A stretch of DNA of 64,000 nucleotides, taken from the NCBI RefSeq assembly GCF_013402815.2, contig NZ_CP058601.1, forward strand, positions 1,860,001-1,924,000, written 5' to 3'. Origin of the DNA: Natrinema halophilum (lineage in GTDB: Archaea; Halobacteriota; Halobacteria; Halobacteriales; Natrialbaceae). The notes under the pieces are model-generated. The model saw only the letters and a list, made by a program, of their open reading frames with translations, did not search any database and had not been told where the DNA came from. Positions 1 through 64,000 of this stretch are shown here, one piece after another; position 1 is the stretch's first letter, and each line of letters opens with the position of its first letter. A program made the translations under genes and the position numbers.

Positions 1-131
1 GAAACGCGGACGGTTGGACGTGTCACCGCTGGGCTGATCGAATCGAACGTCTCAGGCGACGTGTATCGTCACGACTATCGAGGGACGGATCGCGGCGCCC
101 GAGACGACCGGGTTGGAAATAGACCTGGCCG
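1..131. other. Window edge, no gene seen
   Basis: Sequence downstream of the ecfT stop codon. No convincing reading frame, RNA or repeat is visible; overlapping frames look like shadow ORFs. Confidence 0.4.
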
Positions 132-836
132 TCACAGAAACGTCGAAAGCCCGAGCGCGACGGCGAGGACGAGAACGGGATAGTCGATCCGCGAGAAGGC
201 AAGCGACGGCAGCGTCGGATTCCACGCAAAGCATCGCGCCTGCAACGCGACCGAGAGTCGATCCGCGCGGTCGAACGCGCGGGTGAGCCCGAGAATGCCG
301 ATCGTGCTGGCACGGTCGACCGTCCCTCGTTCGGTTCCCAATCGGGCGGCAATCGCCTCGCGAATCGTTCGGAGATCGCCCCGAAGCACGGGGAGAAACC
401 GAAAGACGAGTCCGACGCCGATTCCGAGTATCTGGCCCGGTTTTCCGGGGATCGTCCGTTGGATCGCTGCGCGCGAGTCGCGGACGGGGGTCGACCTGAC
501 GTAGGCCGCGCTGACGAGGAGGATTAACAGAACACGATAGCTCGCAAGCGCAGATGCGACGGCGGCCGATCGATCGAACCAGGGCACACCGACCGTGATG
601 CCCGCGATAAGCGGTGCGATCGCGAGGATGAGCAGTGCAAACCGGTATGCGACGACAGTCCGACGGAGTGGCAGCTGCGCCGCCGTTACTGCGACCGCGG
701 TGAAGACTGAAAAAACGAGGAGCGCCCTCGGCGTCGTGTGTGCCAGCGCGGTGGCGGCGAATCCGATCTGAACCGCCAGCTTGGTTCGGGGGTCGAGCCG
801 GTGGACGATAGAATCGCCGGGCTCGTAGGTCAGCAT
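132..836 (-). CDS. ECF transporter transmembrane protein EcfT (BioN-type)
   Basis: Membrane scaffold of an energy-coupling-factor vitamin importer, which couples ATP hydrolysis by EcfA to the substrate-binding subunit. The 234 residues contain several hydrophobic segments (about 25-60, 70-120 and a C-terminal one at 212-232). A charged cytoplasmic stretch holds ALQARCF near residue 200, a variant of the Ala-Arg-Gly coupling motif with Cys in place of Gly. It is the last gene of bioY-ecfA-ecfT on the minus strand, 58 bp after ecfA, so the substrate is almost certainly biotin. Family assignment is firm; dedication to biotin rests on the adjacent bioY. Confidence 0.9.
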   Translation of the reverse strand: MLTYEPGDSIVHRLDPRTKLAVQIGFAATALAHTTPRALLVFSVFTAVAVTAAQLPLRRTVVAYRFALLILAIAPLIAGITVGVPWFDRSAAVASALASYRVLLILLVSAAYVRSTPVRDSRAAIQRTIPGKPGQILGIGVGLVFRFLPVLRGDLRTIREAIAARLGTERGTVDRASTIGILGLTRAFDRADRLSVALQARCFAWNPTLPSLAFSRIDYPVLVLAVALGLSTFL

Positions 837-894
837 TGATGCGATCCCGTGTCCGTTACTGGTAGCTGCAGTTCTGTCAGAGCGCGCATCGAAA

Positions 895-1599
895 TCACAG
901 GTCTGGGACGCGTATTTCGAGCCCCTCGAGTTCCTCGAGGGCAGTGGCTGGCGGGCCGTCGACGGCGATCCGACCGGCTTGCATCGCGATCACGCGGTCG
1001 GCGAGTGCGCAGACGTCACGCAAGTCGTGGGTGGCGAGCAAAACGCCGGTTCCGTCGGCCGACAGCGATTCGAGTCGATCGAGGACGGATTGCCGGGCGG
1101 GGTCGTCCAGCCCGGTAAAGGGTTCGTCGAGGACGAGGTGTGTCGGTTCCATCGCGAGCGCGCCCGCGATCGCGATGCGTGACTGTTCCCCACCGGAGAG
1201 CGTATCGATCCGGTCGTCCTCCCTGCCAGTCATGTTCACGGCTTCGAGCGCAGCCGTCACGCGGCGATCGATCTCCTCGCGTGGGAGTCCGAGGTTTTCG
1301 GGTCCGAACGCGACGTCCGCACCGACAGTCGCCGAGACGAACTGGTCGCGAGGGTGTTGAAAGACCATCCCGACGCTCGAGCGGGCGGCGATCAGATCGT
1401 CGGCGACGGCCGTCCCGTTTACGAGAACCTCACCGGAGTCGGGTTCCAGAAGGCCGTTGCAGTGGCGCAACAGGGTTGTCTTCCCGCACCCGTTTGCGCC
1501 AGCCAGGAGGACGAACTCCCCGTCGTCGATCGTGAGCGAAACGTCCTCGAGAACCGTGACGTCCTCGAACGCGTACGAGACGGACCGAAATTCGATCAT
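895..1599 (-). CDS. ECF transporter ATPase EcfA (BioM-type)
   Basis: ABC ATPase that powers the biotin ECF importer. The Walker A motif GANGCGKTT lies at residues 34-42, the signature LSGGEQ near 135 and the Walker B HLVLDEPF with its catalytic Glu near 155, followed by the D-loop and a switch His (LATHDLRD). At 234 residues it is a single-domain ATPase of normal length, so it would act as a homodimer rather than an EcfA1/A2 pair. It lies 12 bp downstream of bioY and upstream of ecfT, which indicates one transcript. Confidence 0.93.
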   Translation of the reverse strand: MIEFRSVSYAFEDVTVLEDVSLTIDDGEFVLLAGANGCGKTTLLRHCNGLLEPDSGEVLVNGTAVADDLIAARSSVGMVFQHPRDQFVSATVGADVAFGPENLGLPREEIDRRVTAALEAVNMTGREDDRIDTLSGGEQSRIAIAGALAMEPTHLVLDEPFTGLDDPARQSVLDRLESLSADGTGVLLATHDLRDVCALADRVIAMQAGRIAVDGPPATALEELEGLEIRVPDL

Positions 1600-1611
1600 C
1601 GGCGCGTCAGG

Positions 1612-2199
1612 TCAGGGCCGGACCGGGGTTATCCGTCCGGATCTAACGATGGCGATAGCCGCGGCCATCTTGAGTATCTCGCCCGGAATGAACGGGATCG
1701 CACCGGCGGAGATGGCTTTCCACGCCCCCCACTCGAGGAGCCACGCCATGTATGCGGTTCCCATCCCGTATATGATGATCGTCCCTGTGACGAGCGCCCC
1801 CACCAGAATCGGTACCGAAACGGCTTGCAGATCGCGCAGCGCCGTCCCGCGATGCACGACGGCCCCGATGACGACCGCCGCAACCAAATACGACAACAGG
1901 TAGCCACCGGTTGGTCCGGTCAATGCGCCGAATCCACCTTCCATACCGGCGAACACCGGGAGACCAACCGCGCCGGCCGTGAGATAGATCAGGAGTGAAA
2001 TACCACCCCAGACCGGGCCCAGAACGAGTCCGGCGAGGAAGACGAAAAGCACCTGTAACGTGATCGGCGCCGGTGAGAGCGGCATCGGTATCGACACCGG
2101 TGCTGACGCGCCGATCAATGCTGCGAGGACCGCGGCCCGAGCGAACTGTCGGACGACGACGTCGTCGACGAGATCGACTGAATCTTGTTTCGTTGCCAT
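1612..2199 (-). CDS. bioY: Biotin transporter substrate-binding subunit BioY
   Basis: Integral membrane S-component that binds biotin and delivers it through the EcfA/EcfT module. The 195 residues form about six hydrophobic helices. Family hallmarks are the PLSPAPITLQVLFVFLAGL stretch (about 38-58) and the loop GGFGALTGPTGGYLLSY that contributes to the binding site. It is the first gene of the operon, and its ATG lies only 13 bp from a BirA-like inverted repeat, so transcription is probably repressed when biotin is sufficient. No biotin synthesis genes are visible in the window. Confidence 0.95.
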   Translation of the reverse strand: MATKQDSVDLVDDVVVRQFARAAVLAALIGASAPVSIPMPLSPAPITLQVLFVFLAGLVLGPVWGGISLLIYLTAGAVGLPVFAGMEGGFGALTGPTGGYLLSYLVAAVVIGAVVHRGTALRDLQAVSVPILVGALVTGTIIIYGMGTAYMAWLLEWGAWKAISAGAIPFIPGEILKMAAAIAIVRSGRITPVRP

Positions 2200-2211
2200 A
2201 CACTCGCTCTC

Positions 2212-2243
2212 TCGTAAACCTAGATCAAAACTTCGGTTTCCGA
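2212..2243. promoter_or_regulatory. Putative BirA operator upstream of bioY
   Basis: Inverted repeat with half-sites TCTCGTAAACC and GGTTTCCGAGC separated by 14 bp. One arm matches the reverse complement of the other at 9 of 11 positions. The GTAAACC/GGTTT cores and 14-bp spacing match the published BirA-box pattern (TTGTAAACC-N14-16-GGTTTACAA) of bacteria and archaea. It lies where the bioY core promoter should be, so binding would block TBP/TFB or the polymerase. A BirA with an HTH domain is encoded at 8911-9849. Confidence 0.75.
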
Positions 2244-2642
2244 GCTTACGAGTAATCTCGATTACACTAATAGCGGAACGGGGCGTTCCCGTCGAAACCA
2301 GAGTTTACGGCGAAACAGGATGCTTCCTCTCAGTTTCAGTGACGGTTTCAACCGGGATTCGACATATCGAAACCGAAAGCAATTGCGTTCCGAACGGACG
2401 TCTGTCCGCGTCTCGTGATCGACCGGTGACGGTAATATCCGGTTGTATCGCTTCGCTAATTGGAACGACCGGCGGTCTTATGCGTTACTTCGGTCCCCTG
2501 ATGAAAAAATGCGAACCAGTAGTACGCGGGCTGACGGACGGGAGATATACGAGTCGAAATCGATACACCGTCGGAGGGGTGTTCGGATCGGGATTCGAGT
2601 TCCGACCGAGCGAACGCCGAGGCGGGAACGCGAGGACGAACG
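2244..2642. other. Divergent intergenic region, bioY / large secreted protein
   Basis: About 400 bp between the BirA-like box and the ATG of the 1489-residue protein. Frames here lack conserved features. AT-richer stretches near 2450-2510 could hold the plus-strand promoter, but no single TATA box stands out. Confidence 0.4.
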
Positions 2643-5600
2643 ATGAGCCGACGCCCGACGTTGACTGTCCTTTCTGTCGTGCTTATCGCAGCTGTCGTGG
2701 TCGGGAGCATCATTGTGCTGCCGATCCTCGGCGACGACGGACCGGTCGCCGCGGCGGATGCCGGGACCGATGAAATCGGGGACGGCTCGTCGCCCAAAGG
2801 ACCCACACAGGCCGCGCTCGAGACGGTCGTCGCTCAGCAGGACGACCGGCAGACCGAGTGGTCCGAATTCGATCCGGTGACGTTCGAGTCGCCGACGGCG
2901 GCGGATCAAAGCGCAAACGAACGGGGCACGACTCAGGGTGATCCTGCCGACGCCCTCGAAGCCGGCGTCGAGGAAGGAATCGAACTCGTTCAATCCCAGG
3001 GACTGAACGTCACGCAAGACCAGCGCGCGGCGGCCCTCGAGGGTGCTCGCGCGTCGGTGTCACAGTATCAGAACGCGGACTCCGAGCAGGTACGGGCGGC
3101 GACGGCTGGGGCCGTCCACGGCGCGTTGATTCAGAAACAATCGGCGAACGTGACCCAGATTCAGCACGCGGTCGCCGGTGCGACCGGCGGCGGGCTTTCC
3201 CAGTCCCAGTCGGTCAACGCCACGCAACTCCAGAGCGCAGCGTGGGGTGGGGCTCACGGCGCGATCGCCCAGAGTCAGAACGTCTCCGTCGAACAGATTC
3301 AGGTCGCGAGCAGCGGTGCGGCCGCGGGGGCCGCAAACGAGGCCGGCGCGAAAGACGTCGGCTCGGTGGCGAAAATACAGGAAGCCGCCCAGGGATCGGC
3401 CTACGGCGCCCTGACCCAGTACCAGTCGATTTCGGTCGAACAGCGCCAGCGGGTGACCATAGAGCACGTCCGACACGCCGCTGCGGGTGCCGCCGCCGGC
3501 GCGCTCGAGGGAAGTACGTCTGCGGGTCTCGAACAGATGCAGCGGAGCGACGTCCGACAGGAACAGCAAATCGACGTCGAGCAGCGCCAGCGAGTGACGA
3601 TCAAGCAAATCCAGAAGGCTGCGGCCGGAGCAGCGAAAGGTGCGCTCGTCCAGGAGCAGACCGTTTCGGTCGAGCAGACTCAGGCCGCGGCCCGCGGAGC
3701 GAGCAGGGGTTCGCTCACGCAGATACAGGGCGTTCGCATCGAGCAGGTCCAGCGGATCTCGATCACGCAGGTACAGGAGGCGTCCGTCGGCGCGGCGACG
3801 GGGGCGATTTCTCAGAGCCAGGACGCAACCGTCGAGCAGATTCAGGCCGCTGCGACCGGAAGCGCGGGCGGTGTGCTGGTCCAGCGCCAGGAAATTTCGA
3901 TCACGCAGAGACAGTACGCGGCGATCGGAGCGGCCGAAGGGGCGATTTCATCCGCCTTCCAGCGGCAGTCGGTGACGGTCGAACAGATCCAGGCCGCCGC
4001 GTTCGGTGCCGGTGACGGGTCGGTGAGCCAGGCCCAGGTCGTCCAGATAACCCAGGTCCAGCACCTCGCACGTGGCGCTGCGAGCGGTGCCCTCTCTCAG
4101 ACGCAGGCGGCGACGGTGACACAAATTCAGGCGGTTGCGCGAGTCACCGCTCAGGAGACGGCTCACGTCGTCCAGTCCCAGCGGATCAGCATCACGCAAC
4201 TACAGACCCTGACCGAAGAAACCGCGTCGGAAACGATCGCCTATGTCGTCCAGGAAGACACCGAGGACGTGACGGAGATCACCCAGCAGGTCGAGGTCAC
4301 CGTCGTCCAGCGACTCGAGACGATCGACCGGATTGAGGGGACAGCGTCGATCGACGTTCCCGACCAGCAGTCCGACGGGGAGCGAATCACCGTCGAAGAC
4401 GTTTCGCTCTCCGAGGGCGGGTACGTGGCCGTCTACGATGGAGTCGCGGTCGATGCCGATCCCGCCGATATCGTCGGCGTCTCGAGGTACCTCGAGGACG
4501 GTTCGTACGAGAACGTCACGATCGAACTCGACGACTCGCTCGCTTCGAGCGGGGCGATCGTCGCGGTCGCACACCACGAGACGACCGGCGACGAAACGTT
4601 CCAGTACGTCGATTCGGACGGCGAGGAGGACGTTCCGTACGTCACCGGCGCAGGGGCGCCGGTCCTCGACGGTGCGTTCCTGACGGTTGCGGACGACACT
4701 CGCGACGCCACGGCGACGCTATCGGTTTCCGACCAGACCGGCAACGGATCGGCGCTAACGGTCGACGAAGCGAACGCATCCGTTCCGTACACCGTGGCCG
4801 CGACCGTCGACGGCGAATCGATCGGAAGCGAATCGTTCTCGGCCGGCGAACTCGTGACGAATCTCTCGCTCGGCCTCGAGCCGGCCCTCGAGGAGAACGC
4901 AACCGTCGACGTTTCGATCGTCGGCGAGGACGGCGCGACGCTCGTGAACGAGACGATCACGTACAGCGTCGTGGAGGACGGACCCGAGGGTTCGATCTCG
5001 GTCGACGACCAGACGGGAGACGGTGAGACGCTCGAGGTCGATGCCGCGAGCGCGTCGGTCCCGTACGTGATTTCCGCTGCGTACGGCGACGAGCGGGTCG
5101 ATAGCGACCAGTTCGAAGCGAATACCACGATTACTGACGAGGAACTCGAGTTGGATCCGCCGCTCGAGGAGAACGCGACCGTCGACGTCTCCGTTCGCGC
5201 CGTGGCTGACGACGCAGTGCTGGCGAACGAATCGGTCGAGTACGGGATAGTACAACGGGGGTCGGACCGGCCGACGGCGAACCTCACGGTCGCCGATCAA
5301 ACGGGCGACGGCGAGACGCTCACCGTCACTCAGGCGAACGCGTCCGTCGAGTACGCACTCACCGTTACCGACGAGAACGGCACGCAGCGAACGACGAGCG
5401 ACACGTTCAATGCGAACGCGACGATCGGACCCGAGGAGTTCCCCCTCGATCCGCCGCTCGAGGAGAATTCGACGCTCGAAGTGGCGGTCGTCGACGTAGA
5501 GAACGACACCATCCTCGAAACGGATACCGTCGAGTATACGGTCGATGGAGCGCTCGAGGAGTTCGCAGTGGAATTCGCGAGCTGTTCGCGGGCGGAGGTC

Positions 5601-7112
5601 ACCGCGTCGCTCGAGGCAGGCGATCAGGTCGCCGCGAGCACGGGATTTTACACGACCGGCGGCTTCGGAAACACGATTCTGGACGATCTGATTACGGTCG
5701 GCGAAGACGTCCCGGCGCCGTTTAACGGTACGATCGTCTTCGAGATCGGCGACGAGCGCAGCGTCACGACCGAGGGAGACCGCGTGACGGTCGAGGTGCC
5801 GGATTACGGTACCTTCGGCACGTACATCTCCGGGATCAGCTCGCCTCAAGCGGCTCCATTCGGCGGGATAGACTTCCCGAACCCGTCGGAAACGTGTCGA
5901 GATGAGGTGCGGCCGGACCGGCCCTCGCTCTCCGTCGTCGAAACGATGCCGGTCGGTGACGGGAACGCCATAGACGTAACGTTCGGGTACGAGAACCCGA
6001 ACGACGCCCCGGTGGCTGCAAACAGTGCGTTCGTCGAGGGAACGACGGCCGACCGACCGCCGAGCGAACTCGAATCCGGCCAGCAGACGTTCACCGTCGA
6101 GTGGGCGCCCGAGAGTGACAGCGAACGTCTCGTCTGGCAGGTCGACCTCTCGAACTTCGGCTACGACGAGCCGCTGACCGCCGAAACGCCGCCCGCGGGC
6201 GAGATCGAACCGTCCCAGCCGGCCGCCTTCGACGTTTCGATAACGGGGACGAACAGCCCGGTCGAACAAGGCGACCCCATCGCGGTCGACGCCGAACTCG
6301 AAAACGTCGGCGACGAAGCCGGCAGCCAGAATGTCTCGATCGCCGTCGACGGGACCATCGGCAACGCCACCTCGGTGTCGCTCGAGCCCGGCGAAACCCG
6401 GACGGTCACGCTACGGGACGGGACGACGGATCTCGAACCCGGCGAGTACCCGGTCGAAGTTTCGACCGCGAACGAGACGGCGGAGACGACGGTTACCGTC
6501 GAGCCGGCGGGTGAACCAGCCGCGTTCGCGATCGCCGACGTGTCGGCACCCGAAACAGGATTGCCTGGCGAGCAAGTAACGGTGAACGCGACGATCGAGA
6601 ATCGAGGCGATCTCGAGGGAACGCAGACGGTTACCTACAGTATCGACGGCCAACTGGCCGCCGAGGAATCGGTAACGCTCGCTGGCGGGCAAGCGACGAC
6701 GCTTTCGTTTTCCACCGATCTTCCGCCAGGAACGTCGACTCACACGATCGCGACTGACGACGATCAGACGTCGGTGACCATCGAGACAACCGTGCCGGTC
6801 TCGAACGAAGAGACGGAACCGGAAGCACCGACCGAACCGGAACAACCAGACGAGCCGACCGAACCCGAGCAACCAGACACTCCGGCCGAACCCGAGCAAC
6901 CAGACGAGCCGACCGAACCCGAGCAGCCAGACACTCCGGCCGAACCGGAACAACCAGACGAGCCGACCGAACCCGAGCAGCCAGACACTCCGGCCGAACC
7001 CGAGCAACCAGAAACGCCCGCCGATGACGATGGTGCGGCTGGTGAGGAAGAAACCGCTGTCGACGGAAACGCAACCGCGGATACTGAGAACGACACTGCC
7101 GGTGCGGGCTAA
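2643..7112 (+). CDS. Giant secreted repeat protein: Q-rich 23-residue repeats, DUF7282-like and CARDB-like domains
   Basis: A 1489-residue acidic surface or secreted protein. A hydrophobic N-terminal segment (about 8-29) would be a signal or signal anchor. Residues about 95-540 carry roughly 16 copies of a 23-residue Gln/Ala/Gly repeat of the type SQSQxVxVxQIQxAAxGAAxGA. About 565-680 resembles haloarchaeal DUF7282. Three related beta units start near 690, 784 and 880, each with a DQTGxGxxLTV motif. Two CARDB-like domains start near 1194 and 1293. A Pro/Glu tail (about 1396-1459) repeats EPEQPDEPTEPEQPDTPA. Many NxS/T sequons could be N-glycosylated. No PGF-CTERM or C-terminal membrane helix is seen, so it is either released or held by its N-terminus. 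The molecular role is unknown; adhesion or cell-wall function is inference. Confidence 0.85.
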   Translation: MSRRPTLTVLSVVLIAAVVVGSIIVLPILGDDGPVAAADAGTDEIGDGSSPKGPTQAALETVVAQQDDRQTEWSEFDPVTFESPTAADQSANERGTTQGDPADALEAGVEEGIELVQSQGLNVTQDQRAAALEGARASVSQYQNADSEQVRAATAGAVHGALIQKQSANVTQIQHAVAGATGGGLSQSQSVNATQLQSAAWGGAHGAIAQSQNVSVEQIQVASSGAAAGAANEAGAKDVGSVAKIQEAAQGSAYGALTQYQSISVEQRQRVTIEHVRHAAAGAAAGALEGSTSAGLEQMQRSDVRQEQQIDVEQRQRVTIKQIQKAAAGAAKGALVQEQTVSVEQTQAAARGASRGSLTQIQGVRIEQVQRISITQVQEASVGAATGAISQSQDATVEQIQAAATGSAGGVLVQRQEISITQRQYAAIGAAEGAISSAFQRQSVTVEQIQAAAFGAGDGSVSQAQVVQITQVQHLARGAASGALSQTQAATVTQIQAVARVTAQETAHVVQSQRISITQLQTLTEETASETIAYVVQEDTEDVTEITQQVEVTVVQRLETIDRIEGTASIDVPDQQSDGERITVEDVSLSEGGYVAVYDGVAVDADPADIVGVSRYLEDGSYENVTIELDDSLASSGAIVAVAHHETTGDETFQYVDSDGEEDVPYVTGAGAPVLDGAFLTVADDTRDATATLSVSDQTGNGSALTVDEANASVPYTVAATVDGESIGSESFSAGELVTNLSLGLEPALEENATVDVSIVGEDGATLVNETITYSVVEDGPEGSISVDDQTGDGETLEVDAASASVPYVISAAYGDERVDSDQFEANTTITDEELELDPPLEENATVDVSVRAVADDAVLANESVEYGIVQRGSDRPTANLTVADQTGDGETLTVTQANASVEYALTVTDENGTQRTTSDTFNANATIGPEEFPLDPPLEENSTLEVAVVDVENDTILETDTVEYTVDGALEEFAVEFASCSRAEVTASLEAGDQVAASTGFYTTGGFGNTILDDLITVGEDVPAPFNGTIVFEIGDERSVTTEGDRVTVEVPDYGTFGTYISGISSPQAAPFGGIDFPNPSETCRDEVRPDRPSLSVVETMPVGDGNAIDVTFGYENPNDAPVAANSAFVEGTTADRPPSELESGQQTFTVEWAPESDSERLVWQVDLSNFGYDEPLTAETPPAGEIEPSQPAAFDVSITGTNSPVEQGDPIAVDAELENVGDEAGSQNVSIAVDGTIGNATSVSLEPGETRTVTLRDGTTDLEPGEYPVEVSTANETAETTVTVEPAGEPAAFAIADVSAPETGLPGEQVTVNATIENRGDLEGTQTVTYSIDGQLAAEESVTLAGGQATTLSFSTDLPPGTSTHTIATDDDQTSVTIETTVPVSNEETEPEAPTEPEQPDEPTEPEQPDTPAEPEQPDEPTEPEQPDTPAEPEQPDEPTEPEQPDTPAEPEQPETPADDDGAAGEEETAVDGNATADTENDTAGAG
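6829..7020 (+). repeat. 54-bp tandem repeat encoding the Pro/Glu tail
   Basis: About three and a half copies of an 18-codon unit (two 9-codon halves) encoding alternating EPEQPDEPT and EPEQPDTPA. The unit is a multiple of three, so copy changes keep the frame. Synonymous differences (gaaccggaa versus gaacccgag) distinguish copies. Confidence 0.85.
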
Positions 7113-7194
7113 ACTCGTGGTGTTTGTGCAGTTCGGGTTCGTCAACGGCGATGCTCACGTGTCGGAAAAACGGGGAACCAGGTTGCGTCGACCG

Positions 7195-7485
7195 TCAGTG
7201 CTGGTGGCCGGTCGCTTCGCCGAAGGTGACGCCGAACCGTTCCTCGAACAGGTCCATCACTTCCGCTTCCTGCGCCTCGAGTTCGTCGTCGGCACTGTCG
7301 CCGTGGTGAACGATGTGATGGGCGCGACTCGCGAACGAGAGCAGCATGACGTCGCCAACCGTCTCGGCGTCCGTCTGGTCGCCTTCGGCGACGAGGTCGA
7401 CGAGGCCGGCTGGAATCGTTACCTCGTCGGTCGCACCGTCTTCGGAACAGATCGAGAAGGTCGTCGTCTGGACTTCGTCGGTCAT
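7195..7485 (-). CDS. Conserved haloarchaeal small acidic protein (DUF7545-like)
   Basis: A 96-residue soluble acidic protein with a conserved C-terminal stretch of the form LFEERFGVTFGEATGH and an HHIVHHGD segment that could bind metal. It resembles a small family I remember in haloarchaea (DUF7545), but I cannot confirm the number. Function unknown. It is convergent with the large secreted protein gene and followed on the same strand by the DUF5799-like gene's downstream region. Confidence 0.7.
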   Translation of the reverse strand: MTDEVQTTTFSICSEDGATDEVTIPAGLVDLVAEGDQTDAETVGDVMLLSFASRAHHIVHHGDSADDELEAQEAEVMDLFEERFGVTFGEATGHQH

Positions 7486-7633
7486 ACTCCTACGGTCGGG
7501 AAGCGTCCCTATAGATGCTGTGGCTCGTCTCGACGATCCGTCCGCGGCCGAATTGCGCGGACGCGAGCGTCACTCGCCGGAATGGCATCCGTCGTCGATC
7601 GATAGCCAGCGGCTGGCGTCGGCAGTCGGTCGT

Positions 7634-8098
7634 TTAGTTGTCGTCAGCCACGCTGCGTCGGACCGACTCCCATCGCCCCTTCGACTCGAGGTGGGACTGC
7701 AGTTCGTTGGCGTACTCCTGAGTGAGTCGTTTGGCAGCTTCGCGTTGGTCGTTGTTCGACGGGTTGGAGGTCTCGCCCATTCCGAGCGCGGCCTTGATCG
7801 AGTCGACCAAGCTGCCGCTCGAAGTGCTCAATCCGCCGTTTGCACCGCCGCCGGCCATCGCTCCCATCCCCGACTGAATGTTATCGAGTTCGGGAATGAT
7901 GCCGTCTATCTTGTCCGTGTTGGCAACGATCCTGGCCCGGTCGGGATCGTCGGGGTTGTCGATCTCGAACTCCGTTGCGGTCATGATCAGGCTCCACTGC
8001 TGGTTCGAGAACTGTGACTGCTCGATTCGCGTCGAAAAGGACTGATCGACGGACATCCGCTCGCCGACTATCTGATCCGTCCACGGATTGTCGCTCAT
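7634..8098 (-). CDS. DUF5799-like haloarchaeal protein
   Basis: A 154-residue soluble protein beginning MSDNPWTDQIVGERMSVD, with a conserved FSNQQWSLIMTATEFEI segment (residues about 30-47). A Gly-rich linker follows, then a charged helical C-terminus. The pattern matches the haloarchaeal family DUF5799, of unknown function. It is transcribed divergently from the uspA-type gene at 8361. Confidence 0.75.
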   Translation of the reverse strand: MSDNPWTDQIVGERMSVDQSFSTRIEQSQFSNQQWSLIMTATEFEIDNPDDPDRARIVANTDKIDGIIPELDNIQSGMGAMAGGGANGGLSTSSGSLVDSIKAALGMGETSNPSNNDQREAAKRLTQEYANELQSHLESKGRWESVRRSVADDN

Positions 8099-8183
8099 AG
8101 GCTTCGGTTAGATCGGTGGCTGTATCAGCGTTTCCCATCCGTATATTTCTACAGAGAGACAGCGAGAGTGCCTCGGGTTCGTC

Positions 8184-8231
8184 CGAAACGGCGTAGCCGT
8201 TTCGTGATGACGAGAGACCGTCGGTCTCTCG
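8184..8231. repeat. Twin perfect 9-bp stem-loops
   Basis: Two adjacent inverted repeats, each with a perfect 9-bp stem and 3-nt loop: CGAAACGGC-GTA-GCCGTTTCG (8184-8204) and CGAGAGACC-GTC-GGTCTCTCG (8211-8231), separated by 6 nt. They lie between two divergent genes. They could be an attenuator, a small-RNA element or the scar of an IS200/IS605-type end. The tnpB remnant near 55.2 kb has a similar hairpin (GAGGGACC-GAC-GGTCCCTC). Confidence 0.7.
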
Positions 8232-8360
8232 AACCACTTGACCCCGAGGTATTCACAAGAAAGGCGGATTCCGAGCGCCGAAGCTATCAATCTCGTTGAC
8301 AGTCTCTCGAGTCAGGATAACGCTGATATAGGTGGTTGGTATATGTTATCGTGTATCGTC

Positions 8361-8837
8361 ATGTACGACCGCATCCTCGTACCGACCGATGGCTCCCGAG
8401 AGGGCGAACGTGCGATCGAATACGCGTTCGACCTTGCGCGCACGCACGATGCGACGATCCGCACGCTCTACGTCGTCAACGCCACCGGCTACAGCGGACT
8501 CCCGATGGAAACCGCGCTCGAAGGGATCAACGATGCGCTTCACGGCAAGGGTCGGGCGGCGGTCGGACGAGTCGAAGAACTCGCACCGGACGACGTTACG
8601 GTCGAAAGTCAGGTGCGCGAAGGCGCGCCGAGTCGCGTCATCGTCGACGAGGCAGACCCCGACGAGTGCGACCTGGTGGTGATGGGAACCCACGGGCGTG
8701 GCGGAATCGACAGGCTGTTACTCGGCAGCGTCACGGAACGAGTGGTCCGGGATGCCCCGGTGCCGGTACTCACGGTGCAGGTTGACCCCGAAGCGGTCGA
8801 CGAAGAGTCGGCGCAATATCGTCTCGCCGCAGAGTGA
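8361..8837 (+). CDS. Universal stress protein, UspA family
   Basis: A 158-residue single Usp domain. The start MYDRILVPTDGS is chosen because an in-frame upstream extension (to 8238) lacks family similarity. The ATP-binding signature G-x2-G-x9-G(S/T) is present as GTHGRGGIDRLLLGSV, and VPVLTV forms the final strand, so it probably binds ATP and dimerises. It is one of five Usp genes in the window. Specific stress unknown. Confidence 0.92.
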   Translation: MYDRILVPTDGSREGERAIEYAFDLARTHDATIRTLYVVNATGYSGLPMETALEGINDALHGKGRAAVGRVEELAPDDVTVESQVREGAPSRVIVDEADPDECDLVVMGTHGRGGIDRLLLGSVTERVVRDAPVPVLTVQVDPEAVDEESAQYRLAAE

Positions 8838-8910
8838 GCGTCGCGGTACCTCGGCACTGTAACGCGATTCTCCCCATCGAAAGCGGTGGGCCACACCGTT
8901 CGAGAGCTGG

Positions 8911-9849
8911 TTAGACCGGTCGAAGGTGTTCGCAATCCCCCGCCGACACGGTTACCCGTTCGTCGTCGGTCTCGACCACGAGCGCCCCGGATTCAGTGAC
9001 GTCGATCGCATCCCCGACGACCTCGCCGGCCGGCCGATCGACCCGAACGTGCTGGCCCAGCGTCAGCGCTAGCTCGCGCCAGGTCGGAACAACGGTGTCG
9101 AGGTCGGTTCGGTAGCGATCGTACTCCTCGAGCAGTCGCTGGACGAAGCGTCGACGGTCGACGTCCCCTGCCTCGTCTCGGATGCTAGTCGCGCCTTCGG
9201 GAAGCTCCTCAGCGTCGAGGTTTGCGTTGACTCCGATGCCCGCAATGAGCCAATCCACCCGATCTGGCTGGCCTTCCATTTCCGTGAGGATACCCGCAAG
9301 CTTCCGGTACGCGCCGTCGTCGCCAACCGGGACGACCACGTCGTTGGGCCACTTGATTCGCGCGTCGACGCCAGCCTCTCGAGCGGTCGTCGCCGTCGCG
9401 ACCGCCGCTGCGAGCGTGTACAGCGGCGCCTGTGCGGGCGTGATCGACGGACGGGTGACGACGCTCACCCAGACGCCACCTGCGGGCGCGGACCACTCTC
9501 GCTCGAGACGGCCTTTCCCGCCGGTCTGTTCGTCCGCGAGGACTGCAACATCGGCGCCACCCTCGGCCGCCAGCTCCCGCGCGCGATCGTTCGTGCTTCC
9601 CACGGAGTCGTGATAGTCGATCGAAAACGGAGCCTCGAGACCGAATTCGACCGCCGGAGCATTGTACGCCGCGACGTCGGCGAGTTCGTAGCCGTTCGGT
9701 CCACTCTCGATCTCGAAATCCGCATCACGAAGCGCCTCGATGTGCTTCCAGACGGCTGCCCGCGAGATGTCGAAGTCGTCGGCTAACGCCGGCCCGGAGA
9801 CCGGTCCGCCGGCTATCGCCTCGAGGATAGCGCGTCGCGTCTCGTTCAT
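8911..9849 (-). CDS. birA: Bifunctional biotin protein ligase / transcriptional repressor BirA
   Basis: Activates biotin with ATP and transfers it to the carboxylase biotin carrier; with its N-terminal winged helix it also acts as a DNA-binding repressor. The 312 residues start at MNETRRAILEAIAG, with an HTH (about 18-45, ALADDFDISRAAVWKHIEALR). The catalytic domain follows, with GSTNDRARELA, the ligase loop GGKGRLEREW (GRGRxGRxW-type) and KWPNDVVV. An SH3-like C-terminal domain completes it. A matching operator lies before bioY (2212-2243). Confidence 0.94.
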   Translation of the reverse strand: MNETRRAILEAIAGGPVSGPALADDFDISRAAVWKHIEALRDADFEIESGPNGYELADVAAYNAPAVEFGLEAPFSIDYHDSVGSTNDRARELAAEGGADVAVLADEQTGGKGRLEREWSAPAGGVWVSVVTRPSITPAQAPLYTLAAAVATATTAREAGVDARIKWPNDVVVPVGDDGAYRKLAGILTEMEGQPDRVDWLIAGIGVNANLDAEELPEGATSIRDEAGDVDRRRFVQRLLEEYDRYRTDLDTVVPTWRELALTLGQHVRVDRPAGEVVGDAIDVTESGALVVETDDERVTVSAGDCEHLRPV

Positions 9850-9925
9850 GGCCGAAGGAGGGTGGCGCTCGCACTTCAAACAGCGGGATTCGGCCGGTCA
9901 CTGGGGCGAATATCCGCCCTCGGCA

Positions 9926-11065
9926 TCAAAGAACCTGATCGGCGATGATGGTCTTCTGTATCTCGCTCGTGCCGTCGTAAATCTTCGTAATCCGTGCGTC
10001 ACGGTAGAATCGCTCGACCGGATGATCCGAGACGTATCCTGCACCGCCGTGGACTTGCAGCGCTTCGTCGGTGACGTCGACTGCTCGCTCGCTTGCGAAC
10101 AGTTTTGCCATCGAAGCCAGCCGCGTCGCATGGCCGTCGTCTCCCGATTTCAGGGCCGACCCGGCTCGGTAGGTGAGCGAGCGCGCTGCTTCTACGTTGG
10201 TCGCCATCTCCGCGATCTTGTGACGTATCGCCTGAAACTCTGCGATGGGCTGATCGAACTGCTCGCGTTCGGTTGCGTAGGCGACGGATGCCTCGAGAGC
10301 CGCCTGTGAGACGCCGGTTGCCTGGGCTGCCACGTCGGCCCGTGCACTCGCGAAAAACTGCATCAGCTGATAGAAGCCGCGATCGACCTCGCCGACGACG
10401 TTTTGCTCGGGGACACGAAGGTCGTCGATGACGATTTCTGCGGTGTCCTGTGCTTCAATCCCGAGTTTGTTCGTGATTCTCGTCGCCTCGTAGCCGTCGG
10501 CGTCGGTGGGCGTGAGGAAGGCGGTGATACCGTCGTGTCCCTTCTCGGGAGCGGTCTTGGCCATGATAATCGCCACGTCGGCGACGCTGCCGTTCGTGAT
10601 CCACATCTTTTGGCCATCGAGTATCCACTCGTCGCCGTCTTTCTCGGCACGAGTCTCCATCCCTGCCACGTTCGACCCGTGTGCGGGCTCTGAGATACAG
10701 GTCGCGATCGGCGTTTCACCAGCCGTGATTCTCGGCAGCCACTCCTCGCACTGGCGCTCGTCGCCGTACTCGACGAGCATTCCGGTGCCGAAATCTGCCG
10801 CCGAAATCGAGCCGCCGACGCCGGGGTCCGCCCGCCAGAGCTCCTCCGTGACGATCAGGGTCGAAATCGGATCCATCTCCGCACCGCCGTACGCTTCCGG
10901 AACGTGTGGCGCCACGAGGTCGAGCTTCGCTGCTTCCGCCAGAAGATCGGCGGGATACCGCTGGTCAGCCTCGTACTCCGCGGCAACCGGTCGTATCTCC
11001 TCGTCTGCGAACTCCCGAACGGCGTCGCGGATCGCCTGCTGCTCCGGAGAGAGTTGAAACGACAT
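9926..11065 (-). CDS. Acyl-CoA dehydrogenase
   Basis: FAD flavoenzyme that oxidises acyl-CoA to trans-2-enoyl-CoA in fatty-acid or branched-chain catabolism. It has a full family length of 379 residues, with TCISEPAHGSN and WITNGSVADV flavin-binding segments and the C-terminal QVHGGAGYVSDHPVERFYRDARITKI region. At the position where MCAD/SCAD-type enzymes carry the catalytic Glu (IYEGT) this protein reads IYDGTSEIQ, an Asp. No alternative Glu is evident at the isovaleryl-CoA dehydrogenase position. Substrate cannot be told from sequence. Confidence 0.93.
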   Translation of the reverse strand: MSFQLSPEQQAIRDAVREFADEEIRPVAAEYEADQRYPADLLAEAAKLDLVAPHVPEAYGGAEMDPISTLIVTEELWRADPGVGGSISAADFGTGMLVEYGDERQCEEWLPRITAGETPIATCISEPAHGSNVAGMETRAEKDGDEWILDGQKMWITNGSVADVAIIMAKTAPEKGHDGITAFLTPTDADGYEATRITNKLGIEAQDTAEIVIDDLRVPEQNVVGEVDRGFYQLMQFFASARADVAAQATGVSQAALEASVAYATEREQFDQPIAEFQAIRHKIAEMATNVEAARSLTYRAGSALKSGDDGHATRLASMAKLFASERAVDVTDEALQVHGGAGYVSDHPVERFYRDARITKIYDGTSEIQKTIIADQVL

Positions 11066-11145
11066 ACCACGACCTTGCTGGCGGGGGTTGTCAAACTATC
11101 GGGCACGAGTGACCGAAGAGTGGACGACGTGATCGGGGTCTCCAG

Positions 11146-12126
11146 TTACTCTCGGAGCTCGCGCAACGTTTCGCGACCCGGTGCGATCAGTTCGTCGAGA
11201 TAGCTCGCGAGCGTTCCCTTCGCGTCTGCAGGGTGGAGTTCGCCCGACTCGAGATCCGCGGCCAGATCCTCGTACACATCGTATGTCAGATCGCCGCCGT
11301 ACTTGTCCGGTCGCTCGACGACGATTTCATCGAATCGCGGGAAGATGTGGTACTCGAAGAGTTCGAGGACGGGGTTTTCGAGGTCACCGTCGGGATCGCG
11401 CGTCGGCGGGCAAAACGCCGAATTGACCTTCTCCTCCAGGTCGTCCGTGGAGTCTTCCATCGAGATGGTGACGCCCTCGCTCGAAGACATCTTGCCCTCG
11501 CCGCTTTCGAGGTCGGCGACGATGGGGGTGTGAATGGCGGGCCGGACCTCGTAGTCGAGTTCGGGGAGTTTCTCGCGGGCGAGCATGTGGACCTTGCGCT
11601 GGTCTAAGCCGCCGACCGCCAGATCGAGGTCGAGATACTCGATGTCCAGCGTCTGCATCAGCGGGTACACGAGGTGGCTCACCTTGGCAGCTTCGTCGCC
11701 CTGCAGTTCGGCCATCGCGCGCTGGGCGCGGTTCATCGTCGTCTCGACCTCGAGAGCGTGGAGGTCGAGTACGTAGTCGTCCTCGAGTTGGAACTCGGAG
11801 CCGTAGACGAACTCGGTGTTCTCTTCGTCGAGCCCGTATGCGAGGAACTGGGCTTTCATTTTCTCGGCGGTATCCCGAATCTCCTCGAAACTCCCCTTCC
11901 CGTTGAGGTAGGCGTGGACGTCCGCCAGCAGAACCACGACCTCCATTCCTGCGTCCTGCAGGTCGATGAGTTTATTCGCGGTGAGCAGATGGCCGAGATG
12001 GAGCACGCCCGAGGGCTCGTAGCCGACGTAGGCGCGTTTCCCCGCCGGGTCCTCGGCGAGGTCGCGGACCTCCTCGTCGGTGACGACCTCCTCGGCGTTT
12101 CGCGTTAGCAACTCGTAGGCGTCCAT
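11146..12126 (-). CDS. tyrS: Tyrosyl-tRNA synthetase
   Basis: Charges tRNA-Tyr. The 326-residue archaeal/eukaryal-type class I synthetase starts at MDAYELLTRNAEEVV; the longer upstream frame has no family similarity. The HIGH motif appears as HLGH (GVLHLGHLLTANKL) and the KMSKS loop as GKMSSSEGVTI. Compact form without the bacterial S4 domain, as expected in archaea. Confidence 0.95.
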   Translation of the reverse strand: MDAYELLTRNAEEVVTDEEVRDLAEDPAGKRAYVGYEPSGVLHLGHLLTANKLIDLQDAGMEVVVLLADVHAYLNGKGSFEEIRDTAEKMKAQFLAYGLDEENTEFVYGSEFQLEDDYVLDLHALEVETTMNRAQRAMAELQGDEAAKVSHLVYPLMQTLDIEYLDLDLAVGGLDQRKVHMLAREKLPELDYEVRPAIHTPIVADLESGEGKMSSSEGVTISMEDSTDDLEEKVNSAFCPPTRDPDGDLENPVLELFEYHIFPRFDEIVVERPDKYGGDLTYDVYEDLAADLESGELHPADAKGTLASYLDELIAPGRETLRELRE

Positions 12127-12486
12127 ATGTGGACTGAAACCGGAGGAGGAATTTATACCTCTTGAAAACGCATCCGACTCGAGCCGATCGAACCCCGATG
12201 CGCTCAGTACGGGTACAGTCCAAGTTCGGTCGCTCTGACCGGGACGCGAGTCCCGCCGAGGAAGACACCAGTAGCACCATTTCCAGCCTCGAGGAGCCTC
12301 GTCGGAGCCCCGTGGAGCAGATCCGCTCACCGACACACCTTGTTCGCCGAGTCGCTGGTGGCGGTCTCCGCTCGAGACGAGGTGACTCGAGTAAGCGGGC
12401 GAGTTGCCGCTCGTCTCGATGCCGGATACCGATTCGGCTCTTCTCCCCTCGAACGCGTGTAAAGCGCTGGTCGGACCAGAGAGGAA
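12127..12486. other. Intergenic region upstream of tyrS
   Basis: About 360 bp between the tyrS start and the stop of the HalOD1 gene. An AT-rich patch just before tyrS (about 12150-12165) suits a promoter. Other frames here look like shadow ORFs. Confidence 0.4.
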
Positions 12487-12771
12487 TCAGGCCGATAGTT
12501 CGCGCAACGTCGTCGTGCCATCCTGCTGAACCCGGATACGGTACCCCTCGTAGTCGAACGCGATACAGGCGTCAGCCTCGTCGGGTGGCGGCGACGAGAA
12601 CAGATCGGCGATGAGGGTATCGATACAGCCGTACACTGGGGTGAGGTTCAGTGGCTCGTCGTCGGTAAGATCGGCAACGACTTCGGCGAGTTGGCTCGCC
12701 GGATCGTCCCGTTCGGGGTTCAGCTGCCGCCGTATTACGTCGTCACCGGTGCCGTCGCTCAGTTCAGTCAT
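12487..12771 (-). CDS. HalOD1 output domain protein
   Basis: A 94-residue haloarchaeal HalOD1 domain, usually a signal-output module of phosphorelay proteins but often free-standing. The start is set at MTELSDGTGDD; upstream sequence in the same frame is basic and unlike the family. The core pattern is visible: VVADLTDDEPLNLTPVYGCID, then FDYEGYRIRVQQDGTTTL. Partner and signal unknown. Confidence 0.75.
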   Translation of the reverse strand: MTELSDGTGDDVIRRQLNPERDDPASQLAEVVADLTDDEPLNLTPVYGCIDTLIADLFSSPPPDEADACIAFDYEGYRIRVQQDGTTTLRELSA

Positions 12772-12996
12772 TATCCGATATCGGAACGTCGGCAGCCGTC
12801 GGCGTAACGATTTCACCGGCTCTTGCGTGTCTCGCTTATCGGCTCTCGTCGCGTTCCCCGGCGTCCGCATCGTTCCGGTCGTCGCGCTCCGTTTTTCGTC
12901 TCGTAGCCGCAACCGGTACGCTCGAGTCGCGGACAGCCGCCCTCCCGACGGCCTGCCGAACACTCATACGTTCCGTCAGCGTAATCCCGCCGATCG

Positions 12997-13650
12997 ATGA
13001 GCTACAGAGAAGACGTCGTGAACGCGTTTCGTCGAAGCGTTCTCCCGCAACTGCACTTTCTCCTGCGGGGGACGTTTGGCGGATACGCAGTCAGTCACAC
13101 GACTGCCGACGAGTACGCACTCACGGCACACTGCTCGGAGGAGATCATCGAAGACATCCTCGAGGAGATGGGCTTTGCGCGCAACCCGATAGCCGCGCTC
13201 AAGGTACGGATGGACGGCAATACCTCCGAAGGATCGTGGGTGTGGCGACCGTCGCGATTCGCCGACGAGCAGTTGCACATCGTGTTGCACGATCTCGAGA
13301 ACCAGTCCGGCGTCGACGTCTACGCTCACTGGGAGTGTTCGTGGGTCCGCCACCCCTACAGACACTACGTTGCCCGCGGCTACGACGCCGAGAAGGGCGT
13401 CGCACTCGCTCGCCGCTGGCTCGTCGACAGCGACGAACTAGAGTGCAGACCCGACGTCGATTACGAGATCGATAACTCGCTCGCACGTCGGTTGAGCGAA
13501 TCCTTCTGGCTTTCGTACTATCGAGTGGAAGAAAAGAAAGCGGCGATCAGGTCGAAACTGCCGTTCGTCGACGGCGGAGACCGGTCCCCGATCGACGAGC
13601 GCGACGGTGCGCGCGATTCCGTTTCGCCGACGATCACGGGGAAGCTCTGA
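12997..13650 (+). CDS. Conserved haloarchaeal hypothetical protein
   Basis: A 217-residue soluble protein with a regular acidic composition and mixed helix/strand pattern, e.g. WECSWVRHPYRHYVARGYD and ARRLSESFWLSYYRVEEKK. Many aromatic and His residues occur in the middle, but there is no recognisable catalytic motif. It is convergent with the phosphopantothenate synthetase gene (stop codons 16 bp apart). Real gene by codon use; function unknown. Confidence 0.7.
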   Translation: MSYREDVVNAFRRSVLPQLHFLLRGTFGGYAVSHTTADEYALTAHCSEEIIEDILEEMGFARNPIAALKVRMDGNTSEGSWVWRPSRFADEQLHIVLHDLENQSGVDVYAHWECSWVRHPYRHYVARGYDAEKGVALARRWLVDSDELECRPDVDYEIDNSLARRLSESFWLSYYRVEEKKAAIRSKLPFVDGGDRSPIDERDGARDSVSPTITGKL

Positions 13651-13666
13651 CCGCAACCGACGGACG

Positions 13667-14446
13667 TCAGAGTTCGCCTGAACGGATCCGCTCCTCGGCG
13701 TCCTCGAGCGCGCGTTCGCGATCGAAGTTTGCGACGATCGTTCGCAGGTCGGCCTCGTCGGCGCCCGCCAACTCCAGTGCGTGGTCGGTCACGTTCGGCA
13801 CTGCACGAATGATGTTGTCGACGATCGGCACGTCGGCGACCTGCGGCGATCGCGACAGCGGATTGAGATCGATGACGATTTCGGTCTTGCCCATCTCGTC
13901 GAGGGCCTCGGCGCGATCGCCGTCCTCGAGCGGGACGAGAACCACGTCGGCCTCGTAGATTCCGTCGGCGTCGACCTTCGACCGCTCGTGATCCAGATTC
14001 GGAATGTGCGCGTCGGCCTCGAGCCCTTTTACCTCGTCGGCTCCGTGCTCACGGAGGTGATCGACGATGGCATCGATTCGCTCGGGGGTGCGGTTGAACA
14101 GGTTCACCTCGAGGTCGGCGCCCGTTGCCTCGGCGAGTTCGACCATCTCTCCGGGGACGAGCGCAGCGACGTTGCCGTTGATCGAGAGCACGGGGTGGTC
14201 CGCGAGCAGGAGGTGAGCCGCGGCCGCCCGTTCGGCGTCGTCCGCGCTGGGGATGGTCTCCTCACCCAGCAGGTAATCGAACGCGCTGCCACGTCCCTCA
14301 GCGTGCATCCCCTGGAGGTGGGTAATTCCTTTTTCGACGCCTGCTTCGATCCGATGGCGGGTGAGTAGATCCTGATATCTGGGGTGGTCCTCCGGGATCT
14401 CCTCCTCGTGCTCGACGTCGGCGGAGACGGTGTCGTAATCGCTCAC
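13667..14446 (-). CDS. 4-phosphopantoate--beta-alanine ligase (phosphopantothenate synthetase)
   Basis: Archaeal CoA-biosynthesis enzyme (COG1701) that joins 4-phosphopantoate to beta-alanine using ATP. The 259 residues start with GTG. Family features are HPRYQDLLTRHRIEAGVEKGI near the N-terminus, HPVLSINGNVAALVPGEMVELAE and VEVNLFNR-type ATP-site segments, and DLNPLSRSPQVADVPIVDN. Its substrate is made by the pantoate kinase at 21570-22403, which often sits next to this gene in archaea; here they are 7 kb apart. The first 16 coding bases and the promoter are repeated at 15645-15710. Confidence 0.92.
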   Translation of the reverse strand: MSDYDTVSADVEHEEEIPEDHPRYQDLLTRHRIEAGVEKGITHLQGMHAEGRGSAFDYLLGEETIPSADDAERAAAAHLLLADHPVLSINGNVAALVPGEMVELAEATGADLEVNLFNRTPERIDAIVDHLREHGADEVKGLEADAHIPNLDHERSKVDADGIYEADVVLVPLEDGDRAEALDEMGKTEIVIDLNPLSRSPQVADVPIVDNIIRAVPNVTDHALELAGADEADLRTIVANFDRERALEDAEERIRSGEL

Positions 14447-14495
14447 GGTCGATCACTGGGTTCGGCCGATAAAAAACGGCCCGATCGGACGCCGA
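14431..14495. repeat. 65-bp direct repeat, left copy (5' end and promoter of phosphopantothenate synthetase)
   Basis: Matches 15645-15710 over the whole length, with one extra A in the right copy's A-run. It covers the first 16 bases of the synthetase gene on the minus strand plus its upstream region, including the run ATAAAAAACGG (read on the minus strand as a TATA-like element). The pair brackets a 1.15-kb AT-richer segment. Confidence 0.92.
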
Positions 14496-14780
14496 GTGTC
14501 CATCGGCCGGCGATCGGTCGCCGCTGCCGGTCGAACTCGATCGCACCCTCGCCCAGAGGGGTATAAACTACCGATATGTTTCCTGGAAATTCACTCACTC
14601 GTCTCGGCAATTGAGCGGAGTCTCTCCTTGGCTTCCAACACTCGTCACCGTCACGATTGTGGATTTGAAACTCGCTTTCCAACCCGGAGAACTCACGCCA
14701 GAATTTATCCATCCTGCACTAGACGTTGAACTTAGAAACATGAAATCAGTCATCAAAACAGGGGGAGAAGAATAACACCT
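14496..14780. other. Left part of the repeat-bounded cassette
   Basis: The first roughly 75 bp are GC-rich like the host chromosome. From about 14570 the composition falls to a lower GC, marking foreign-looking DNA. A GGTATAAAC element at 14560-14568 and AT-rich DNA near 14715-14775 may promote the downstream gene. No ORF of note. Confidence 0.45.
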
Positions 14781-15215
14781 ATGATCTCGCTTAAGTCCCT
14801 CAGTGGTGATGACCACTGGGTCTCGTTTCTTATTGGAGTCATCACTGTTGTTATCTCATATGGTATGTTGTCAATGCCGTGGTACTGGGCACTAGTCGCT
14901 GGCATGTTAATCTCTGGTATAGTCGACATGGCGATCAAAGAGGTTCCGCCAGATCCAGACGAGTATGATCCAGATCAGTATGAACTGTGGGATATAGCAT
15001 TTGGAGAATCCCAGAACAGTTATGAAAGTAGTATTGAAGGATCGCCCACAGAGGACGCTACTCCTCTGGAAACACTCCGTGAGCGGTATGCTCGCGGAGA
15101 ACTAACCGATGAACAATTTGAAAAGAAGGTTGAACGGCTGTTGGAAACTGAGTCGTTGAATACTGCTGAAGAACGAGAACAAGCTAGAGACATACTCACC
15201 CAGCACAGTAGTTGA
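14781..15215 (+). CDS. SHOCT-domain small membrane protein (cassette gene 1)
   Basis: A 144-residue protein. Residues about 8-55 form two hydrophobic helices, after which comes an acidic linker. A SHOCT domain lies at about 94-125 (TPLETLRERYARGELTDEQF then EKKVERLLE), a short oligomerisation or tethering module frequent in archaeal and bacterial membrane proteins. The N-terminal part (GDDHWVSFLIGV...PWYWALVAGMLISGIVDMAI) is similar to the next gene's product, so the two are probably duplicates, one without the SHOCT tail. Lower GC than the surroundings and flanked by 65-bp repeats, suggesting acquisition. Function unknown. Confidence 0.82.
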   Translation: MISLKSLSGDDHWVSFLIGVITVVISYGMLSMPWYWALVAGMLISGIVDMAIKEVPPDPDEYDPDQYELWDIAFGESQNSYESSIEGSPTEDATPLETLRERYARGELTDEQFEKKVERLLETESLNTAEEREQARDILTQHSS

Positions 15216-15293
15216 TATCTTTCAAACTAATACTCCCATGTGATCAGTACCGAATTCGATAGCATTTGATTTTAGAAGGCGGAAAAAGACAGT

Positions 15294-15497
15294 ATGTTGT
15301 GCAGCTACGGTATTGATATGAATTCGGTTGCGCAGCAGGTTGTAGGCGAAGATCACTGGATAAGCCTCGTAGTTGGTGTTGGCGTACTTGCACTCCTAGA
15401 ACTAGCGACTCCTCTCGAATGGTACTATGTAATCACTGGAGGTGCGTTAGCGTCCGGGATTGCTGAGATAGCGGTAAGAGGACTTCCTGAAAAATAA
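15294..15497 (+). CDS. Small two-helix membrane protein (cassette gene 2)
   Basis: Up to 67 residues; the real start may be the ATG at codon 9 (MNSVAQQVVGEDHW, 15318). Two hydrophobic segments and the pattern GEDHWISLVVGV...EWYYVITGGALASGIAEIAV match the N-terminal half of the preceding protein, giving a paralogous pair. It lacks the SHOCT domain. Same AT-rich cassette, 78 bp downstream. Function unknown. Confidence 0.72.
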   Translation: MLCSYGIDMNSVAQQVVGEDHWISLVVGVGVLALLELATPLEWYYVITGGALASGIAEIAVRGLPEK

Positions 15498-15644
15498 CAC
15501 GATTTTGAGCGGCTATTCAGCAGAAATCGATAGCGTGGCAGGCACCTGTCGAAAGCCCTCCGGATCCACACGCAATCTTACCCAGTTGCTGTGGAAGGGC
15601 ATAACAGAGTCCTGCACAGCCTCCGCCGATACCCGGATTGCTAA

Positions 15645-15710
15645 TGTCGTAATCGCTCACGGTCGATCACTGGGTTCGGCCGATAAAAAAACGGCCCGAT
15701 CGGACGCCGA
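15645..15710. repeat. 65-bp direct repeat, right copy
   Basis: Second copy of 14431-14495. The repeated 16 coding bases of phosphopantothenate synthetase are here detached from the gene. Sequence immediately left of it (ending attgctaa) is unrelated to the synthetase gene, so the duplication begins exactly at base 16 of the coding sequence. Compatible with an attL/attR pair or an insertion-associated duplication. Confidence 0.92.
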
Positions 15711-15878
15711 TCGGGTTTCGTCGCCGTCGAGGTGCCTCTAAAACGTCGACTCGCTCGCACCGTCGTCTGTGCCGACGCACAAATGCGGACGCCAAATCGG
15801 CGATTTTGGAGCTGTTCTTATAAACGAGCGATAAGTTTCGCGCACAGGTACACGTCCGTCCCGGCCCCACTCGAACGC

Positions 15879-16580
15879 ATGGCCACACAAAAGCGAGATC
15901 AGCCCGTGGAGACACCAAACGGCGTCGGTTCGGTGGGCGAGGAACACGAGGACCATCTCGAGCGCAGTCGGGCGGTGTGGGATCGCTGGAGCGACCACTA
16001 CGGAATGAGCGAGAAAGACTTCGAACCGATTCGCGAGCGGGCGATCGATCAATTGGCCCTCGAGCCGGGCGATCGCGTGCTCGATGTCGGCTGCGGTCCG
16101 GGCGTAAACTTCGAGCGCATACGCAACGAAATCGGTGCGGACGGCGAACTAGTCGGCGTCGATTACAGCCCGGGAATGCTCGAAAACGCACGGACGCGGA
16201 TCGAGAAACACGGCTGGAAGAACGTTCGTGTGCGTCGGGCCGACGCGACGACGGCCGAGTTCGACGCGCCGTTCGATGCGGCACTCGCAACGCTTTCCCT
16301 CTCCGTCATGCCCGACGTTCGCCGTGCCACGGAGACTGTCCATCGGTCGCTCGTCCCTGGCGCACGGTTTGCGGTCGTCGACGTCCGGCCGGTCCCGAGC
16401 GGACCCGCTCGAGTCCTGAACCCACTCATCTGGCGGTTCTTTCGCTGGTACGCAAACTGGAATCCCGATGGCGACGTCATGGACTCGATCGACGCCGTCT
16501 TCGATGACTTCGAGATCGTCGACACTGCCTTCGCTGGCACCGCGTACGCCGCAATCTGTTCGAAACGAAACGGGGACTGA
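15879..16580 (+). CDS. Class I SAM-dependent methyltransferase
   Basis: A 233-residue methyltransferase of the UbiE/COQ5-like type. The start is MATQKRDQPVET; the upstream extension is basic and unlike the family. Motif I is VLDVGCGPGVNF (about 71-82), followed by GVDYSPGMLENAR (acidic ribose-binding position D) and the post-motif ADATTAEF. A C-terminal hydrophobic region (NPLIWRFFRWYANWNP) may bind a lipid-like substrate. Substrate unknown. No cotranscribed partner; the neighbour is convergent. Confidence 0.88.
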   Translation: MATQKRDQPVETPNGVGSVGEEHEDHLERSRAVWDRWSDHYGMSEKDFEPIRERAIDQLALEPGDRVLDVGCGPGVNFERIRNEIGADGELVGVDYSPGMLENARTRIEKHGWKNVRVRRADATTAEFDAPFDAALATLSLSVMPDVRRATETVHRSLVPGARFAVVDVRPVPSGPARVLNPLIWRFFRWYANWNPDGDVMDSIDAVFDDFEIVDTAFAGTAYAAICSKRNGD

Positions 16581-16591
16581 CCGGACCGGTT

Positions 16592-17239
16592 CTACAGTCC
16601 GCCATCGAGGACTCGTTCGACGGCGTTCGCTTCGCCGCGACGGACGAGTTCCGAGGCAGTCGAGACGGCACACTCGAGTTCGTCCGCAACGGCCTCGATA
16701 CCGGCCTGCCGCGGGACTTCGTAGAATCCGACGTCCCAGGCGGCCTGCAGGGCCGCCAGCTGCCGATCGGAAACAGCCGTCTCGGTAACCGTCACCTCGT
16801 CGCTCACCCAGCGGATATCGAACGTTACGTCCGCGGAGAGATCATCGACGACGCCGTTGAGGTCCGTCGGATGGTCGACGACCGTCATCCGAATCGTCCG
16901 ATCGGAGCGGATCTCGATCGGCGGAACGATGACGACGGTGTCCTGCGAGAGCGCGTTCAGGAGCGACAGCCCATCAGATCCGAGTTCCCGCCGAAGGTAG
17001 AGGAAGAACCCGTCCTCGGAGCGCGTCATGTCGTACTCGAGTACCGGCTCGTGCTCGAGCAATAGCGGCTCGTAGGCCTCCGGATCGCCGTACACGAACG
17101 ACGTAATCGTCTCCACGCCGTCTACGGCCTGCCCGCCGACGATGACCTCGCGATCGATATCCGGCGACGAACAGATGCCGTCGTGTATCGGAGGCGTCGT
17201 CTCTTTCGTATACTGTAATTCAATGCACATCGATTTCAT
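16592..17239 (-). CDS. Bat-type HTH transcriptional regulator
   Basis: A 215-residue regulator of the bacterio-opsin-activator HTH_10 class found in many copies in haloarchaea. The start is set at MKSMCIELQYT (alternative MCIELQ three codons later). The N-terminal sensor-like domain holds several Asp/Glu-rich strands. The C-terminal HTH is recognisable as LTVTETAVSDRQLAALQAAWDVGFYEVPR-type sequence followed by AGIEAVADELECAVSTASELVRRGEANAV (residues about 155-212). Divergent from the gene at 17322, which it may control. Inducer unknown. Confidence 0.85.
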   Translation of the reverse strand: MKSMCIELQYTKETTPPIHDGICSSPDIDREVIVGGQAVDGVETITSFVYGDPEAYEPLLLEHEPVLEYDMTRSEDGFFLYLRRELGSDGLSLLNALSQDTVVIVPPIEIRSDRTIRMTVVDHPTDLNGVVDDLSADVTFDIRWVSDEVTVTETAVSDRQLAALQAAWDVGFYEVPRQAGIEAVADELECAVSTASELVRRGEANAVERVLDGGL

Positions 17240-17321
17240 GGTTCGAGATTGCGCTCGTTCCGTATAAATTCCCGATAGGTATCGCGGGGAATCTGATCGG
17301 GATCGCCTGGCTACGAACGGT

Positions 17322-18299
17322 ATGGACGTTCGACTACCAAAGCGATGGGTACGGCGCGTGCTGATTCTGGCCCCATTCCTCATCGTCGTGGCGTATTTCC
17401 GGTACCGCAATGAGTCCGATTCGTCACCGAATCCGCGACCGCGAGATCCGATTACCGAACGTGATGCGACTGCGTTTCTCATTCCTCGGCGGATCGAGCC
17501 CGGCCACGTCGAGACGATCCGCGATCACGTCTCGAGGACCGTCATCGGGAGCGATCCGGACCGATTGTTGCGAATCGACGGGGCGAGCACCGCATCACTC
17601 TGTCTCGATCAGGGTCGCGACCCGCCGGAAATCGTCTGGTACGTCGAAATACCGAGCGCCGTCGTCGGGGAGTGGGACGATCCAGAATCGCGGGTCGGAG
17701 ACGCGTTTCCCGTCGAACACGAGCGAATCGGTCCCACCGTCGAACCGGTCGATCGGGACCTGCTCGTTCACGCCGCAAATCCGTCGCGGCCGCGATCGAT
17801 CGTCCCCGACGAACGAGGACCGGTCGATCCGACCGCGCCGGCCGCTGTCCGGCGTGTGGAGGTCGAACTGGTCCGGATGCGTCTCGAATCCGGGCTTCCG
17901 GAGCGGCTCGCTGACCGGTTCGCGCGCGTCTCGCGACGAGTGGCCGCCGGCGAGGTGGATCTCGGCCCCGTCGAAACGTGGAGTCTCGACATGCTCGAGG
18001 CGGAAGCCATGTTTACGGAATCTGTCTTCCTCGAGCGCCGCCTGAGCGGCTACGAACTCGTCCAGTACATGGAGGCGAGCGAAATGCGGCGAGTGTACGA
18101 CGTCTACGACGATAGCTGGAATCCGGTCGCTCGGCTGTCGGCGGTCGTTCTCGACCTGGGACTGGACGATCCGAGTTGTATCCTCGACTATCCACTCGAG
18201 AGCGATTTCGAGGCGATCGCACACGTCGTCCACCCGAATCGACCCCGTCGGGTCGGAGAGCGTCGGGCGGAGGAAAAAGAAGATCGCTCGGGAGACTGA
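17322..18299 (+). CDS. Membrane-anchored haloarchaeal protein with DUF6176-like C-terminal domain
   Basis: A 325-residue protein with one N-terminal hydrophobic helix (about 12-26, VLILAPFLIVVAYF) followed by a soluble part made of two similar halves. The second half, VEVELVRMRLESGLPERLADRFARV ... ELVQYMEASEMRRVYDVYDDS ... FEAIAHVVHPNR, resembles the haloarchaeal DUF6176 pattern; the first half has the corresponding WYVEIP and LVHAANPSR stretches. It appears to be a tandem dimeric alpha/beta-barrel-like fold on a membrane anchor. Function unknown; DUF naming is from memory. Confidence 0.68.
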   Translation: MDVRLPKRWVRRVLILAPFLIVVAYFRYRNESDSSPNPRPRDPITERDATAFLIPRRIEPGHVETIRDHVSRTVIGSDPDRLLRIDGASTASLCLDQGRDPPEIVWYVEIPSAVVGEWDDPESRVGDAFPVEHERIGPTVEPVDRDLLVHAANPSRPRSIVPDERGPVDPTAPAAVRRVEVELVRMRLESGLPERLADRFARVSRRVAAGEVDLGPVETWSLDMLEAEAMFTESVFLERRLSGYELVQYMEASEMRRVYDVYDDSWNPVARLSAVVLDLGLDDPSCILDYPLESDFEAIAHVVHPNRPRRVGERRAEEKEDRSGD

Positions 18300-18324
18300 T
18301 ATAGTAGTCGCGCCGGCCGCGCCG

Positions 18325-21243
18325 TCACTCCGTGAAGGTGATCCAGCCCTCCGGGGCCTGTGCTTTCACGTCGTTCATCGCCTCCCGGGCGGCGGTCCGG
18401 GTCTCGTAAGTCTGGGTGCTTTCGGCCATCGTCGCACCGTACTCGTCGATCAGCTGCCAGACCCAGCCGTCGTCGTCGGTGTGGAGTTCGAACGAAACGC
18501 TGTCTATCTCGAGGATGCTCGCCGATTCGATCAGGTCGCGGACGTTCTCGAGGGCTTCGCGGACGTCTTCGGACGTGTCGTGGGCTTCCGATCCGGTGGC
18601 AACGGTCCGGCCATCTTCGTCGATGAGCCGCCAGCGCCAGCGGTCGTCCTCGTCGGCGACGAGTTCGAAGGAGGCGACGTCGAAGTCGACGCGGCCGGCC
18701 ATCGGTGCGAGCTGGCGGACTTCCTCGATCGCATCGAAGAGATCGTCCTTGCTCGAAACGGTCCCGACCGTTTCGGCGAGCACCTCGCGGTCGCGATCGA
18801 CGAGCTCCCAGGACCAGTCGTCGTCTCCCACGGGTCGAATAACGGCATCTTCGATCGAGAAGATGGGTGCGTCAGCGGCGTGTTCCCCGAGGTCTTCGAC
18901 CCCGGCCATCGCCGCCTCGCGGTCGTTCCAGGACACGCTCGAATCGGCGATCTCGTTGCGGTCGCGGTCGAGCAGTCGGAAGTGCCACTCGTCGGTGCCG
19001 TACAATTGGACGGACACGTCGCCGATCGTGTAGGATCGGGCTGACGCCGCAGCCTCGCGGACGTCGTCGAGACTGTCGACTAGTTCGTCGCGAGTCGAAT
19101 ACGCATCGCCGTCGACGGCGACGGTTTCTCCGGCCGGCATAACGAACCGCCAGTGCCAGTCCTCGTTCGCAAACGGCTGGAAGATCGAACGATCCATCGT
19201 CCGCACGTCGGAGTCGAGGTGCTCGAGCAGCCGATCCATCGCCTGACGGGCGGCGCTTCGTGTCGGATGCGTCGACGGGTCCTCGGCGACGAGCTTCCCG
19301 CCCTCGTCGATGAGTCGCCAGCCCCATTCGTCGTTTTCGTTGACGAACAGCTCGAACGCCGCGGTCTCGATCTCGAGCAGTTCGGCGTCGGGGGCCTGTT
19401 CTTTCAGCGTCATCATCGCTTCGGCGGCCTCGCCGCGAGAGGTGTGTTCCTCGCCGCTATCCGCCAGTACGTTGCCGTCCTCGTCGATGAGCCGCCAGCG
19501 CCACTCGCCGGAGTCGGCCTCGTAGACCTGGAACGCTGCGTTCTCGAACTCGATGAGATCGGCTTCGCTGGCCTGTTGGCGAACGCGCTCGATCGCGTCC
19601 GCCGCCGCCTCCGCGTCCGCGTGGGGCTCCGTACTCCCGGCGACGATCTCGCGGTCGTCGGTGACGAGTCGCCAGTGCCACGGACTGTCCTCGTCGGCTT
19701 CAGACCCGTCGTCAGTGACCGTCCCGCCATCTGCGACTCGTTCGGGGTCTTCGACGGTCGCCGGAAGCGTATCGTCCCCGTCGTACGTGAATTCGTCGGC
19801 GTCGGATCCGCTCGCCGATTCGGGGGCCGGATACACTTCGTACTCAGCGTCGTCGATTTCGACGACGTCGGCTTCGCGCGCATTTTCGCTAAATTGGTCG
19901 GCCAATCGTTCCGAGCCGCCGAGTTCGGACGTCCTGTCCGGACTCCGCGCGACGACGTGTTCGTTCGCGTCGACGAGGCGGTAGCGCCACTCCTCGCCCG
20001 ACTCGTAGAGTTCGTACGTCGGTTCGCCGGCCACGGTGATCGAGGCCGATTCCAGACCGGGCAGCAACGCTTCGGCGGCCTTCTCGGCGTCGCGTCTGGC
20101 GTCGAACGAGTCCGTACTGGTCGCGAGGACCGTGTCGTCCGCGTCGACGAATCGCCAGGTCCAGCCGTCCGCCCCCTCACAGAGCTCCACGCCGACGTGT
20201 TCGACGTCGAGGACGCGTGCGCGATCGAACCGCTCGGCGAACGTACGGGCGGCCTCTTCGGCGCGTTCCTGGGTCGGGTGGCCCGTCTCGCTCGAGGCCA
20301 GCGGCGTCCGATCGTCGTCGACCAGTTGCCAGTACCACCGATCCCGGCGTTCCTCGTACGTGAACGCGGCACCTTCGATTTCGATAACGGCGGCTTCGGG
20401 GCCGCGGTCTTTCAGAAAGCTTACCGACTCCTCGGCGCCGTCGCGCTGGTCGAATTCGCCTGCACAGGAGCCGACGATCGAGCCGTCGTCGCGCGCGAGG
20501 GTCCACTGCCACGTCCCGTCGCGATCCTCGTACAGCCGGAACGCCGAGGTCGTCAGTTCCATCAGTCCCGCGGAGCTGATCTGGGACTTGACGCGCTCGA
20601 TGCTCTCCGTGGCGTCAGGTCGGGTCACGGCACTCTCGTTGCTCTGGGCCAGCGCCTCGAGGTGGAGGACGTGCCACTTCCAGTCACCGGTCTCGTCACG
20701 AAAGACGGCAAACTGAGCGCTTTCCATCGCGTCACCGGTGAGTATCGGCGGATCTTCGGTCTGGCCTTCCTCTGCGACGAACATCCCTTTTTGCCCGGTG
20801 AGGACGGGAACGAGTGCGGTAACGCCCGCGATGACCCCGATCCCGAACGTATAGACGGAAATTACTTCGACGCTGTAGTCCGTCCCGAGTGCCCGCCAGT
20901 TGTACGGGTAGGCCCACCCGAAAAATCCGACTCCCGCAAACGAGATGAGCAGGCCGACGAAGCTTGCCTGAATTCCTCGCTTTCGCACCGGAAGCATCAG
21001 TACGATTCCGAACAGACAAAACGCGAGTCCTGTCGCGGCCGTGATCCCGGAGATCTTGATTAGCGCGTAGGAGTTCGCCTCACCCGCGTATCCGACGACG
21101 AAGGTCGCGACGCCGGCTGCCCCGATAATGTAACCGACGATGAACAGCCAATAGCCGTAGACGTCCTTGCTCGAGTCAGGTTCGCCGACGTAGTGTTCGT
21201 ACAACTGAAACAAACTTTGCTGAATGTCAGTTCGTGAAGCCAT
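18325..21243 (-). CDS. Membrane protein with thirteen tandem DUF1508 (YegP-like) units
   Basis: A 972-residue protein starting at MASRTDIQQSLF. Five or so transmembrane helices occupy about residues 25-165. The rest is a chain of about 13 units of 56-60 residues, each with the DUF1508 pattern FxLYEDxDGxWxWRLxDxDGxxxAxSxExxxxRxxAxxAxxxxKxxAPxA. Bacterial YegP-type proteins typically have one or two units. The units are well diverged, so the array is old rather than recently amplified. Unit 6 has a long acidic insert. The soluble chain is probably cytoplasmic. Upstream codons (to 21297) lack similarity and were dropped. Function unknown. Confidence 0.85.
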   Translation of the reverse strand: MASRTDIQQSLFQLYEHYVGEPDSSKDVYGYWLFIVGYIIGAAGVATFVVGYAGEANSYALIKISGITAATGLAFCLFGIVLMLPVRKRGIQASFVGLLISFAGVGFFGWAYPYNWRALGTDYSVEVISVYTFGIGVIAGVTALVPVLTGQKGMFVAEEGQTEDPPILTGDAMESAQFAVFRDETGDWKWHVLHLEALAQSNESAVTRPDATESIERVKSQISSAGLMELTTSAFRLYEDRDGTWQWTLARDDGSIVGSCAGEFDQRDGAEESVSFLKDRGPEAAVIEIEGAAFTYEERRDRWYWQLVDDDRTPLASSETGHPTQERAEEAARTFAERFDRARVLDVEHVGVELCEGADGWTWRFVDADDTVLATSTDSFDARRDAEKAAEALLPGLESASITVAGEPTYELYESGEEWRYRLVDANEHVVARSPDRTSELGGSERLADQFSENAREADVVEIDDAEYEVYPAPESASGSDADEFTYDGDDTLPATVEDPERVADGGTVTDDGSEADEDSPWHWRLVTDDREIVAGSTEPHADAEAAADAIERVRQQASEADLIEFENAAFQVYEADSGEWRWRLIDEDGNVLADSGEEHTSRGEAAEAMMTLKEQAPDAELLEIETAAFELFVNENDEWGWRLIDEGGKLVAEDPSTHPTRSAARQAMDRLLEHLDSDVRTMDRSIFQPFANEDWHWRFVMPAGETVAVDGDAYSTRDELVDSLDDVREAAASARSYTIGDVSVQLYGTDEWHFRLLDRDRNEIADSSVSWNDREAAMAGVEDLGEHAADAPIFSIEDAVIRPVGDDDWSWELVDRDREVLAETVGTVSSKDDLFDAIEEVRQLAPMAGRVDFDVASFELVADEDDRWRWRLIDEDGRTVATGSEAHDTSEDVREALENVRDLIESASILEIDSVSFELHTDDDGWVWQLIDEYGATMAESTQTYETRTAAREAMNDVKAQAPEGWITFTE

Positions 21244-21569
21244 TGCCAAACTTGACCGGATAACTTGAACGCACCATAATAAAGTTCTGGCTACCAATCA
21301 TATTTCTATCATGTGCTCCCGGCCCGCTATTTGCCGGTGGTAATCGACTGCAGGTGGAGGGCTCGTCTGAACGTAACACGGACTCGAAGGAACGAAAACC
21401 GTGTTCCGGCGGACTGATGTGACTGCGTCGCTAGAAGAGAAATTGGTGGGGAGCCGCGATCGAGAGTGAGGCGTCGCGTAAACACGTCGAATAAATCATA
21501 GTTGTCTCGCCGGTTGGCGACACGGAACCGTTACTCGTATGTCGACTGATAGAAATCGAGGGACCGCCC
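21244..21569. other. Intergenic region, nothing further seen
   Basis: About 326 bp upstream of the DUF1508 chain and downstream of pantoate kinase. AT-rich DNA at 21270-21310 (AATAAAGTTC, TATTTCTATC) probably contains the minus-strand promoter. No gene. Confidence 0.4.
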
Positions 21570-22403
21570 CTACCGCAACATGGCACCGGCAGGATGGGTT
21601 GCACAGACGGATGGATCGTAGCCGGCGTCGGAGAGACCCGTCCCGAGCGCGAAGACCGTTTCGCCGAGCATCGCCATCGACGCCTGTCCGTCGACCGCCG
21701 ATACGTCCGCGATCGTTTCGGTGACGCGCTCAGTTAGCAACTCGGCTTCGCGTGCGAACAGCCGCGAGGCGTACATGAACGACAGCAGGGTCGGCTCCTC
21801 GACGACCCTCGAGAGCGCCTGTTTTCCGGCAGCCGTCAGCTGATCGGTATCGTTCGAGAGAACGTCGGCTGTCGAGAGACCACCGAAGGAGACGTATTCT
21901 ACGCGCGCCCGCTCCGGAATCGCGTCGAGGTGGTTGTCCTGTGGACCCCCGGGCTCGAGACGAATCGGGACGCCGCCGTGAGCCTGCGCCACTACGTCGC
22001 CGAGTCCCGTCCCGGCCTGCACCTCGGCACCGTGGGCGATCGTCACGAGTTCGTTCATCGAGAGTTTGCGTTCGAACACGCGGTTCCCTGCGAGTGCCGT
22101 TCCGAGCGCCATCGCCCCCGAAATGCCGAATCCGGCTCCGATTGGTAGTTCGGCGTCTGCTTCGACGCGGGCAGTCGCGTCGAGCGTCTCTAGAACGGTC
22201 ACCACTGGATCGATGTTGATTTCCGTCCCGTTCAGCACGACGCTCGATTCGTCGCCCGTGGCGGGTTCGACTGTCAATTCGACACCGTCCGTCAGCGTCA
22301 GTCCTGCACCCCGTGAGCCAGCTTTGGTCGGATCCTCGTCCGGGTGGGCGCTGAAAAAGCCAGTGATGTGACCGGGTACGAACGCGGTCGCCTCCTCACG
22401 CAT
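21570..22403 (-). CDS. Pantoate kinase (archaeal GHMP kinase)
   Basis: Phosphorylates pantoate to 4-phosphopantoate in the archaeal route to CoA (COG1829). The 277-residue protein starts at MREEATAFVPGHITGFF; upstream codons were rejected. Typical features are the N-terminal VPGHITGFFSAH, the GHMP phosphate loop LPIGAGFGISGAMALGTALA (about 107-126) and the GTGLGDVVAQAHGG segment. Its product feeds the synthetase at 13667-14446; in many archaea the two are neighbours. Confidence 0.92.
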   Translation of the reverse strand: MREEATAFVPGHITGFFSAHPDEDPTKAGSRGAGLTLTDGVELTVEPATGDESSVVLNGTEINIDPVVTVLETLDATARVEADAELPIGAGFGISGAMALGTALAGNRVFERKLSMNELVTIAHGAEVQAGTGLGDVVAQAHGGVPIRLEPGGPQDNHLDAIPERARVEYVSFGGLSTADVLSNDTDQLTAAGKQALSRVVEEPTLLSFMYASRLFAREAELLTERVTETIADVSAVDGQASMAMLGETVFALGTGLSDAGYDPSVCATHPAGAMLR

Positions 22404-22698
22404 TACGCGCCCGATTTCGGCCCGAGCGATATAACCTTGCGGTTCTCCGTGCCATATGGCCGAGTCCACATCTCATCGGAAGCAGGTTCGGGACGAAAAC
22501 GGTGAACCTCGGACGCGATCGAGAACCTGCGGCTCGATTTCGATAGTTCCGAGTTTTATTCCACATTTTTGATATGATCAAATATAGTATACGGGACGTC
22601 ACTTGAATACACGTCCTTCAGAGAAAGAACGTTCAACAGGATGTTCGTGGAACAGCGTTTGAGTCATGCCAACAAATGATTTTCGAAGTGAACGACAG

Positions 22699-23498
22699 AT
22701 GCACGAATCGACGACAGACCGACGAACGTTCCTGAAAGCCACTGGCACGACGATGGTGGCGGGGCGAGTCTAGTCGCCGCGACCGGTTCGGCGTCAGCAG
22801 GATGGAGCGGGCCCGACGTGATCGAGGTCGACGAAGGATGGTTCGGCGACTGGAGCGCCGACGAACGCTTTCCCGTCACGGACGAATTGCTCGTCTTCAT
22901 CCACGGCTGGTTCGGTGACGCGACCGTCAGGTCGCAGGCATCGACACTCGAACGGTCACTGGAATCCGGGGGATATTCGCCGGACGAAACTGCCGCCATC
23001 CAGTGGCCGGCAACCACCCTCGATTCCGCCGGTGCGGAGTCCGACACCGAAGACGTCGGCGCGGTCACGGCCACCCTCACCGAGGAGTTCTACGACGCGG
23101 GCGGGGGTGCCGTCCGCCTCGTCGGCCACTCGCTTGGCGGCCGGTGCGCCTACTGGACGCTCACCGAACTCAGCAGTGGCTACGAGATCGAGACGGTTGC
23201 AGGGCTCGGTACCGCCGGGTACAGCCGAGAAATCTGTGGCGGCCCGTTCGAGGCCGGCCTCGACAACGCCTGTGCGGTCCGGAACTATCACTCCCGGAAC
23301 GACCCGGTGCCCGAGTATTTTTACGGCGGATACGGCGACACCGCCCTCGGACACGACGGCGCGGACTGCGATCCGTCGTCGAACTACACCGACGTCGACG
23401 TCTCTGGCGGCGTTTTCAGTCACCTGTCGTATCTGGACGACGACGCGGTGGGAACCGATCTCGCCGGTGCCATCACTACCGGCTCCTGTACAGATTGA
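22699..23498 (+). pseudogene. Tat-exported alpha/beta hydrolase with a frameshifted signal peptide
   Basis: The hydrolase body (227 codons from a GTG at 22818) has the oxyanion-loop-like FIHGWFGD, nucleophile GHSLGG and a final SHLSYLDDD region suggesting the catalytic His, so it is a lipase- or esterase-like fold. Upstream, an ATG at 22699 opens a perfect Tat signal (DRRTFLKATG, then hydrophobic codons) that stops at a TAG after 25 codons. Adding one G in the run at about 22760-22764 joins the signal to ASLVAATGSASAGWSGPDV and the mature domain. Either a true one-base deletion or a homopolymer sequencing error. If real, the protein could only be made unexported. Confidence 0.78.
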
Positions 23499-23664
23499 TG
23501 CGGATCAGTATCAGTGAGTGGCGTACCGCGACGACCGGTCGATGACTGGATTCCGAGCCCGGTCTCTCACATGTTCGCAAAACTCTCACACTGCGAGGGT
23601 CGCGCCGACTCTCGGGTCCGTCGCCTACCGCCGCAGACGCTGCGGTCTGGCGAGACCTCTTCGC

Positions 23665-24969
23665 CTAGGGGCTCAGACGCTGACGATCCCGCGGGAAGAG
23701 AACCGCTTCCCGAATGTTCTCGAGGCCGAGAATCGTCATGATGAGCCGCTCGCCGCCGAGACCGAAGCCGGCGTGAGGTGGCATCCCGTACTTGAACATC
23801 TTGGTGTAGTACTCGAACTGGTCGGGATCGAGGCCCTGCTGTTCGAAGCCTTCGATTAAGTTTTCGTGGCGGTGTTCGCGCTGACCGCCCGAAACCAGTT
23901 CCATCCGCGGGTGCATCAAGTCGAAACCGGTCGACAGGTCCGGATCGTCGTCGTGGTCTTTGATGTAGAACGGCTTGATCTCGCTCGGCCAGTCCGTGAT
24001 GAAGTAGTGGCCGCCGACGTCCTGTCCGAGAGCCTTCTCAGCCTCGGTCGAGAGGTCGTCGCCCCAGACCAGCTGTTCGTCGAGTTCGTCCGTCGCGTTG
24101 ATGCGCTCGATGGCCTCCTCGTAGCTGAGACGGGGGAACTCTTCGTCGGGTGCTCCGAACTCGTCTTCGAGATCCAGCGCCTCGAGTTCGTCGCCGCAGT
24201 GTTCGTCGACGGCTTCGTACGCCGCTTTCACGACGCCCTCGACGACGTCCATGGCGTCGTTCTGGTCGCAGAACGCGCCTTCGAAGTCGATCGAGGTCGC
24301 CTCGTTCAGGTGCCGGGGCGTGTTGTGTTCTTCCGCGCGGAAGATCGGCCCGATTTCGAAGACGCGTTCGACGTTCGAGCCCGCGATGAGTTGCTTGAAC
24401 AGCTGCGGGGACTGGTTCATGAACGCTTCCTCGCCGAAGTAGGTGATCGGGAAGAGTTCGGTGCCGCCCTCGGTTCCGGTGGCGACGATCTTCGGCGTGG
24501 TGATCTCCGTACAGTCGAACTCGCGGAACTGATCGCGGACCGCGCGGAGAATCTCGGAGCGGATCTCGAATATCGCCTGAACGTCTTCCTTGCGCAGATC
24601 GAGCGTCCGATTGTCGAGTCGTGTCGAGAGGTCGGCGTCGACCTTGCCGGAGGGATCGAGCGGTAGTTCGGGATCGGCCGGCGCGACGACTTCGAGGGAC
24701 TCCGGCGTGATCTCGACGCCCGTCGGCGCCCGCGGTTCCGCTTCGACCGCACCGGAGACCGTCACGACGCTTTCGCGGGAGACGTCGAGGCCCGTCTCGA
24801 CGAGGTCGTCGTCCATCTCGTCTTTCTCGAACTTGATCTGGATCTTCCCGGTGCTGTCCCGGAGGATCAGGAAGGCGATTCCCCCGAGATCGCGGATCTC
24901 ATGGACCCAGCCGGCAACGGTGACCTCGTCGCCCGGCTCGGCGTCGGCAGTATGGGTTCTGTCCTGCAT
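23665..24969 (-). CDS. aspS: Aspartyl-tRNA synthetase (archaeal type)
   Basis: Charges tRNA-Asp. The 434-residue archaeal/eukaryal-type class IIb enzyme starts at [15 protein letters not shown]; the 11 upstream in-frame codons were rejected. N-terminal OB-fold anticodon domain (about 15-100) with [13 protein letters not shown], then motif 2 ([19 protein letters not shown]) and motif 3 ([28 protein letters not shown]). The position before EIRDLGG is His, as in archaeal AspRSs reported as non-discriminating, so it may also charge tRNA-Asn (inference). Confidence 0.95.
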
Positions 24970-25214
24970 ACCTCCCGGTTCACGTAGCCGGAACTTAAGC
25001 ACAGTCGTTCGGAGTTGCGATCGCCTCAGCGAACGATCTCGCGGACCGAAAGCGGTTCGACGTCGAGAATGTTCACCGCTTCGACCGGTCGGGTGTCCAC
25101 CGTCCTCGAATACGGGGTATTTCGTTTCGTTCCCACGAACGGTGTATCCGTCGACCTGGGACCGAAACGGTCTCAGCCCCCGAATTTTTGTCGCTTGCTA
25201 CGTAGTCATCGGCC

Positions 25215-26057
25215 ATGGACGAACTCGAGCGCCTCGCGACCGAGGTGCGGCGCGCGGAGACTGTCGTCGCGTTCACCGGGGCGGGGATCTCCGCACCCTC
25301 CGGCGTACCCACCTTCCGTGGCGACGACGGCGTCTGGAAGAAATTCGACGAAGGGCAGTTCACCTACGGCCGGTTTCAAGCCGATCCGGAGGGATTCTGG
25401 GCCGACCGCGTCGAGTTGCAACGGGAGATGTTCGACGAGGAGTACGAACCGAACGCGGCCCACGAGGCGCTGGCCGCGATGGGTCACGACGGCGACCTCG
25501 AGGCGATCCTCACGCAAAACACGGACGGGTTACACGACGACGCGGCCGCAGCCACCCGCAAGGACGACGACGCGGCCGCAGCCACCCGCGAGGACGACGA
25601 CGCGGCCGCAGCCACCCGCAAGGACGACCTGGGTGACGACGGTACCGAGACACCCATTCTCGAGCTTCACGGCAACTCACAGCGAGTGCGCTGTACCGAC
25701 TGCGGCAAACGGCAGAACGGAGATCCGATCTTCGAACGCGCAGCCGACGGCGAACTGCCGCCGACCTGCGACTGCGGCGGCGTCTTCAAACCCGATACCG
25801 TTCTCTTCGGTGAACAGCTTCCTGGCGCGGTCATCCAGCGGGCCCGCTCGCTCGCCTGCAAGAGCGACGTGTTCCTCGCGGTCGGTTCCTCGCTCGTCGT
25901 CGAACCCGCCGCGTCGCTTCCGCGGCTGGCTGCATCGACCGGTGCGACGGTCGGAATCGTCAACCTCGAGTCTACCCCGTGCGACGACGTCGCCGACGCG
26001 GTCGTTCGCGAAAACGTGACGACCGTCCTCCCGCGGCTTCGGGACCACCTCGAGTAG
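25215..26057 (+). CDS. Sir2-family NAD-dependent protein deacylase with repeat insertion
   Basis: Removes acyl groups from protein lysines using NAD. The 280 residues contain GAGISAPSGVPTFRG (NAD site), TQNTDGLH, the catalytic-His motif LELHG, a zinc ribbon (CTDCGK ... CDCGG) and VGSSLVVEPAASLP. Between TQNTDGLH and LELHG, at about residues 108-137, sit three near-identical 10-residue copies of DDAAAATRKD. This lengthens a loop that is normally about ten residues, next to the active site. The core motifs are intact, so activity is plausible but untested. Confidence 0.92.
   Translation: MDELERLATEVRRAETVVAFTGAGISAPSGVPTFRGDDGVWKKFDEGQFTYGRFQADPEGFWADRVELQREMFDEEYEPNAAHEALAAMGHDGDLEAILTQNTDGLHDDAAAATRKDDDAAAATREDDDAAAATRKDDLGDDGTETPILELHGNSQRVRCTDCGKRQNGDPIFERAADGELPPTCDCGGVFKPDTVLFGEQLPGAVIQRARSLACKSDVFLAVGSSLVVEPAASLPRLAASTGATVGIVNLESTPCDDVADAVVRENVTTVLPRLRDHLE
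25536..25625 (+). repeat. 30-bp tandem repeat, three copies, inside sir2
   Basis: Three 30-bp units differing at one base (Lys aag versus Glu gag codon), each containing the palindrome GCGGCCGC. A multiple of three, so in frame. Near-identity argues for recent expansion. Confidence 0.92.
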
Positions 26058-26079
26058 CCGACTGCACGACGGAGCAACG

Positions 26080-26448
26080 CGACGAAGCAACGTCCGAAGC
26101 GATTCGTCGACCTGCTCGAAAATTCGGTCTTCGATCAACGGCGCCCGTCCGCGACGCAGCCGTTCGCTGACGGCCTGCGTCGAGACGCCCGAGTTGGTCC
26201 GCGATCGTGGTGTCCGCGACGAGCGCACGATCGAGTCGTCCACGGTCGCGACAGCTGATCCAGCAGAAGGCGATCGACCGTGCGGGATCGAGGGCGTACT
26301 GGCGCTCGAATTCGACCTCCAGGTGGGCAGGGCCTCGAGAGTTGACCCGAGAACGAGCGCCGGTGACGACGCCTCGAACTCGGCGAGGGTGACGACGCCT
26401 CGAACTCGGGGAGGGTGACGACGCCTCGAACTCGGGGAGGAGACTCAT
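26080..26448 (-). pseudogene. Decayed bat-type HTH regulator
   Basis: Pieces of a bat-type regulator lie in different frames of the minus strand. The start is MSLLPEFEASSP (ATG at 26448). PALVLGSTLEALPT is in another frame, then LEVEFERQYALDPARSIAFCW follows back in the first. This runs directly into TIADQLG, and GVSTQAVSERLRRG (the HTH recognition region) is in a third frame. Intact relatives are over 200 residues, so roughly 100 central residues seem deleted. A 26-bp unit is present three times at the 5' end; two extra copies (52 bp) shift the frame. No stop is found before it overlaps the sir2 3' end. Confidence 0.7.
26362..26437. repeat. 26-bp tandem repeat, three copies, in the broken regulator
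   Basis: Copies start at 26362, 26388 and 26414 and share GGTGACGACGCCTCGAACTC. The unit is not a multiple of three, so the two surplus copies change the reading frame by one. The ancestral junction, EASSP followed by ALVLGS, can be restored by removing them. Confidence 0.88.
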
Positions 26449-26526
26449 GCCCGGTCGTGTACCACGAAGGGACAAAACAGTATCAGCCACTGCGACGGCG
26501 AGGGACGCGAGACGGCCGATCGCGGC

Positions 26527-27228
26527 CTACGCGTCGTTGGCCGCGACAACGGTTTCTCGAACCGCCTCTATTCCCTCGTCGTGTGCGAGGTCGCCGACGA
26601 CGATGACGTCGGCGTACTGAGCCATCAAATGTGCGGAGTCGTAGTCGTGGATACCGCCGCCGTAGAACAACGTCGCTTCGTCGGTCGCGGCTGCGGTTGC
26701 CTCGACGACCCCCTCGTCGCCGAGCATACCGGAGTATTCGACGTACACGATCTCCTGGCCGAACATCCGCTCGGCGACCGTCGCGTAGGCGGCGACGTCG
26801 TCGGCGTCGAGATCGCAGTTCGCCTCTGTCAGCGTCGCCACGTCGGCTTCGGGATTCATCACGATGTACGCCTCGGTCGTCGTCCGTTCCCAGTCGAGGT
26901 CACCCTCGAGACGGACCCACTCCTTATGAGCTTCAGTAATCCAGAACGGTGAGCCGGCGTTGAATACGGTCGGAATGAAATAGCCGTCCAGCACGTCGTC
27001 CTCGAGGACGACGTCCGGGCTCGAGGGCTCCAGATAGAGGGCGACGTCGTGTTCGGCACAGGCCTCGATGACGGCACCCATATTCTCCCGGGTGATGCCC
27101 ATGGTACCGCCGACTTCTATCGCGTCAGTGCCGGTCGCACAGAGATCGCCGTAGGTCACACCCTCGGGTAATTCCTTGTCGGGATCGATCTTGAGGATGT
27201 GGTTCCAGTCCTCCCAGGGGGTAGTCAT
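26527..27228 (-). CDS. Phosphoglycerol geranylgeranyltransferase (GGGP synthase)
   Basis: Makes the first ether bond of archaeal membrane lipids, joining geranylgeranyl diphosphate to sn-glycerol-1-phosphate. The 233-residue PcrB/GGGPS TIM-barrel starts at [18 protein letters not shown]. Diagnostic pieces are [45 protein letters not shown] and [13 protein letters not shown] (phosphate-binding loops). The long upstream frame is not family-like. Partner lipid enzyme: geranylgeranyl reductase at 40067. Confidence 0.94.
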
Positions 27229-27430
27229 ACCGCGTCGTTTCCCGACAACCAGCAAAAACGCTACGGAACGGCCCCGTCTCGGAAACCACACGGTCGCCCG
27301 ATACTCGAGCGGTGTCACCGAGCGTTCTCCCCGGGGCACACGGATGGGGCGGCTGCAGAGGGAGTCGGTTCGTGCCAAACCGAATCGGCCGACGCTGGGT
27401 CCTGACGACGTCCCGGTTCGCTGAGCGCGA

Positions 27431-27619
27431 TCAGAGTTGTTCGGCGCTGATGGCCCTGAGCGAGCTGTCGTTCTCGACTTCCCAGATCCGCAGGACGAGG
27501 TGGGCCTTGCAGTAATACTCGGCGGTCTCGAGACCGGTCTGACCGTTCTCGAGGACGAGTTGGCACGTAGCCCCGTTCGAACATTCTGGTGAATGTTCAC
27601 ACATTGGTACTCGTTTCAT
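27431..27619 (-). CDS. Small Cys-rich haloarchaeal protein, probable zinc binder
   Basis: At most 62 residues; a second Met (MCEHSPECS) five codons in is also possible. Four cysteines plus histidines, [13 protein letters not shown] and YYCKAH, suggest a single zinc site. The frame is preserved and hydrophobic residues are ordered ([11 protein letters not shown]). Lies between GGGP synthase and threonine synthase on the same strand. Function unknown. Confidence 0.6.
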
Positions 27620-27733
27620 CTACTCGGTTCGCAGTCAAGGCTCTGTCGGTAGCTGGGGTCGGTCCACGAGGGCCACTGTATTCCGTGCTAGCGATTCGGC
27701 CCCGTATACTGGGGGATACCACCGGCTGCAGAC

Positions 27734-28927
27734 TCAGATTCCCTGTCCCATCAGGTGGCTTCGCAGCACGTCCGCCTCCTTGTTACCCGACCCGGTGTTG
27801 ACGATGACGATCGTTTCGTCGCCGTCGAACGTGCCTCGTTCGGCCAGTTCCCACGCGCCGCTGGCCGACGCTGCGGCGCTCGGACTCATCTCGAGGCCCG
27901 TCGCTTGCGCCACCCGTACGGCAGCTTCGAGAACGTCCGGATCGTCAGTCGCAATCGCTCCGCCGTCGGTTTCTCGGATCGCATCGAGAACGCGAGGGCT
28001 CGCCGCGGGATCGGGTATCTCGAGTTCGCCACAGATCGTGTCCGGGTGCTCGACGGGCTCGTGTTCGTCGCGGTCGTCGTCGACGGCTTCCACGATCGGC
28101 GCACAACCGGATACCTGTGCGGCGTACAGTGCAGGGAGGTCGGCGATCAGGCCCAGTTCCTCGAGTTCGGTCGCGGCCTTCGCGAGGCCAACGAGTCCGG
28201 TGCCGGTTCCGGTGGGATAGGCGATTACGTCGGGAACGGCCCACTCGAGTTGCTCTGCGATCTCGTAGAAGAGGGTCTTTGCACCCTCGTGGCGGTATGG
28301 AGTCTCGAAGGCCCGGAGCGAGTACCAGTCGTCGTGTTCGGCCAGCCCCTCCTCGAAGGCACCGACGGCCTCGTCGAATCGACCGCCGACGACGTTCATG
28401 TCACCGCCGTGGACGTTAACCATGGCCTTGTTCGTAAAACCGGACCGGGAGGGGAGATACGCGTGTGCGTCAAGTCCCGCCCGACCGGCGTACGCCGCGA
28501 CGGCCTGGCCACCGTTGCCCGTCGAGGGGAGTGCGACGTCGGTCGCACCACAGAGAGCAGCAGCCGTGACAGCGACCGACGCGCCACGGTCCTTGCTCGT
28601 TCCCGTCGGGTTCCGGCTCTCATCTTTGACGAATACGCGATCGACGCCGAGTTCGGCGGCCAGTTGGGGGCAGTCGACAAGTGGGGTCGCCCCCTCGTTC
28701 GTCGTCACCGCCGCTTCGCGCGGAAACGGAAGCAGTTCCGCGTAGCGCCACTGGGAATCGAACGACCGGTCGGCGAGCGTCTCGCGATCGAGGTCGATCG
28801 CGTCGTAGTCGTAGGTCGGCTCGAGCCATCCGGCACAGTCCGGACAACGGTGGGACCCCGCTTCGGCGTCGACGACGGCCCCGCAGTCGTCGCATTCGAG
28901 ACCGACGAATGCGTCTGTCGTTTCCAT
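27734..28927 (-). CDS. thrC: Threonine synthase
   Basis: PLP enzyme converting O-phosphohomoserine to threonine. The 397 residues have an N-terminal zinc-ribbon-like segment (CDDCG ... CPDC, about 12-32), the PLP lysine in NPTGTSKDR (about 107-115), PSTGNGGQAVAAYAGRAGL, and the Gly-rich phosphate loop PTGTGTGLVGLAK. The final part binds PLP with NTGSGNK. Earlier pathway step homoserine dehydrogenase is at 55976. Confidence 0.93.
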   Translation of the reverse strand: METTDAFVGLECDDCGAVVDAEAGSHRCPDCAGWLEPTYDYDAIDLDRETLADRSFDSQWRYAELLPFPREAAVTTNEGATPLVDCPQLAAELGVDRVFVKDESRNPTGTSKDRGASVAVTAAALCGATDVALPSTGNGGQAVAAYAGRAGLDAHAYLPSRSGFTNKAMVNVHGGDMNVVGGRFDEAVGAFEEGLAEHDDWYSLRAFETPYRHEGAKTLFYEIAEQLEWAVPDVIAYPTGTGTGLVGLAKAATELEELGLIADLPALYAAQVSGCAPIVEAVDDDRDEHEPVEHPDTICGELEIPDPAASPRVLDAIRETDGGAIATDDPDVLEAAVRVAQATGLEMSPSAAASASGAWELAERGTFDGDETIVIVNTGSGNKEADVLRSHLMGQGI

Positions 28928-29077
28928 ATACGACTGTTCGCGGCTTCGAACTAAGGACTGTCCATCGCCGGGTCGTCGGTGAGCGCATCGACGAGCGCAG
29001 TCTATCGACGACGGCGACTATTCAGCGGGAAGAACAGCACCGTTTCGCAGCCACACACGAACGAGAGAACGGAGAGA

Positions 29078-29254
29078 TCAGTTGTCGCCCGTCTTCGACT
29101 GCCACTCGTAGTCGCGGCGTTTGGCCGACTTGCCGAACCCACACGATGAGCACTGCTTTTTCTTCGAGTGATAGGACTTCTCGCCGCAGCGACGACACTT
29201 GACGTGAGTCGTCTTGTTCTTCTTTCCTTGGCTCGGGGTTCCTGCACCAGTCAT
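29078..29254 (-). CDS. rpl37e: Ribosomal protein eL37 (L37e)
   Basis: A 58-residue zinc-ribbon protein of the large ribosomal subunit. The sequence [20 protein letters not shown] is followed by a CRRCG / CSSCGFG zinc site. Its ATG overlaps the stop of the LSm gene by 3 bp, so the two are translationally coupled, an arrangement conserved in haloarchaea. Confidence 0.96.
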
Positions 29255-29478
29255 GGAGTGATCGACACGACGTTATCGCCGCGTATAATGGTTGTGTCTT
29301 CGACCGGCGTTTCCTCTTCGACACTGCTCTCGACGGGGATCGTCACGTCGTCGAGCACAAGATTCATGTGCTGATCGTAGCCGGCGAGGTCACCGACGTA
29401 CTCGTCGCCACTCTTGAGCCGTACCGTGACGCGTTCGCCGAGTGACGCCTCGAGGACATCCAGCGGTCGTCCACTCAT
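29251..29478 (-). CDS. LSm (Sm-like archaeal) RNA-binding protein
   Basis: A 75-residue Sm-fold protein that forms a heptameric ring binding U-rich RNA. The start [17 protein letters not shown] is preferred over the 27-codon upstream extension. Sm1 is [28 protein letters not shown] and Sm2 is [12 protein letters not shown]. First gene of the lsm-rpl37e pair. The tnpB element is inserted about 100 bp upstream of its start. Confidence 0.95.
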
Positions 29479-29579
29479 ACGAAACACCGCAGGTGATGGA
29501 CACTTAATCGTACCGGTCCGAAGCCCCGGGACCTGAATCTGTCGGCAACGAGGGGTCATCCGCCGGTGCCGACGTTTGA

Positions 29580-30956
<1,377 letters not shown>

Positions 30957-31108
30957 TATCTCGTATAACAGCGAACATCCGATCATTCGGCGGCTGTGCA
31001 ATCGATTCGAGACCGATTTACGTTTTCGCCGGCACTATGATTCGGGGTGCGTTACTATAGCGAAAATTGAACCAAACGGCTAAGTGAGTACTCGTTGACC
31101 GTCGTCTC

Positions 31109-31414
31109 ATGGGCGACACTAAATTTACCCTCATCGAACTACACATAGACGGCGAGACACGGTTCGGACTGGGATCGATCGGCGAAGCCCTGCCGATCGG
31201 CGGAACGGAATCGGTGGAAACGGAACGCGAAACCGACTCGGACGTAAGCGCCGTCGCAGACGAGGAGACGGGCGGATCGGGCAAGAGCGCCGTCGGTGCA
31301 CTCGTCGCGCTCGTCGTTCTCGTCGGCATCGCCATCGCCGCGCGGAAGTTCCGCGGCGACGACGAACAACCGGACCTCGAGGCCGAAGACGAACCGGACG
31401 TCATCATCAACTGA
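31109..31414 (+). CDS. Small single-helix membrane protein, haloarchaeal
   Basis: A 101-residue protein with an N-terminal soluble part (FTLIELHIDGETRFGLGSIGEAL), an acidic linker, one membrane helix at about 60-77 (AVGALVALVVLVGIAIAA) and an acidic tail ending DEPDVIIN. The pattern is conserved in haloarchaea to my recollection; function unknown. TATA-like AT-rich DNA precedes it around 31060-31080. Confidence 0.7.
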   Translation: MGDTKFTLIELHIDGETRFGLGSIGEALPIGGTESVETERETDSDVSAVADEETGGSGKSAVGALVALVVLVGIAIAARKFRGDDEQPDLEAEDEPDVIIN

Positions 31415-31591
31415 GCAACGTCGGACACGATGGCGGTCGATATCGAATCGTCGGCTCGCCGAATCACCTCGTCGTGGAGGTCCCGACTCATCGACTCGCC
31501 GATCGGGCTGTAACTGTCAGCCGTCATCGGGACGTAACGCCGAGTCGAATCGAGCCGAACGCTTTTGCGCTTCCTTCTCATACCCATAGTC

Positions 31592-32548
31592 GTGAACCTC
31601 TATCGTAGCGCCCGAGCCGTTGCCGGGGCGTCCGGGACCGACGCGATCGACTGGCAGTCGGCTGCCGACGCTGCCAAAGCGGCTACGGACCCCGGGTCGC
31701 TCTCTCTCGAATCCGGTGAACGCGAGGCCTACGGCCGCGACGTCCGGGAGGCTCGAGAAGCAGTTCGGACCGTGTCCGGCGTGGATTTCGACGTTCCTGA
31801 GACCGTCGAAATCCAGAATCGCCACCATTGGATCGACGCCAACGTCGCCACCTTCGAGCGCGTCATGAGCACCCTCGAGACGCACACGGGAACGTTCCCC
31901 GGAGTCGCCCGGACGGTCAACACCGGCACAATGACCGTTTTGCTCGCCTTTCTCGGACGGAACGTCCTCGGTCAGTACGACCCGCTGTTGCTGGCCGACG
32001 GGCCCGCAAACGATCACGCACTGTACTTCGTCCGGCCGAACATCCTCAACGCCGCTCACAAACTCGAGGTCGACCCCGACCGGTTCCGCCGGTGGATCGC
32101 CTTCCACGAGGTGACTCACGCAGCCGAGTTCGGTGCCGCCCCGTGGCTCTCAGACCACCTCGAGCGACGCATGGAAGACGGAATCGCGACGCTCTCTGAG
32201 GGGTCGATCGACCGAGAGGCGTTTCGGGATCTAGACGCAGCGATGACCGTCGTCGAGGGCTACGCAGAACTCCTCATGGACCTCGCCTTCGACGACGAAT
32301 ACGAGGACCTCCGGCGCAAACTCGACCAGCGACGTCAGGGTCGTGGCCCCCTCCAGCGACTGGTCCGTCGCCTGCTCGGCCTCGGACTCAAAGAACGCCA
32401 GTACGAACGCGGCAAGGAGTTCTTCGAACACATCGTCGCCGTTCGCGACCTCGAGACGGCGAGTCTGGTCTGGACACGGCCCGAGAACCTCCCGACTCAG
32501 GACGAACTCGACTCGCCAGGACAGTGGATCCGACGCGTCGACCCCTAG
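31592..32548 (+). CDS. Zinc metalloprotease-like protein, DUF2342 family
   Basis: A 318-residue protein of the DUF2342 family, annotated in actinobacteria and archaea as coenzyme-F420-biosynthesis-associated. The zinc motif is HEVTHAAEF (about 177-185), with the downstream Glu in VVEGYAELLMD as the third ligand, as in zincins. GTG start at 31592 (VNLYRSARAVAGASG) is preferred because the family begins there; an ATG nine codons upstream is possible. Substrate unknown; no F420 genes are visible nearby. Confidence 0.85.
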   Translation: MNLYRSARAVAGASGTDAIDWQSAADAAKAATDPGSLSLESGEREAYGRDVREAREAVRTVSGVDFDVPETVEIQNRHHWIDANVATFERVMSTLETHTGTFPGVARTVNTGTMTVLLAFLGRNVLGQYDPLLLADGPANDHALYFVRPNILNAAHKLEVDPDRFRRWIAFHEVTHAAEFGAAPWLSDHLERRMEDGIATLSEGSIDREAFRDLDAAMTVVEGYAELLMDLAFDDEYEDLRRKLDQRRQGRGPLQRLVRRLLGLGLKERQYERGKEFFEHIVAVRDLETASLVWTRPENLPTQDELDSPGQWIRRVDP

Positions 32549-32624
32549 CCATCAACCGTCAACTGTCGACCGGTACCCGTTCAGAACCAACGGGGGTCGT
32601 TCTCCACTCGGGTGACCAGTCTCG

Positions 32625-32678
32625 TTCGCTACCTCACTGTTCGCTACCTCACTGTTCTCCACCTCACTCGAGTGAGGT
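32625..32678. terminator. 15-bp repeats and 18-bp perfect palindrome between convergent genes
   Basis: Two identical 15-bp copies of TTCGCTACCTCACTG (32625-32654) and a diverged third lead into the perfect palindrome ACCTCACTCGAGTGAGGT (32661-32678). It lies between the 3' ends of convergent genes (32548 and 32684), where a bidirectional terminator would be useful. Role is inferred from position. Confidence 0.5.
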
Positions 32679-32683
32679 GATGG

Positions 32684-32896
32684 TCACTCGGTCGCAATCC
32701 CAAGGAGGGACCAGAGCAACACGCTACCGACGACGAGGCTGCCGAGTATCGTCGTGCCGATCACCGCAACCGAGGCGTTGCTCTGGAGTGCGATCAGCCC
32801 CCCGGACAGTCCGACGAGGAGAACGAACAATATACCGAGCTGATCGGCCGTCTTCATCCGGTTTCGCCACCGAGAGGGGCCGCGACTGCGGCTCAT
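32684..32896 (-). CDS. Small two-helix membrane protein
   Basis: A 70-residue protein with a basic N-terminus and two hydrophobic helices (LGILFVLLVGLSGGLIAL, VIGTTILGSLVVGSVLLWSLL). Its ATG overlaps the stop codon of the upstream NTF2-like gene (32893), so the two genes are cotranscribed. Function unknown. Confidence 0.7.
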   Translation of the reverse strand: MSRSRGPSRWRNRMKTADQLGILFVLLVGLSGGLIALQSNASVAVIGTTILGSLVVGSVLLWSLLGIATE

Positions 32897-33294
32897 ATTT
32901 CGGTCGAAGCGCTGACGTGCATCACGGCGAAGCGCCAGTTTGGACCGTCGGGATCTTCCGGCTGTTCGACGAGCGTACCGCTCCAGCGACTGTCGAACCG
33001 GTGCCGATCGCCGCGTTCAGTGTCCGTCCAGGCCATCGTCACTTCGTCCGCGAACGTCGAAACTCCGTCCCATTCGGCGACGACGAGATGCCTGCTCTCG
33101 AGCGACCAGTTTGCAGTCGCTTCGGTCTGTTCTTCGAGAGCCGTGACGATCTCGCCCTCGCCGAATAGGGACTCGCTGATGCCGAACTTGACGGTCGAAT
33201 CGTCGCGAAGAAAGTACGGCCCGAGCGGATCGCCGTCGCGGAGTGCATCGTAGTAGTCGCGGACGACCGCTTCCGCGCGTTCGCTCGATACCAT
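32893..33294 (-). CDS. SnoaL/NTF2-like fold protein
   Basis: A 133-residue protein of the ketosteroid-isomerase-like (NTF2) superfamily, starting MVSSERAEAVVRDYYDALRDGD. The characteristic order is present: helix, then YFLRDDSTVKFGISES and GEGEIVTALEEQ, then a curved sheet ending WRFAVMHVSAS. Such proteins are small ligand-binding or enzymatic modules; substrate unknown. Directly upstream, eight 21-bp repeats occupy its promoter region. Confidence 0.78.
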   Translation of the reverse strand: MVSSERAEAVVRDYYDALRDGDPLGPYFLRDDSTVKFGISESLFGEGEIVTALEEQTEATANWSLESRHLVVAEWDGVSTFADEVTMAWTDTERGDRHRFDSRWSGTLVEQPEDPDGPNWRFAVMHVSASTEI

Positions 33295-33333
33295 GACTGT
33301 ACCTTCGCAGGCAGTTCCCAAAGAGCCACCGGG

Positions 33334-33495
33334 CGCAAACGCATGGGCACTCGGCGCAAACCCATGGGCACTCGGCGCAAACCCATGGGCACTCGGCGCA
33401 AACCCATGGGCACTCGGCGCAAACCCATGGGCACTCGGCGCAAACCCATGGGCACTCGGCGCAAACCCATGGGCACTCGGCGCAAACCCATGGGT
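33334..33495. repeat. 21-bp tandem repeat, about eight copies
   Basis: Units are 21 bp with the palindrome CCCATGGG at the centre and CGCAAA/GGCACTC flanks, running without spacers from about 33334 to 33495. The first copy has GCATGGG and the last GGTCCC; the others are identical. It lies 40 bp upstream of the NTF2-like gene start, between it and the stop of the next minus-strand gene. Both strands are open across it, so ORFs reported there are artefacts of the 21-bp (seven-codon) period. Confidence 0.95.
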
Positions 33496-33525
33496 CCCTC
33501 AAGGATTCGAGCGACGCGGCTCGCC

Positions 33526-34077
33526 CTACATGAACCCTCGATCGACTTCGTCCGTTTCGATCAGGTCTTCGAGTTCCGAATTCAGCAATTCGTCGGCTTC
33601 CTCGAACCGTTCGGAGAGATCATCGAGTTCGTCCGGTCGGTCGTACTGGTCGTATTCCATCGGCCCGAAGGCGGGGCTCTCGATGGCATCCATTACGTCG
33701 TCGAACAGGTCCTGCGGACGGGTCGGCGCGTCAGCATGGGTCTCGAGAACGGTCTCGAGACGCTTCGAGACCGTTTCGACCTGGTCTTCGTCCTCGGGCG
33801 GGGATTGGACGGCAAAGCGGCCGCTGGAATCCCGTTCGGGAAGGAACGAACCGAGCTCGTCGTCGAGATTACGAGCGACGTGCGTGCCGACGCCGCGGAC
33901 CTCGAAGGGGTTCTTTGCGTACGTTTTCAGGAAAAAAACGCCGGCCCGTGGATGCGCGAGATACATGTCTTCGCCGACACCGCTCGCTCGGTCGCCGGCG
34001 ACAGCACGCCAGTCCTCGGGATCGACGCTCCGTTCGGTGACGTCCTCGAGTATGTCCTGCCACTCGCGAATCCGCAT
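33526..34077 (-). CDS. Conserved haloarchaeal hypothetical protein
   Basis: A 183-residue soluble acidic protein starting MRIREWQDILEDVTERSVDP; the upstream frame extension is rejected. Conserved-looking pieces are DWRAVAGDRASGVGEDMYLAHPRAGVFFLKTYAKNPFEVRGVG, followed by an acidic helical tail rich in Glu/Asp (LDDLSERFEEADELLNSELEDL). No catalytic signature recognised. Divergent from the small membrane protein gene at 34223. Confidence 0.72.
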   Translation of the reverse strand: MRIREWQDILEDVTERSVDPEDWRAVAGDRASGVGEDMYLAHPRAGVFFLKTYAKNPFEVRGVGTHVARNLDDELGSFLPERDSSGRFAVQSPPEDEDQVETVSKRLETVLETHADAPTRPQDLFDDVMDAIESPAFGPMEYDQYDRPDELDDLSERFEEADELLNSELEDLIETDEVDRGFM

Positions 34078-34222
34078 GGCCGAGCGTTGGGACGCCGGCC
34101 GAATGAACGTATCGATTGACCCGAACGATGCCACGAGCTGATTGACCGCTCTCCACCGGTCGATTCGAACCAAAAGGAATACGTCAGTTCCCCCATCAGA
34201 GACCGTAACCAACGCTTTCCCT

Positions 34223-34477
34223 ATGTCTGGCCGCCACCAACTCTCGCTTGTTGAACTGTTTCGCGCCGCGCCGGCAAAGAGTTCGCTGCTATCGCTTGCA
34301 CCGCTCGCACTGGCGCTCGGTCAGTTATGCAATAGTTTCGTCAACGGCGTCTCGCCACCCGTCGCGATCGGCTTTGCCGTCAGCATGATGGCGTTTGCCG
34401 TCATCGCGATGAGACATCACGCCGCAGAACACCGTATTCGGTTGCTCGAGGCCGACCACGGGATCGAGCAGGCCTGA
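34223..34477 (+). CDS. Small two-helix membrane protein
   Basis: An 84-residue protein starting MSGRHQLSLVELFRAAPAKS. Two hydrophobic helices (LLSLAPLALALGQLC and PPVAIGFAVSMMAFAVIAMR), then a charged tail HHAAEHRIRLLEADHGI. Real by position and composition; function unknown. Confidence 0.65.
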   Translation: MSGRHQLSLVELFRAAPAKSSLLSLAPLALALGQLCNSFVNGVSPPVAIGFAVSMMAFAVIAMRHHAAEHRIRLLEADHGIEQA

Positions 34478-34539
34478 GCGTTCGCTCGATTGTCCACGCA
34501 GTGGGTTTAGAAAGTACTGCGAGTCAGGCCCGACGAGTG

Positions 34540-35115
34540 CTATGCGCCCGGTCCGGGTTCGGTCGCGACCCGTCTCGCCTCACGAGCTTCGTAAGCGTTG
34601 TAACCCGCTATCCCGGCGATCAATAGCCCAGTGGCGAGAGTACTCCAGAACAGGCTGCCAGTCATTCGGAGCAGGGCGGTCGACACGATTAGCCAGATGC
34701 CGAGAACGGCGATCAAAGACGCGATGCCGGTGCTGACTGGAATGTCGTTGATCAGTCGATAGTAATTGTAACCCGCGGCTGCCAGGACGACGAGACCGAC
34801 CAGGACATTGTTCCAATGCGACGCCGCTGTGGTCTCGAAGACGGTAACTGACAGGGTGACCCACGCGCCGAGTGCGGCAACGAGCAGGCTAAGAACCGAC
34901 GTCTTGCGCCGCCGTTCCTCGTTAGCGACCTGGGTCGATTCGTCGCGCGGATCGCGGCCGGCTGACGGTCGGTCCCCGACACCGGTTCCGGAATCGATGT
35001 CGGCGGCTGCCTCTTCTCGCCGATTGGTCGGCCCCTCGTTAGGTTCGATTCCGGCATCGGAATCGGCCTCGGACCCGCTTTTTGACCGACGATCGTCGCC
35101 GTTGGGGTCGCTCAT
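34540..35115 (-). CDS. SPW-repeat membrane protein
   Basis: A 191-residue protein. An acidic, disordered N-terminal region (about 1-75) precedes four membrane helices. The two-helix pairs (LGAWVTLSVTVF ... HWNNVLVGLVVLAAAGYN and LGIWLIVSTAL ... FWSTLATGLLIAGIAGYN) are tandem copies of the SPW-type unit, with the characteristic GYNYY/GYNAY ends. Function unknown in the family. Confidence 0.75.
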   Translation of the reverse strand: MSDPNGDDRRSKSGSEADSDAGIEPNEGPTNRREEAAADIDSGTGVGDRPSAGRDPRDESTQVANEERRRKTSVLSLLVAALGAWVTLSVTVFETTAASHWNNVLVGLVVLAAAGYNYYRLINDIPVSTGIASLIAVLGIWLIVSTALLRMTGSLFWSTLATGLLIAGIAGYNAYEAREARRVATEPGPGA

Positions 35116-35323
35116 TGCATCGAGCGTATGGTTCGCTCTCTCAAAAGCATCCTGTCCGTTTCACTCACCGTAACATTTTGAGAGCGACTGAGACCGTCAG
35201 TAAGAGCATATTACTGGTGCTCGACGATGATCCGAGAGGTTCCGGTGGAGCGAAACGGATACAGACTCACCCCGGCACCGGCGACCGATAGCGTTTTTGA
35301 TCGCTCGCTCGTGACGATACGCT

Positions 35324-38300
35324 GTGTACGTACGCGGAACCGTCGCGGGCGAGGTCGAGGTACGGTCGGTATCGACGAGCTATGGCGAGAGCGACCTCGC
35401 CGACGTCCCCCTTCGGCTGACCGACGAAGCGCAAACCGGTACTGCGCCTCCTGCACGGGACGATGGCGAGACGGCAGCGGTTGCCGGCGGCCGCGAGACG
35501 ACAACGGTGACGCTGTGGAACAAATGGACAGAGTCGGCCGAACTGCTCGAGCCGGGGATGGAACTGCTCGTTACGAACGCAAAACAGGAGGACTACGAGG
35601 GCGAACCGAAGTTCGCGACCACGGGAGATTCCTACGTCGTCGTCGAACCCTCGTTTCTCGTCAGCGTCACGTCGATTCGCAACTGGGTCGAATGTCCACG
35701 ACTCTACTACCTGAACAAGCTCTCCGGAGTGCCGCTGAACTACCCGGTGGTGAAAGGAACGCTCGTCCACGAAGTCTTCGGCGATTTGCTCCGCGGGCGG
35801 AATCTCGAAGAATCGATCGAGGCCCGGGTCGAGGAACGAGGACTCGAACTCGGACTGCTCGGCGAGACTCCCGAAGCCGTCGCCGAGGACGTCCGAGAGA
35901 ACGCGAAAGCGATCGAGGGGTGGCTCGAGCAAGGCCGGTTGACGGGTGAAGAGAGAGCGGCTGCTGCCGCCGAAGATGGGGCGGCTGCTGCCGCCGAAGA
36001 TGGGGCGGCTGCTGCCGCCGAAGATGGGGCGGCTGCTGCCGCCGAAGATGGGGCGGCTGCTGCCGCCGAAGATGGGGCGGCTGCTGCCGCCGAAGATGGG
36101 GCGGCTGCTGCCGCCGAAGATGGGGCGGCTGCTGCCGCCGAAGATGGGGCGGCTGCTGCCGCCGAAGATGGGGCGGCTGCTGCCGCCGAAGATGGGGCGG
36201 CTGCTGCCGCCGATAGCTCAGATCGAGCATTCACGCCTCAGGAGAGCAGTTGGCGGTCGGAGCAGCTCCTCATTAGCGAAACGTTTGGTATCCGCGGGCG
36301 AGCCGACGCAGTCCGCCGCGGTGCACCGGTCGAACTCAAGACGGGCAAGAATCTGAAGAAAGAGCCCCGGTTCAAGGACAAAGTTCAGGCGGCCTGTTAC
36401 GCGCTGTTGCTCGAAGAACACGGTAGTGACGTCGACACCGGGACGCTGCTCTACACGAAGAATTCGGCGCTGGATCGCAACGAGGAGACCGGCGATCTCA
36501 CTCCAGCGAAGGAGTTCTCGATGGGCAACGGCCTCCTGAAATACGTCGTTCGGCTGCGCAACGAAATCGCGGCGACGGAGACGGCGGGCGATATCCCGAC
36601 CGGCTACGAGGCCGACGCGAAATGCGAGTACTGCTTCGAACAGGACACCTGCATGGTCGTCTCCGGTCGGCTCGACCAGGAGTCGAAGGCCGGCCAGATC
36701 GGGCAGTCGCTGCCCGACGAGGAACTCGAGTACTTCGATCGGTTCTACCGGGCGATCGAGGAGGAGCGCCGAGCGGTCCACCGCGAATACGCCAAACTCT
36801 GGGAACAGACGGCCGAGGAGCGAGCCGACGACGACCGCGCACTGATCGACCTCGAGTTCGTCGAGAAACAACCGCTCGAGGGCGGGCGCTGGGAGCTACG
36901 GGCCCGTCGAACCGGCGGCGCGACGTCGAAGCTCCGCGAGGGCGATCTGGTGCTCGCGAGCGATGGACATCCGGTTCGCGGCGATTCGGAACTCGCGATG
37001 ATCGAACGATTAGACGACGACGTCGTGCTCACCGCAGACGAGCCGGTCGAAGTCACCCGGCTCGACGTGTACCCCTCCGAACTGACGACCGACCGACTGC
37101 TCGTCGCGATGCACGACGCGCTCCTCAAAGGAGCCGAACGACGGAAGGACATCCTGTTCGGGAGAGCCGATCCCGAGTTCGCCGCGATCGACGAGACCGT
37201 TATCCACAACAACGAGCGCCAGAACGAAGCCGTGACGAAGGCCGTCGGCGCGAAGGACTGCGCGCTGATCCACGGCCCGCCGGGAACCGGGAAGACCTAC
37301 ACCATCGCCCGCGCCATCCGCGAAATGATCGATCGTGGCGAACGCGTCCTGCTGTCAGCCTTTACGAATCGGGCGGTCGACAACGCGCTCGAGGCCGTTC
37401 TCGACCAACTGGACGACACCGTCGACGACGATCGAATCGTCCGCGTCGGCTCGGAAAGCGGCGTTCGTAACGACATGGAGCCGTACCGGCTCGAGCGAGC
37501 GGGCGATCCCGAGGATCGCGTCGCGAAGATACAGAACGCGCAGGTGGTGGCTGCGACGACGGCGACGTGCGGCTCGCGGGTGATGAAAGAACAGGCCTTC
37601 GACGTCGCGCTGGTCGACGAAGCCGCCCAGCTCACGGAACCCGGAACCTGCGCGGCGATCAATCTGGCCGAACGGTTCGTCCTCGTCGGCGACCACGAGC
37701 AACTGCCGCCGGTCGTTCGGGCCGAGGGCGGGACGAAAACGGTCACCGGTGACGCGGGTGACGACGTGTCGCGAGCGCACGATCTCACCGAGTCGCTGTT
37801 CGAACGGCTCGTCGATCTCTACCCCGAAGCCGGGGTCATGCTCGACCGCCAGTATCGGATGAACCAGCGCATCCAGGCGTTCCCGTCGACCGAGTTTTAC
37901 GACGGCCAGCTTCGCCCCGCGACCCCAGCAGTCGCAGGACGGACGCTCGACGACCTCGAGGGCGTTTCGAGCGACGCGTTACCCGCGACGCTGGAGGACC
38001 CCGTCTCGTTCGTCGACGTGAAAGGAGACCGGAGTCAGTATACGGATAGCGAGGAGGCAAGCCGAATCGCCGAGCTGATCGACTCGTACGAAACCGCAGG
38101 CCTCGACCGCTCCCAGATCGGTGTTATCGCTCCCTTCAGGGCGCAGGTGTCCGAGATTTCGAAACACGTCCCCGACGACGTTACGGTCGACACAGTTGAC
38201 CGATTCCAGGGCTCGAGCCAGGAGGTTATCATCGTCTCCTTTACCGCGACCGGTTCGCTCGAGGGGCCGATATTCGAGGATTACCGACGGATCAACGTCG

Positions 38301-38401
38301 CCCTGACTCGGCCCAAACGTGCGCTCGTGCTGGTTGGCGATTCGCGGGCGCTTGCGTCCGATCCCGTCTACGAACGGATGCTCGAGTGGGCCCGTCGGTG
38401 A
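35324..38401 (+). CDS. Dna2-like nuclease-helicase (Cas4-like RecB nuclease fused to SF1B helicase)
   Basis: A 1025-residue enzyme probably processing DNA ends or flaps. An N-terminal OB-like region (about 1-110) comes first. The Cas4/RecB-type nuclease has the first FeS cysteine in WVECPRLYY, His in VKGTLVHEVFG, Asp in IRGRADAV, ELKTGK and QAACYALL, and closes the FeS cluster with CEYCFEQDTC. The UPF1-like SF1B helicase has Walker A GPPGTGKT (about 648-655), DEAAQ in motif II and the VALTRPKRALVLVGD end. A run of AAAAAEDG repeats (about 212-298) interrupts the linker between the first FeS cysteine/His and the Asp motif. Starts at GTG 35324. Confidence 0.9.
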   Translation: MYVRGTVAGEVEVRSVSTSYGESDLADVPLRLTDEAQTGTAPPARDDGETAAVAGGRETTTVTLWNKWTESAELLEPGMELLVTNAKQEDYEGEPKFATTGDSYVVVEPSFLVSVTSIRNWVECPRLYYLNKLSGVPLNYPVVKGTLVHEVFGDLLRGRNLEESIEARVEERGLELGLLGETPEAVAEDVRENAKAIEGWLEQGRLTGEERAAAAAEDGAAAAAEDGAAAAAEDGAAAAAEDGAAAAAEDGAAAAAEDGAAAAAEDGAAAAAEDGAAAAAEDGAAAAAEDGAAAAADSSDRAFTPQESSWRSEQLLISETFGIRGRADAVRRGAPVELKTGKNLKKEPRFKDKVQAACYALLLEEHGSDVDTGTLLYTKNSALDRNEETGDLTPAKEFSMGNGLLKYVVRLRNEIAATETAGDIPTGYEADAKCEYCFEQDTCMVVSGRLDQESKAGQIGQSLPDEELEYFDRFYRAIEEERRAVHREYAKLWEQTAEERADDDRALIDLEFVEKQPLEGGRWELRARRTGGATSKLREGDLVLASDGHPVRGDSELAMIERLDDDVVLTADEPVEVTRLDVYPSELTTDRLLVAMHDALLKGAERRKDILFGRADPEFAAIDETVIHNNERQNEAVTKAVGAKDCALIHGPPGTGKTYTIARAIREMIDRGERVLLSAFTNRAVDNALEAVLDQLDDTVDDDRIVRVGSESGVRNDMEPYRLERAGDPEDRVAKIQNAQVVAATTATCGSRVMKEQAFDVALVDEAAQLTEPGTCAAINLAERFVLVGDHEQLPPVVRAEGGTKTVTGDAGDDVSRAHDLTESLFERLVDLYPEAGVMLDRQYRMNQRIQAFPSTEFYDGQLRPATPAVAGRTLDDLEGVSSDALPATLEDPVSFVDVKGDRSQYTDSEEASRIAELIDSYETAGLDRSQIGVIAPFRAQVSEISKHVPDDVTVDTVDRFQGSSQEVIIVSFTATGSLEGPIFEDYRRINVALTRPKRALVLVGDSRALASDPVYERMLEWARR
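35957..36213 (+). repeat. 24-bp tandem repeat, ten full copies plus a partial, inside dna2-like gene
   Basis: Ten identical 24-bp units start at 35957 and every 24 bp, followed by a partial copy at 36197. Each encodes AAAAAEDG. The unit holds an inverted pair GCGGC-TGCT-GCCGC. Perfect identity over 240 bp argues for recent expansion. In frame (8 codons). Confidence 0.96.
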
Positions 38402-38624
38402 TTCGGACCGTCGTTCGATAACCGACCTTCGACGCGACTTATCGCTCGGGCGACCCTCGTGCGAGGAGACACTTCACGTTGCCACGCCAGACCGAACCGA
38501 ACGACCGAGAGGACACGGTAGCCGATCGGCTGATATCGATGTTCGTGAATGCCGGGCCCGATCGAGGGCAAGCGATCGAGGGCAAATCGCCCCACCTGAG
38601 TTCGCCCACTCTGCGTGAGCCGAA

Positions 38625-38864
38625 CTACAGTTCGCCGCGCAGGACGACTTCGTCGTCGACTCGTTCGAGCATATCCTCGGTGACGTGGTAGTCCTCGTCG
38701 TCTTGGCCTTCCCACCCGACGGACGCGAGCAACTGTTCTGCCAGGCTCGGATCGGGATCGACGTACGCCCTGCCGTCTTCGACTGAGGCGACGATACCGA
38801 GTTCTTTGCCTTCGACGTCGACGACCGTCTTCCCAACGTCGTCATCAGACAGTGATGCGGACAT
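38625..38864 (-). CDS. PRC-barrel domain protein
   Basis: A 79-residue single PRC-barrel domain (MSASLSDDDVGKTVVDVEGKE ... LGIVASVEDGRAYVDPDPSL ... HVTEDMLERVDDEVVL). These small beta-barrels bind RNA, proteins or ligands in ribosome maturation and photosynthetic systems; the role here is unknown. The start is chosen at the ATG 38864, as the much longer frame upstream is not conserved. Confidence 0.8.
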   Translation of the reverse strand: MSASLSDDDVGKTVVDVEGKELGIVASVEDGRAYVDPDPSLAEQLLASVGWEGQDDEDYHVTEDMLERVDDEVVLRGEL

Positions 38865-39083
38865 GTCTGCGGGTTTGGTGGCTGACCCGGTAAGTGACCG
38901 GCCGTCCCGTGCTGGTTCGGATCTATCGGGGCTGGAGATCGATCGCGGCAAGCTGTTTGCGGGTGACGGACGAATTGCAGACGCACCCCGAGGAGCTTTG
39001 ACGCCCAAAGCTTGCATACGCTCCGCGGAGGTATTTGACAGTTGCGAGCGAGAATATGACGCACCCACAGCCACTACCCCATC

Positions 39084-39233
39084 ATGACATACACTCTCGA
39101 GATCAGCGACGATTTGAAAGAGCGACTTGACAGCCATCTCGAAGAAGGAGAGACCCACGAGGAACTCATCGAAGAACTGGTTTCGATGTACGAAACCGAG
39201 GGGACCTTTCTGCAAGAGGGATACTCCGAATGA
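39084..39233 (+). CDS. Small DUF7557-like protein (ribbon-helix-helix-like)
   Basis: A 49-residue protein, MTYTLEISDDLKERLDSHLEE then THEELIEELVSMYETEGTFLQEGYSE. It resembles the haloarchaeal DUF7557 family, whose N-terminal strand and two helices suggest an RHH DNA-binding or antitoxin-like fold. Upstream lies about 220 bp without a gene. No toxin partner is visible. Confidence 0.75.
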   Translation: MTYTLEISDDLKERLDSHLEEGETHEELIEELVSMYETEGTFLQEGYSE

Positions 39234-39386
39234 GGGAGTTCCGTATTCGGGCGCTTCCCGGCCGTACCGTCGACGGACCGTGTTTCGGTCAGTAGTTGGG
39301 GTTGCCGCCGCCAGCAGATAACTCAAGTTCACCACAAATTGTGAGAGAGGATGACACTCAAGTAGCTGGTCCGGGTAGAGGGAAGT

Positions 39387-39803
39387 ATGCACCTGCTAGT
39401 CGCCCTCGAGGATTCGGAGCCGGGATGGGCGGCACTCGAGTTCGCGTGTGCGGAACACGTCGACGACGAGATTACGGTTCTTCACGCCGCAGACCCGACG
39501 AACAGCGGTTACGGCGAAGTTGCACACCTCGGAGCGGACGTGTTGATCGAGCGCCTGCGGGAAGAGGCGGCGGAGTTACTCGCAGACGCCGAAGATCGGG
39601 CGGCCGAATACGGCTGTTCGCTCGAAACGGTGGTGTCTGTCGGTCAGCCGTCGGACGAAATCGTCGATTACGCGGTGGAAAACGATGTCGACCTGATCGT
39701 CGTCGGAAGCCATGGCCGGACCGGCTTCTCGAGAGTGCTTCTGGGGAGCGTTGCAGAGCGTGTCGCCCGACAGTCACCCGTTCCGGTGACGATCGTCCGG
39801 TAG
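39387..39803 (+). CDS. Universal stress protein, UspA family
   Basis: A 138-residue Usp domain starting MHLLVALEDSEPGWAALEFA. The nucleotide-binding motif is GSHGRTGFSRVLLGSV. It ends VPVTIVR. Standalone gene between the DUF7557-like gene and geranylgeranyl reductase. Confidence 0.92.
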   Translation: MHLLVALEDSEPGWAALEFACAEHVDDEITVLHAADPTNSGYGEVAHLGADVLIERLREEAAELLADAEDRAAEYGCSLETVVSVGQPSDEIVDYAVENDVDLIVVGSHGRTGFSRVLLGSVAERVARQSPVPVTIVR

Positions 39804-40066
39804 GGGTCACTTCGATCCAGAGCGAGTCCGGTTCGCCGGACGACGTACGCACCACACAGTCAGCAGTCCACTCGAGGCGGCCGATCACGTCCGGCGATTC
39901 GTCGCTACCAGCACTGAAATCGCGTGCCATGGGCATTAGAATCGGGTTTTGCGGCCCACTCGCTCCGAAGCGATTCGTACGGGGAACCCGACAATCAAGG
40001 GGAACTGCGACGTATTCTCGATCGTAACAGGACAGACTAATTAAGGTCCGCTACAGTCACGCTTGC

Positions 40067-41320
40067 ATGAACGACCGTTACGACGTAGTCATCGCCGGTG
40101 CCGGTCCCGCCGGTGCGCAGTGTGCCCGCGATCTCGCCGCCAGAGGGTACGACGTCGTCGTCCTCGAGACCGAGGCCGAGGACGAGTTTCCCCGACAGAG
40201 TAACAAGTCTACTGCGGGGACATTCCCCTCCATGATGGCGTCCTTCGGTATCCCCGACGACGTGGTGATGCAATATACCGACAGCGTCGTCCTCGAGTCG
40301 CCGACGGAACATTACGTTCGCGAACAGCCCGGTGCAGTGCTCGAATTCGCCGACTTCAAGCGCTACCTCGTTGCGGACGGCCGCGACGACGGCGCAGAGT
40401 ACCGGTTCGAGGCCCGCGTTACCGCCCCGATCATGGAAGGCGGTGAGATCGTCGGCGTCACCTACAACGGCGACGAAGCGGTCTACGGCGACATCGTCGT
40501 CGACGCGACGGGCCCGGCCGCCCCGCTCGCGAAGAAACTCGACGTCGTGGATCTCAAACGCGAGAACCACGCGATCGGCATCGAGTACGAGTTCGAAGGG
40601 ATCGACATCGATCGCCCCGGGTTCGCTGACCTGCGCGACGCGATGATGCTCCGCCTCGATCACGATATCGCGCCCGGCGGCTACTCCTGGATCTTCCACA
40701 CGGGCGAGGACACCGCCAAGGTCGGCCTCTGTTACATTCAAAACGACAGCCACGCCCAGTACAGCCGTGAGGATTTCAGCATCGATGATTACCTGAGCCA
40801 CTGGCTCGACACCGACCCCCGATTCCGGGACGCCGAACGAATCGAAGGGAAACAACACCGCGGTTCGGCACACATACAGGCGCCCGGAAAGCTCCACACC
40901 GACCGATTCATGGCAATCGGCGATACCGTTCCGACGGTCGACCCGCTCTGGGGCGAAGGCATCAACAAGTGCATGCAGTCCGGCCGCGCCGCCGCCGCCG
41001 CCGCCGACAGTTGTCTCAAACACGGCGACATCGAACCGTCCACGGAGAACCTCGCAGTCTACGATACGCTCTGGCACCGCGACGTCGCGCCCAACGCGAA
41101 CACCCGACTGCTGATGACGCAACTGCTCTATCTCGCGCCCAACGAACGCTACGACAAACTCATGCAGGATCTGGGACGCCTCGGCGACGAGACGCTCGCC
41201 AATGCGAACAACGGGAGCCCCCTGGCCATCGCACGTCTCCTCGACCTCGAGGATATTCCGCTGCTCGCGCAGTTCGCGAAACAACAGTTCGGATTCGATT
41301 TCGACGGTCTGTTGTCGTAA
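40067..41320 (+). CDS. Geranylgeranyl reductase family flavoprotein
   Basis: FAD enzyme likely saturating the isoprenoid chains of archaeal membrane lipids or another polyprenyl substrate. The 417 residues begin with the Rossmann motif VVIAGAGPAGAQCARDL (GxGxxG) and later show GDTVPTVDPLWGEGI, the conserved FAD-phosphate region of the family, and VVDATGPAAPLA. The substrate cannot be set from sequence; the family has several paralogues in haloarchaea. Confidence 0.88.
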   Translation: MNDRYDVVIAGAGPAGAQCARDLAARGYDVVVLETEAEDEFPRQSNKSTAGTFPSMMASFGIPDDVVMQYTDSVVLESPTEHYVREQPGAVLEFADFKRYLVADGRDDGAEYRFEARVTAPIMEGGEIVGVTYNGDEAVYGDIVVDATGPAAPLAKKLDVVDLKRENHAIGIEYEFEGIDIDRPGFADLRDAMMLRLDHDIAPGGYSWIFHTGEDTAKVGLCYIQNDSHAQYSREDFSIDDYLSHWLDTDPRFRDAERIEGKQHRGSAHIQAPGKLHTDRFMAIGDTVPTVDPLWGEGINKCMQSGRAAAAAADSCLKHGDIEPSTENLAVYDTLWHRDVAPNANTRLLMTQLLYLAPNERYDKLMQDLGRLGDETLANANNGSPLAIARLLDLEDIPLLAQFAKQQFGFDFDGLLS

Positions 41321-41384
41321 TTGCCGGCCAGTCGTCTATACACGTACTATCGTCCTCGGACTACCGGGGCGATTCGACCGCTTT

Positions 41385-43025
41385 TCAGGCGAGAAACGTC
41401 GATTCGAAGGATCGGACGCTCTCGTCGGTCCCAGCGATAACGAGTTCGTCGTCCGTCTCGAGAACGAACGTATCGGGATCGAACTCAGTGATAGTATCGC
41501 CGTCTCTGACGATGGCGAGAATCGTACAGCCCGTTCTCGATCGGACTTCGGCGTCGACGATCGTGTCGCCGGCCAAGCGACCGGCCGGGAGTCTCACGAC
41601 ATCGACCTGCCGGTCGACGGCCAGGACCTCCTCGTCTTCGAAGACGGTCGAGGCGATCATCCGGCCACTGACCGTCGCCAGCGACTGGACGTAGTCCGCC
41701 CCGGCGCGGTACAGCTTCTGGACGTTTTCCGCGTCGTTCGCACGGACGACGATGTCGATCGACGGATTCAGATCCCGAACGACGAGCGTTGTGAAGACCG
41801 CGGTCGTATCGTCGTCAAGGGTAACGATCACCGCGGATGCGTCGTCGACACCCGCCTCGCGGATCGCCGCCGGATCGCGAGCGTCCCCGACGACGTCGAC
41901 GCCGTCTTTCTCCGCAGTATCGAGAATGGTCACCCGGGAGTTCGTCGCTTCCAGGGCGTCACAAGCCGCTGCACCGGCTTCCCCGTAGCCGGCTATCACG
42001 ACGTGCTGTGCGGCAAAGGGGTGGACCGTCGACGCGGCTTCCGCCCGTAACGTATCGATCTGACTCGGTTCGCCGGCAACGAGCAGTCGCGTTCCAGCGT
42101 CGATTTCGCGATCTCGCGGGATCGGACTCTCGAACGTTCCGTTGAACCACGCTCCGATGCAATCGACGCCGAAGCGTTCGCGAAGCTGGAGCGTGTCGGC
42201 GGTCTGCCTGGCGAGATCGCTCTCCTCGGCGATCGAGAGCTCGACCAGTTCCAGGTCGTCGCCGATCTCGATGCCCTCCTCGACGGTGGTCGTTACCGCC
42301 GTCGGCACTCGGTGAGCGAGACTTTCGCCGAGCAACTGCCGCGGCGACAGCACCTCGTCCGCGCCAGCGATTCGGTGGTACTCTCCGAGGCGCTGATCCT
42401 CGACCAGCGTCACGACCCGCACGTCCGGATTCGCTTCCCGGGCAGAGAGAACGATACTCGCGTTCGTATCGTCGGCCGAATCGGCCACGACCGCCGTCGC
42501 CTGCCCGATCCTGGCCTTTCGGAGGACCGCCATCGACTCTGGATCGCCGTGAACGACCCGGTATTCGTCCTCGTGGAGCGCCGTCGCTGTCTCCTCGTCC
42601 GGTTCGACGACGACGTACTTTCGCCCACGGGACTCGAGTTCCTCGATGAATGCTTCGCCACGGGGTGTGTACTTACAGATGACGACGTGATCCTCGAGGT
42701 CGGTGACAGCGGTGGGCGGCGTAACCGCCAGCGTATTCCGGAGCCACGGAACGGCGAAGACGTCCGCCGCTGTCAGGATCAGTCCGATTCCTGCGAGTTG
42801 CAATCCGATCGTCAGCACGTACATCTGCGGCGTAGCCCACCCCGCATCTTCACCGTAGCCAGTCGTCGTGAACGACTGAATGACGATCCCGAGCGATCGA
42901 AAGAGCGGCTGCGGGTCGTTCTCCCACGTTGCCATCCCATAATTGTACAGCAACGTAGAGCCGACGGTCGTCACAGCCACCAGGACGAGATAGTGGCGGG
43001 TGCGGCGAGATCTCCACAGTGACAT
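41385..43025 (-). CDS. Potassium channel with two RCK (TrkA-N/C) modules
   Basis: A 546-residue ion channel. Two helices (about 9-26 and 68-90) flank a pore loop carrying TTTGYGE, the K+ selectivity filter. Two tandem Rossmann domains follow: VVICKYTPRGEAFIEEL ... VVEPDEET and VVIAGYGEAGAAACDAL ... ILDTAEKD. Each is followed by a TrkA-C-like domain (LVELSIAEESDLARQ and VVRLPAGRLAGDTIVDAEVR). The first Rossmann lacks a typical GxGxxG (it reads KYTPRG), so the second may bind the nucleotide. Its promoter region carries 38-bp repeats. Confidence 0.9.
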   Translation of the reverse strand: MSLWRSRRTRHYLVLVAVTTVGSTLLYNYGMATWENDPQPLFRSLGIVIQSFTTTGYGEDAGWATPQMYVLTIGLQLAGIGLILTAADVFAVPWLRNTLAVTPPTAVTDLEDHVVICKYTPRGEAFIEELESRGRKYVVVEPDEETATALHEDEYRVVHGDPESMAVLRKARIGQATAVVADSADDTNASIVLSAREANPDVRVVTLVEDQRLGEYHRIAGADEVLSPRQLLGESLAHRVPTAVTTTVEEGIEIGDDLELVELSIAEESDLARQTADTLQLRERFGVDCIGAWFNGTFESPIPRDREIDAGTRLLVAGEPSQIDTLRAEAASTVHPFAAQHVVIAGYGEAGAAACDALEATNSRVTILDTAEKDGVDVVGDARDPAAIREAGVDDASAVIVTLDDDTTAVFTTLVVRDLNPSIDIVVRANDAENVQKLYRAGADYVQSLATVSGRMIASTVFEDEEVLAVDRQVDVVRLPAGRLAGDTIVDAEVRSRTGCTILAIVRDGDTITEFDPDTFVLETDDELVIAGTDESVRSFESTFLA

Positions 43026-43076
43026 ACGCTACATATCTGAGGGGTGACTGTTGATGGTGTCGGTCGATTCGCCGGA

Positions 43077-43318
43077 ACCGCTCGGCCGATCGGATGTGCG
43101 TACTCCGAGCCGTGACCGCTCGGCCGATCGGATGTGCGTACTCCGAGCCGTGACCGCTCGGCCGATCGGATGTGCGTACTCCGAGCCGTGACCGCTCGGC
43201 CGATCGGATGTGCGTACTCCGAGCCGTGACCGCTCGGCCGATCGGATGTGCGTACTCCGAGCCGTGACCGCTCGGCCGATCGGATGTGCGTACTCCGAGC
43301 CGTGACCGCTCGGCCGAT
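43077..43318. repeat. 38-bp tandem repeat, six copies plus partial, between kch-like and ZIP genes
   Basis: Copies begin at 43081 and every 38 bp to 43271, with a partial at 43309. Each unit holds CGGCCGATCGGATGTGCG and TACTCCGAGCCGTGACCG. The array fills most of the 370-bp divergent intergenic region between the channel (start 43025) and ZIP transporter (start 43396), so copy number would alter promoter spacing. Not a multiple of three. Confidence 0.95.
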
Positions 43319-43395
43319 GATCGAGGCTCGACGAAGCAGGGGACCACTCCGCTTTTGCCGTCGATATATATATGGCCAGTCCAATACGGCAGTAG

Positions 43396-44193
43396 ATGGC
43401 ACTCCTCGAAAACCTCACGCTCGTGTTCGTCGCCGGGTTGATTACGGCCCTGGCGACCGGGATCGGTGCGATTCCATTTTTCTTCTTCGAGAACGTTAGC
43501 GACAGGCGAAACGTCGTTCTATGGGGCCTCGCGTCGGGTATCATGCTTTCGGCGTCGACGTTCGGTCTCGTCGAGGAGGGGTTAGCCGAGGGAACGCCAC
43601 TCGAGATCGCAATCGGAATCGCCGCCGGAGTCGCGCTCGTCGTCGTCGCCCACAACGTGTTGATGGACTCCGAAATCGACCCACAGGAGTACGAGGAAGC
43701 CGATTTCAAGAAGCTCATCCTTATTCTCGGTATTCTGACCGTCCACAGCTTCCCCGAGGGAGTTGCCATCGGCGTCTCGTTCGCCGATCTCGGTCTCGAA
43801 GGCGGCGCCGAACTCTTTGGCTTCACGATTCCCCTACTGGCAGTCTTTATGACGATCGCCATCTCGATCCACAATATCCCCGAAGGGACTGCGATATCGA
43901 TTCCGCTGAAGTCGATGGGCATCTCCGAGTGGAAGATGATCTGGTGGGCCGTCTTCTCGAGTCTTCCCCAGCCGATCGGGGCCGTCCTCGCGTTCGGGTT
44001 CGTCCGGTACGCACGCGAGTTCCTCCCCTACGGCTTCGGTTTCGCCGCTGGCGCGATGATATATCTCGTGCTTACCGAGTTCATTCCCGAAGCGCTCGAT
44101 ATCGGTGAGCGACTGCCTCGAGGAGGCAAGCCCGAACTCGCCGGTGGCATCGTCGTCGGGATCCTCGTTATGGTGCCGCTGGCAGTCGTTTGA
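43396..44193 (+). CDS. ZIP family divalent metal transporter
   Basis: A 265-residue, eight-helix importer of Zn2+ or related metals. Two signature metal-site helices contain HSFPEGVAIG (about 116-125) and HNIPEGTAIS (about 158-167). A cytoplasmic loop (EIDPQEYEEADFKK) separates helices 3 and 4. A TATATATATGG-like run at 43364-43373 is a good candidate TATA box. Confidence 0.93.
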   Translation: MALLENLTLVFVAGLITALATGIGAIPFFFFENVSDRRNVVLWGLASGIMLSASTFGLVEEGLAEGTPLEIAIGIAAGVALVVVAHNVLMDSEIDPQEYEEADFKKLILILGILTVHSFPEGVAIGVSFADLGLEGGAELFGFTIPLLAVFMTIAISIHNIPEGTAISIPLKSMGISEWKMIWWAVFSSLPQPIGAVLAFGFVRYAREFLPYGFGFAAGAMIYLVLTEFIPEALDIGERLPRGGKPELAGGIVVGILVMVPLAVV

Positions 44194-44344
44194 GTTCCCC
44201 CGTGCGAGAGCCGCCGTCGTCTCCGTCGGCAAGCAGAGAACGGTGATCTCGTCGGTCAGCGAAATCGATGACCTCTTCGGCAGGCGGAGAACGGGATCAG
44301 CCATTCACCAGGATCTTTACGGGTCTCGCCGTACGTTTCGGACG

Positions 44345-44788
44345 ATGTTCGATACCATCCTGATCCCGACCGACGGCAGTGATCACGCCGAGGCGGCCGC
44401 GGAGACCGGCCTCGAGCTCGCAACCGCCCATGATGCGGCAGTTCACGTCGCCTGCGTCGCCGACACCGGTCCGCTGGGGGACCTCCGGCTCCCCGGTGAC
44501 GCCGCGAGCGCCGAAGACGCGATGCGCGGTCGCGCACAGGAGTACGTCGACACGATCGTCGACCGGGCGGAATCAGCCGATCTTGACGTTACCGGCGCTG
44601 TGCTCGAGGGACCGCCGGAGAGTGAATTGCTCGAGTACGCGCGAGACGTCGATGCCGATGTCGTCGTCATGGGAACACGCGGCCGTGGCGGCGTACACCG
44701 GATGGCGATGGGGAGCGTCACCGATCACATCATTCGATTCGGCGATATTCCGGTATTCGTCGCGAACTCGGGCGTGGAGTCGGAGTGA
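44345..44788 (+). CDS. Universal stress protein, UspA family
   Basis: A 147-residue Usp domain starting MFDTILIPTDGSDHAEAAAETGL; the ATP motif is GTRGRGGVHRMAMGSV. 151 bp after the ZIP gene, possibly cotranscribed. Third Usp of the window. Confidence 0.9.
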   Translation: MFDTILIPTDGSDHAEAAAETGLELATAHDAAVHVACVADTGPLGDLRLPGDAASAEDAMRGRAQEYVDTIVDRAESADLDVTGAVLEGPPESELLEYARDVDADVVVMGTRGRGGVHRMAMGSVTDHIIRFGDIPVFVANSGVESE

Positions 44789-44833
44789 GAGACTCCCTCA
44801 CGGATGGGCCTCGCGTGGGTCCGATGTCTGGAG

Positions 44834-45244
44834 CTACCGGGCGATCTCGTTGATCGCCTCGGTTCGGCGGCCGATCGACCAGCCGATGAGCGCGAGTCCC
44901 GCGTAGATCCCGATCGCAGGCAGCGCGTAGACCCCGACGATCCCCTCGAGGGGAATCCCGAACGCGTCGAAAGCCAGCATGAACAGCAACGAAACCAGAA
45001 GGAGCGCGATACCGACGTCCGCAAATCGCATGGTAGGAAACTCCTGGCTCTCGGGATCAGCTCTCACCCGACCGAGGGCGTAGAACACGAGCGCGTACGT
45101 CACCCAACCAGCACCGACCGTCAGTACGGTCAGTAGTACGTCGTCAGGGAGGTATCGGGGAACGAACAACAGGTGAAGCACGAGCGTCATTAGTAGCGCA
45201 CTGCCGAGCAGAACGAACAACAGCGGTCGTCGGTCACCGTTCAT
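44834..45244 (-). CDS. Four-helix haloarchaeal membrane protein
   Basis: A 136-residue hydrophobic protein (ATG at 45244, or three codons upstream). Helices at about 8-28, 35-58, 75-96 and 100-124. No motif recognised. Convergent with uspA at 44345. A 23-bp repeat array lies upstream of its start. Confidence 0.72.
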   Translation of the reverse strand: MNGDRRPLLFVLLGSALLMTLVLHLLFVPRYLPDDVLLTVLTVGAGWVTYALVFYALGRVRADPESQEFPTMRFADVGIALLLVSLLFMLAFDAFGIPLEGIVGVYALPAIGIYAGLALIGWSIGRRTEAINEIAR

Positions 45245-45311
45245 CACATACACTGACTGTCTCGCCGTCCATTACTATTGCGTCGCCGACGGCTTTCATG
45301 GCAACCGATTC

Positions 45312-45415
45312 CGAGCTATCACTACGAGCGATTTCGGGCTATCACTACGAGCGATTTCGGGCTATCACTACGAGCGATTCCGAGCTATCACTACGAGCGA
45401 TTTCGGGCTATCACA
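45312..45415. repeat. 23-bp tandem repeat, four copies plus partial
   Basis: Copies start at 45315, 45338, 45361 and 45384, with a partial from 45407; each is GCTATCACTACGAGCGATT followed by CCGA or TCGG. Two variants differ in the last bases. The array fills the promoter side of the four-helix membrane protein gene and lies close to the 3' end of the PPAT gene. Not a multiple of three. Confidence 0.92.
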
Positions 45416-45477
45416 ACTATCACAACCGAGAATACGTCCGCGTTGCACCGAAACCGCGACTGTTTCCACGCGGGCTG

Positions 45478-45945
45478 CTACTCGAGAACCCGCCCGTGTT
45501 CGTCGATTTCGCCCTCGATGATTCGGGTCGAAGAAATACGCTCGCCGTCGTCGGCGCGAACGTAGGGCGCGACGATTCCCGATAGCGGTTCCAACCCGCG
45601 CTCGCGCCGCTCGTCGTTGATCGCCTCGAGTTCCGGGGCCGTCTCCGGGGAAACGACCAGCGCGTCGATCGATGGATCGTCGGTCGCGATCCCGTGTTCG
45701 GTCTCGAGTTCCCGGATTTCGACCTCCCGGTCCCACTCGTCGACGTCGACGATGGCGTCGGCGGCGCCGTCGACGCGATCGTCGAACGAGGGAATCGGAC
45801 GGGGTTCGTGGCGCGTATCGACCGCCAGCTCGTCGCTGGTCAATGCGACGACGACGCCGTCGTCGCCGAATCGGAGCGCGTGCTCGAACAGCGCCCGGTG
45901 CCCGTCGTGAAGCGGTCCGAACGTGCCAGCGACTGCGACTCGCAT
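45478..45945 (-). CDS. coaD: Phosphopantetheine adenylyltransferase (archaeal PPAT)
   Basis: Transfers AMP from ATP to 4'-phosphopantetheine, giving dephospho-CoA. The 155-residue archaeal/eukaryal-type nucleotidyltransferase starts MRVAVAGTFGPLHDGHR, with the HxGH-type motif HDGH, and ends with the ISSTRI motif near the C-terminus. Third CoA gene of the window, with pantoate kinase and phosphopantothenate synthetase. The start at 45945 is fixed by the family N-terminus; a longer frame to 46020 is rejected. Confidence 0.93.
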   Translation of the reverse strand: MRVAVAGTFGPLHDGHRALFEHALRFGDDGVVVALTSDELAVDTRHEPRPIPSFDDRVDGAADAIVDVDEWDREVEIRELETEHGIATDDPSIDALVVSPETAPELEAINDERRERGLEPLSGIVAPYVRADDGERISSTRIIEGEIDEHGRVLE

Positions 45946-46186
45946 GGGGATACTCGAGCACGAGGAATCCCTTAACGATGGCTGTACATTGCCTCGAGGG
46001 CAAGCCTCGAATTTGCACACGAAATCGCGGTCACTGCAGCACGGATCGTTCGAGGCTGTGACCAGCGCGGGCTAAGGGAGTCGGTGAAACGATGGACTCA
46101 CCGCTTGCACTGCTGCGACCAGCGAGGATTCGCTGCCGCGAATTCGCGAGCGGGGCGTGCAGTGACGTTCAGCGACTACTATCGTT

Positions 46187-46786
46187 TCAGGTCCTGACTT
46201 CGAGAAGGTCGGCCGTGGTCGCCACCGTCGCGAACTCGTCTTCGAGGTGGGCCAGCGCGGTGCGGTGGACCGTCTCCGCGTCGAAGGTCTCGCCGTCGTA
46301 CGTCCGCTCGAACGTCGCGGTCGCGTCGGCCACCACGATCGGCTCGAAGCCGAGGTTTTCCGCCATCCGCGCACTCGTCGACACGCAGTGATCCGTCGTG
46401 AGGCCAGCGAAAACGAGCACCTCGAGACCCCGATTGCGAAGCCAGCCCTCGAGATCGGTTCCGATGAACGCGCTGTTGACCGACTTGGTCATCGTCGGCT
46501 CGCACTCGAGGGGGCTCGTCTCCGGTTTGAACGCGAAACCGGGTCCGTCACCTCGGAGCGGCGAGTCCGGTTCGGTCGAGTCGTGCCGAACGTGGACGAT
46601 TGGCCGTCCCCGTTCGCGCCAGCGCTCGAGCAGTTGCACCGCGTTCGCTTCGGCGTCCGGGTTGTTTCGCTCGCCCCACGACGAATCGTCGAACCCCTGC
46701 TGGAAATCGATCGCAACGAGGGCAGCGTCCTCGACTCGATCGAGGATCGAGACCGCGGCGTCGGCAGCGCGATCGGTGGCAGTCAT
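46187..46786 (-). CDS. Isochorismatase-family cysteine hydrolase
   Basis: A 199-residue cysteine hydrolase. The catalytic triad is visible: Asp in [10 protein letters not shown] (about 27), Lys in TKSVNSAF (about 100) and Cys in [13 protein letters not shown] (about 133). These enzymes cleave amides or vinyl ethers such as nicotinamide, ureidosuccinate or isochorismate; the substrate is unknown. Its ATG overlaps the stop of the upstream YqcI-like gene by 4 bp, implying coupling. Confidence 0.9.
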
Positions 46787-47580
46787 GGAAGGTGGGCAGC
46801 GGGTTTCGGATGCGTCCGGGTGATCGTGATCGGACACGTCGACGGTGCTTGCGATTCGTCCTCCGAAAACATGTACTGGGGCCACTCACGGTCGCCCTCG
46901 ACGCCCCAGTCGCCGAGATCGGCGTGCGGGCAGACCCCGTCGTATTCCTCGAGTCGATTCTGTATTACGTCACGGGCGCGCTGGCCGGCCGCGGTATCGG
47001 CCGTAACCTCGAGGTCTTCGAACAACGCGCGAGGCTGGAACGTGATCTCGAGACCAACTGGGCAGTACCGGCTCTTTCGCGTCTCGTAAAACGGCGCCCG
47101 ACAGGTCGGGAACATCGGTTCGCCACCGAGACAGAACTCCCAGTGTGGATCGTCTGGATCGGTGGGGATGTCTTCGGGCCACGGCTCGGTATCGTGGAGG
47201 TGCAGCGTCTGTAAAATGTGCCAGAGCGCGTCGTGATAGGACGCCTCCGAGAGCGGGCGCTCGGGCGGCTTGAAGAAGGTTACGAGCGAGGCCCGCTCCG
47301 AGTGCTCCCGATAGCTCTCGAGGTACTCGATGATCCGATCCCGCAGCGTCAGTAACGCATCCGCGTCGCTCATCGATGGCACTGCGGTGTACAGCGGCTC
47401 GCCCTGCTGGACCGATTCGACGCCGAAGAAACACGGGAACGGCGACCCGTTTCGCTCGCCGAGCAGGCCTGCCCGGAACGACTCCCAGTGGTCGACGACC
47501 CACGTCGGCGCGTCACCGCTGTGAACCCGCCGATCCAGCGTTTCCTGATCCATTAGTGACTGGAGACCCGGCTCGTTCAT
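46783..47580 (-). CDS. YqcI/YcgG family protein
   Basis: A 265-residue protein matching the YqcI/YcgG family, starting [20 protein letters not shown]. Characteristic regions include [88 protein letters not shown] and [19 protein letters not shown]. Function unknown; sometimes found near stress or peroxide-related genes. Cotranscribed with the isochorismatase-like gene. Confidence 0.85.
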
Positions 47581-47716
47581 GCCTCTGGTTGCTTCTTTGC
47601 GCTCGCGAAAATGTAGTTTGCGTTCCGCGCGAGACACATTCAACGCGAGAATCCGCACTCGTGTCCGCCAACCGGCTTCGGCGTCACGGTCGCGACCGGC
47701 TGCCATCGGTCTGTAC

Positions 47717-48184
47717 TCAGCCGATTTGGATTGGTTCGATGTCGTCGCCCCGAGTTACGGTCCCACCCTCGAGGATGCGGGCTCGAAGCCCGCCGCGATG
47801 GACGAGCGCTTCGCGGAGACCCTGTTTCTCGAGGTGTCTCTCGAGGTACGAACACGGCTCGCACAGTTCCGTTCCCTCACAGACGACCTCGCCGATCCGA
47901 AACTGACGGTCGATCAGGTGGTTGAGCGCGATTCCCTCCGTCGTCAGGTTCCGCCGATGAACGCCGGATTCGAGGTCGATATTGTAATCGCGCTCGACCG
48001 CGGTCAGCGTTTCGGTCTCGATGAGCGTGAGATCGCTTCCGTCCCGCTCGGCGAATGTCCCGTCGGCGCTGAAGTATCGATCGCCCTCGAGCCCCTGGTC
48101 TGCCACCGCAGTCACGCTGTCGACCTGCCGTACCGACTCCCCTTGTTCGGGCGCGAGATGGATCGATCGGACTCGGCCAGTCAT
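47717..48184 (-). CDS. MOSC-domain protein
   Basis: A 155-residue MOSC (molybdenum cofactor sulfurase C-terminal) domain protein, presumed to bind sulfur or the cofactor through a Cys. Family sequence ADQGLEGDRYF near the N-terminus and GVHRRNLTTEGIALNHLID are present, and the conserved Cys lies in CEGTELCEPCSYLE. Free-standing, with no Moco genes nearby. Confidence 0.85.
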   Translation of the reverse strand: MTGRVRSIHLAPEQGESVRQVDSVTAVADQGLEGDRYFSADGTFAERDGSDLTLIETETLTAVERDYNIDLESGVHRRNLTTEGIALNHLIDRQFRIGEVVCEGTELCEPCSYLERHLEKQGLREALVHRGGLRARILEGGTVTRGDDIEPIQIG

Positions 48185-48374
48185 AGCTCTGTCAGGGGCC
48201 TCCTCCGTGATAGGTCTCTCGATGCAAGAGTCGGTCGGAGAGGCGGCTGCCGTCGATTTCGATACTCACTCTTTCTTTCGTCGAACTCGCTGGCTACACT
48301 CGAAAATCACGCTGTGGGTCGATTGAGACGAAACTCGCTCTGGGACGCATCGGGGCGTCGCTTGGTCGTGCCCG

Positions 48375-49115
48375 TTACACCCGCTCGGGTAACCAGCCGC
48401 CGTCGACTTCGATATTTTCGCCGCTAACGTACTCGCTGGCCGGGTCGAGAAAGAAATACAGCGGCTGAATCAGATCGTCGAAGTTTGCCGGTCGGCCGCG
48501 GGGCAGTTCGTCGGGGAATTCGTCGGAGTTTTCCACGACGTACGGCGAGATGGCGTTGACCGTGATATCGTCGTCTTGCGTGTCCGCGGCGAGCATGCGC
48601 GTAAACATCAACACGCCCTTCTTCGCGACGAAGTAGGGGAAGTTCTTCGGACTCACGAGTCCCGTCTCGCTCGAGGCGTAGCCGACGTTGACGATACGAC
48701 CGTACTCGCTCTCTCGCATCGAGGGAAGCGCTCGCTTCGAACAGAGGTAGGTCCCGTTGAGGTTCGTCTCGAGAACCCGGTTCCAGGTTTCGAACTCGAG
48801 GGCAGACCAATGCGACGGCGCGAAATCGCCGACGTTGTTCACCAACACGTCGACCTCGCCGAGTTCAGATTCGACGGCCGCAAAGAGTCCGTGAACGCTA
48901 TCTGGATCAGTCACGTCGGCCTGTACCGTCATCGCTTCGGATGCTCCGCGTTTGCGGGCCGCCGCGGCGACATCGCGGGCGGCATCGGCGCTCGTGTGAT
49001 AGTGAACAGCCGTCCGCGCGCCACAGTCGGCCGTCGCCAGCAGGAGTTCGCGGCCGACGCCTCTCGCGCTGCCCGTGACGAGCACGGTCCGATCCGAGAG
49101 ATTCGGTCCATCCAT
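48375..49115 (-). CDS. Short-chain dehydrogenase/reductase
   Basis: A 246-residue SDR with the glycine-rich GSARGVG motif (NAD(P) binding), NNVG strand signature, catalytic Tyr/Lys in YFVAKKG (YxxxK) and catalytic Ser in VGYASSETG. It is FabG-like in length and architecture; the substrate is unknown. The C-terminal VSGENIEVDGGW is characteristic. Start at the second Met (MDGPNLSDR). Confidence 0.9.
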   Translation of the reverse strand: MDGPNLSDRTVLVTGSARGVGRELLLATADCGARTAVHYHTSADAARDVAAAARKRGASEAMTVQADVTDPDSVHGLFAAVESELGEVDVLVNNVGDFAPSHWSALEFETWNRVLETNLNGTYLCSKRALPSMRESEYGRIVNVGYASSETGLVSPKNFPYFVAKKGVLMFTRMLAADTQDDDITVNAISPYVVENSDEFPDELPRGRPANFDDLIQPLYFFLDPASEYVSGENIEVDGGWLPERV

Positions 49116-49219
49116 GCGTCTCACCAGGTCGACTGTGTGGAAAAAATATCCGAAACTCGAACGCTGTTGTCTGTTTCGAGAAGAGGGATTTACATCAGTT
49201 CGAGTCAGTAGTTGGTACT

Positions 49220-49684
49220 ATGACGTTAGAAACCGTCCTCCTCGCCGTCGGACCCACTGACGCAGATCGAATCGGTCAACTGGCCGACGCAGTTCTCGAG
49301 GTCGCGATGCCCGCCGACGCCACCGTTGTCCTGGCACACGTCTTCACCAGCGACGAGTACGACGAAGTGCTCGATCGCCTCGAGTTCGACCGAACCGTCG
49401 ACGAAATCGAGCCTGATGCGGTCGCCGCCCGCCACTCGACGATTCACGATCTCGAGGACGTCTTCGACGAACACGGCGTCGACTACAGTGTTCGGGGAGC
49501 CGTTGGAGATCACGGATCGACGATCGTCGACCTGGCGACGAGTACCGACGCCGACCGGGTCGTCGTCGGCGGACGGCGGCGCTCGCCGACGGGGAAGGCC
49601 GTCTTCGGCTCGACGGCGCAAGAAGTGTTGCTGTCAGCGCCCTGTCCCGTTACGTTCGTTCGAAGCGACGATCACGCTGGGTGA
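49220..49684 (+). CDS. Universal stress protein, paralogue A
   Basis: A 154-residue Usp-fold protein: MTLETVLLAVGPTDADRIGQL, then VLAHVFTSDEYDEVLDRLEF and VVVGGRRRSPTGKAVFGSTAQEVLL. It is close to the next gene's product, so these two form a haloarchaeal subgroup with GGRRRSPxxKAVxGS in the nucleotide loop. Confidence 0.88.
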   Translation: MTLETVLLAVGPTDADRIGQLADAVLEVAMPADATVVLAHVFTSDEYDEVLDRLEFDRTVDEIEPDAVAARHSTIHDLEDVFDEHGVDYSVRGAVGDHGSTIVDLATSTDADRVVVGGRRRSPTGKAVFGSTAQEVLLSAPCPVTFVRSDDHAG

Positions 49685-50000
49685 TCGTGCCTCGATCTGT
49701 ACCGATAGGTCGTGGCTTCAGGTGAATATCGTCGCTACCCGTCGGTGCGTTTGTCCGACGTAGAACAATCTCGGACCGGCCGCATCACCCCCGGCGGATA
49801 GCGGGTCACCGTCTATCTTACTTCGGCGAGAGAATCCGGCCGTTTCCGGCGAGGAGGATGTCACCCGTGTACCGCCGCTCACTGCTTTGTGTTCACTTGC
49901 AACTGAGTTCGGTCACTACCGCGGATAGCTCGAAACGGTAGCTGGGGAACAATTGCAACGACGAGAATCCTTAAGCGGATAGTCCGTCCACTGTTTCCGT
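49685..50000. other. Intergenic region with IS-end-like scar
   Basis: About 316 bp between the two Usp paralogues. The segment CCGTTTCCGGCGAGGAGGATGTCAC-like, at 49840-49864, matches 22 of 25 bases of the end of the tnpB remnant at 55268-55292. It may be the scar of another such element. No gene. Confidence 0.5.
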
Positions 50001-50465
50001 ATGGCAATCAATACGGTTTTACTTGCGGTCGGGCCGATGGACGCGGTACGTGCGCCGGAACTCGCCGACACGGTGCTCGAGATTGCAGACCCCCTCGGTG
50101 CGAAAGTCGTGATCGGCCACGCTTTCACGGAAGACGAATACGAGGACGTTCACGACGACCTCGGCTTCGATGCTCGGGCTAAAGACGTCGATCCGGACGA
50201 AGTCGCCGCTCAACGCGCACCGGTCCCCGAACTCGCCGATCGGTTCGAAGAAGCGGGCGTCGAGTACGAGATCAAAGGGGCGCTCGGCGAAGTCGGAGCC
50301 AAAGTCGTAGATATGGCAATCGAGGTGGATGCGGATCGAATGGTCGTCGGCGGCCGTCGGCGCTCCCCAGCAGAAAAAGCCGTCCTCGGCTCGGTCTCGC
50401 AGGAAATCATCCTGCAGGCCCCGTGTCCGGTGACATACTTCCGAGATCTCGACGTGATGGAGTAA
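50001..50465 (+). CDS. Universal stress protein, paralogue B
   Basis: A 154-residue Usp protein (MAINTVLLAVGPMDAVRAPEL ... VVGGRRRSPAEKAVLGSVSQEIIL), clearly a duplicate of the gene at 49220. Presumably dimeric. TATA-like DNA near 49970. Confidence 0.88.
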   Translation: MAINTVLLAVGPMDAVRAPELADTVLEIADPLGAKVVIGHAFTEDEYEDVHDDLGFDARAKDVDPDEVAAQRAPVPELADRFEEAGVEYEIKGALGEVGAKVVDMAIEVDADRMVVGGRRRSPAEKAVLGSVSQEIILQAPCPVTYFRDLDVME

Positions 50466-50773
50466 CAACTCGGATCGACGTCAGTTCCGATTTCCATAGT
50501 CGCGTCGAACGTCATCGCATACCCCGCTCGCGAATTCACGGCCAGCGAGTACTCGCTGGCCGCAGCAATGCGAGCGGTGGGTGAGTCGCTTCGACGACTA
50601 TAGCTTCCGGGATGTGATTTCGAAACGGTTCATCAGCAAAGCGGGTCCGGTTTCGCAACTGTCGGCGTTCGTCGGCACTGCTTCTACCGGAACCGTAACG
50701 GATAGAAATCGCTACTCATTGTCGAGTATAATCTGGGTAGTTAAGTACGCCCGCGGTCGTCACCTAGGATAAC
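50466..50773. other. Intergenic region upstream of ROK kinase
   Basis: About 308 bp with no convincing gene. The GTAGTTAAGTACG stretch at 50736-50748 could be the TATA region of the downstream kinase. Confidence 0.4.
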
Positions 50774-51751
50774 ATGGTCTACTATGCGGGCGTCGATCTC
50801 GGCGCGACCAACGTCCGGGCCATCGTCGCCGAGGCCGACGGGACGACGATCGGATCGAGTCGCCGATCCACGCCGCGCGGGCCGACTGGTATCGACGTGA
50901 CAGAAGGAGTACTCCGAACGCTTCGTGAGGCATGCGGTGAAGCCAGAGTCAATCCCGAGCGGATCGCCGCCGCGGGGATCGGTTCGATCGGCCCGTTCGA
51001 CCTCGCAGAAGGTGCGGTGATCGATCCCGCGAACCTTCCCGATTCGATCGATCGTATCCCCCTGACGGGCCCGGTCGCGAAGTTGATCGACAGCGACGAG
51101 GTTCACCTCCACAACGACACCACAGCAGGCGTCATCGGCGAGCGGTTTCACGCCGCGAGCAACCCCGACGACATGGTCTACATTACCGTCTCCTCCGGAA
51201 TCGGCGCCGGCATCTGTTGCGACGGCGAGATCATGGGGGGCTGGGACGGCAACGCGGGCGAGATCGGCCACTCCGTCGTCGATCCGTGCGGTCGGCTAAC
51301 CTGTGGCTGCGGCCGCGACGGCCACTGGGAGGCGTACTGTTCCGGCAACGCCATTCCCGATTACGCTCGATTGCTCGCCGAAGACGATCCGTCGATCGAG
51401 ACGGCCCTCCCGCTCGAGGGGCCGGATTTCACGGCGAAAGACGTTTTCGACCTCGCGGGCGAGGACGAACTGGCCGACTACGTCATCGACCAGCTCGCCC
51501 ACTGGAACGCGATCGGCGTTACCAACGTGGTCCACTCGTTCGCGCCGATCGTCGTCTCGTTCGGCGGCGCGGTCGCGTTGTACAACGAGGAACTCGTCGT
51601 CGATCCGATCCGCGATCGCGTCGCGGAGATGGTGATGACCAACGTTCCGGAGATTCGCGTCACCGATCTCGGCGACGACGTCGTCGTCGAAGGGGCACTC
51701 GCCAGCGCCATGACCGGTGGGACGGGCGACCGGCGGCGACTGCGCGGGTGA
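50774..51751 (+). CDS. ROK-family sugar kinase (glucokinase-like)
   Basis: A 325-residue sugar kinase. The N-terminal phosphate loop is GVDLGATNVRA, followed by LHNDTTAGVIGE (catalytic Asp nearby). The ROK zinc motif is CGCGRDGHWEAYCSG (about 175-190), with GEIGHSVVD before it. Haloarchaeal relatives act as ATP-dependent glucokinase or N-acetyl-hexosamine kinase. Monocistronic. Confidence 0.9.
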   Translation: MVYYAGVDLGATNVRAIVAEADGTTIGSSRRSTPRGPTGIDVTEGVLRTLREACGEARVNPERIAAAGIGSIGPFDLAEGAVIDPANLPDSIDRIPLTGPVAKLIDSDEVHLHNDTTAGVIGERFHAASNPDDMVYITVSSGIGAGICCDGEIMGGWDGNAGEIGHSVVDPCGRLTCGCGRDGHWEAYCSGNAIPDYARLLAEDDPSIETALPLEGPDFTAKDVFDLAGEDELADYVIDQLAHWNAIGVTNVVHSFAPIVVSFGGAVALYNEELVVDPIRDRVAEMVMTNVPEIRVTDLGDDVVVEGALASAMTGGTGDRRRLRG

Positions 51752-52046
51752 GTCAGGGCATTTGGGATCCAGTTGCCATCCATATTTCTCCCATCGATGA
51801 TTGAAGCGAAATGGACGCTCGTGACCGGTCCATGATGTCGATTCCCGTCCCGGCTACAGGGACTGGATAGTCTCTCCGTTCCCTGTATCTATACGAAGGT
51901 CACTCGAACAGGAGGACACATGGAAGCGTATCAGGAGCCGCGGCTCGTAACATCGTGTCGGATACACCTGATTCTCCCTGTATGAATGTTGGATTCGTTA
52001 TGTGAGCACGTTCGGTCGAGGTTCGAAATTGCCCTGTATTGCGCTC

Positions 52047-52740
52047 TCAATCGATGACCTTTCCGAGCAATCTATGTGCGTTGCTGGCGGTCCCATCCTT
52101 TTCGGTCTCGGTTTCGAGGAGGAATTCGATTCGTCCACAGTTTCCGTTCGCTACGCTGTCTACTGGGAAGAGTTCGTGACTTGCTTCGGTGTCGCGTGAA
52201 CGAACGAGATCCCGTTCGATCAATTCGTTGGAAACGTACCGTGACATCCCCAGACGTGAGAGGCCGATTCCCGTCCGACCGTGACTCCATCCATCGGCAA
52301 ACTCCGAGTTGGTCCACGGGCGGAGGTCTGGCCAGTTCGACGCTGTTTCGGAGAACACGTGCGCTTCGTATTCGAGTGCCTCCGTCGCCGCATCCAGATA
52401 TCTATCGTCACCAGTCGTGTTGTACAACCGGACGAGCGAATACGCGATTCCACTGATACCATGGAGGAAGCCAGCCAACGGAGGACAGTCTTTGAGAGTG
52501 GTCCACACGCGGTATCCAGATTCTGATTCTGTTCGATTCTTGAGCAAGTAATCGCCCCGCTCGCTCGCGAAGGCAACGAGATCTTCCGATCCGTATCGTT
52601 CATTGAGTGCGAGGAGTCCGAGAATAGTCCCGGCTGACCCGCCCTCCACGTCGTACGTACGATCAGTGACGAACTCCTCGTCTCGGAGCAAGTCGGCAGC
52701 GTGGAGGCTCGATCGAAGTAGTTGTTCGTCATCGAGTAAG
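52047..52740 (-). pseudogene. Decayed C-terminal fragment of a LanM-type lanthipeptide synthetase
   Basis: About 230 codons without a proper start (an in-frame TAG lies near 52755). The LanC-like cyclase landmarks are visible: GGSAGTILGLLAL, GFLHGISGIAYSLVRLY, GWSHGRTGIGLSRLGM and NGNCGRIEFLLE. Intact LanM proteins have WCHG and CCGNxGR zinc ligands; here they read WSHG and ANGNCGR, so all expected zinc Cys positions are lost. The N-terminal dehydratase part is absent. A relic of a lanthipeptide locus. Confidence 0.75.
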
Positions 52741-52774
52741 CACGTCTATATGTCTGTATCTCGCTGCTGTAACT

Positions 52775-54235
52775 ATGGAGCGGAGAGCGTTCCTTCGGGC
52801 GAGTCGTGCTGTCGGTCTCGTGCCCCTTTCGGGTTCGGTCGTAGCCTCTCGTTCGGCTACCGCGATCACGGGACAGGGAACCTACGAACCACTGGGCTAT
52901 CTCCCTATCACCGGTGCTGCCGAGGCCGTCGCCGGCGACGACGGCGAGACGGCGTACGTCGCCGCGACCACCGGCTTCGTCACCGTCGACGTCAGCGATC
53001 CGGCCGACCCAACGCTTCTCGCCGAGGAACGCGACCTCGAGATTGGTGAATCGTCGCTGACGCAGATCCTCGACGTGACAGTCGACGGTAATCGGCTGGT
53101 CGCTGCGGGGCCGGCCAATCCGGGCTTTGGAGTCATGGGATTTCGTCTGTACGACGTAAGCGATCCCTCGGAGCCGATCCCGGTTGCCGACTTCGAGACG
53201 GACTACCACATACACAACTGCTATCTCGAGGGTGACCGGCTGTACGTCGTCGCGAACACACAGGAGGCCAACCCGCTCGTGATTTTCGACGTCGGCGGGG
53301 ACGAAATCGCACAGCTCGGCTACTGGTCGCTGCTCGAACACGAACCTGGCTGGGGCGATATCGGTATGCTCGCGCGCTACCTCCACGACGTCTACGTCCA
53401 GGACGGAATCGCGTATCTCCCCCACTGGAACGCCGGCACGTACCTGATCGACGTCACCGACCCGACCGACCCCGCGTACCTCACCCACGTCGCCGAGACC
53501 ACGCTCGAGGAGCAACGAGCGCTCGCTGACTCGGAGGCGACGGTCTACGGATTACCGGGGAACGATCACTACGCCGCGGTGGACGAGACTGGCGATCTCA
53601 TGGCGGTCGGTCGGGAAGCCTGGGCGACCGGCGGAGACGATCCCGACCGGCCGGGCGGGATCGACCTCTACGATGTAAGTGATCCAGCCGACCCCGTTCG
53701 CCGGGGCCGAATCGAAGCACCGCGGACGACTGATGAATCCTATCGCGGTGGACTGTGGACGACGGCGCACAATTTCGAGTTTCGCGACGGCAGACTCTAC
53801 TCCTCGTGGTACCGTGCCGGCGTAAAAATCCACGACGTTGCCGACCCGGCTGCCCCCGACCGTCTCGCCTGGTGGCGCGACCCTGCCGAGACGGGTTTCT
53901 GGACGGCCACCGTTCTCGAGCCAGGAGAGACCTTCATCGCGTCCAGTACGGAAGCGATTCCCAACACGTCACTCGACGGGGCGCTTTACACCTTTCCGAT
54001 CGAAGCCGGTCAACAGGCCGATCCGCCGTCGTTGCGGGAGCCCACGGGTTGGCGAGACGGTGACAACGAGACGACCGAACCGAACGAGACCAGTGAGGAG
54101 TCCGCGAACGAAACCAGCGGCCGAAACGGCGAGGGAAACGACTCGATTTCAGGATTCACCGGCGTTGCGGGGATCACAAGCGGTGCAGTCGCACTCGAGT
54201 GGCTTCGCCGGCGACGCGAAAACGTTCAGGATTAA
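52775..54235 (+). CDS. Tat-exported LVIVD-repeat surface protein
   Basis: A 486-residue secreted beta-propeller-like protein. The N-terminus MERRAFLRASRAVGLVPLSG carries a Tat motif (RRAFLRA). LVIVD-type repeats follow, recognisable by YVAATTGFVTVDVSDPADPTLL, FRLYDVSDPSEPIPVA, YLIDVTDPTDPAYLT, DLYDVSDPADPVRR and KIHDVADPAAPDRL, spaced about 45-90 residues. A Thr/Glu/Asn-rich linker and a weak C-terminal helix (SGFTGVAGITSGAVALEWLRRRR) resemble a PGF-CTERM anchor. Probably cell-surface; ligand unknown. Confidence 0.85.
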   Translation: MERRAFLRASRAVGLVPLSGSVVASRSATAITGQGTYEPLGYLPITGAAEAVAGDDGETAYVAATTGFVTVDVSDPADPTLLAEERDLEIGESSLTQILDVTVDGNRLVAAGPANPGFGVMGFRLYDVSDPSEPIPVADFETDYHIHNCYLEGDRLYVVANTQEANPLVIFDVGGDEIAQLGYWSLLEHEPGWGDIGMLARYLHDVYVQDGIAYLPHWNAGTYLIDVTDPTDPAYLTHVAETTLEEQRALADSEATVYGLPGNDHYAAVDETGDLMAVGREAWATGGDDPDRPGGIDLYDVSDPADPVRRGRIEAPRTTDESYRGGLWTTAHNFEFRDGRLYSSWYRAGVKIHDVADPAAPDRLAWWRDPAETGFWTATVLEPGETFIASSTEAIPNTSLDGALYTFPIEAGQQADPPSLREPTGWRDGDNETTEPNETSEESANETSGRNGEGNDSISGFTGVAGITSGAVALEWLRRRRENVQD

Positions 54236-54295
54236 TTCGTCGGTTTTCGGGCGCGCAACCGAACTTATTCACCGTTCGAGTGCCTAGCATGGCAC

Positions 54296-54661
54296 ATGAC
54301 TGATTCCGATGACGATCCGTCGCTGCAGAAGCGCGTCGAGGGATGGCTGTCGCGCGAGATGCCGATCATCCAGATGCACGGCGGAACCAGCGCGGTGCGA
54401 GCGGCAGATTCCGAGACCGGAGAGGTCGTCATCGAACTCGGCGGCGGTTGCAAGGGCTGTTCGGTCAGCGACATCACGACGGACAACATCGAGGCCGAAC
54501 TCATCACCTGGCCGGAAATCGAGGAGGTAACGGTTCGAGTACCCGACGCGCGCGACAGCCTCGGCGGCCCCGACCAGCCTGAATCGATCATGGGCGTCGA
54601 CCGAACCGAAGGCGGCCGCGGTGACTGGGGATCGTCGAACCCGGGAAAGGACCACCTTTAA
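54296..54661 (+). CDS. NifU C-terminal-domain protein
   Basis: A 121-residue NifU-like domain that would bind an Fe-S cluster through CKGC (residues about 53-56: GGGCKGCSVS). The core VVIELGGGCKGCSVSDITTDNIEAEL matches the family. Likely an Fe-S carrier; no other isc/suf genes are nearby. Confidence 0.9.
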   Translation: MTDSDDDPSLQKRVEGWLSREMPIIQMHGGTSAVRAADSETGEVVIELGGGCKGCSVSDITTDNIEAELITWPEIEEVTVRVPDARDSLGGPDQPESIMGVDRTEGGRGDWGSSNPGKDHL

Positions 54662-54728
54662 ACAGCGAGGGAACCCCGGCCTTTCGGTCGGGTGGGGAAT
54701 CGTGTCACTCGACGGCACTATCTACCGC

Positions 54729-54866
54729 TCAATCGGCACTCTCGGAACCCAACTCCCGTTGAGCGTGGAGTAGCATCCCTTTCCACGTCAGACCGTGGTG
54801 CTCTTTCGTCTCCTTCAGGCTTTCGTACTGCGATTCGTCGTCGAACCCTATCTTGTCGTATTCCAT
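54729..54866 (-). CDS. Small RHH-like protein next to the tnpB remnant
   Basis: A 45-residue protein, MEYDKIGFDDESQYESLKET then KEHHGLTWKGMLLHAQREL. The second half resembles ribbon-helix-helix antitoxins (YxxLKxxKxxxGLTWxxxLxxAxxEL). It is divergent from the tnpB remnant with 54 bp between starts. Whether it is part of the element or a host gene is not clear; TATA-like TATAGTATTATAC lies just upstream (54870-54880). Confidence 0.6.
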   Translation of the reverse strand: MEYDKIGFDDESQYESLKETKEHHGLTWKGMLLHAQRELGSESAD

Positions 54867-54920
54867 ATATAGTATTATACTTACGCTCCATTAAAAGGAG
54901 ATAGTATCGTAGTAATTGGT

Positions 54921-55292
54921 GTGTCCGAGACGGTGACGAAAACGCTGCAAGCCACACTTGCGACGCCCACCACGGGCAAAGAACAACGCCTGCAGAACCT
55001 CTTGGACACCTACCGCGACGCACTCCACGACGCTTTCGACGCCGGGCGAACACGATGTCCGCCGTCAACGATATCGTCACGCCCTACGGCGCAAGACGCA
55101 AAGCGTCTTGCGAACGCCACAGTCCACCGCGAGACGAGCGAGAATCCCTCGCAAATGACGCTCGCGGCGTGCTCGGACTGAAACCTGCCAACCTGGATTC
55201 TCCGTGGAGGGGAAGCCTCGCCGTCGTCGGCTGACGCCCGACTGCCTGAGGGACCGACGGTCCCTCTCCGTTTACAGCGGGGAGGATGTCAC
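54921..55292 (+). mobile_element. Deleted tnpB element remnant
   Basis: An N-terminal tnpB fragment (GTG start at 54921, ...TVTKTLQATLATPTTGKEQRL then LLDTYRDALHDAFDAG) is followed by frameshifts and then a right-end-like sequence with hairpin GAGGGACC-GAC-GGTCCCTC (55248-55266) and CGGGGAGGATGTCAC (55278-55292). The nuclease core is deleted. Non-functional. Confidence 0.78.
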
Positions 55293-55406
55293 GTGCACAT
55301 CGTTGACAGGGTCGGATAGTTTTGGCAAGTCCTATATCCTTTTACGCACCCACTACGGACTCGTACATCATGACGAGTAGATGCGCGCAGGCAGGAGGTG
55401 TCGGCG

Positions 55407-55976
55407 ATGGGTGACGGGCCAGATTCAGGCGATGAGGACGATCCCGACGCCGAGACCGACGGGGGCGTCCGTGCCTATACCGTCAGACTCGAACTCGTCG
55501 ACGAGCCCGGCGAGTTGCTTCGCGCTCTCGCCCCCATCGCCGAAAGCGGCGGCAATCTGCTGAGCATCCACCACGAACGCGGCAATATCACCCCTCGCGG
55601 GCACATCCCCGTCGAAGTCGACCTCGAGTGTCCCCCCGATCGATTCGACGACATCGTTCAGGCACTGCGCGACGCCGGCGTCAACGTCATCCAGGCCGGT
55701 GAAGAACACTACGGCGAAGAAGTCAACGTGGTTCTGGTCGGTCGCCTCGTCGAGACCGACCTCTCGAACACGCTCTCGCGAATCGAAGACGAAGCCGACG
55801 CCGTCGTCCTCGATCTTTCGCTGGCAGCACCCGATGGAACCGAAGGCATCGCGAGCGCTCGCGCCCGACTCGCGATCGATTCCGGCCGAACCGAAGATGC
55901 GCTCGCGGCCATTCGATCGATCGGGACGGACAAGGAACTGACCATCGTCGAACCCCTGCTCGGAGGTGAGGCCTGA
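55407..55976 (+). CDS. ACT-domain amino-acid-binding regulator next to hom
   Basis: A 189-residue protein with an N-terminal ACT domain (about 22-100: YTVRLELVDEPGELLRALAPI, then IAESGGNLLSIHHERG) followed by a second domain ending LTIVEPLLGGEA. GGAGGTG at 55394-55400 is a good ribosome-binding site for the ATG at 55407. Its stop overlaps the ATG of hom (55976) by one base, so it is probably the allosteric subunit sensing threonine or homoserine. Inferred from context. Confidence 0.85.
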   Translation: MGDGPDSGDEDDPDAETDGGVRAYTVRLELVDEPGELLRALAPIAESGGNLLSIHHERGNITPRGHIPVEVDLECPPDRFDDIVQALRDAGVNVIQAGEEHYGEEVNVVLVGRLVETDLSNTLSRIEDEADAVVLDLSLAAPDGTEGIASARARLAIDSGRTEDALAAIRSIGTDKELTIVEPLLGGEA

Positions 55977-56923
55977 TGCGACTCGCGATTCTCGGCGCCG
56001 GAGACGTCGGACAGTCGGTCGCCGATCTCGCCGGGGAGTACGGCCACGAAGTCGTCGCACTCGCTGACTCCACCAGCGCGACAGTCGACTCGGACGGCAT
56101 CGCCGTCCGAGACGTTCTCGAGCGCAAGGTCGGCGACGACGCGCTCGGAAGCGACGATCCCGAGGACGTCTTCGGTATCGAATACGACGTGCTGGTCGAA
56201 GCGACACCGACCACGCTCGGCGACGCCGAACCCGGTTTCACCCACGTCCAGCGCGCGCTCGAGGCCGACCGCAACGTCGTCCTCGCGAACAAGGGACCAG
56301 TCGCCGAACGCTATGCGGAACTCCGCGCGCTCGAAGCCGAAAGCGCCGGCTCGATCCGATTCGAGGCGACGGTCGGCGGCGCAATTCCAGTTCTCTCTAC
56401 GATCGAAGACTGTACGCCGCAGGCAGTCACCGCAGTCCGTGGCGTCCTCAACGGCACTGCAAACTTCATTCTCACCCGGATGGCCGCCGAAGGACTCGAC
56501 TACGAACACGTCCTCGCGGAAGCCCAGGACCTGGGGGTTGCCGAGGCCGACCCGACCTTCGACGTCGACGGCACCGATGCCGCACTGAAGTTCGTCATCC
56601 TGGCGAACGTACTGGCCGACGGCGGCTTCGCACTCGACGATGCGACGGTCGAGGGCATTCAAAATATTCCCGGCAGTGCACTCGATCTCGCGGCCGAAGA
56701 CGGTCGGACGATACGTCTCATCGGCGAAGCAACTCGCGACGGCGTTCGGGTCGGGCCACGCCTCGTTCCCGAAAACGGCGCCCTCGCGGTTACTGGAACC
56801 AGAAACATCGTCCAAATAGAAACTCGTAACGCCGGGTCCCTCCACTCGAGCGGTCGCGGCGCTGGTGGCCCGGAGACGGCGACCGCCGTGCTCTCCGACG
56901 TCGGCCGGCTTCCGCCGCTGTGA
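55976..56923 (+). CDS. hom: Homoserine dehydrogenase
   Basis: NAD(P)-dependent reduction of aspartate semialdehyde to homoserine. The 315 residues begin with the Rossmann GAGDVG motif, later NKGPVA, GGAIPVLSTIEDC and the catalytic-region TFDVDGTDAALKFVILANV (Asp/Lys). It lacks its own ACT domain, which is supplied by the overlapping upstream gene. Products would feed threonine synthase (thrC at 27734). Confidence 0.92.
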   Translation: MRLAILGAGDVGQSVADLAGEYGHEVVALADSTSATVDSDGIAVRDVLERKVGDDALGSDDPEDVFGIEYDVLVEATPTTLGDAEPGFTHVQRALEADRNVVLANKGPVAERYAELRALEAESAGSIRFEATVGGAIPVLSTIEDCTPQAVTAVRGVLNGTANFILTRMAAEGLDYEHVLAEAQDLGVAEADPTFDVDGTDAALKFVILANVLADGGFALDDATVEGIQNIPGSALDLAAEDGRTIRLIGEATRDGVRVGPRLVPENGALAVTGTRNIVQIETRNAGSLHSSGRGAGGPETATAVLSDVGRLPPL

Positions 56924-57265
56924 TTCGGAGTCCGTTTCGAGATACCGTTGTCCCCCGGTCAGGTCGCCCTCCGATATCAGTCGTCTGCGCGTGTTCTCAC
57001 CGAAACCGACCATCGGTACTCGAGGGAACTGGCGGTTACATCGAAAACAGCGCGAACGCCCACGACTTCAATCGTGAGAGCAGTCAGGTCGGGTTCCGTT
57101 CTCGTCCCTCACGTTCGATAGCCGACGGCCGAACCTTCCCTGCCGTGTGAATACTAGGCAAACCGCAAGACAGCGCCGGGTTGTGCTGAATACGCTTTCG
57201 AAATGGTTTTAACCGCAACGAGCCAAAGAGACCGATATAAGCGCCTCTGCGCGTGAGCTACAACA
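56924..57265. promoter_or_regulatory. Promoter region of aEF1A, with an IS-end-like scar
   Basis: BRE/TATA-like CGAAATGGTTTTAACC at 57199-57214 gives a predicted start near 57236-57240 and a leader of about 25 nt. The hairpin CCCACGACTTCAATCGTG at 57059-57076 resembles ends of haloarchaeal tnpB elements and may be a scar. No gene in the rest. Confidence 0.55.
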
Positions 57266-58528
57266 ATGAGCGAACGACACCAGAACCTGGCCATCATCGG
57301 TCACGTTGACCACGGGAAGAGTACGCTCGTGGGACGACTCCTCTACGAGACGGGGAGCGTACCCGAGCACGTCATCGAACAGCACCGCGAGGAAGCCGAG
57401 GAGAAAGGCAAAGGCGGCTTCGAGTTCGCCTACGTCATGGACAACCTCGCCGAAGAGCGCGAACGCGGTGTCACCATCGACATCGCCCACCAGGAGTTCT
57501 CGACCGACGAGTACGACTTTACCATCGTCGACTGTCCTGGTCACCGCGACTTCGTAAAGAACATGATCACGGGCGCATCTCAGGCCGACAACGCCGTCCT
57601 CGTCGTCGCCGCCGACGACGGTGTCGCGCCCCAGACCCAGGAACACGTCTTCCTGGCTCGTACCCTCGGTATCGACGAACTCATCATCGGCATCAACAAG
57701 ATGGACGTCGTCGACTACGAAGAGTCGACCTACGACGAGGTCGTCACCGAAGTCGAACAACTGCTCAAGCAGGTCCAGTTCAACACCGACGACGCCTCGT
57801 TCATCCCGATCTCGGCGTTCGAGGGCGACAACATCGCCGAACGCTCGGACAACACGTCCTGGTACGACGGCGAAATTCTGCTCGAATCCCTGAACGATCT
57901 GCCGGAGCCGGAACCGCCGACGGACGCGCCGCTTCGACTCCCGATCCAGGACGTCTACACCATCTCCGGTATCGGTACCGTCCCTGTCGGACGTATCGAG
58001 ACCGGCGTCATGAACACCGGCGACAACGTCTCCTTCCAGCCCAGCGACGTGGGCGGCGAGGTCAAGACGATCGAGATGCACCACGAAGAGGTGCCAAAAG
58101 CCGAACCCGGTGACAACGTCGGATTCAACGTCCGCGGCATCGGTAAAGACGACATCCGCCGCGGTGACGTCTGTGGCCCCGCCGACGACCCGCCAAGCGT
58201 CGCCGAGACGTTCCAGGCACAGATCGTCGTCATGCAGCACCCGTCCGTGATCACCGCCGGCTACACGCCGGTTTTCCACGCCCACACGGCCCAGGTCGCC
58301 TGTACAATCGAGTCCATCGACAAGAAGATGGACCCCTCGAGCGGCGAGGTCGCCGAGGAGAACCCCGACTTCATCCAGTCGGGTGACGCTGCTGTGGTCA
58401 CCATCCGACCGCAAAAGCCCCTCAGTATTGAGCCATCCAGCGAGATCCCCGAACTCGGGAGCTTCGCCATCCGCGACATGGGCCAGACCATCGCGGCCGG
58501 TAAGGTCCTCGACGTCAACGAGAAATAA
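57266..58528 (+). CDS. tuf: Translation elongation factor 1-alpha (aEF1A)
   Basis: GTPase delivering aminoacyl-tRNA to the ribosome. The 420 residues contain GHVDHGKST (P-loop, about 12-20), DCPGHRDF (G3), NKMD (G4) and C-terminal domains II and III with [11 protein letters not shown]. Cotranscribed with S10 immediately downstream (stop and start codons abut at 58528/58529), an archaeal gene pair. Confidence 0.97.
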
Positions 58529-58837
58529 ATGCAGCAAGCACGCGTTCGACTCGCGGGCACCAGTCCAGACGACCTGGACGACATCTGCGACGACGTCCGC
58601 GAGATCGCGAACAACACCGGCGTCAACCTGAGCGGTCCGATCCCGCTGCCGACGAAGACCCTCGAGGTTCCGACCCGGAAATCGCCCGACGGCGAGGGCA
58701 CTGCGACGTGGGAGCACTGGGAAATGCGCGTCCACAAGCGCCTGATCGACCTGGATGCCGACGAACGCGCACTTCGACAGCTCATGCGCATACAGGTGCC
58801 GAACGACGTCTCGATCGAGATCGTCCTCGAAGACTGA
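58529..58837 (+). CDS. rps10: Ribosomal protein uS10 (S10p)
   Basis: A 102-residue small-subunit protein ([19 protein letters not shown] ... [20 protein letters not shown] ... [19 protein letters not shown]). Starts directly after the tuf stop codon, so translation is coupled. Confidence 0.96.
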
Positions 58838-59166
58838 GGATTGCTCGACCGAACTCGAGGAGGAGTTTCACCGTTTTTGTCGCCGCGGGCGTCGATTCGG
58901 TAGTGACCACCCCCGAGTGGTCGGTACTCGATCCGAGCGGACATCGTTTCGACGGCTCCTATCGTCCGTGGAAGCGACCTCCACGAACGAGTGACAGAGT
59001 TCTCTCGCGAGAACGGCCTGCGTATGGACTTCGTCTACGCCGAACTCGTGGAAGACGGGCGCGACGCTGCTGCAGTCACAGCAGTCGCGCGAGCAGATCG
59101 ATCGGGTCCCCTCAACCGGTCGCTGACGCGCTGGGACTTTTGTCACTCCACGTTGCAACGATCCAC
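58838..59166. other. Intergenic region with a possible broken ORF
   Basis: A GTG at 58903 (VTTPEWSVLDPSGHRFDGSY) and, one base out of frame, DLHERVTEFSRENGLRMDFV read continuously across about 58903-59110, as though a small gene had one extra base near 58970. Not recognised and no clear stop before the rhomboid gene. A T-run CCGTTTTTGT at 58871-58880 may terminate rps10. Confidence 0.4.
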
Positions 59167-59916
59167 ATGGCGAAGGGCTCTCGGTCTCGATCGCAATCAG
59201 ACAGCTACCTGCGGCCAGGTTCGGATGGGGACGACGAACCGACGTCGGGAGCGGGCAGCCCGATCCTCGAGTTGCTCGTCGTCTTTGCCCTCGTGTTCGT
59301 TCTCCAGGGAGTCGCCTATTTTGCGGGCCTGATGGGCGGACTGTTCGTTCTCGCACCGCCCCTCGTGACCAATCCGTGGACCATCGTCACGAGCGTCTAT
59401 GCCCATAGCAGCTTCGGCCACCTCCTTTCGAACAGTATCGCACTGGTCGTTTTCGGCTGGCCGGTCGCTCGAGCGACGACGCGGATGCGCTTTCATGCCT
59501 TTTTCGTCGCGACCGGTGCGATCGCGGGCGTCTCCCAGATCGTCGTTACGGCGGCCGTTGCGTCCGTAATCGCCGCATTGCCGAGTATGCTGACGGAACA
59601 GCTTCCGTGGGTGTCTGTTCTCTCCATCCAGCCGACGGCCGGTGTGTTGGGTGCAAGCGGCGCCGTCTTCGCGTTGCTCGGCTATCTCGTCGCTTCGAAC
59701 CGACTGTCGACCGGACTCGCCTCGTTCGTCACCGTCCCCCGCTGGGTCTCGGTCCTCGCGTTCGTCGGTCTCGCACTCGGGCTTACCTTCGCGACCGCCT
59801 CGCCAGGCGTCGCGTTGATCGCTCACTTCACCGGCTTTCTCGTCGGCCTCCTCGCCGGCCGCACTCGCCTGCTTGCCGTCTCCGCTCGCGATAACAACGG
59901 TCGGTCTCCCATCTGA
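59167..59916 (+). CDS. Rhomboid intramembrane serine protease
   Basis: A 249-residue, about six-helix rhomboid. The nucleophile motif GxSG appears as LGASGAVFALLGYL (about 160-172) and the partner His as LIAHFTGFLVGLLAG. The HSSFGHLLSNSIAL segment has the conserved helix-2 His/Asn features. Acidic N-terminal tail. Start MAKGSRSRSQSD; upstream frame not family-like. Confidence 0.9.
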   Translation: MAKGSRSRSQSDSYLRPGSDGDDEPTSGAGSPILELLVVFALVFVLQGVAYFAGLMGGLFVLAPPLVTNPWTIVTSVYAHSSFGHLLSNSIALVVFGWPVARATTRMRFHAFFVATGAIAGVSQIVVTAAVASVIAALPSMLTEQLPWVSVLSIQPTAGVLGASGAVFALLGYLVASNRLSTGLASFVTVPRWVSVLAFVGLALGLTFATASPGVALIAHFTGFLVGLLAGRTRLLAVSARDNNGRSPI

Positions 59917-60045
59917 ATCGACGACCGGAAGTCGAGGCGGGGTCGGCTCGAGGTGACCGCGTTCTGTGCCCAGCGGTTGTCGTGGTGTCGCAATCCGCTC
60001 CCGAAACACAAGCCTCAAATAGAAACCGAGGGTATGAACGTCCGA

Positions 60046-60117
60046 GGGCTCGTAGATCAGTGGTAGATCGCTTCCTTCGCAAGGAAGAGGCCCCGGGTTC
60101 AAATCCCGGCGAGTCCA
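60046..60117 (+). tRNA. tRNA-Ala (anticodon CGC)
   Basis: A 72-nt cloverleaf: acceptor GGGCTCG pairs with CGAGTCC, anticodon stem CTTCC/GGAAG encloses loop TTCGCAA, and the T arm contains GGTTCAAAT. Discriminator A; CCA is not encoded. No intron. Confidence 0.95.
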
Positions 60118-60559
60118 TACGCGCTCCGCGCGTTCGGTAATCGCACTAAGACGGAGCTTCTTTAAATAACCACATGACCGTTAGAGCGTTGTATTCGCTC
60201 TGTCGTGGGGCACGCTTTGCCGGTTGTGTATTCGTGATTTATTCGAGCGCTCCTTCCGTCTCCCGGCGGTTTGTCGAAATTATTTCTCCAGTGTGATTTG
60301 TGACGTAGGTAGTATTACTTCCTATACTCCCGGGTTCAAGCGCCCAAGACCACCCTCCATCTTTTAATTTCTTTCCCGATTACCTCGATGCCGCCCCTGG
60401 ATTTCGGTATCTATTTCCCTCTGGACGCCCTCTACAGAGTGAAGGCAAATTCTCGCGGAACTCTCGGCTCTCCAGTCGTAACCATCGCGTTACCGTCGGC
60501 AGATTCATCGCATTGAGGGTGAGCTATCGAACCAACCGCTGAGTGCCTTCTCTGTCATT
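60118..60559. other. AT-richer region between tRNA-Ala and the primase-like gene
   Basis: About 440 bp of lower GC. CTTTAAATAACC at 60160-60171 resembles a TATA box. CCCGGGTTCAA at 60329-60339 matches 11 bases of the tRNA T arm but diverges afterwards. No gene. Confidence 0.5.
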
Positions 60560-62215
60560 ATGACTGCCTCTACATCCAAGCGTAGCTCTGCGTATAGCGC
60601 GACAACTGTTCCATCTGAGTGGGACGCGGTTCCCTGTGTCCAGTACGGCTTCCCCGAAGACAAGGGGCCGATTCGCGCCCCAAAGCTCAAGACGATATTC
60701 GAGCCGGTTCCTGAGGGAGCGCACACCGCCAGTCCGGTATACCTCTTGACACCCGAAGAGTACGATCGGCAAGACGAGTTCGAGAGTGGGTACGAAATCA
60801 GTGGAAAAAGATCCATCGGCAAGGAACTACAAGACACCTGTGAGGGCGACGGTCGCGTATTCTACCCCGTCCACATCGAGTCTGACGTGTACCACGAGAA
60901 GGACGCGCAGACTCTCATCGATTGGTTCCGTGAGTTCACCGACGATCGGCTCGGTGTCCCCTTCCACAACTGCTCGTGCTACTTCTCGGGAAATCGCTCT
61001 ATCCACGTTCACGTCCCGCACTTCGTGCACGGTGAGGAACAACGAGAACGCCTCAAGAAGCAAGCAGAGGCGTTCTGCGAGGAAACGGGTGCAAAGTTGG
61101 ACGTTAGCCTCTACTACCGGAAGGGGCTATTCAGGCTCCCCGGCGTGACACACGAGAGTTCCACGCTCCAGAAGGTACAGATTGAACCCGAGTGGGAACA
61201 CGACCGTATCATCTCGGAGGCCACGAGTGTGTGTACTGAGCCGCCAGCATCCTACGCAGAGGTTCTTCGCGACGTATTCGTGCATCGAGGTGGCGTGACA
61301 AGCCCAACGGCTCAGTCTCCGAAGGAGGAACCACACGCAGAGATCCACCCCCACCTCGACCTCGACGCCGCTGTGCTGGAGTTGGTGCCTGATGAGCGCG
61401 AGGTCGAGACACCACTCATTGAGCAGAGGGAGTACCCGATGAACACCTTCGACGCTCCTGGGTGGCTGATGTACAACGCGAAAGAGTTCTCCCCTTACGC
61501 ATACGCCAGCGGAAATCCCCGAAGTGTCGCGGTCATTCAGGTCAAGGGTGGAGCGTTCGCTCGAAAAGGAAGACGAAACGGTGCACCGATGGTTCCGGTT
61601 TGGTTCATCGGAGCGATTGGTTGCGATGGAAGTTTCACAAAGGAGACAGAACACGCGCCACTTCAACTTTCGGAGGGTAACCGCAAGGATTTCGAGAAGT
61701 GGAGCAGGCAGGGCTACCAGAACGGCGACTACGTGGTGATTGTTGGAGGGCAGAGCCGGAGTTCCATCATCTTCTCCGTAACACGAACCGAGGCCCTTCA
61801 GGCAGGGTATCACCTCGTTCGCACGGAGGGTAGCCGTAAAGCCGCACTCAACTACCTCTCCAATCGGGGGTACGATGTAGGGGCTTCTGGTTCCACGAGT
61901 ACAACTGCATCGAGGTCGGGAACAGCGACTGGGAAGACGAAGACGATATGGCCAGCACGAGAGAATCAAGGAGGTGCCGAAGCACTTCAGCGGAAAGCCG
62001 AACACGAAGGGATTGACACTCTTTCACACAACGAACGTATCCGTGTTGCTTGTCGCCTTCTCCGGTACGGGTGGGAACCCACTTGGGAGTGGTTCAAGGA
62101 GCGGTTCGGTTCATCGTTCAAGCCCGAGGTAACACACTGTTTCCTCAGAGGGATAGTTGAGGAGAGTAGCTTTGAGGAGTACAACCACATCGACGTTCCT
62201 GCCCTCCCCGCTTGA
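60560..62215 (+). CDS. Archaeo-eukaryotic-primase-like protein of an accessory element
   Basis: A 551-residue protein of the type carried by haloarchaeal plasmids and integrated elements. Primase-like pieces are VFYPVHIESD (about 100-109), the SGNRSIHVHVP motif (about 144-154, the sxH motif) and LFRLPGVTHE (about 193-202). The usual Asp-x-Asp metal site is replaced by Glu-x-Asp in HIESD, so polymerisation is uncertain. The rest is a basic, Ser-rich C-terminal region. Lower GC than neighbours. Likely a replication gene of a former mobile element. Confidence 0.7.
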   Translation: MTASTSKRSSAYSATTVPSEWDAVPCVQYGFPEDKGPIRAPKLKTIFEPVPEGAHTASPVYLLTPEEYDRQDEFESGYEISGKRSIGKELQDTCEGDGRVFYPVHIESDVYHEKDAQTLIDWFREFTDDRLGVPFHNCSCYFSGNRSIHVHVPHFVHGEEQRERLKKQAEAFCEETGAKLDVSLYYRKGLFRLPGVTHESSTLQKVQIEPEWEHDRIISEATSVCTEPPASYAEVLRDVFVHRGGVTSPTAQSPKEEPHAEIHPHLDLDAAVLELVPDEREVETPLIEQREYPMNTFDAPGWLMYNAKEFSPYAYASGNPRSVAVIQVKGGAFARKGRRNGAPMVPVWFIGAIGCDGSFTKETEHAPLQLSEGNRKDFEKWSRQGYQNGDYVVIVGGQSRSSIIFSVTRTEALQAGYHLVRTEGSRKAALNYLSNRGYDVGASGSTSTTASRSGTATGKTKTIWPARENQGGAEALQRKAEHEGIDTLSHNERIRVACRLLRYGWEPTWEWFKERFGSSFKPEVTHCFLRGIVEESSFEEYNHIDVPALPA

Positions 62216-62717
62216 CTTCATGGCTCCTTCCTCTCTCTACCTACTGCCTCTCCATCCCTACTCCCCCACACCCCCCACCTAAGTTATGGTGCAAAATCGC
62301 TGTACGGCGAAGGGGCTTCCCCCGAATAGGGATTATCCGCTTATAAATGGGTTAGAGTAGAGGAATCCACTCCCTATTGAGTGATCGATTGGATTGTGTT
62401 ACTCGCACCCTCGATGCGGGGAATCGCTTGGAAGAAAAAGTGAGAGAAGCTTCGCTGTCGGAGTCCCCATACGCCCAGTTTCGGGATAATCAACACACGG
62501 GAATTTTGGCGGCTCAGACAAGTGGTGATCGCCGCTTGATGTTGTGGAACCGGCGGTAGATACAGGTCAAGCAGTTACCGCAAAGGCAGTCAATACCTAT
62601 GATAACTGCCAAGAACAGCGTGCTGAATACAGAGCATACGTTCAGCACGAAACGGAAGACGAGCAACGGTCGAGTCACGTCGACTCAGTCATCAGACCAT
62701 TGATATTCGCGCCCTTG
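62216..62717. other. Lower-GC intergenic stretch of the accessory segment
   Basis: About 500 bp. TTATAAATGG at 62341-62350 is a candidate TATA box, with a 60-codon TTG-started frame (62377-62559) about 28 bp later, and an uncertain frame around 62560-62680 (TAKAVNTYDNCQEQRAEYRA). Neither is recognised. Confidence 0.4.
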
Positions 62718-63848
62718 TCACTCGATCGGCTCGGCTTCGGGGAACTGATAGCTCCCGTCGAGAATCTCCTCGCGCGGACCGTAGAGCCGGACCACGTAGA
62801 ACCACTCCGCTGGCGTGTAGAGGAAGTTCGGTTGATCGGGGTCACCGCCGAAATGGATCGTGACACTACCGTCATCGTTCGGCTCTGCAGTCACGTTGTT
62901 GAACGAGTACGCGTCGTACTCGTTCTCCTCGAGAAACCCGTCGTTGTTGTAGACGGTGACCGACCAGAATCCGTCGACGGGGACGTCCTGGACGGTGAAC
63001 GTGTGTGGCGTGTCACCGTCGTTCTGGTCGGGGACCCTTTGCAGATAGATCGTTTCTGGCTCCGGAACGCCGCCCGGTGTCACAGTGGCGAGATAGTACT
63101 TCACAGGGTTGACCTCGTCGACGTCGCCATAAGCACCGCTGTAGTCGTCAATCGTTTTCATGACTGTGACGAGCGCGTCGAAGAGTTCTTGGTGTGCCTG
63201 GCGGTCCCAATTGGGAATCTCGAACGCGCCGGCTGAGTCCTGGCTCACCGCGAGTTCGTCCTGTAATTCCTGGACAGTTGCTACGTCATCCGGATCGTTC
63301 GGGTCGACGAACGTGCGGACGATGACCCACACGTACCGCGTCCCGACCCCGTCCTGGGTCAACGTGTACTCGCCGGAATCCTGATACGCCTCTTTCACAT
63401 ACGCGTCCTCATCCATGACGACCATCGACTGGTGACGATCACCGGAGTCCGGCTTGGTAATGGTGACCGGCTCGGTCAGGTCGAAGACACCGATCGAATA
63501 GATCGTGTCGCGATTGGGCAAGGCCGCGATCCGCACGTCAGGGCCGACTATCGTCGGGAAATGATAAAACTCGCCGAACCCGCCTTGTTCGACGATGTTC
63601 TCCATCATTAGATGTATCTGTGACCGTGGGAAGTTTTCCCACGTGACTGGAACTGACCCGTCATCTGCTGACGTCTCGGTTTCAGCCTCGTGGGTGTTCG
63701 CCTCCGAGGGGTTTCGGCTGGCAGTGGCACTGCCACCACCCAGCGCGAGCATGCCGGCAAGGCCCGCCCCGCGAAGTGCGCTTCGGCGCGTTGCCCGCAG
63801 CAGTTCGGAACTCGATTCTGGCGTCGTGTGATGTGTCTCGTTACTCAT
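62718..63848 (-). CDS. Tat-exported DUF1254/DUF1214 domain protein
   Basis: A 376-residue protein with a twin-arginine signal (TRRSALRGAGLAGMLALGGG, about 20-39). The body has the DUF1254 pattern (DVRIAALPNRDTIYSIGVFDLTEPVTI) and the DUF1214 C-terminal pattern (DGFWSVTVYNNDGFLEENEYDAYS, TIHFGGDPDQPNFLYTPAEWF, YGPREEILDGSYQFPEAEPI). Function unknown, extracellular. Start at the ATG 63848. Confidence 0.85.
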   Translation of the reverse strand: MSNETHHTTPESSSELLRATRRSALRGAGLAGMLALGGGSATASRNPSEANTHEAETETSADDGSVPVTWENFPRSQIHLMMENIVEQGGFGEFYHFPTIVGPDVRIAALPNRDTIYSIGVFDLTEPVTITKPDSGDRHQSMVVMDEDAYVKEAYQDSGEYTLTQDGVGTRYVWVIVRTFVDPNDPDDVATVQELQDELAVSQDSAGAFEIPNWDRQAHQELFDALVTVMKTIDDYSGAYGDVDEVNPVKYYLATVTPGGVPEPETIYLQRVPDQNDGDTPHTFTVQDVPVDGFWSVTVYNNDGFLEENEYDAYSFNNVTAEPNDDGSVTIHFGGDPDQPNFLYTPAEWFYVVRLYGPREEILDGSYQFPEAEPIE

Positions 63849-64000
63849 GGCTCATGCCTCTCTGAGTGGCCCACAGCAGCAGTTGTTACCGACTCACACG
63901 CCCGTACTCCAGCATTCCATATAATACAGTGACGATACTTGAGAAGAATTTCATGACATGACGATCGTAATAGATAGCTGACCATATCTGAATTCTTGTC
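63849..64000. other. Window edge upstream of the DUF1254 gene
   Basis: AT-rich DNA (CATATAATACAGTGACG at 63919-63935) probably contains the promoter of the minus-strand gene. No gene identified. Confidence 0.4.

Follow-up and report, generated by a model that had tools for sequence, protein, structure and literature searches.

BirA signals were reportedly proposed in both bacteria and archaea by Rodionov, Mironov and Gelfand in 2002, and the type of switch described below is already known; worked out here are its spread among haloarchaea and its fit to their promoters, a lineage-specific placement of the known BirA box. The consensus attributed to Rodionov et al. 2002 is TTGTAAACC-[N14/15]-GGTTTACAA (PMC545781), and BirA has been proposed to be a very ancient regulator, as its signal is apparently common to bacteria and archaea (PMC3199775). 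BioYMN of Natrialba magadii has been described with Rodionov 2002 cited, and no operator is named among the available passages of that paper (PMC3403918). In the literature, represented mainly by titles and abstract openings, no haloarchaeal BirA operator was found; titles and abstract openings, a set in which subscription papers are mostly not included, likewise yielded no experiment on archaeal BirA as a repressor.

The window (the whole 64,000-nucleotide stretch of the Natrinema halophilum genome that was analyzed) carries three adjoining genes on the minus strand whose PF02632, ABC_tran, and CbiQ domains together identify a BioYMN transporter. These are bioY, encoding the substrate-binding subunit of the biotin ECF transporter (1612 to 2199; PF02632, 137 bits; no match to the NCBIfam models), a bioM-like ECF ATPase gene (895 to 1599; ABC_tran, 110 bits), for which the top NCBIfam matches were ECF ATPases that all fell under the cut-off, and a bioN-like gene for the ECF transmembrane subunit of the CbiQ family (132 to 836; PF02361, 59 bits; TIGR02454 under the cut-off). 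The initial annotation had placed a BirA with a helix-turn-helix (HTH) domain at 8911 to 9849, and this was borne out: the 312-amino-acid product of this minus-strand gene, a biotin protein ligase and the predicted regulator, has an N-terminal winged HTH (HTH_11 at residues 5 to 54, 39.8 bits against a Pfam cut-off of 25). BPL_LplA_LipB and BPL_C were also above the Pfam cut-off, as was the TIGR00121 ligase model above its own, while the TIGR00122 repressor-domain model (42.7 bits against 70) and the full-length BirA NCBIfam models were under theirs. The protein has the winged HTH, ligase, and C-terminal domains of a group II biotin protein ligase, in the same order as BirA of E. coli, B. subtilis, and S. 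aureus, and it aligned with E. coli BirA (1bia; E = 3.8e-21, residues 11 to 295) and with the S. aureus protein (3v7c; E = 3.3e-26). It differs from the bacterial repressor-ligases in that its target here would be an archaeal TBP/TFB promoter.

Upstream of bioY, the plus strand at 2212 to 2243 reads TCGTAAACC-TAGATCAAAACTTC-GGTTTCCGA. The core of this palindrome (2214 to 2241) is GTAAACC-N14-GGTTTCC, which differs from GTAAACC-N14-GGTTTAC at one of 14 half-site positions and has a spacer of 14; outer letters TCG...CGA extend the predicted operator to 2212 to 2243. Read on the minus strand towards bioY, the predicted BirA operator core is GGAAACC-GAAGTTTTGATCTA-GGTTTAC. Its distal half-site, GGAAACC (2235 to 2241; -42 to -36 from the bioY ATG), was present at all six same-genus loci examined, the window included, and its proximal half-site, GGTTTAC, lies at 2214 to 2220 (-21 to -15). 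The separation of 14 bp between the half-sites agreed with the initial annotation; the distance to bioY, given there as 13 bp, was found to be 14 bp from the core and 12 bp from the extended palindrome to the ATG at 2199. The pattern GTAAACCN{13,16}GGTTTMC occurred once in the window, and the palindrome before bioY was also the sole match in the window at three or fewer mismatches to GTAAACC-N14-GGTTTAC. The E. coli bio operator is divergent, an arrangement not seen in the window, whose box serves only bioY. The open reading frame (ORF) divergent from bioY (2643 to 7112, plus strand, 1,489 amino acids) contains repeats rich in Q, with a PEQPDEPTEPEQPDTP-type repeat at the C terminus, and, judging by the impression given by its translation, probably encodes a surface protein.

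The box shares with that of Rodionov the half-sites GTAAACC/GTCAACC and GGTTTAC/GGTTGAC, the spacer of 14, and its placement ahead of bioY and bioB operons in genomes whose BirA bears an HTH; it differs in its outer letters, which in haloarchaea are mostly TCG...CGA rather than TTG...CAA. Of 391 Halobacteria genomes, 369 contained BioY and 378 gave a match to BirA. To follow the motif before bioY in other haloarchaea, as had been proposed, the upstream DNA was read in 141 genomes (the window's own plus sets of 30, 30, and 80 loci), a nonrandom sample selected for spread across families and genera and for the inclusion of genomes with an HTH-less BirA. With spacers of 11 to 18 allowed, the best match had three or fewer mismatches at 131 of the 141 loci, and 130 sites were accepted after rejection of that in genome G128 (three mismatches, 12-bp spacer), which was counted as absent along with that in G117 (four mismatches at the usual place). 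Spacers were 14 bp in 127 of the accepted sites and 13 bp in the other three, and 103 of the 128 spacer-14 sites with enough flank had an in-frame ATG or GTG 14 or 15 bp downstream. With the spacer fixed at 14, sites with three or fewer mismatches were found in 128 of 141 real upstream regions versus 14 of 2,820 shuffled ones. As a negative control, the 300 bp upstream of birA at 30 loci of the window's family contained no spacer-14 site with three or fewer mismatches in any case. Autoregulation of birA was rejected, the best upstream match across these 30 loci having four mismatches. Outside the Halobacteria, bioY loci were read at 40 of the 74 genomes with BioY from other classes of the phylum, and 31 of the 40 had a box with three or fewer mismatches and a spacer of 13 to 16.

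If the palindrome is the target of BirA, the motif is expected where BirA retains its HTH. HTH status was assigned by alignment to the window BirA, with all 46 genomes that gave a weak first match searched again. The alignment began at residue 14 or earlier in 135 of the 141 genomes, which were taken as HTH bearing, and at residues 43 to 59 in five, belonging to genera g64 (G124, G174, and G346) and g83 (G318 and G360); in G317 only a birA fragment was matched, and this genome was excluded from the comparison. A Pfam scan of four of the five HTH-less proteins identified the ligase domains and no HTH; the fifth, from G346, was outside both the scan and the tree described below and is classed as HTH-less by alignment. 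The expected relationship was observed, as the bioY site was present in 129 of the 135 HTH-bearing genomes and in none of the five HTH-less ones. Fisher's test gives P = 1e-6 for this association, a value that is overstated given that the HTH-less genomes represent two independent events. These appear as two separate HTH losses on well-supported branches in a 65-row tree of the ligase domain, which contained four of the five HTH-less genomes and omitted G286, whose frame is short, along with 24 of 30 same-family rows. The tree neighbors, G121 for g64 and G017 and G061 for g83, have bioY sites with one (spacer 13), zero, and zero mismatches, respectively.

Genome-wide, the strict pattern GTMAACY-N14-RGTTKAC was present in 62 of 72 genomes, compared with 1 of 72 for the reversed control, and was absent from all five HTH-less genomes. 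The other five genomes without it were G002, which has neither BioY nor BirA, G050, which has no BioY and only a weak match to the HTH, G003, G021, and G128. Allowing one mismatch in 15 exception genomes produced chance matches both with the reversed control, which in G129 outnumbered the forward pattern by 10 to 4, and in the HTH-less genomes G174 and G318, so the looser scan is uninformative on the HTH-less genomes. Six of the 135 HTH-bearing genomes lacked a good bioY site. G044 and G117 retain the box at the start of bioB (the strict sites in G117 and G325 precede the bioB match by exactly 19 bp), the strict box of G136 and G261 has flanks resembling a bioB start, G128 has neither a strict site nor a bioB match, and the G390 assembly is 82% complete, with birA truncated at a contig edge. 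G136 and G261 belong to genus g67, in which bioY has a distinct N terminus and no box while BirA keeps its HTH; bioY of this genus is perhaps a replaced gene. With these six exceptions, the presence of the box tracks HTH-bearing BirA. From its format, placement, and co-occurrence with the HTH, the palindrome is very probably a BirA operator, with binding predicted.

The initial annotation had also placed the operator over the bioY promoter. In H. volcanii, the BRE lies at -34/-33 and TATA at -29 to -25, with a pyrimidine at -1 where the starts of transcription and translation coincide (PMC3986360). At these distances from the bioY ATG, within the spacer of the box, the window has a BRE-like AA (2232 to 2233, minus strand) and a TATA-like TTGAT (2224 to 2228, minus strand). 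The 45 bioY loci with a gap of 14 bp between box and start codon, the window among them, had A at 64% and 84% at -34/-33 and a TTNAW run at -29 to -25; at the 58 loci with a 15-bp gap, the A pair and TTNAW were one base further out, the TATA-like letters being at -30 to -26. TTNAW was found at its fixed place in the spacer at 67 of 131 bioY loci, and the stronger TWTAWW in 7 of 131 spacers. Spacers of bioB sites, which have the same half-sites, do not show the TTNAW pattern. Half-sites enclosing BRE/TATA-like letters, a feature that sets the haloarchaeal bioY box apart from that of Rodionov, would fit an overlap with the promoter. The overlap is supported by the BRE- and TATA-like letters inside the spacer and is not proved by them, as they are weak and shift along with the box: since they are fixed relative to the box and not to the start codon, the AT-rich middle could be an operator preference.

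The proposal that other biotin genes of the genome would be preceded by the motif held for the bioB operon, where, outside the window, a one-mismatch site overlies the bioB start (G000:C1:720038-720065). The order behind the box is bioB-bioU-bioF-bioD, with bioB and bioD above their NCBIfam cut-offs and bioF and bioU strong matches under theirs; bioU aligned with Slr0355 in the PDB (E = 4e-85, residues 87 to 352). The bioU-like gene (L245:5846-6904, minus strand) lies between bioB and bioF, and no bioA-like gene is present in the four-gene run. Genes for bioB were detected in 180 of 391 genomes at an E value of 1e-60 or better. In the best 30 of these 180 loci, chosen without regard to the motif and all from the window's family, the box was at exactly -19 with two or fewer mismatches in every case. 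Among the matches listed, 23 further non-bioY sites were picked by the motif, and 19 of these were at bioB starts, with L260, L261, L263, and L264 as the other four. Three listed non-bioY sites were left out of the 23 (G282:C3:12404, G171:C1:2009, and G264:C1:2195539), the last of which lies, by its coordinates, 19 bp before a bioB match.

Across 49 bioB loci, 19 of them motif picked, the letters at -34/-33 were AA (92 and 96%) and those at -29 to -25 resembled TTATA, here outside the box. The box spans -19 to +9, and its proximal half-site overlaps codons 1 to 3, a further difference from the Rodionov box. Codon 2 was GTT in 49 of 49 loci, compared with 62 of 1,322 Val codons in the rest of the sequence read, a bias that points to selection on the DNA; a box doubling as the first three codons would mean that the operator constrains the start of the gene. 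The base preceding the start codon was C or T in all 49. The start codon itself was GTG in 47 of 49 (L245:6941-8047 and 48 other loci), and the distances to TATA and to the -1 pyrimidine predict a leaderless transcript from this GTG-type start. GUG is cited as nonfunctional in leaderless initiation (PMC3986360), so bioB may have a short leader or be an exception to this rule.

Taken together, these data led us to a likely account in which BirA bound to biotinyl-AMP would act at its operator as a repressor, excluding TBP/TFB at bioY and blocking polymerase at bioB. Repression of biotin uptake by biotinyl-AMP-bound BirA had been suggested at the outset and follows the E. coli paradigm by analogy; binding, dimerization, dependence on biotin, transcription start sites, and the direction of regulation are all elements that we infer. 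With ample biotin, BirA loaded with biotinyl-AMP would dimerize, as in E. coli, and occupy both half-sites. At bioYMN, where the leader would be absent or nearly so, BirA bound around the BRE/TATA-like element would keep TBP/TFB off. At bioB-bioU-bioF-bioD, where the box lies just past TATA (-19 to +9), it would block RNA polymerase. From the promoter geometry, this pairing of TBP/TFB exclusion at one promoter with a polymerase block at the other is probably correct. The two natural HTH losses with matching losses of the operator, together with the precise promoter geometry, make the idea of an ancient regulator testable in a genetically tractable archaeon.

BirA could instead act in another register, with bioY transcribed from the TATA-like CTATTAG that exists further upstream in the window (2267 to 2273) and BirA serving as a downstream roadblock. 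The weakness of the haloarchaeal spacer letters and their shift with the box would agree with this, as would the other classes of the phylum, in which TWTAWW was found within 20 bp upstream at 13 of 29 usable bioY boxes versus 0 of 131 in Halobacteria, a contrast that is suggestive only, as the genomes of these classes are AT-richer. The 20 bp upstream of the haloarchaeal box are, however, not AT-rich and contain TTNAW in only 3 of 131 cases, whereas the AT-rich run in the spacer is at, or one base off, the BRE and TATA distances of H. volcanii (PMC3986360); a start from CTATTAG is accordingly considered unlikely. Binding of the palindrome by a winged-HTH regulator other than BirA is more improbable still. 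Some genomes do have short stand-alone matches to the HTH of BirA (roughly residues 3 to 50), but the site disappeared twice independently where BirA is without its HTH, 19 of the 23 further sites are at bioB and two at a biotin carboxylase gene, and the letters of the site agree with the consensus published for BirA (PMC545781). The probability that the palindrome arose by chance is close to nil. Shuffled windows averaged 0.88 matches at three or fewer mismatches, and 55 of 100 had at least one, so that position and conservation carry the case for the palindrome; none of 100 dinucleotide shuffles contained the strict form, GTAAACCN{13,16}GGTTTMC, and chance is refuted by conservation, the site keeping a fixed distance in 130 of 141 genomes.

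Beyond bioY and bioB, the two sites before a biotin carboxylase gene (L260 and L263) raise a third placement. A relative of this gene was found in 77 of 81 family genomes, and in the best 30 of the 77 loci, seven (L295 to L301, from genera g15 and g25) had a box with two to four mismatches starting from -61 or -64 and followed about 10 bp downstream by an A-rich stretch. Two of the remaining 23 loci reached four mismatches at a different place, and the carboxylase gene of the window's own genome had no site, its best match having five mismatches. One operator type used in three registers, around BRE/TATA at bioY, over the start and first codons at bioB, and upstream of a promoter-like A-rich stretch of the carboxylase gene with BirA as a possible activator, is a doubtful proposition. 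If true in the two genera, carboxylase would be made when biotin is plentiful, while uptake and synthesis are shut off. In the window's own genome, a scan at two mismatches gave 21 forward and 18 reverse matches, and its reversed control 7 and 9; such matches are therefore mostly due to chance. Matches with one mismatch or fewer were found at four places, namely bioY, bioB, and loci L003 and L004. The latter two, which are inside predicted ORFs, were dismissed. Another input on bioB, bioF, and bioD is on record, since an Lsm mutant of Haloferax mediterranei showed reduced expression of these genes under nitrogen starvation (PMC10779274). In family f11, a strict box (L264:3001-3028) overlaps the beginning of an ORF resembling aldehyde dehydrogenase, which is preceded in the same orientation by one resembling glutamine synthetase.

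Follow-up and report, generated by a model that had tools for sequence, protein, structure and literature searches.

A membrane-domain protein with thirteen consecutive DUF1508 units in Natrinema halophilum and the constancy of its array among haloarchaea

Locus, domain layout and unit fold

The window, that is, the whole stretch of DNA analysed, comprises 64,000 nucleotides of the Natrinema halophilum contig NZ_CP058601.1, and all coordinates given below refer to it. An open reading frame of 972 amino acids occupies 18325..21243 of the minus strand, with the start ATG at 21243 and the stop at 18325-18327, and encodes a DUF7139 domain followed by 13 DUF1508/HVO_2922 units. The DUF7139 four-helix membrane domain (residues 9-153; 20785..21219, minus strand) matches PF23600 over nearly its full length (model positions 1-148 of 150; E=8e-42, 142.8 bits versus a cut-off of 30) and contains four hydrophobic helices by hydropathy, which the AF2 model places at residues 25-53, 58-82, 88-111 and 121-149. 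The short Arg/Lys-rich loop between helices 2 and 3 (PVRKRGIQ), on the same membrane side as both termini, carries a mean of 2.5 basic and no acidic residues, while each of the two remaining loops is neutral or acidic. Positively charged loops are cytoplasmic according to the positive-inside rule; thus, the helix 2-3 loop, both ends and the C-terminal array are probably located on the cytoplasmic side.

Behind the membrane domain, 13 units of 57-59 residues tile residues 175-972 head to tail with a spacing of 57-60, according to a profile built from the units. By this profile and the orthologue alignment, and all on the minus strand, the first half of the array consists of unit 1 (residues 176-232; 20548..20718), unit 2 (233-291; 20371..20547), unit 3 (292-349; 20197..20370), unit 4 (350-407; 20023..20196) and unit 5 (408-465; 19849..20022), the latter fast-evolving by dN/dS, followed by unit 6 (466-568; 19540..19848). 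The sole gap in the tiling is an acidic insert of ~45 residues within unit 6; in the AF2 model, strand 1 spans 466-472 and strand 2 spans 522-528, which places the insert in the unit's first hairpin (low-confidence residues 473-521; 19681..19827, minus strand). The central unit 7 (569-627; 19363..19539), near-invariant by orthologue identity and dN/dS, is followed by unit 8 (628-685; 19189..19362), unit 9 (686-742; 19018..19188), unit 10 (743-799; 18847..19017), unit 11 (800-856; 18676..18846), unit 12 (857-915; 18499..18675) and unit 13 (916-972; 18328..18498). The array is therefore free of long linkers, its 13 units being directly consecutive, and it holds exactly 13 W-x-[WFY]-x-[LFV] cores, eight of them of the strict W-x-W-x-L form.

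The first-pass annotation, made from the letters alone, had read about 13 DUF1508 units behind a multi-helix membrane domain, and this reading is borne out by two profiles that give 13 units and by the four helices of DUF7139. The Pfam DUF1508 family (PF07411) is matched at E=1.4e-74 with 246 bits versus the curated cut-off of 22, with nine stretches passing on their own, and the same cut-off is passed by 19 of 19 orthologues. The NCBIfam HVO_2922 model (NF041908) finds 13 stretches at E=4.5e-87 and 286 bits versus the cut-off of 90, the score being a sum over units for a model of 54 positions. The protein is thus built from the HVO_2922 domain and is no HVO_2922 equivalog, as 13 units with a membrane domain stand against a single-domain family. 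An FtsQ/DivIB identity (PF03799; 30 bits versus the cut-off of 21) was rejected as a cross-hit lying wholly over units 11-12 and occurring in 10 of 19 orthologues; a tryptophan-tRNA ligase model, an IS6 transposase and other weak matches fall inside the DUF1508 units, far under their curated cut-offs. PRK12284, a long tryptophan-tRNA ligase model, is matched over its C-terminal part (positions 335-405 of 431), far below its cut-off, by 18 of 19 orthologues, and some bacterial TrpRS may have a DUF1508-like C-terminal domain.

The full-length AF2 model (pLDDT 54, pTM 0.24) shows, after four long helices, a beta-beta-beta-alpha pattern that recurs along the array; being too poor for tertiary conclusions, it was used for secondary structure alone. 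A three-unit AF2 model of units 7-9, based on an alignment of 76 non-overlapping three-unit stretches from 19 orthologues, has confident unit blocks (mostly pLDDT 78-89) with low-confidence junctions, and at pTM 0.36 it leaves the placement between units, such as a YegP-like packing of two, unfixed. Confident units with low-confidence linkers are compatible with a predicted arrangement of beads on a string. Foldseek ranked YegP, SO3888 and HVO_2922 first for this model, and VIA-align put HVO_2922 on top (Z 8.8, 60 aligned, 3.6 A), followed by NMB1088 (Z 7.5), YegP (Z 6.5), Atu0232 and SO3888. The closest solved relative by sequence is likewise HVO_2922 of Haloferax volcanii (6q2z; 1e-9 with a single sequence, 2e-11 with a profile). 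The unit fold is settled by the agreement of profiles, solved homologues and AlphaFold models.

Distribution, unit number and unit individuality

With a strong match defined as a best E below 1e-75 and the genomes tallied by hand, relatives of the protein were found in 79 of 101 sampled genomes of its own family (Natrialbaceae), with named orthologues in Natrinema, Natronorubrum, Natrialba, Halopiger and Haloterrigena species, and in 24 of 290 sampled genomes of other haloarchaeal families. Among the sampled genomes of the same phylum outside the class Halobacteria, the long array was not found, and the matches there were weak and short. About one fifth of the sampled family genomes are without the gene, which is thus dispensable in many lineages.

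Of 71 distinct sequences, which reach down to about 35% identity and include four of a second, diverged paralogue, 69 have 13 units; by threshold, 68 give 13 and one gives 12, but in the latter unit 5 can still be recognised, with a small insert. The two exceptions are the array of Natrinema thermotolerans DSM 11552, frameshifted into two overlapping frames (L087/L205), and that of a relative of the same genus (L206, genome G391), from which units 3-11 have been deleted in frame. The size of the array had been called unusual; the protein is not peculiar to the present genome and belongs to a widespread haloarchaeal family. The opposite expectation, a common protein with variable unit numbers, holds for its commonness in the clade and fails for the number. 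The second 13-unit paralogue, present in some family genomes (L185-L188), has a membrane domain that has eroded. A relative of this second kind is carried by a 255-kb plasmid (NC_013924.1) in Natrialba magadii ATCC 43099, and its public record annotates it as a DUF1508 protein.

The units have kept their individuality. Among 39 diverse sequences, the nearest unit in another genome occupies the same position for 502 of 507 units, with an identity of 42-75% within one position and mostly 23-40% between positions. Because units are closest to the same-position units elsewhere, the array was complete before the sampled lineages separated, with count and order retained since. Unit 7, the exact middle of the array, is the most conserved one, with a mean of 75% across the diverse set, where units 6, 8, 2 and 13 rank next; its identity to the 18 closer orthologues, whose units are 60-97% identical, reaches 97%, and among all units it is the most similar to the free single-unit haloarchaeal proteins (41%). 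No unit has a dN/dS as high as 0.4, and unit 7 takes the lowest or near-lowest values, 0.02-0.05; the whole chain is under purifying selection, so that the array is neither a product of chance nor an artefact. The earlier view of diverged units in an array that has been kept is supported by the age of the array, the low inter-unit identity and the selection throughout. The insert of unit 6 (about 42% identity to orthologues over residues 467-510) ranks first in dN/dS among the regions in two of the three comparisons, and some orthologues, including L150 and L152, lack it.

Related proteins and gene neighbourhood

HVO_2922 (UPF0339, 6q2z, NF041908) shares the unit fold and the sequence family, but, unlike the 13-unit protein, is a single 60-residue unit without a membrane domain, with two chains in the deposited structure. 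Likewise, E. coli YegP (2k8e) and Shewanella SO3888 (2k49), of PF07411, have the same fold with tandem units per chain, but in only 116-118 residues and without a membrane domain. Other haloarchaeal DUF1508 forms are soluble two-unit proteins and single-unit proteins. The two-part architecture recurs in proteins that join a DUF7139-type domain to five DUF1508 units, a number that is also constant (5 in 13 of 13 sampled); however, their units are closer to the free single-unit proteins (47-60%) than those of the 13-unit array (24-41%), and a pantoate kinase-like (PoK) or phosphopantothenate synthetase (PPS) gene is nearby in only 1 of 13 loci. The members of this five-unit class (L169-L181), mostly from other haloarchaeal families, combine four membrane helices with exactly five units, in a spacing pattern that recurs, and one open frame is without helices. 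The same membrane domain occurs without an array in DUF7139 proteins of about 315-350 aa, two of them encoded in this genome; the full sequences of these two contain no DUF1508 units and have a low-complexity tail and, near the end, a cysteine motif. One paper places HVO_2922, described as a putative YegP protein, in the DNA repair group of its perchlorate-induced genes (PMC12175516). In the literature searched, no tested function was found for HVO_2922, DUF1508/YegP or DUF7139, and no paper on DUF7139. Both domains are already catalogued yet uncharacterised; the new elements are the unchanging number of 13, the position-specific identity of each unit, the frozen unit at the centre and the synteny.

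Upstream of the array gene lies the gene of the PoK, a GHMP kinase (21570..22469, minus strand; PF00288 above the cut-off, NF040725 at E=2e-52 yet under its curated cut-off), with an aspartyl-tRNA synthetase gene (AspS) beyond it. The downstream neighbour encodes the PPS, a 4-phosphopantoate--beta-alanine ligase (13667..14446, minus strand; NF041123 and PF02006 above the cut-offs), which is about 4 kb from the array here and directly follows it in many relatives. An ORF of 325 aa without a family match (17322-18299, plus strand) lies between the array gene and an HTH regulator gene; it has no full counterpart in the compared loci, with a 36-residue match in L206 only. A HalOD1-domain protein (12487-12963, minus strand) matches the DdfA disk-determining-factor model with a score below the cut-off.

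In 35 fetched intact loci, which were hand-chosen and form no random sample, PPS is near the array in 29, usually with PoK on the opposite side, and PoK alone in one more, while neither is near in five, all of other families. In ten members of the genus that lack an intact array at the locus, PoK and PPS are retained, mostly adjacent or nearly so. Array loss and relocation thus rule out an obligate array-PoK-PPS module, and the link of the array with PoK and PPS is old but not obligate. A tie to CoA biosynthesis is suggested by gene order alone.

Possible role of the array

The most plausible and most economical reading of these features, as we infer, is a scaffold, in keeping with the scaffold or multivalent binder proposed in the first-pass annotation: a membrane-tethered cytoplasmic array of fixed length and multivalent character with unit 7 as its docking site, to which a probability of about 0.5 is assigned. 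In this reading, the four-helix DUF7139 domain would anchor the 13-unit array at the membrane, with the array in the cytoplasm, and the units would act as stable beads of a multivalent scaffold of fixed length. The units probably self-associate, since solved single-unit relatives were deposited as several chains (6q2z two, 3bid eight, 2k7i two) and YegP-type chains hold two units, as do by length the solved chains of 2k8e and 2k49. Most of the flanking units would associate in cis to form a structural arm, and unit 7 would serve as the main docking point, receiving either the free single-unit protein of the same cell or the unit 7 of a second copy. The odd number of units with a frozen central one suggests, speculatively, a 6 + 1 + 6 layout in which unit 7 is left free for partner binding. 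The genome also codes for a separate, free single-unit protein, which could be such a partner. A more specific and less probable form of this reading is that 13 position-specific modules (six, the docking unit and six) assemble free HVO_2922-type proteins or other partners in fixed stoichiometry at the cytoplasmic membrane.

A passive mechanical or spacer protein, selected for length and not for binding, for example as a tether of fixed reach from the membrane to the nucleoid or another structure, would also account for the fixed count and order, the variable sequence of units 3-5 and 9-11 and the low-confidence linkers of the model; it is, however, unlikely because constraint differs greatly along the array: unit 7 is near-invariant, and units 1, 2, 8 and 13 are strongly conserved, which argues for specific surfaces. 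The fixed number alone is no proof of constraint, because units so diverged cannot easily recombine. The number may simply have become stuck in an ordinary uncharacterised domain-repeat protein, as a mean identity between units of mostly 25-30% makes slippage unlikely, and one relative shows an in-frame loss of units 3-11 and a second one a frameshift; whole-unit deletion is always possible, yet it is seen in 1 of 71 sequences, in a genus that is losing the gene, and this frozen accident is judged rather improbable. Least probable is a CoA-pathway scaffold in which the array, at the membrane, tethers PoK and PPS or acts as a sensor of a CoA precursor, with phosphopantoate channelled between the two enzymes, as the order AspS - PoK - array - PPS, on one strand and kept across several haloarchaeal families, with the frequent proximity of PPS, is explained equally well by synteny by descent, the genes persist together without an intact array in ten genus members and lie far from it in five loci of other families, and the enzymes work without the array in other archaea.

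The DUF1508/YegP fold is widespread, and an array with individual units and a frozen centre points to the surfaces that matter in it. The scaffold assembling HVO_2922-type proteins, if true, would be the first function for this fold. The array offers a genetic handle in tractable haloarchaea, in which the constancy of 13 units, and of five in the sister class, is directly testable by unit deletion or addition.
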